Virus record (IMG/VR): IMGVR_UViG_3300040815_001211
Span: 1 to 24,046 of that record
Strand: one strand, 5' to 3'
DNA from: a virus
DNA length: 24,046 nt
Shown here: positions 1-24,046 of the stretch, piece after piece
Layout of the letters: every line of letters begins with the position of its first letter
Position numbering within the stretch: the stretch's first letter is position 1
The notes under the pieces: generated by a model
The model's input: the letters and a program-made list of their open reading frames with translations, nothing else
Databases searched by the model: none
What the model was told of the DNA's origin: nothing
Translations under genes and position numbers: made by a program

Positions 1-618
1 CGCTGGATGGGCTATGGACGCACATTCCAAGACTTTAAATGCAACGTCCATATATCAGGCAGGCAAGGTCCAGCCGGTATCAAACACGCAGTTAACACAA
101 GATTATCTCAAGAAGCGAGAAACTGCATTACGATCGAAAACGACGAGAACAAGTGGGGCATCCAAGACAGTCTCGAACTTGTCGACACCTGCGCATTGGT
201 TCTCGACATACACCATCACTGGTGCCGCGAAGGTGAATATATACGTCCCACCGACGATAGATTTGCTCGCGTAATAGATTCGTGGCGTGGTGTACGTCCT
301 GTAATACATTATTCATACAGTCGCAACGAAGCATTGCCTGAAGGCTTTGCACACGATACAATGCCCAATATGCCTGCACTATTAGAAGCAGGACACAAGA
401 AAGCAAAACTACGAGCGCACAGTGATTACTATCCTAATCAACTTGTTAATGACTGGGCATTGAGCTTTTTGCCGTATGCAGATATTATGTGTGAAAGCAA
501 ATGCAAAAATCTTGCCAGCATTGACCTATATAAATACAAAGAAGAAAAGGAACATTATGAGCTATTTGAACAAAATGTACGGGCGCCAAGCAAAGCCTTC
601 GTTACCGACTGCATCTGA
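1..618 (+). CDS. uvdE: UV-damage endonuclease UvdE/UvsE, 3' part (5' end outside window)
   Basis: The frame is open to base 1, so the start lies upstream and about 205 C-terminal residues are visible. UvdE enzymes are metal-dependent TIM-barrel endonucleases that nick DNA 5' of UV photoproducts. Family motifs in order, counting the ATG at 7 as residue 1, are: ENDE with the metal-ligand Glu at 44; LDIHHH with Asp67 and His70; a VIHYS strand with His101; HSDYY with His138; and CESK with Glu163. These match the ligand series of characterised UVDE proteins as I recall it. The position before IH, where I recall a modified Lys in the Thermus enzyme, is Val99 here. The last ~60 bases overlap the next gene and contain an exact late-promoter octamer. 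The family call is secure. Whether all the barrel is present cannot be seen. Confidence 0.82.
   Translation, partial: RWMGYGRTFQDFKCNVHISGRQGPAGIKHAVNTRLSQEARNCITIENDENKWGIQDSLELVDTCALVLDIHHHWCREGEYIRPTDDRFARVIDSWRGVRPVIHYSYSRNEALPEGFAHDTMPNMPALLEAGHKKAKLRAHSDYYPNQLVNDWALSFLPYADIMCESKCKNLASIDLYKYKEEKEHYELFEQNVRAPSKAFVTDCI
529..536 (+). promoter_or_regulatory. T4-type late promoter TATAAATA
   Basis: This is an exact match to the T4 late promoter octamer TATAAATA. It lies inside the 3' end of uvdE, 20 bases before the ATG at 557. Its position supports both the choice of start for the downstream gene and that gene being expressed late. Confidence 0.65.
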
Positions 619-844
619 TAAAAACCCAAACAGAGTTACCGGTGGTCTAAAAGCACAAGGTGTTGATAGATTTACTATGCTAGGTGAAGATGGTACTCAA
701 CAAGAAGTTCCGTCACTACAATACGTAACTAGTTTGGAAGAGCAGTCAAGAAAACAACGAGCCGCTATCACTGTATTAGAGCGTAAGCTGACTCGCTGTG
801 AAGCTGCAATTGAACAATTAAAAAGCGTTATTTCGCGTTCTTAA
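557..844 (+). CDS. Small conserved phage protein with C-terminal coiled coil
   Basis: The protein has 95 residues and no function that I recognise. The start at 557 is chosen over an upstream in-frame ATG at 476 for two reasons: a purine-rich ribosome site (AAGGA, 547-551) and a late promoter (529-536) lie directly before it. The N-terminal half (residues 1-55) is polar with prolines and glycines and looks flexible. Residues about 57-92 have a heptad-like pattern (SLEEQSRKQ, AITVLERKL, CEAAIEQLK) typical of a coiled coil. The gene overlaps the end of uvdE by 62 bases in another frame and runs convergently into the minus-strand gene at 828-1091 with a 17-base overlap. A late promoter suggests a virion or assembly role, but this is inference. 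Confidence 0.75.
   Translation: MSYLNKMYGRQAKPSLPTASDKNPNRVTGGLKAQGVDRFTMLGEDGTQQEVPSLQYVTSLEEQSRKQRAAITVLERKLTRCEAAIEQLKSVISRS
818..844. terminator. Possible weak hairpin at convergent gene ends
   Basis: An imperfect inverted repeat covers the overlapping ends of two convergent genes. Its parts are TTAA/TTAA, AA/TT and GCG/CGC with a mismatch and a one-base bulge around a six-base loop (828-833). Read on the minus strand, GCG-AAATAA-CGC is followed by TTTTT. It has few G:C pairs, so terminator activity is only a suggestion. Confidence 0.25.
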
Positions 845-1091
845 CTCTACTTAAAATTTCTGCCTTAGTAAGACTTGCATTGGCTTTAACACCACGCTTC
901 TTAGCTTCTTTTAAAAGCTGAGTTTTATTCAATTTATCAAAGTCGCAACTCCCTGAACCTTTCTTCTTAGTAGAAGTTTTCTTAGGTGTTACTTTTTTTG
1001 TTGCTATTTTAGCTTTTGGTTCTGGGGTTACTTCCGTGTAACCTTCTGCAATTGAACCATAACCTAAAATACGTTTAAACCATTTAAACAT
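828..1091 (-). CDS. Lysine-rich protein with SAP/Rho-N-like C-terminal domain
   Basis: This 87-residue minus-strand protein has a strong ribosome site (AAGGAG, bases 1101-1106 read in reverse) just before its ATG. Residues 1-11 (MFKWFKRILGY) form a short basic amphipathic stretch. Residues 26-46 are a Lys/Thr/Pro-rich linker. Residues about 52-86 (DKLNKTQLLKEAKKRG, then SLTKAEILSRVK) match the two-helix pattern of SAP or Rho N-terminal-like domains, in which the phrase 'T+.EL...AK+RG....  .TK.ELI..' is typical; these usually bind nucleic acid. It is divergent from the gene at 1149 and shares a 57-base promoter region with it. DNA or RNA binding is inferred from the domain only. Confidence 0.75.
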   Translation of the reverse strand: MFKWFKRILGYGSIAEGYTEVTPEPKAKIATKKVTPKKTSTKKKGSGSCDFDKLNKTQLLKEAKKRGVKANASLTKAEILSRVKNAK

Positions 1092-1114
1092 AATTTTTCT
1101 CCTTTAGGAATAAT

Positions 1115-1127
1115 TATTTACTAAATA
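1115..1127. promoter_or_regulatory. Divergent late promoter pair (TATTTA-C-TAAATA)
   Basis: The 13-base sequence is a perfect 6-bp inverted repeat around one base. It gives CTAAATA reading rightward and GTAAATA reading leftward. Both resemble the T4-like late promoter core. It lies midway between the divergent starts at 1091 (minus) and 1149 (plus), so it can serve both genes. Confidence 0.55.
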
Positions 1128-1148
1128 CATACAACATAGGAGACAATT

Positions 1149-1337
1149 ATGGCTAGAAATTTTAACACAGCAACATATTCAGGTAGTCTAAAGTTAGATC
1201 GTGTTACAGGTATTAGAGCAGATAAACCTAAAGCCATACCAGCAAAAGATTTATTAAAACCTAATACATCATTTAAACAAGCAACTAAATCAATGAAAAC
1301 TGTTGCTAATGTCACTACTGACGGATTAAAAAAATAA
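1149..1337 (+). CDS. Small basic hypothetical protein
   Basis: The protein has 62 residues, is basic and rich in Lys, Thr and Ala, and shows no domain that I recognise. The ribosome site TAGGAG (1137-1142) lies 6 bases before the ATG. It begins MARNFNTATYSGSLKLDR and ends in GLKK. There is no membrane segment, cysteine motif or evident coiled coil. It is 22 bases downstream of a late-promoter core and is followed after 12 bases by the 54-residue membrane protein gene at 1350, with which it is probably co-transcribed. Late expression is inferred from the promoter. Confidence 0.7.
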   Translation: MARNFNTATYSGSLKLDRVTGIRADKPKAIPAKDLLKPNTSFKQATKSMKTVANVTTDGLKK

Positions 1338-1349
1338 CGGAGATATATT

Positions 1350-1514
1350 ATGAAAAAGTTTATTATGGACAGACTCAACGAAAGAACTTCACTAGACGGC
1401 GCAGTACTAATTGGTGCCGGTATTGCATTTTTAATCTTTAAACCAATTGCAAGTATTGTAGCATATGGTGCTATTGCTTATGGCGCTTGGACTATCTACA
1501 AAAAAGAAGACTAA
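1350..1514 (+). CDS. Small membrane protein, conserved in T4-like marine phages
   Basis: The protein has 54 residues, with a CGGAG ribosome site (1338-1342). The N-terminus MKKFIMDRLNERTSLDG is charged. It is followed by one or two hydrophobic segments (about residues 18-47, containing AVLIGAGIAFLIF and ASIVAYGAIAYGAW) and a charged tail YKKED. From memory, near-identical layouts with LNERTSLDGA occur widely in T4-like cyanophages as proteins of unknown function. It would insert in the inner membrane, and its role is unknown. Its TAA stop overlaps the TAG stop of the minus-strand gene in the four bases CTAA (1511-1514). Confidence 0.8.
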   Translation: MKKFIMDRLNERTSLDGAVLIGAGIAFLIFKPIASIVAYGAIAYGAWTIYKKED

Positions 1515-1798
1515 AGTTTACTAATATCTAAGTTACTGGAAGCAGGCATATCCCATATCTGCTTCTTAGTAACACCCATCTTTTGAGCAAATTTCTTACT
1601 ATCACAGGTCTTACATACGTGAAAGTAATTGTTTGATATGCGTTTAGGATCCATTTTGCTCCTAGAACGTTCGAACTCAGTATTACAATTATCACATCTC
1701 ATTACGACTACAGTAGACTCGCGATAATAGGTATGTTCCTTACCTGTTTTACTAGAACGAGTGTGTGTCGTCTTTAATGAAAATTCTCTTATGAACAT
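1511..1798 (-). CDS. Zinc-ribbon protein with CxxC...CxxC pair
   Basis: The protein has 95 residues when started at the ATG at 1798. Residues 35-38 (CDNC) and 62-65 (CKTC) form two CxxC knuckles separated by a basic stretch including MDPKR, then DSKKFAQK and WDMPASS. This resembles HNH-derived zinc ribbons common in T4-like phages, but the histidine and asparagine residues needed for an HNH nuclease are not evident, so binding rather than cleavage is more likely. The start is uncertain. Neither this ATG nor the internal one at 1702 has a clear ribosome site, and the open frame continues upstream to 1912 across the divergent gene. I prefer 1798 because the REF.LKT..TR.SKTGKEHTY stretch looks conserved in relatives. 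The 3' part contains a long hairpin. Confidence 0.7.
   Translation of the reverse strand: MFIREFSLKTTHTRSSKTGKEHTYYRESTVVVMRCDNCNTEFERSRSKMDPKRISNNYFHVCKTCDSKKFAQKMGVTKKQIWDMPASSNLDISKL
1532..1573. terminator. Long hairpin at convergent gene junction
   Basis: A 42-base inverted repeat pairs GTTACT (1532-1537) with AGTAAC (1568-1573), GAAGCAG (1539-1545) with CTGCTTC (1559-1565), and ATAT (1548-1551) with ATAT (1555-1558) around a CCC loop. That gives 17 Watson-Crick pairs, with small bulges at 1538, 1546-1547 and 1566-1567. It starts 17 bases after the stop of the rightward gene and lies within the last part of the leftward gene. There is no good U-run, so it may protect RNA 3' ends or act as a weak bidirectional terminator. 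Confidence 0.5.
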
Positions 1799-1831
1799 AT
1801 AAGTATTTACATTAAGTTTATAAAAACATAC

Positions 1832-1839
1832 GATAAATA
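1832..1839 (+). promoter_or_regulatory. T4-type late promoter GATAAATA
   Basis: GATAAATA lies 17 bases before the hesB-like ATG at 1857. The same octamer precedes the genes at 15179, 18157 and 19611, which makes it a recurring late-promoter signal in this genome. Confidence 0.7.
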
Positions 1840-1856
1840 ATACAAAGGAGTTGATT

Positions 1857-2234
1857 ATGATCGAACTGACCGAAGCTGCTAAGACGCAAGTCGAATTACT
1901 ATGTAAAACCAATAATGTATATGCCGTAACGCTAGGTATGAAGGGTGGCGGTTGTGCAGGGTTTGAATATGACTGGGACGTTGTTAAGACAGCCGAAGAG
2001 TTAGACGAAAATTCAACAATAGTAGAAGCTGGGGAAGGTCATTTTGCTGTAGAACCAATGAGTTTACTCTATATAATGGGTTCTACTGTCGATTATAAAA
2101 CTTCAATCATTGGATCACAGTTTGAAATTGACAATCCTATGTCTAAAAGCAGTTGCGGATGTGGCGTAAGTATCAATATTGATATGGACAAAGTTGCAGA
2201 AGTCGAGAACGATTTAATTACAGAGATAAAATAA
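1857..2234 (+). CDS. hesB: HesB/IscA-type iron-sulfur cluster carrier
   Basis: This 125-residue protein has the length and layout of A-type carriers, which hold and pass iron-sulfur clusters to apo-proteins in the cytoplasm. The three ligand cysteines are present: Cys33 in GGGCAGFEY, and Cys100 and Cys102 in the SCGCG motif near the C-terminus. ATG 1857 is chosen because AAGGAG (1845-1850) is 6 bases upstream; the in-frame TTG at 1851 would touch the ribosome site. A late promoter lies at 1832-1839 and the giant virion gene follows after 22 bases with no clear promoter of its own. The carrier is therefore probably made late, together with structural proteins. HesB-like genes are known in marine T4-like phages. 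The target protein in infection is unknown. Confidence 0.9.
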   Translation: MIELTEAAKTQVELLCKTNNVYAVTLGMKGGGCAGFEYDWDVVKTAEELDENSTIVEAGEGHFAVEPMSLLYIMGSTVDYKTSIIGSQFEIDNPMSKSSCGCGVSINIDMDKVAEVENDLITEIK

Positions 2235-2256
2235 GCCTTATTTGGAGTGTATGTAA

Positions 2257-14392
<12,136 letters not shown>

Positions 14393-14394
<2 letters not shown>

Positions 14395-14400
14395 TAAATA
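14393..14400 (+). promoter_or_regulatory. T4-type late promoter AATAAATA
   Basis: AATAAATA overlaps the stop codon of the giant gene and lies 18 bases before the ATG at 14419. It differs from the GATAAATA copies only at the first base, which is variable in T4-like late promoters. Confidence 0.55.
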
Positions 14401-14418
14401 TAGTATAGGAGATAATAG

Positions 14419-15141
14419 ATGGCAATTCAAACAATAAATCTTGGCAGTGTAGCAAATGATGGCACAGGTGATGACTTAAGAGAAGCATTTGAGAAAGTTA
14501 TTTTTAACTTTAATGATTTAGATAATAGATCACCTGAAGCAACTACTGTACTTAATTTAGGTACTGGCGAAGGACTGTTTTCAAATAAGAATAATGCAGA
14601 ACTGCAATTTAAGTCACTTGTTGCAGGGAACAATGTTACATTGTCTTCGGATTCAAACGAACTTACTCTTGATGTAAATGCCGGAGTAACACAATTTGAT
14701 ATTGCTGCTGATTCTGGTAGTGTAACAATAACTGAAGGTAGTACTGTTACAATAGCAGGCGGAACACTAATTACTACTGCCCGAAATGGCAATACTATTA
14801 CTATTGATTCAAGTGCATTAAGCAAGGTAGAAGATGATCCTGCTCCTAAACTAGCAGCAGGTCTTAATGCTGACGGGAACAACCTAGGAAATGTTGGATT
14901 AATAAACGCAACAACAGTAACAGCAAATTTTAACGGAAATCTTACAGGCAATGTACACGGTATTGACATAAGAGATCTAAACTATAATAGAGACCCTGAC
15001 AATTGGGATTTCAGCGGAATCGCTCCAACTTCAGTTACAAATTTATGGGACTTTTTGTTTGCAACTACCAAAGTTGATTTTGGCACTATATCTGGCAATA
15101 ACGTTAACGTAAGTTTAGATTTTGGTACTATCAACATCTAA
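14419..15141 (+). CDS. Virion structural protein sharing N-terminal motif with the giant protein
   Basis: The protein has 240 residues and an AGGAG ribosome site (14408-14412). Residues 1-35 (MAIQTINLGSVANDGTGD, then DLREAFEKVIFNFNDLD) closely match the first residues of the giant protein, so the two probably share an attachment or trimerisation element. Residues about 45-150 are Thr/Gly/Asn-rich beta sequence (LVAGNNVTLSSDSNELTLDV, GSVTITEGSTVTIAGGT). NGNLTGNVHGIDIRDLNYN follows at about 173-191, and a hydrophobic-aromatic C-terminus (TNLWDFLFATTKVDFGTI) closes the chain. It has its own late promoter and sits between two other structural genes. A fibre or baseplate role is inferred from sequence character and position. 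Confidence 0.75.
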   Translation: MAIQTINLGSVANDGTGDDLREAFEKVIFNFNDLDNRSPEATTVLNLGTGEGLFSNKNNAELQFKSLVAGNNVTLSSDSNELTLDVNAGVTQFDIAADSGSVTITEGSTVTIAGGTLITTARNGNTITIDSSALSKVEDDPAPKLAAGLNADGNNLGNVGLINATTVTANFNGNLTGNVHGIDIRDLNYNRDPDNWDFSGIAPTSVTNLWDFLFATTKVDFGTISGNNVNVSLDFGTINI

Positions 15142-15147
15142 TTTTTC

Positions 15148-15155
15148 GATAAATA
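15148..15155 (+). promoter_or_regulatory. T4-type late promoter GATAAATA
   Basis: GATAAATA lies 23 bases before the ATG at 15179, with the ribosome site AAAGGA (15165-15170) between them. It is identical to the copies at 1832, 18128 and 19576. Confidence 0.7.
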
Positions 15156-15178
15156 TTGCTATATAAAGGAATTCTTGT

Positions 15179-18124
15179 ATGGCATTATGGAATGTATCCA
15201 ACAACACACTTCTTAGAGCAATCGAAGAAGGAAAGACTCTCAGAGAACCTCGAAGTGGTGAAACTCGAGCCGCTGACCTCCAACCTATAGATTTAGATGT
15301 TACAGCAGGTTCTTCCTTAAAGGTTATCAGTGGTACACTACCGCCTGGCTTAAGAATTACTGACCAAAAAATACAAGGCACTGCTTTTGAAGTAGCTAGA
15401 GAAACAGAGTTTAAATTTGTTATACGTGCTACTAAAGATGGCGAGATTGACGACCGAACATTTAGAATAAATGTCGATGGTGCTGACAAACCGATATGGG
15501 AAACTAGCGCAGGTTCGTTACCAATTGGCAATAACGATACATTTTATATACTAGATAATAGTCCTATAGACTTTCAATTGATTGCAGCAGATGATGATAT
15601 CGAAGCAGGACAAACTTTAGAATATTTCATTGCTAGTGGTGACGGAGAATTACCTCCAGGAATACAACTTACTAGAGAAGGTAGAATTGTTGGAGTAGTT
15701 GATCCTGTTCTTGCAATTGATACTCTTGCAAATAATGGATATTATGATACAAATGCATACGGTGAATATCCTTTTGATTTTGGTGTAAGAAGTGCAAACG
15801 GCTATGATAGTTTTTATTATGATATTGAATTCTATGATAAAAGTGTTGCCACTAAGTCTCCTAAAAAATTAAATAGAAATTATCAGTTCCGTGTAAGCGT
15901 AAGTGACGGAGATACTATTGAGAAACGTTTATTTAGAATATTTGTTGTAGGCGATGACTTTTTACGTGCAGACAATACTATTATGCAATCAGGGAATACA
16001 CTGTTTGGCGCAGATGCATCGCATCTTCGAACTCCGATATGGTTAACTCCTTCGGACTTAGGTTATCGAAGAGCCGATAACTACGTTACATTATATATGG
16101 ATATTATCGATAGTAGTGATATTGTAGGATTTGTAGATTATTCAATTCAAGACTTTAATACAGACGGTACTGAAAGTACTATTCCTCCTGGTCTTGAATT
16201 AGATACCGGTAGTGGCGAATTAGCTGGTGTTGTTCCATATCAACCTAATATTACTCAAGAATACAAATTTACTATACGGGCTACACGTTATATAGGGCCA
16301 GCAACAAATACTTTACAAATTAGTTTCAAGACTTTTGAAGAAGTATTTGCACAAACAAGAACGCCCGCTGCAAAACTTATAAGAAATTCTTTATACGAAA
16401 TCTTAACTGTTGAGAATACAGATTTTACAGAAATTGGTGCTGCATCAAATACAGTAGGTGCACAGTTTAGAGCTACAGGAGCTACATCGGGTAACGGCGT
16501 AGCTAAATTAGTATCAGCACCTTATAACATAAAAATAGAAAAAAACGACAACTTAGATCAATTATTAAATCAAACTTTTAATATTAAAGGTACTATATTT
16601 AAAATATCAGCTATTAATAATACTAACCCTGGGTATGATGTAATTTCGTTATCCAAGCCGTTGGATGCATTTTTAAGAAAAGGCGAAACATTTACAAGAA
16701 CAATAACAACTGCTGGTGCTGATACTAACTCTGCCTTTAAGGACAAAACATTTACTGTTAAAATGCTAGGTAAGGTTGATTCGAGAATCACCTGGCAAAG
16801 CGTTAAAGCACTTGGTACTATCAATGCAAACTTAACTAGTACATTAAATGTTGAGGCAACTACAAGTGTTCCTGATGCTGTTGTAAGATATAGTAAAACA
16901 AGTGGAAGATTGCCACCTGGACTAAAATTATCCATTGACGGAGAAGTTTTTGGAAAGGTAACACAGTTTGGTGAAAATGTATATAGAAGTTTTTGGAAGG
17001 CTTCTAGAAATTATGTTGCTAACGATATTGTAAAAGTTAATACTACTTTGTATAAATGTCTTATAGCACATACTAGTTCTGCAGAATTTATTAGCGATAC
17101 TGCAAAGTGGGAAGAATACGAAGGATTTGCTGTATCAGGATTAACAACTTTTGATGCTAATGACGGCATACTTGATGCCAATACTACTAGTATTGATAAA
17201 ACTTATACATTTACAGCACAGGCCGAAGATCAGTTTGGATTTAGTGCAACTACTAAGTCTTTTACAATATCAATAAATGACCCTAACGATTTAACATTTA
17301 GTAACATTTACGTTAAGCCATTCCTTGGATCTTCTCAACAATTTACTTATAACAGTTTTATTAGTGATCCTATTGTGTTTACACCTTCGTCAATATATCG
17401 ACCAAATGATTCTGAGTTTGGTTTACAAAAAGACTTAAAAATGCTAGTGTATGCTGGAATTGAAAATGTTGCTATGGGTAATTTTGTTGCAGCAGCAGGT
17501 AAAAATCATAAAAAGAAACAATTTAAGTTCGGCAAAGTAAAAACAGCCGTAGCATACAGACCCGGAACGCGAGACATAGTATACGAGGTTGTATATGTAG
17601 ATATTATTGACCCAATGGACACTAGCAACGGAACAGTTCAAAAAAGTATTAATATAAAAACAAATAACAAACGTCTTATCAACGATATCAGTTACGAAGA
17701 AAACGATAATACTTCAGGAGTTGTAAGTTCGGAGCCAGACAGATTTAGGCCAATAACAAATTCACTGAAACTTGATAGTGATGCTATTAGTATTGATGGC
17801 AGTAAACAAACTAAAAAACATATTAGTAATTTAACTAATATGAGAGATAATATATCAAAAGTGGGTATCACTGATAATAACTTTTTACCACTGTGGATGA
17901 GAACTCCACAACTAAATAACATCGAAGCATTAGGATACGTTCCTTGTGTAGTACTTGCATATTGTAAAGAAGGTACTTCGCAGGATATTCTATTAAACAT
18001 AAAAAACAACAGTTTTAATTTTAACTCAATTAACTTTGAAATTGATAGGTACATAATAGACAGCACACAAGGAAACAGTAACGACCAATATATTGTTTTC
18101 GCAAATTATGACTTTAATATTTGA
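15179..18124 (+). CDS. Large virion protein with Ig-like (He_PIG) domains and a chitin-binding-like module
   Basis: The protein has 981 residues. Four copies of the He_PIG Ig-like signature, [ST]G.LPPG[LI].[LI]...G.[IV].G, occur at about residues 51-71 (SGTLPPGLRITDQKIQG), 153-173, 332-352 and 574-594. These are cadherin-like beta-sandwich domains common in phage surface proteins. Residues about 405-445 (YEILTVENTDFTEIGAAS, then GAQFRATGATSGNG) match a short module repeatedly seen in phage structural proteins. Residues about 605-647 (FWKASRNYVANDIVKV, then YKCLIAHTS and KWEEY) follow the CBM5/12 (ChtBD3) pattern, with aromatic residues and W at the expected places. The last ~270 residues are polar and unrecognised. 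There is no signal peptide or membrane helix. Late promoter at 15148. A decoration or fibre protein contacting surface carbohydrate is plausible but unproven. Confidence 0.8.
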   Translation: MALWNVSNNTLLRAIEEGKTLREPRSGETRAADLQPIDLDVTAGSSLKVISGTLPPGLRITDQKIQGTAFEVARETEFKFVIRATKDGEIDDRTFRINVDGADKPIWETSAGSLPIGNNDTFYILDNSPIDFQLIAADDDIEAGQTLEYFIASGDGELPPGIQLTREGRIVGVVDPVLAIDTLANNGYYDTNAYGEYPFDFGVRSANGYDSFYYDIEFYDKSVATKSPKKLNRNYQFRVSVSDGDTIEKRLFRIFVVGDDFLRADNTIMQSGNTLFGADASHLRTPIWLTPSDLGYRRADNYVTLYMDIIDSSDIVGFVDYSIQDFNTDGTESTIPPGLELDTGSGELAGVVPYQPNITQEYKFTIRATRYIGPATNTLQISFKTFEEVFAQTRTPAAKLIRNSLYEILTVENTDFTEIGAASNTVGAQFRATGATSGNGVAKLVSAPYNIKIEKNDNLDQLLNQTFNIKGTIFKISAINNTNPGYDVISLSKPLDAFLRKGETFTRTITTAGADTNSAFKDKTFTVKMLGKVDSRITWQSVKALGTINANLTSTLNVEATTSVPDAVVRYSKTSGRLPPGLKLSIDGEVFGKVTQFGENVYRSFWKASRNYVANDIVKVNTTLYKCLIAHTSSAEFISDTAKWEEYEGFAVSGLTTFDANDGILDANTTSIDKTYTFTAQAEDQFGFSATTKSFTISINDPNDLTFSNIYVKPFLGSSQQFTYNSFISDPIVFTPSSIYRPNDSEFGLQKDLKMLVYAGIENVAMGNFVAAAGKNHKKKQFKFGKVKTAVAYRPGTRDIVYEVVYVDIIDPMDTSNGTVQKSINIKTNNKRLINDISYEENDNTSGVVSSEPDRFRPITNSLKLDSDAISIDGSKQTKKHISNLTNMRDNISKVGITDNNFLPLWMRTPQLNNIEALGYVPCVVLAYCKEGTSQDILLNIKNNSFNFNSINFEIDRYIIDSTQGNSNDQYIVFANYDFNI

Positions 18125-18127
18125 TAA

Positions 18128-18135
18128 GATAAATA
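18128..18135 (+). promoter_or_regulatory. T4-type late promoter GATAAATA
   Basis: GATAAATA begins 3 bases after the stop of the 981-residue gene and lies 21 bases before the ATG at 18157, with AGGAG at 18143-18147. Confidence 0.7.
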
Positions 18136-18156
18136 CTGTACTAGGAGAATAACAAT

Positions 18157-18774
18157 ATGTCAAGCGTACCAGGAAATAATATAGTAAATACCGCAGATTT
18201 GGATACAGAATTCCCTGTTCCGGGTCAAGATAATGACTCGCAAGGGTTTAGAGATAATTTTACAGTTATTAATAATAATGCAACTTCAATTAAAGCAAGG
18301 CTCGAAGATCTGGAAGCGAATGTAGTACGTATTGATTCTACTGGTACAGGAACATATGCTAATACAAATATTTTTGAAGATTTAAGTGGGGGCGGGACTG
18401 CAAGACTAGTTAAACCTACGTTACAATCACAAAGAGAAGTAGTTGATGCAGTTGGAAATTCCAGTGGTGTAACTACTATTGACTTTGATGATGGCAACTA
18501 TCATACTATTACTTTAACAGGTGATACAACTATTGCGTTCACTAACGCACCTGATAGTGGATATTATGGTAGATTTATTTTACACATTACTGCTTCAGCA
18601 GGTCCACACAACTTAGAGTTCAGTGACAGTCTTACGTTACGTGTAGAAACTGGATCAGCATCATTCTTTGACGGCACTACCGCAATCGGTACTGGCGAAG
18701 TACACTTAGTTGAAATACATACATATGCAGGAACTACTGAGTACTTTGGTAGATACATAGGTCAATACTCATAA
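18157..18774 (+). CDS. Phage structural protein with QGFRDNF motif
   Basis: The protein has 205 residues and an AGGAG ribosome site. Residues about 21-40 (FPVPGQDNDSQGFRDNFTVI) resemble, more distantly, the NDGTGD..REAF.K.N.NF motif of the giant and 240-residue proteins. A short coiled-coil-like stretch follows (SIKARLEDLEANVV, about 44-57). The C-terminal half (about 95-205) is predicted beta: TIDFDDGNYHTITLTGDTTI, GRFILHITASAGPHNLEF, and TEYFGRYIGQYS at the end. It resembles the C-terminal beta domains of many marine phage fibre proteins. The late promoter and structural neighbours support a virion role; the exact position is unknown. Its TAA stop shares one base with the next ATG (TAATG). 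Confidence 0.75.
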   Translation: MSSVPGNNIVNTADLDTEFPVPGQDNDSQGFRDNFTVINNNATSIKARLEDLEANVVRIDSTGTGTYANTNIFEDLSGGGTARLVKPTLQSQREVVDAVGNSSGVTTIDFDDGNYHTITLTGDTTIAFTNAPDSGYYGRFILHITASAGPHNLEFSDSLTLRVETGSASFFDGTTAIGTGEVHLVEIHTYAGTTEYFGRYIGQYS

Positions 18775-19013
18775 TGCATCCGCTGTTTTCAGAAACAGAA
18801 CACCTAAAGGATAGTGATCTAGAAGATAAAATTATCCAATTAAACAAGAAGTATTGGCAAACGACTAATCCCGAAGTACAAAGCCAAATAGTACTTCTGA
18901 TAGATAGTTACAAACTTGATCTAGAAACTCGCAGAACAAATCAAAAACTTATTAATGATGCAATGGGCGATGATGGTAAATCAGAGCTTGACAAATTAAT
19001 AAAAGTACGTTAA
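18774..19013 (+). CDS. Small helical conserved phage protein
   Basis: The protein has 79 residues and is translationally coupled to the preceding gene through the overlapping stop-start TAATG. It is highly charged and predicted mostly helical: MHPLFSETEHLKDSDLEDKI, a KKYW segment, EVQSQIVLLIDSYKLDLETRR, then a polar tail ending LDKLIKVR. The layout (HPLF at the start and KKY...T.NPEVQ.Q in the middle) is one I recall from T4-like cyanophages, where it has no assigned function. There are no cysteines, membrane segment or enzyme motif. Co-transcription from the late promoter at 18128 suggests an assembly role, but that is inference. Confidence 0.7.
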   Translation: MHPLFSETEHLKDSDLEDKIIQLNKKYWQTTNPEVQSQIVLLIDSYKLDLETRRTNQKLINDAMGDDGKSELDKLIKVR

Positions 19014-19022
19014 TATACATAT

Positions 19023-19580
19023 ATGCTTATGAAAACAGATTCTCTCGGTATTCCACGATTTTCTAATCGTGATCTAATAGATATGATATACACTGGACAT
19101 ATCGGAAAGTGTCACATAGTTCTTTGTGACGAATCAGATGATGTAGATAAGTTTAATACAGCAATGAGCGAGCAAGGACTTCCTAAACTACAAAAGTACA
19201 TTCCACTAGATGTAGATCAAAAGACTTTTGACGGTGTATGTCAAAGTGAATGGTTTATGCCTGATGAATATAAAGAGATTAATCCAAATAAATGGTTAGA
19301 AGCAAAACTAATGGAAAAACTACAAATACAAGATCCTGTGGCTTTGCGTGATACACAAGAATGGATCCGTGTAACCGAAGAACTTACAGAATACTTTGGT
19401 CGTGGTATGTATTCATTATTACAGTATATGATATATCTTGTGGACTTTATGCGTGAGAACGACATTGTATGGGGTGTAGGTAGAGGTAGCTCTGTAGCAT
19501 CATATGTGTTATACTTAATAGGCGTACACAAAATAAATTCAATCCAATATGACCTGGATTGGCGAGAGTTCTTGAGATAA
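19023..19580 (+). CDS. DNA polymerase III alpha (DnaE)-like fragment without catalytic aspartates
   Basis: The protein has 185 residues. Residues about 115-185 (WIRVTEELTEYFGRGMYSLL, YLVDFMRENDIVWGVGRGSS, ASYVLYLIGVHKINSIQYDL, REFLR) line up with the bacterial replicase stretch in which a helical pair leads into GPGRGS...S...Y.L.I...DP...L.FERFLN. The GRGS motif is at 153-156. The protein stops right where DnaE would continue to the PDFDVDF motif carrying two catalytic aspartates, so it cannot polymerise on its own. Residues about 70-80 (GVCQSEWFMPD) may match the upstream DnaE helix. ATG 19023 is used; ATG 19029 is an alternative, and neither has a strong ribosome site. It lies between late promoters and looks intact, so it is a family in its own right rather than a decaying copy. 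Function unknown. Confidence 0.7.
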   Translation: MLMKTDSLGIPRFSNRDLIDMIYTGHIGKCHIVLCDESDDVDKFNTAMSEQGLPKLQKYIPLDVDQKTFDGVCQSEWFMPDEYKEINPNKWLEAKLMEKLQIQDPVALRDTQEWIRVTEELTEYFGRGMYSLLQYMIYLVDFMRENDIVWGVGRGSSVASYVLYLIGVHKINSIQYDLDWREFLR

Positions 19581-19583
19581 ATA
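19576..19583 (+). promoter_or_regulatory. T4-type late promoter GATAAATA
   Basis: GATAAATA overlaps the TAA stop of the DnaE-like gene and lies 27 bases before the ATG at 19611, with AGGAG at 19599-19603. Confidence 0.68.
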
Positions 19584-19610
19584 CGTACATAACTCACTAG
19601 GAGAGATAAA

Positions 19611-20012
19611 ATGGCACTAAAAGGTAATGCAAGAAAAACATATAAAACAATGCGAGGAAAATCTATCGATATGGACTTGTTACAGCAACGTAACGAATTA
19701 ACTCCAGCCGTTGGTAATGCTCGTGTTAACGCTCGTGGCGATGAATTAGGTCCGGGTGGACAAATTATTCGTAACAAAGAAGATGTACTTAGAGAGTACT
19801 ATGAGACTACTAATCGTGTTCCAGACGAGCCGATGCCCACAGCAGAAGTAAAGCAAGATGCTCCGGCACCTAAGGCAACAAAGACTAGAGCTCAAAAGAA
19901 AGTAGAAGAAAAGGGGATCGATGAAGATCCTAAAATGGCAGCTGAGTTCGGCGACGATGAAGATTGGGTCGAAGATGCTGACGGAAATTTTGTACCAAAA
20001 AGCGAGGCGTAA
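19611..20012 (+). CDS. Conserved T4-like marine phage protein, acidic C-terminus
   Basis: The protein has 133 residues and an AGGAG ribosome site (19599-19603). Residues 1-25 are basic (MALKGNARKTYKTMRGKSID). Residues about 30-66 hold a well-ordered motif, LTPAVGNARVNARGDELGPG followed by KEDVLREYYE, which I recall as conserved in T4-like cyanophages without a known function. Residues about 70-105 are a Pro/Ala/Lys linker, and the end is strongly acidic (EFGDDEDWVEDADGNFVP). It has its own late promoter, and the GroES-like gene starts on the base after its stop, so the two are probably made together. An assembly or scaffold-type role is possible but not shown by the sequence. Confidence 0.72.
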   Translation: MALKGNARKTYKTMRGKSIDMDLLQQRNELTPAVGNARVNARGDELGPGGQIIRNKEDVLREYYETTNRVPDEPMPTAEVKQDAPAPKATKTRAQKKVEEKGIDEDPKMAAEFGDDEDWVEDADGNFVPKSEA

Positions 20013-20393
20013 ATGGACATTAATGCTGGTTCAACCGGACTACCTACAAGAGTCAAAGGTAGTGTAAGACCAATCCGCAATCGAGTAATTGTAACCGATA
20101 TGGAGTTTGGTGAACAAGTAACACAGGGTGGAATTATTGTTTCATCTGATGACGGTAAAGATAGAGGTATTAAACCTCGTTGGGGAAGAGTAGTTGCAAA
20201 AGGCAACGAAAATAATGATCCTTACGAAATTGGAAATTGGATACTTGTAGAGCACGGTCGTTGGACCCGTGGTTATGAAGTTGAGACAGATAGCGGTTCT
20301 ACTGAAACTATGAGAACTGTAGAAGCAGAAAGTATTTTGGCCTGGCAAGAAGATACACCAGAAGATGTTGTATATGGAAATGCTACAAAATGA
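20013..20393 (+). CDS. GroES-like co-chaperonin (functional analogue of T4 gp31)
   Basis: The protein has 126 residues. Residues about 18-64 follow the GroES pattern: VRPIRNRVIVTDME (first strand), a mobile-loop-like GEQVTQGGIIV (33-43) corresponding to the loop that docks on GroEL, and RWGRVVAKGN. YEIGNWILVEHGRW (71-84) matches the GD.V.+..+ strand. The C-terminus ESILAWQED matches the family's closing strand. T4 gp31 replaces host GroES so that the larger major capsid protein can fold; a similar role is likely here. It is longer than GroES (~97 residues), with an N-terminal extension of ~17 residues and a C-terminal tail. The start abuts the previous stop with GCGAGG nearby as ribosome site. 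It overlaps mazG by ATGA. Confidence 0.82.
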   Translation: MDINAGSTGLPTRVKGSVRPIRNRVIVTDMEFGEQVTQGGIIVSSDDGKDRGIKPRWGRVVAKGNENNDPYEIGNWILVEHGRWTRGYEVETDSGSTETMRTVEAESILAWQEDTPEDVVYGNATK

Positions 20394-20746
20394 CAAACCC
20401 ATTTAGTGATATTGAAACATTCGGAACAGCGTGTGACCAACCACCAAGTGAAGCAAACTACAAAATGTACCTCAGTCTTATTGACGAAGAAGTAGCAGAA
20501 CTTGTAGAAGCAGTAGCAGCAAACGACAAGGTAGAACAACTAGACGCACTAATTGATATCTTAGTTGTTACTATGGGTGCAGTACGTGCCGCAGGTTGGG
20601 ACGGAGAAGCAGCCTGGAAAGAAGTAATGGATACAAACTTTGCTAAGATTGATCCAGATACAGGTAAGGTGCGCAAACGTGAAGACGGAAAAGTGCTAAA
20701 GCCAGAAGGCTGGAAAGCACCTGAACTTGCTCAATTTATAAAATAA
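20390..20746 (+). CDS. mazG: MazG-like nucleoside triphosphate pyrophosphohydrolase
   Basis: The protein has 118 residues. The all-alpha NTP pyrophosphohydrolase signature is present: YLSLIDEEVAELVEAV gives the EExxE metal-binding set at Glu33, Glu34 and Glu37, and QLDALIDILVVTMGA gives the DxxxD set at Asp52 and Asp56. The tail (KEVMDTNFAKIDPDTGK and LKPEGWKAPEL) matches the HisE/MazG-like family's N..K and GW..P motifs. These enzymes cleave NTPs to NMP and pyrophosphate. In marine phages MazG has been proposed to act on host (p)ppGpp or on the nucleotide pool, without a settled substrate. Translation is coupled to the GroES-like gene by an ATGA overlap. It is the last gene before the inverted-repeat promoter at 20760. 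Confidence 0.85.
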   Translation: MTNPFSDIETFGTACDQPPSEANYKMYLSLIDEEVAELVEAVAANDKVEQLDALIDILVVTMGAVRAAGWDGEAAWKEVMDTNFAKIDPDTGKVRKREDGKVLKPEGWKAPELAQFIK

Positions 20747-20759
20747 TTCAAAATAATAC

Positions 20760-20788
20760 TTGACTCCTAATAGTTTATACGTTATAAT
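20760..20788 (+). promoter_or_regulatory. Sigma-70 type (early) promoter
   Basis: The -35 box TTGACT (20760-20765) and the -10 box TATAAT (20783-20788) are separated by exactly 17 bases, a near-consensus host sigma-70 promoter. Transcription would start at about 20795. It drives the 20816-24046 gene chain. A late-like TATAAATT sits just downstream at 20794-20801. Confidence 0.8.
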
Positions 20789-20810
20789 AAGTATATAAAT
20801 TATTAGGAGT
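20763..20810 (+). promoter_or_regulatory. 17-bp inverted repeat enclosing the -10 box and covering the ribosome site
   Basis: The left arm ACTCCTAATAGTTTATA (20763-20779) pairs with the right arm TATAAATTATTAGGAGT (20794-20810), 16 of 17 matching, around a 14-base loop that holds the -10 box. The right arm contains the AGGAG ribosome site (20805-20809) of the gene at 20816. In a read-through RNA the arm would mask that site; in RNA started at ~20795 it would be free. TTTT follows the stem, so weak termination is also possible. Confidence 0.7.
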
Positions 20811-20815
20811 TTTCT

Positions 20816-20986
20816 ATGGTATTTCCAACACCTCAAAGCAGTGGCTTAGGTACAACAGGTGCAACAGGTATTGCACTTATGATATTACACACAACTGGAT
20901 ATTTAACAGGTTGGGCTTGGCCTATTCTATATATAATGTTGATTATTTCCGGTATTGGACAAGAAAATCGAAAAGGTAAGAAGTAA
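20816..20986 (+). CDS. Small membrane protein
   Basis: The protein has 56 residues. The ribosome site AGGAG (20805-20809) is 6 bases before the ATG. The N-terminal ~15 residues are Gly/Ser/Thr-rich (MVFPTPQSSGLGTTGATG). A hydrophobic hairpin or one long membrane segment spans about residues 18-48 (IALMILHTTGYLTGWAWPIL, then MLIISGIG), and the tail is basic (ENRKGKK). No family is recognised. It is the first gene after the sigma-70 promoter and its TAA shares one base with the ATG of the exonuclease gene (TAATG). Early expression and inner-membrane location are inferred. Confidence 0.72.
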   Translation: MVFPTPQSSGLGTTGATGIALMILHTTGYLTGWAWPILYIMLIISGIGQENRKGKK

Positions 20987-21522
20987 TGGCGACACACGGT
21001 ACTATTGACTTAGAAACTATAGACACTAGTCCGAGTGCAACTGTACTTTCATTAGGTGCTATTAAATTTAATCCTCTTGATTCAAGTGAACCTCACAGTG
21101 AATTATATCTTAAAATTGATATTGATCAACAAGATAGTTTAGGTCGTACTGCAAGTGACAGCACTATTGAATGGTGGGGCAAACAAGATCCTGCAATTAT
21201 GGAAGAAGCATTTGATCAAACAGGTGCAGTTAGTGTAGAAGAAGCACTACGACAAATTAGTAAATGGGTTGTAGGCGTTGATACATTATGGGGTCAAGGT
21301 TATGGATTTGACTATACAATCTTAGAAGATATGTTCCGTAAAGCAGGAATGAATATTCCTTGGAACTTTTGGATCATTAGAGATTCACGTACACTATTTG
21401 GATGTTGTCAAAAAGATCCTCGTAAAGCAATGCAAAACAATCTACATAATGCATTAGCAGATGCATATTATCAATCAAAAGCAATACAAATTGCTTATAA
21501 CGAACTAGGCTTAAAAAGATGA
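20986..21522 (+). CDS. dexA: DexA-like 3'-5' exonuclease (DEDDh family)
   Basis: The protein has 178 residues. Exonuclease motifs are present in order: IDLETID with Asp8 and Glu10 (Exo I); WGQGYGFDYTILEDMF with Asp109 (Exo II); and HNALADA with His154 and Asp159 (Exo III of the DEDDh type). The TIEWWGKQDP segment (60-69) is typical of the Rv2179c/T4 DexA-like group. T4 DexA is a 3'-5' exonuclease on single-stranded DNA used in host DNA breakdown and recombination; related proteins act on RNA, so the substrate here is not certain. It is coupled to both neighbours by one-base (TAATG) and four-base (ATGA) overlaps, inside the early or middle gene chain. Confidence 0.87.
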   Translation: MATHGTIDLETIDTSPSATVLSLGAIKFNPLDSSEPHSELYLKIDIDQQDSLGRTASDSTIEWWGKQDPAIMEEAFDQTGAVSVEEALRQISKWVVGVDTLWGQGYGFDYTILEDMFRKAGMNIPWNFWIIRDSRTLFGCCQKDPRKAMQNNLHNALADAYYQSKAIQIAYNELGLKR

Positions 21523-21695
21523 CTCCAGTACCAAAAGAACAAAATACTAGTGAAGAACTAATAAAAGAATTTATAAAAAACGGTGGCACAATAAAACAAA
21601 TCCCATTTGGTGAAACTAGTGGAGTTACATACAAATCAAGTTTTTATGGTAGTCGAAATAAAAAGGCTGAGCAGGCAGCGGAAAAAAAAGAATGA
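21519..21695 (+). CDS. Small conserved phage protein
   Basis: The protein has 58 residues and no assigned function. A helical N-terminal part, SEELIKEFIKNGGTIKQIPFG (residues 11-31), is followed by ETSGVTYKSSFYGS and a Lys/Glu/Ala-rich helical tail. From memory, the phrase EF...GG.I...P.G recurs in small T4-like marine phage proteins, some of them listed as hypothetical regulators, but I see no definite DNA-binding motif. It overlaps the exonuclease stop and the next start by ATGA on both sides, so its translation is coupled within the chain. Confidence 0.7.
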   Translation: MTPVPKEQNTSEELIKEFIKNGGTIKQIPFGETSGVTYKSSFYGSRNKKAEQAAEKKE

Positions 21696-21856
21696 TTAGA
21701 TGGTATGACTATCCGGCGGCGATAGCATTTGCATATCTTATTATGTATTTTTTCTTTACAATTCCTATAGCAGGTGCTATACTAGCATATATGGTATACG
21801 AAGTGTTGTGGGGTCAACTTTATTGTCAATATAGATGGAAGCAGGAGAACGAATGA
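21692..21856 (+). CDS. Small membrane protein conserved in T4-like marine phages
   Basis: The protein has 54 residues and is coupled to both neighbours by ATGA overlaps. It begins MIRWYDYPAAIAFAYL and has a long hydrophobic stretch (about residues 8-38, MYFFFTIPIAGAILAYMVYE) that can form one or two membrane helices. A short charged tail follows (YRWKQENE). I recall proteins of the same MIRWYDY...IP..GA..AYM.YE layout directly before gp44 in other marine T4-like phages, with no known function. An inner-membrane location is inferred from hydrophobicity. Confidence 0.75.
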   Translation: MIRWYDYPAAIAFAYLIMYFFFTIPIAGAILAYMVYEVLWGQLYCQYRWKQENE

Positions 21857-22767
21857 AAGAGTTATGGGTAGAAAAGTATCGTCCTAAAACAGTAGATGGC
21901 TACGTATTTCGCGATGACGCACAGCGTAATCAGGTAAATACCTGGATTAAAGACAAAACTATTCCGCATTTGCTGTTTAGTGGTAATGCAGGTATTGGTA
22001 AAACAACACTTGCAAAATTATTGTTTAATGAACTAGAAGTAAATGATTTAGACATACTTGAAATAAACGCATCGAGAACAAACAGTGTAGATGATGTTCG
22101 CGATAAAATTGTAAACTTTGTACAGATGATCCCATTTGGGGACTTTAAGGTTGTATTACTAGATGAAGCTGACTATCTTAGCCCAAACGCTCAGGCAGCG
22201 TTGCGTGGTGTTATGGAAGAGTATCATACTACTGCTCGTTTCATTCTTACTTGTAACTATCCAAATCGTGTTATTCCCGCTTTGCATAGTAGGTGTCAAG
22301 GTTTCCACATTGCTAAAATTGACCAAACTGAGTTCACAGCTAGAGTTGCTGAAATACTTATTACCGAAGGTGTTACTCCTGATTTGGATACACTCGATAC
22401 CTACGTAAAAGCAACCTACCCAGACTTGCGTAAATGTATTAACACGGTACAGATGAACAGTGTTGACGGCGCTCTTACTAAACCTAATGAGGGTGACACA
22501 GGAGAAAGCGACTGGAAACTTGAAATGGTTGAGTTGTTTAAAGCAGGTAAGATTCAAGAAGCACGTAAACTATTATGTGGTGCAATACGTCCAGAAGAAA
22601 TGGAAGAAGTTTATCGTTGGTTATATGACAATATTGAATTGTTCGGAAATGACGAACAACAAGATAAAGCAGTACTAATTATTAAACAAGGGTTAGTGGA
22701 TCACACCCTAGTAGTTGATCCTGAAATCAACTTAGCCGCAGTGCTAATTAAACTAGCAAGACTATAA
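21853..22767 (+). CDS. gp44: Sliding-clamp loader large subunit (T4 gp44 type)
   Basis: This 304-residue AAA+ ATPase of the RFC small-subunit/gp44 family loads the sliding clamp on primer-template DNA with gp62. Seen: the N-terminal WVEKYRPKTVDGYV (5-18); Walker A GNAGIGKT (44-51); Walker B VVLLDEAD (100-107); sensor 1 TCN (133-135); and the SRC arginine-finger motif (146-148). The length agrees with T4 gp44 (~319). ATG 21853 is used because AGGAG at 21843-21847 precedes it and it overlaps the previous stop (ATGA); the in-frame ATG at 21835 lies before that ribosome site. gp62 and the clamp gp45 are not in the window. Confidence 0.95.
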   Translation: MKELWVEKYRPKTVDGYVFRDDAQRNQVNTWIKDKTIPHLLFSGNAGIGKTTLAKLLFNELEVNDLDILEINASRTNSVDDVRDKIVNFVQMIPFGDFKVVLLDEADYLSPNAQAALRGVMEEYHTTARFILTCNYPNRVIPALHSRCQGFHIAKIDQTEFTARVAEILITEGVTPDLDTLDTYVKATYPDLRKCINTVQMNSVDGALTKPNEGDTGESDWKLEMVELFKAGKIQEARKLLCGAIRPEEMEEVYRWLYDNIELFGNDEQQDKAVLIIKQGLVDHTLVVDPEINLAAVLIKLARL

Positions 22768-22904
22768 TGAATAAGACATTAAAAAAACTAAAATTAATTC
22801 CAGGTAAGAAAAAAAGTAGCGAGATGATAACTTGGGGCATAATTGGCTGGACAGTACTTCTTATAATGATTGTACTTTCAGTACTAACTGGAGAAGTATA
22901 TTGA
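22767..22904 (+). CDS. Small single-span membrane protein
   Basis: The protein has 45 residues. A basic N-terminus ([19 protein letters not shown]) is followed by one membrane helix, about residues 21-40 ([20 protein letters not shown]), and a short end TGEVY. The positive-inside rule suggests an N-in orientation. The start shares one base with the stop of gp44 (TAATG), and the stop overlaps the TTG start of the ferredoxin (TTGA). It belongs to no family that I recognise. Its place directly before the ferredoxin gene hints at, but does not show, a link to it. Confidence 0.68.
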
Positions 22905-23257
22905 CTTACTTAGTAACAGATAACTGTATTAAATGCAAACACACAGACTGTGTAGCAGTTTGTCCAGTAGATTGTTTTTATGAAGCTGAAAATTTTCTTG
23001 CAATTAATCCTGAAGAATGTATCGATTGTGGTGTATGTGTTCCAGAATGTCCGGTTGGTGCTATATTTGAAGACACTGAGTTACGTAGTGAAGAACGAGA
23101 AAAATGGGAAGATATAAATCGTCAAGTGGTTGATTCGGGTGCTCCGGTACTTGCTGAACAAAAAGATCCCCTAGACGATCACGCTGATTGGGATGGGTAT
23201 CCCAACAAATATGAAGAGTTTGGTATTATACCAATTAAGGACATTACAAATGGGTAA
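22901..23257 (+). CDS. fdxA: 7Fe ferredoxin (FdxA type), TTG start
   Basis: The protein has 118 residues when started at TTG 22901. This start gives [17 protein letters not shown], the standard FdxA N-terminus, with GGAG at 22890-22893 and a TTGA overlap with the upstream stop; the longer frame from ATG 22832 would add unrelated residues. Cysteines at 9, 17 and 50 fit the [3Fe-4S] ligands and those at 21, 40, 43 and 46 fit the [4Fe-4S] ligands, with Cys12 and Cys25 also conserved. The pattern [13 protein letters not shown] is complete. The C-terminal ~60 residues are acidic, and the last 25 ([14 protein letters not shown] and on) are not a family part that I recognise. It carries electrons in the cytoplasm; the partner enzyme is unknown. 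It sits between clamp loader and dihydrofolate reductase genes in an early or middle chain. Confidence 0.92.
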
Positions 23258-23444
23258 AGGAAGTAGAAGGCGACTACAACAAATCGCTAATGAACAGATG
23301 CAAGAAAACTGGGACGCTATCTTTAATAAAAAGAAAGTAGACTACAAAGAAGTACAACAAGACCTAACCGAGCTAAACGGCGATGGCAATAGAACCCGTG
23401 GAAGGTACGGTGAAGACTATGATAAAAGCAATTCTAGCGTGTGA
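23250..23444 (+). CDS. Small basic conserved phage protein
   Basis: The protein has 64 residues. ATG 23250 follows AAGGA (23237-23241) and overlaps the ferredoxin end by 8 bases; the in-frame ATG at 23193 lies deep in that gene and is rejected. The N-terminus [10 protein letters not shown] is basic. It is followed by [16 protein letters not shown], whose W..IF.KKK pattern I recall from small T4-like cyanophage proteins of unknown function. The C-terminal part is polar ([18 protein letters not shown]). It overlaps the dihydrofolate reductase start by 26 bases. No enzyme motif or membrane segment is seen. Confidence 0.68.
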
Positions 23445-23904
23445 TGACTATGGCGGCGTAAGTAAAAACGGAACAATGCCGTGGCCACATAATAGCACAG
23501 ACTTAAAGTGGTTTAAAGAAAATACAGCAGGCCATATTGTTGTAATGGGTTCAACAACGTATGAAGCAACCGATATGCCTAAGCCGTTGCCCAATCGTAC
23601 AAATGTAGTTGTAACATCACAATTTCCACCGCCAGCAGATGCTGACATATATATTAATGGTGACTTAAATGTACAGTTAAAGGTTTTAGAAGAACAGTAT
23701 CCTGACATTATTATTTGGATTATCGGCGGACCTAACATTATTGAACAAACGCTAGGTATTATTGATGAATTTTATCTAAGCCGTATTCCAGGCGCATATG
23801 CCTGTGATACATTTTTACCTATGAAAAAAATTGAGAGCTTGTTTAAAGTTAAGTGGGAAGAAGATCACAATTTAGTTAAATTCCAAATTTTGGAGAAAAG
23901 ATGA
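23419..23904 (+). CDS. frd: Dihydrofolate reductase
   Basis: The protein has 161 residues, the usual length. It reduces dihydrofolate to tetrahydrofolate with NADPH, supporting dTMP synthesis. Family features in order are: [20 protein letters not shown], then PW (GxIGxxGxLPW equivalent, residues 1-22); the catalytic acid in NSTDLKWFK (Asp28); HIVVMGSTTYEA (39-50, VVMGRKTYES equivalent); PLPNRTNVVVTS (57-68); and IIWIIGGPNIIEQ (98-110, the NADPH-binding GG). ATG 23419 is preferred over the in-frame ATG at 23383 because the protein then begins at the first strand, with GAAG as a weak ribosome site. T4 frd is the counterpart. It overlaps the following gene by ATGA. Confidence 0.92.
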   Translation: MIKAILACDDYGGVSKNGTMPWPHNSTDLKWFKENTAGHIVVMGSTTYEATDMPKPLPNRTNVVVTSQFPPPADADIYINGDLNVQLKVLEEQYPDIIIWIIGGPNIIEQTLGIIDEFYLSRIPGAYACDTFLPMKKIESLFKVKWEEDHNLVKFQILEKR

Positions 23905-24046
23905 TTGAAATATTATACGGTATAATTCTAGCAGGTATGGCTTTAGTTGTTTGGACTAGCAGTGTAATGCTAGGCGAACGTAAAGAAAGATACAGAGCAG
24001 GCACCCACGACTATTACGACAATCCAATTAATAAAAAAGATATTAC
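23901..24046 (+). CDS. Small membrane protein, cut by the window end
   Basis: The start ATG overlaps the stop of the dihydrofolate reductase gene (ATGA), with GGAG at 23892-23895. The 48 residues visible begin with one membrane helix (about residues 2-25, IEILYGIILAGMALVVWTSS) followed by a charged cytoplasmic-type stretch (GERKERYRAGTHDYYDNP). The frame is open at the window end, so the length is unknown. No family is recognised. Confidence 0.65.
   Translation, partial: MIEILYGIILAGMALVVWTSSVMLGERKERYRAGTHDYYDNPINKKDI

Follow-up and report, generated by a model that had tools for sequence, protein, structure and literature searches.

A DnaE-like gene of an uncultured marine phage as the likely N-terminal half of a split, minimal Pol III alpha

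In 2021, a split minimal Pol III alpha was described in group 2.2 jumbo phages, with two proteins proposed to reconstitute the enzyme; that paper also raises the coexistence of Pol III and family B replicases in one replicon (PMC7824862). Earlier, in 2017, CBB_328 of phage vB_PcaM_CBB had been described as truncated (PMC5259590). No experimental test of the two-protein pair was found in our literature search.

Here we analyze a 24,046-nucleotide stretch of DNA (the window; positions 1 to 24,046 of IMG/VR virus record IMGVR_UViG_3300040815_001211) that carries a gene of this kind, referred to below as frag1. We consider frag1, with good confidence, to be the N-terminal half of a minimal Pol III alpha-type enzyme kept as two stand-alone proteins.

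A stand-alone DnaE relative in the window

The open reading frame (ORF) of frag1 runs uninterrupted from ATG to TAA, in agreement with the intact frame reported in the initial annotation. The features of the gene, in window coordinates, are as follows.

19023..19580, plus strand: frag1, likely N-terminal (GRGS, nucleotide-binding) half of a split minimal Pol III alpha, PHROG 11127, 185 aa
19473..19493, plus strand: GVGRGSS motif, frag1 residues 151-157
19566..19577, plus strand: EFLR end, frag1 residues 182-185, counterpart of DnaE FERFLN and conserved C-terminus of the family

Residues 110-184 matched Pfam PF07733 (DNA_pol3_alpha) with an E-value of 1.1e-9, above the gathering score. This was the only Pfam match of the 185-residue protein; the other parts of full-length DnaE (PHP, thumb, fingers and beta-binding/OB) were not found. 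The NCBIfam model polc was also matched (E=1.7e-8), and PHROG 11127 (DNA polymerase, 171 positions) was matched up to its last position (E=8.6e-38). These searches bear out the original description of a stand-alone DnaE relative extending through GRGS to a FERFLN-like end, and they place its stop, as had been claimed, ahead of PDFDVDF: the profile of the frag1 family extends to residue 392 in E. coli alpha and to residue 406 in M. tuberculosis DnaE1, in the FERFLN region and a few residues short of the catalytic motif. The sequence G-x-G-R-G-S is invariant in the 136 non-redundant relatives (136/136), and frag1 has no catalytic aspartate of its own.

Scanning IMG/VR with frag1 identified 527 relatives, 80 of which were retrieved, and a more distant profile scan supplied 80 further loci. 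Some 60 phage records and over 500 metagenomic virus stretches contain a relative. The carriers include the T4-like jumbo phages RaK2, 121Q, GAP32, CBB, PA5oct/MIJ3, XacN1, RAS14, Atu_ph07, Phosso, SCTP-2 and Vibrio 2.275.O, and frag1 is also carried by 141-kb Alishewanella phages.

A second gene with the catalytic residues

When the genomes of frag1-carrying phages were searched with PF17657 (DnaE finger domain), small ORFs were found in XacN1 and RAS14 that belong to PHROG 11778 (frag2). The aligned frag2 family starts at DIDID and continues with H..G, K-x-D-x-L (with the third catalytic aspartate), IRPxK and KKxHAxxYA, the counterparts, in this order, of the PDFDVDF, HAaG, KFDFLGL, finger RPG and FNKSHA motifs of DnaE; a profile match confirmed that the motif order is that of DnaE. 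Copies from the marine relatives of the window open with MPDIDIDF, and the start of the gene in one of them, the contig G001, reads MPDIDIDFANRD. Of 154 non-redundant copies, 152 cover the D-x-D-x-D position and all of them have the motif; for K-x-D-x-L, RP and the SHA-type histidine, the count is 153 of 153 in each case.

The match of the frag2 profile to M. tuberculosis DnaE1 falls into four collinear segments, the first of which starts at residue 412; with the frag1 profile ending at 406, the junction lies at FERFLN|PDFDVDF. Relative to DnaE1, frag2 lacks approximately 100 residues (the thumb) and approximately 88 residues between RPG and FNKSHA. Together the two proteins comprise about 370 aa and correspond to the DnaE palm and part of the fingers; the PHP, thumb and C-terminal domains are missing. 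Modelled singly with AlphaFold2, both halves gave confident structures (pLDDT 90.2 for frag1 and 93.9 for frag2). Foldseek comparison with the PDB returned only Pol III alpha/PolC as high-probability entries for both halves, with query-normalised TM-scores of up to 0.44 (frag1) and 0.56 (frag2) and modest E-values of 4e-3 and 3e-3. Family C polymerases have their GRGS region at the phosphates of the incoming nucleotide and hold the metals with three aspartates. Because the GRGS region is on frag1 and the aspartates are on frag2, a working site would need both halves.

A direct search of 10 complete phage records found both halves in all 10. Matches to frag1 at E<1e-6 numbered 68 in the phage collection, including 6 in Bacteroides phages, which we rejected as carriers of the split form: the one examined encodes a 1274-aa full-length, unsplit DnaE. 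Setting these 6 aside leaves 62 frag1 matches against 63 for frag2, an equality judged from listings and genus counts rather than accession by accession, and, with many records being near-identical, these co-occurrence counts are not independent. The genus counts agree except for one extra Klebsiella record for frag2; the 109-kb Klebsiella record W12-3 has frag2. Ten long IMG/VR contigs (≥200 kb) were considered, of which seven held both halves, two frag1 alone and one frag2 alone; the single-half contigs, among them one of 359 kb (frag1 only) and one of 262 kb (frag2 only), may be incomplete.

Two relatives of the window, the 236-kb marine contigs G001 and G027, each hold frag1 and frag2. The frag1 and gp44 proteins of G001 are 75% and 89% identical to those of the window, respectively, and in G027 the halves are about 122 kb apart. 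The 24-kb window does not span the frag2 site, and its own phage presumably carries the gene outside this stretch. In RaK2, PA5oct, Phosso and G027, the genes on the 3' side of frag2 are a small one in reverse orientation and one for a virion structural protein, with the primase gene within about 3 kb. The family B polymerase expected of a T4-like phage is likewise not encoded inside the window, and its coexistence with frag1 was confirmed in G001-G004 and eight complete phages; in G001 it is an 899-aa DNA_pol_B frame.

A bacterial reservoir of frag1 was considered and rejected: scanning 84,980 genomes gave only 9 matches, mostly on MAG contigs that may be binned phage, and the five MAGs checked (5/5) also contain frag2. 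A contig of 335 kb assigned to a Neomarinimicrobiota MAG (L347; PBPT01000016.1) encodes a DnaE half 65% identical to that of the window and is probably a jumbo phage binned with that MAG.

Genomic neighbourhood and competing explanations

Upstream of frag1 are virion genes, and downstream are replication and nucleotide genes (GroES-like, MazG, exonuclease and gp44 clamp loader). The features on which the comparison of gene order and promoters relies are listed below.

529, 1832, 14393, 15148, 18128 and 19576, plus strand: NATAAATA boxes
19576..19583, plus strand: GATAAATA, late-promoter-like box overlapping the stop codon of frag1, 35 nt ahead of the companion gene
19611..20012, plus strand: companion gene, phrog_14844 by PHROG match, directly 3' of frag1 in relatives
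20013..20393, plus strand: GroES-like co-chaperonin (Cpn10; PHROG 931 head morphogenesis), conserved block
21835..22767, plus strand: T4 gp44-like clamp loader, conserved block

The companion gene directly follows frag1 in 116 of 124 IMG/VR loci, with GroES next in 107 of 118, and the order DnaE half, phrog_14844, GroES-like, gp44 is common to the window and most named jumbo phages examined. The phrog_14844 profile scored no match in XacN1, RAS14 or the Alishewanella phages; in XacN1 and RAS14, the gene adjoining the DnaE half has a start similar to that of phrog_14844. The phrog_14844 protein contains the motifs [IV][DN]x[DE] and NARGD and a disordered-looking C-terminus, and no relative of solved structure was found for it.

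The six NATAAATA copies on the plus strand of the window resemble T4 late promoters, and each lies 25-35 nt ahead of a gene start. When one mismatch was allowed, the total count of TATAAATA in the window was not above chance, so the argument for late promoters rests on the position of the boxes and not on their number. No late-type box directly precedes frag1 in the window, and in marine loci such a box was rare directly before either half (1 of 54 and 0 of 67). The earlier assignment of frag1 to a late unit with virion rather than replication genes needs correcting: the gene sits between virion genes on one side and replication and nucleotide genes on the other, and it has no late-type box of its own.

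Elsewhere in the window, a 4045-aa tail-fibre-like protein (2257-14394) and the product of the next gene (14419-15141) have similar N-termini, the latter NDGTGDDLREAFEKVIFNFNDL, perhaps a shared attachment segment. An IscA/ErpA-type iron-sulfur carrier (1857-2234; TIGR00049, E=1.8e-23) and a ferredoxin-like protein (22832-23257) are possible auxiliary iron-sulfur genes.

Since the missing aspartates open a second, co-occurring gene, frag1 is most naturally read as one half of a two-gene palm rather than as a dead remnant. Sequence comparison establishes that the two halves are homologous to one DnaE and meet at FERFLN|PDFDVDF, that the catalytic and GRGS residues are invariant, that the genes co-occur and that gene order is conserved, and we regard it as very probable that frag1 and frag2 are one split enzyme. 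That they form an active heterodimer is a step further, which these comparisons make reasonably likely. The protein encoded far off near the primase gene, frag2, brings DIDID, the third catalytic aspartate and reduced fingers with no thumb; the two proteins would bind each other and rebuild a single palm active site; and the heterodimer would extend primers as an auxiliary polymerase (repair, gap-filling or hand-off) beside the family B replicase, clamp loader and primase. Bulk replication would be a less likely role than an auxiliary one, given the loss of the thumb, PHP and clamp-binding parts and the coexistence with a family B polymerase. With the thumb and clamp-binding parts missing, polymerase activity is itself not assured. 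Conceivably, phrog_14844 replaces lost functions (thumb or clamp contact), and the two DnaE halves and this companion would then form a three-subunit, thumb-less Pol III-type enzyme beside the family B replicase, a suggestion we put forward only tentatively.

Instead of acting as a polymerase, the two halves could together bind nucleic acid or nucleotide in a structural or regulatory capacity, for example in head assembly through the GroES-like neighbour. The position of frag1 next to GroES and virion genes, that of frag2 next to a virion structural gene, and the missing thumb would all fit such a role, but invariant catalytic residues would not be expected without catalysis, and gp44 and primase genes are likewise nearby; we judge it improbable. 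The initial annotation had proposed a catalytically dead piece of the palm, serving either to bind primer-template or nucleotide or to lure host replisome partners as a decoy. Taken alone, frag1 indeed has no catalytic aspartate, but this proposal did not survive the finding, in relatives of the window, of a co-occurring gene that begins where frag1 ends and opens with the invariant aspartates; moreover, a decoy might be expected to keep the PHP, thumb and C-terminal domains that are absent here. We consider it very improbable.

The small size of frag1, together with the CBB copy having been called truncated in PMC5259590, could point to a full-length DnaE shortened by frameshift, nonsense mutation or assembly error. 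Against this, the end point proved to be conserved when homologues were surveyed: among 172 complete relatives, 157 have no residue past the profile end and the rest have at most 6. Neither a fused ORF nor a frame running on into the catalytic motif was found among 346 ORFs (173 frag1 and 173 frag2). The dN/dS of frag1 against close relatives is 0.11-0.19, indicating purifying selection, and the downstream gene order is conserved. A full-length DnaE elsewhere in the same genomes was also ruled out, PF07733 being matched just once per record in 13 records. The shared end point, the G-x-G-R-G-S invariance and the dN/dS values rule out a recent truncation, and we give that explanation almost no weight. 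We likewise discount almost entirely the idea that phrog_14844 provides the missing catalytic strand through its SIDMDLL motif, because, although [IV][DN]x[DE] lies near the protein start and frag1 adjoins nearly always, the first D is N in Phosso and the probable RAS14 equivalent, the second is E in several phages, the rest of the protein does not resemble DnaE, and the true DIDID motif sits in frag2.

Read as part of a split enzyme, an apparent dead fragment becomes half of a testable one, in which a Pol III-type active site of unusually small size should be rebuilt from two purified proteins, each about 185 residues long. Uncultured marine viruses carry the gene widely, which makes it a common phage factor rather than an exotic one. 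The split enzyme also touches on the question of how a bacterial replicase (Pol III) and an archaeal/eukaryotic one (family B) ended up in the same replicon.

Comparison with described split and full-length enzymes

Full-length DnaE of bacteria and some phages, such as the 1274-aa protein of Bacteroides phage SJC03, has GRGS, PDFDVDF, KFDFLGL, RPG and FNKSHA in the same order as the split halves but, unlike them, combines these motifs in a single chain that also has PHP, thumb, complete fingers and C-terminal domains. Cyanobacterial DnaE is encoded by two distant genes, cut near FNKSHA, and a split intein splices the products into one chain. Two distant genes are common to that system and the phage pair, whereas the phage cut falls before PDFDVDF and both halves are too short to accommodate an intein, frag1 having just 0-6 residues beyond its profile end. 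CBB_328 (172 aa) belongs to the same N-terminal-half family as frag1 of the window, and PMC5259590, which calls it truncated, apparently does not mention a second half. The closest system is that of PMC7824862 (PHROG 11127 and PHROG 11778), which comprises the same two pieces in distant genes, with the PHP, thumb and C-terminal domains lost and a family B polymerase present. The window differs in belonging to an uncultured marine cluster, and the phrog_14844 companion and the exact junction are apparently absent from that description. The split minimal Pol III is already known in outline, and the window adds an uncultured marine cluster to it; new are the exact junction, the residue invariance, the wide distribution and the companion phrog_14844.
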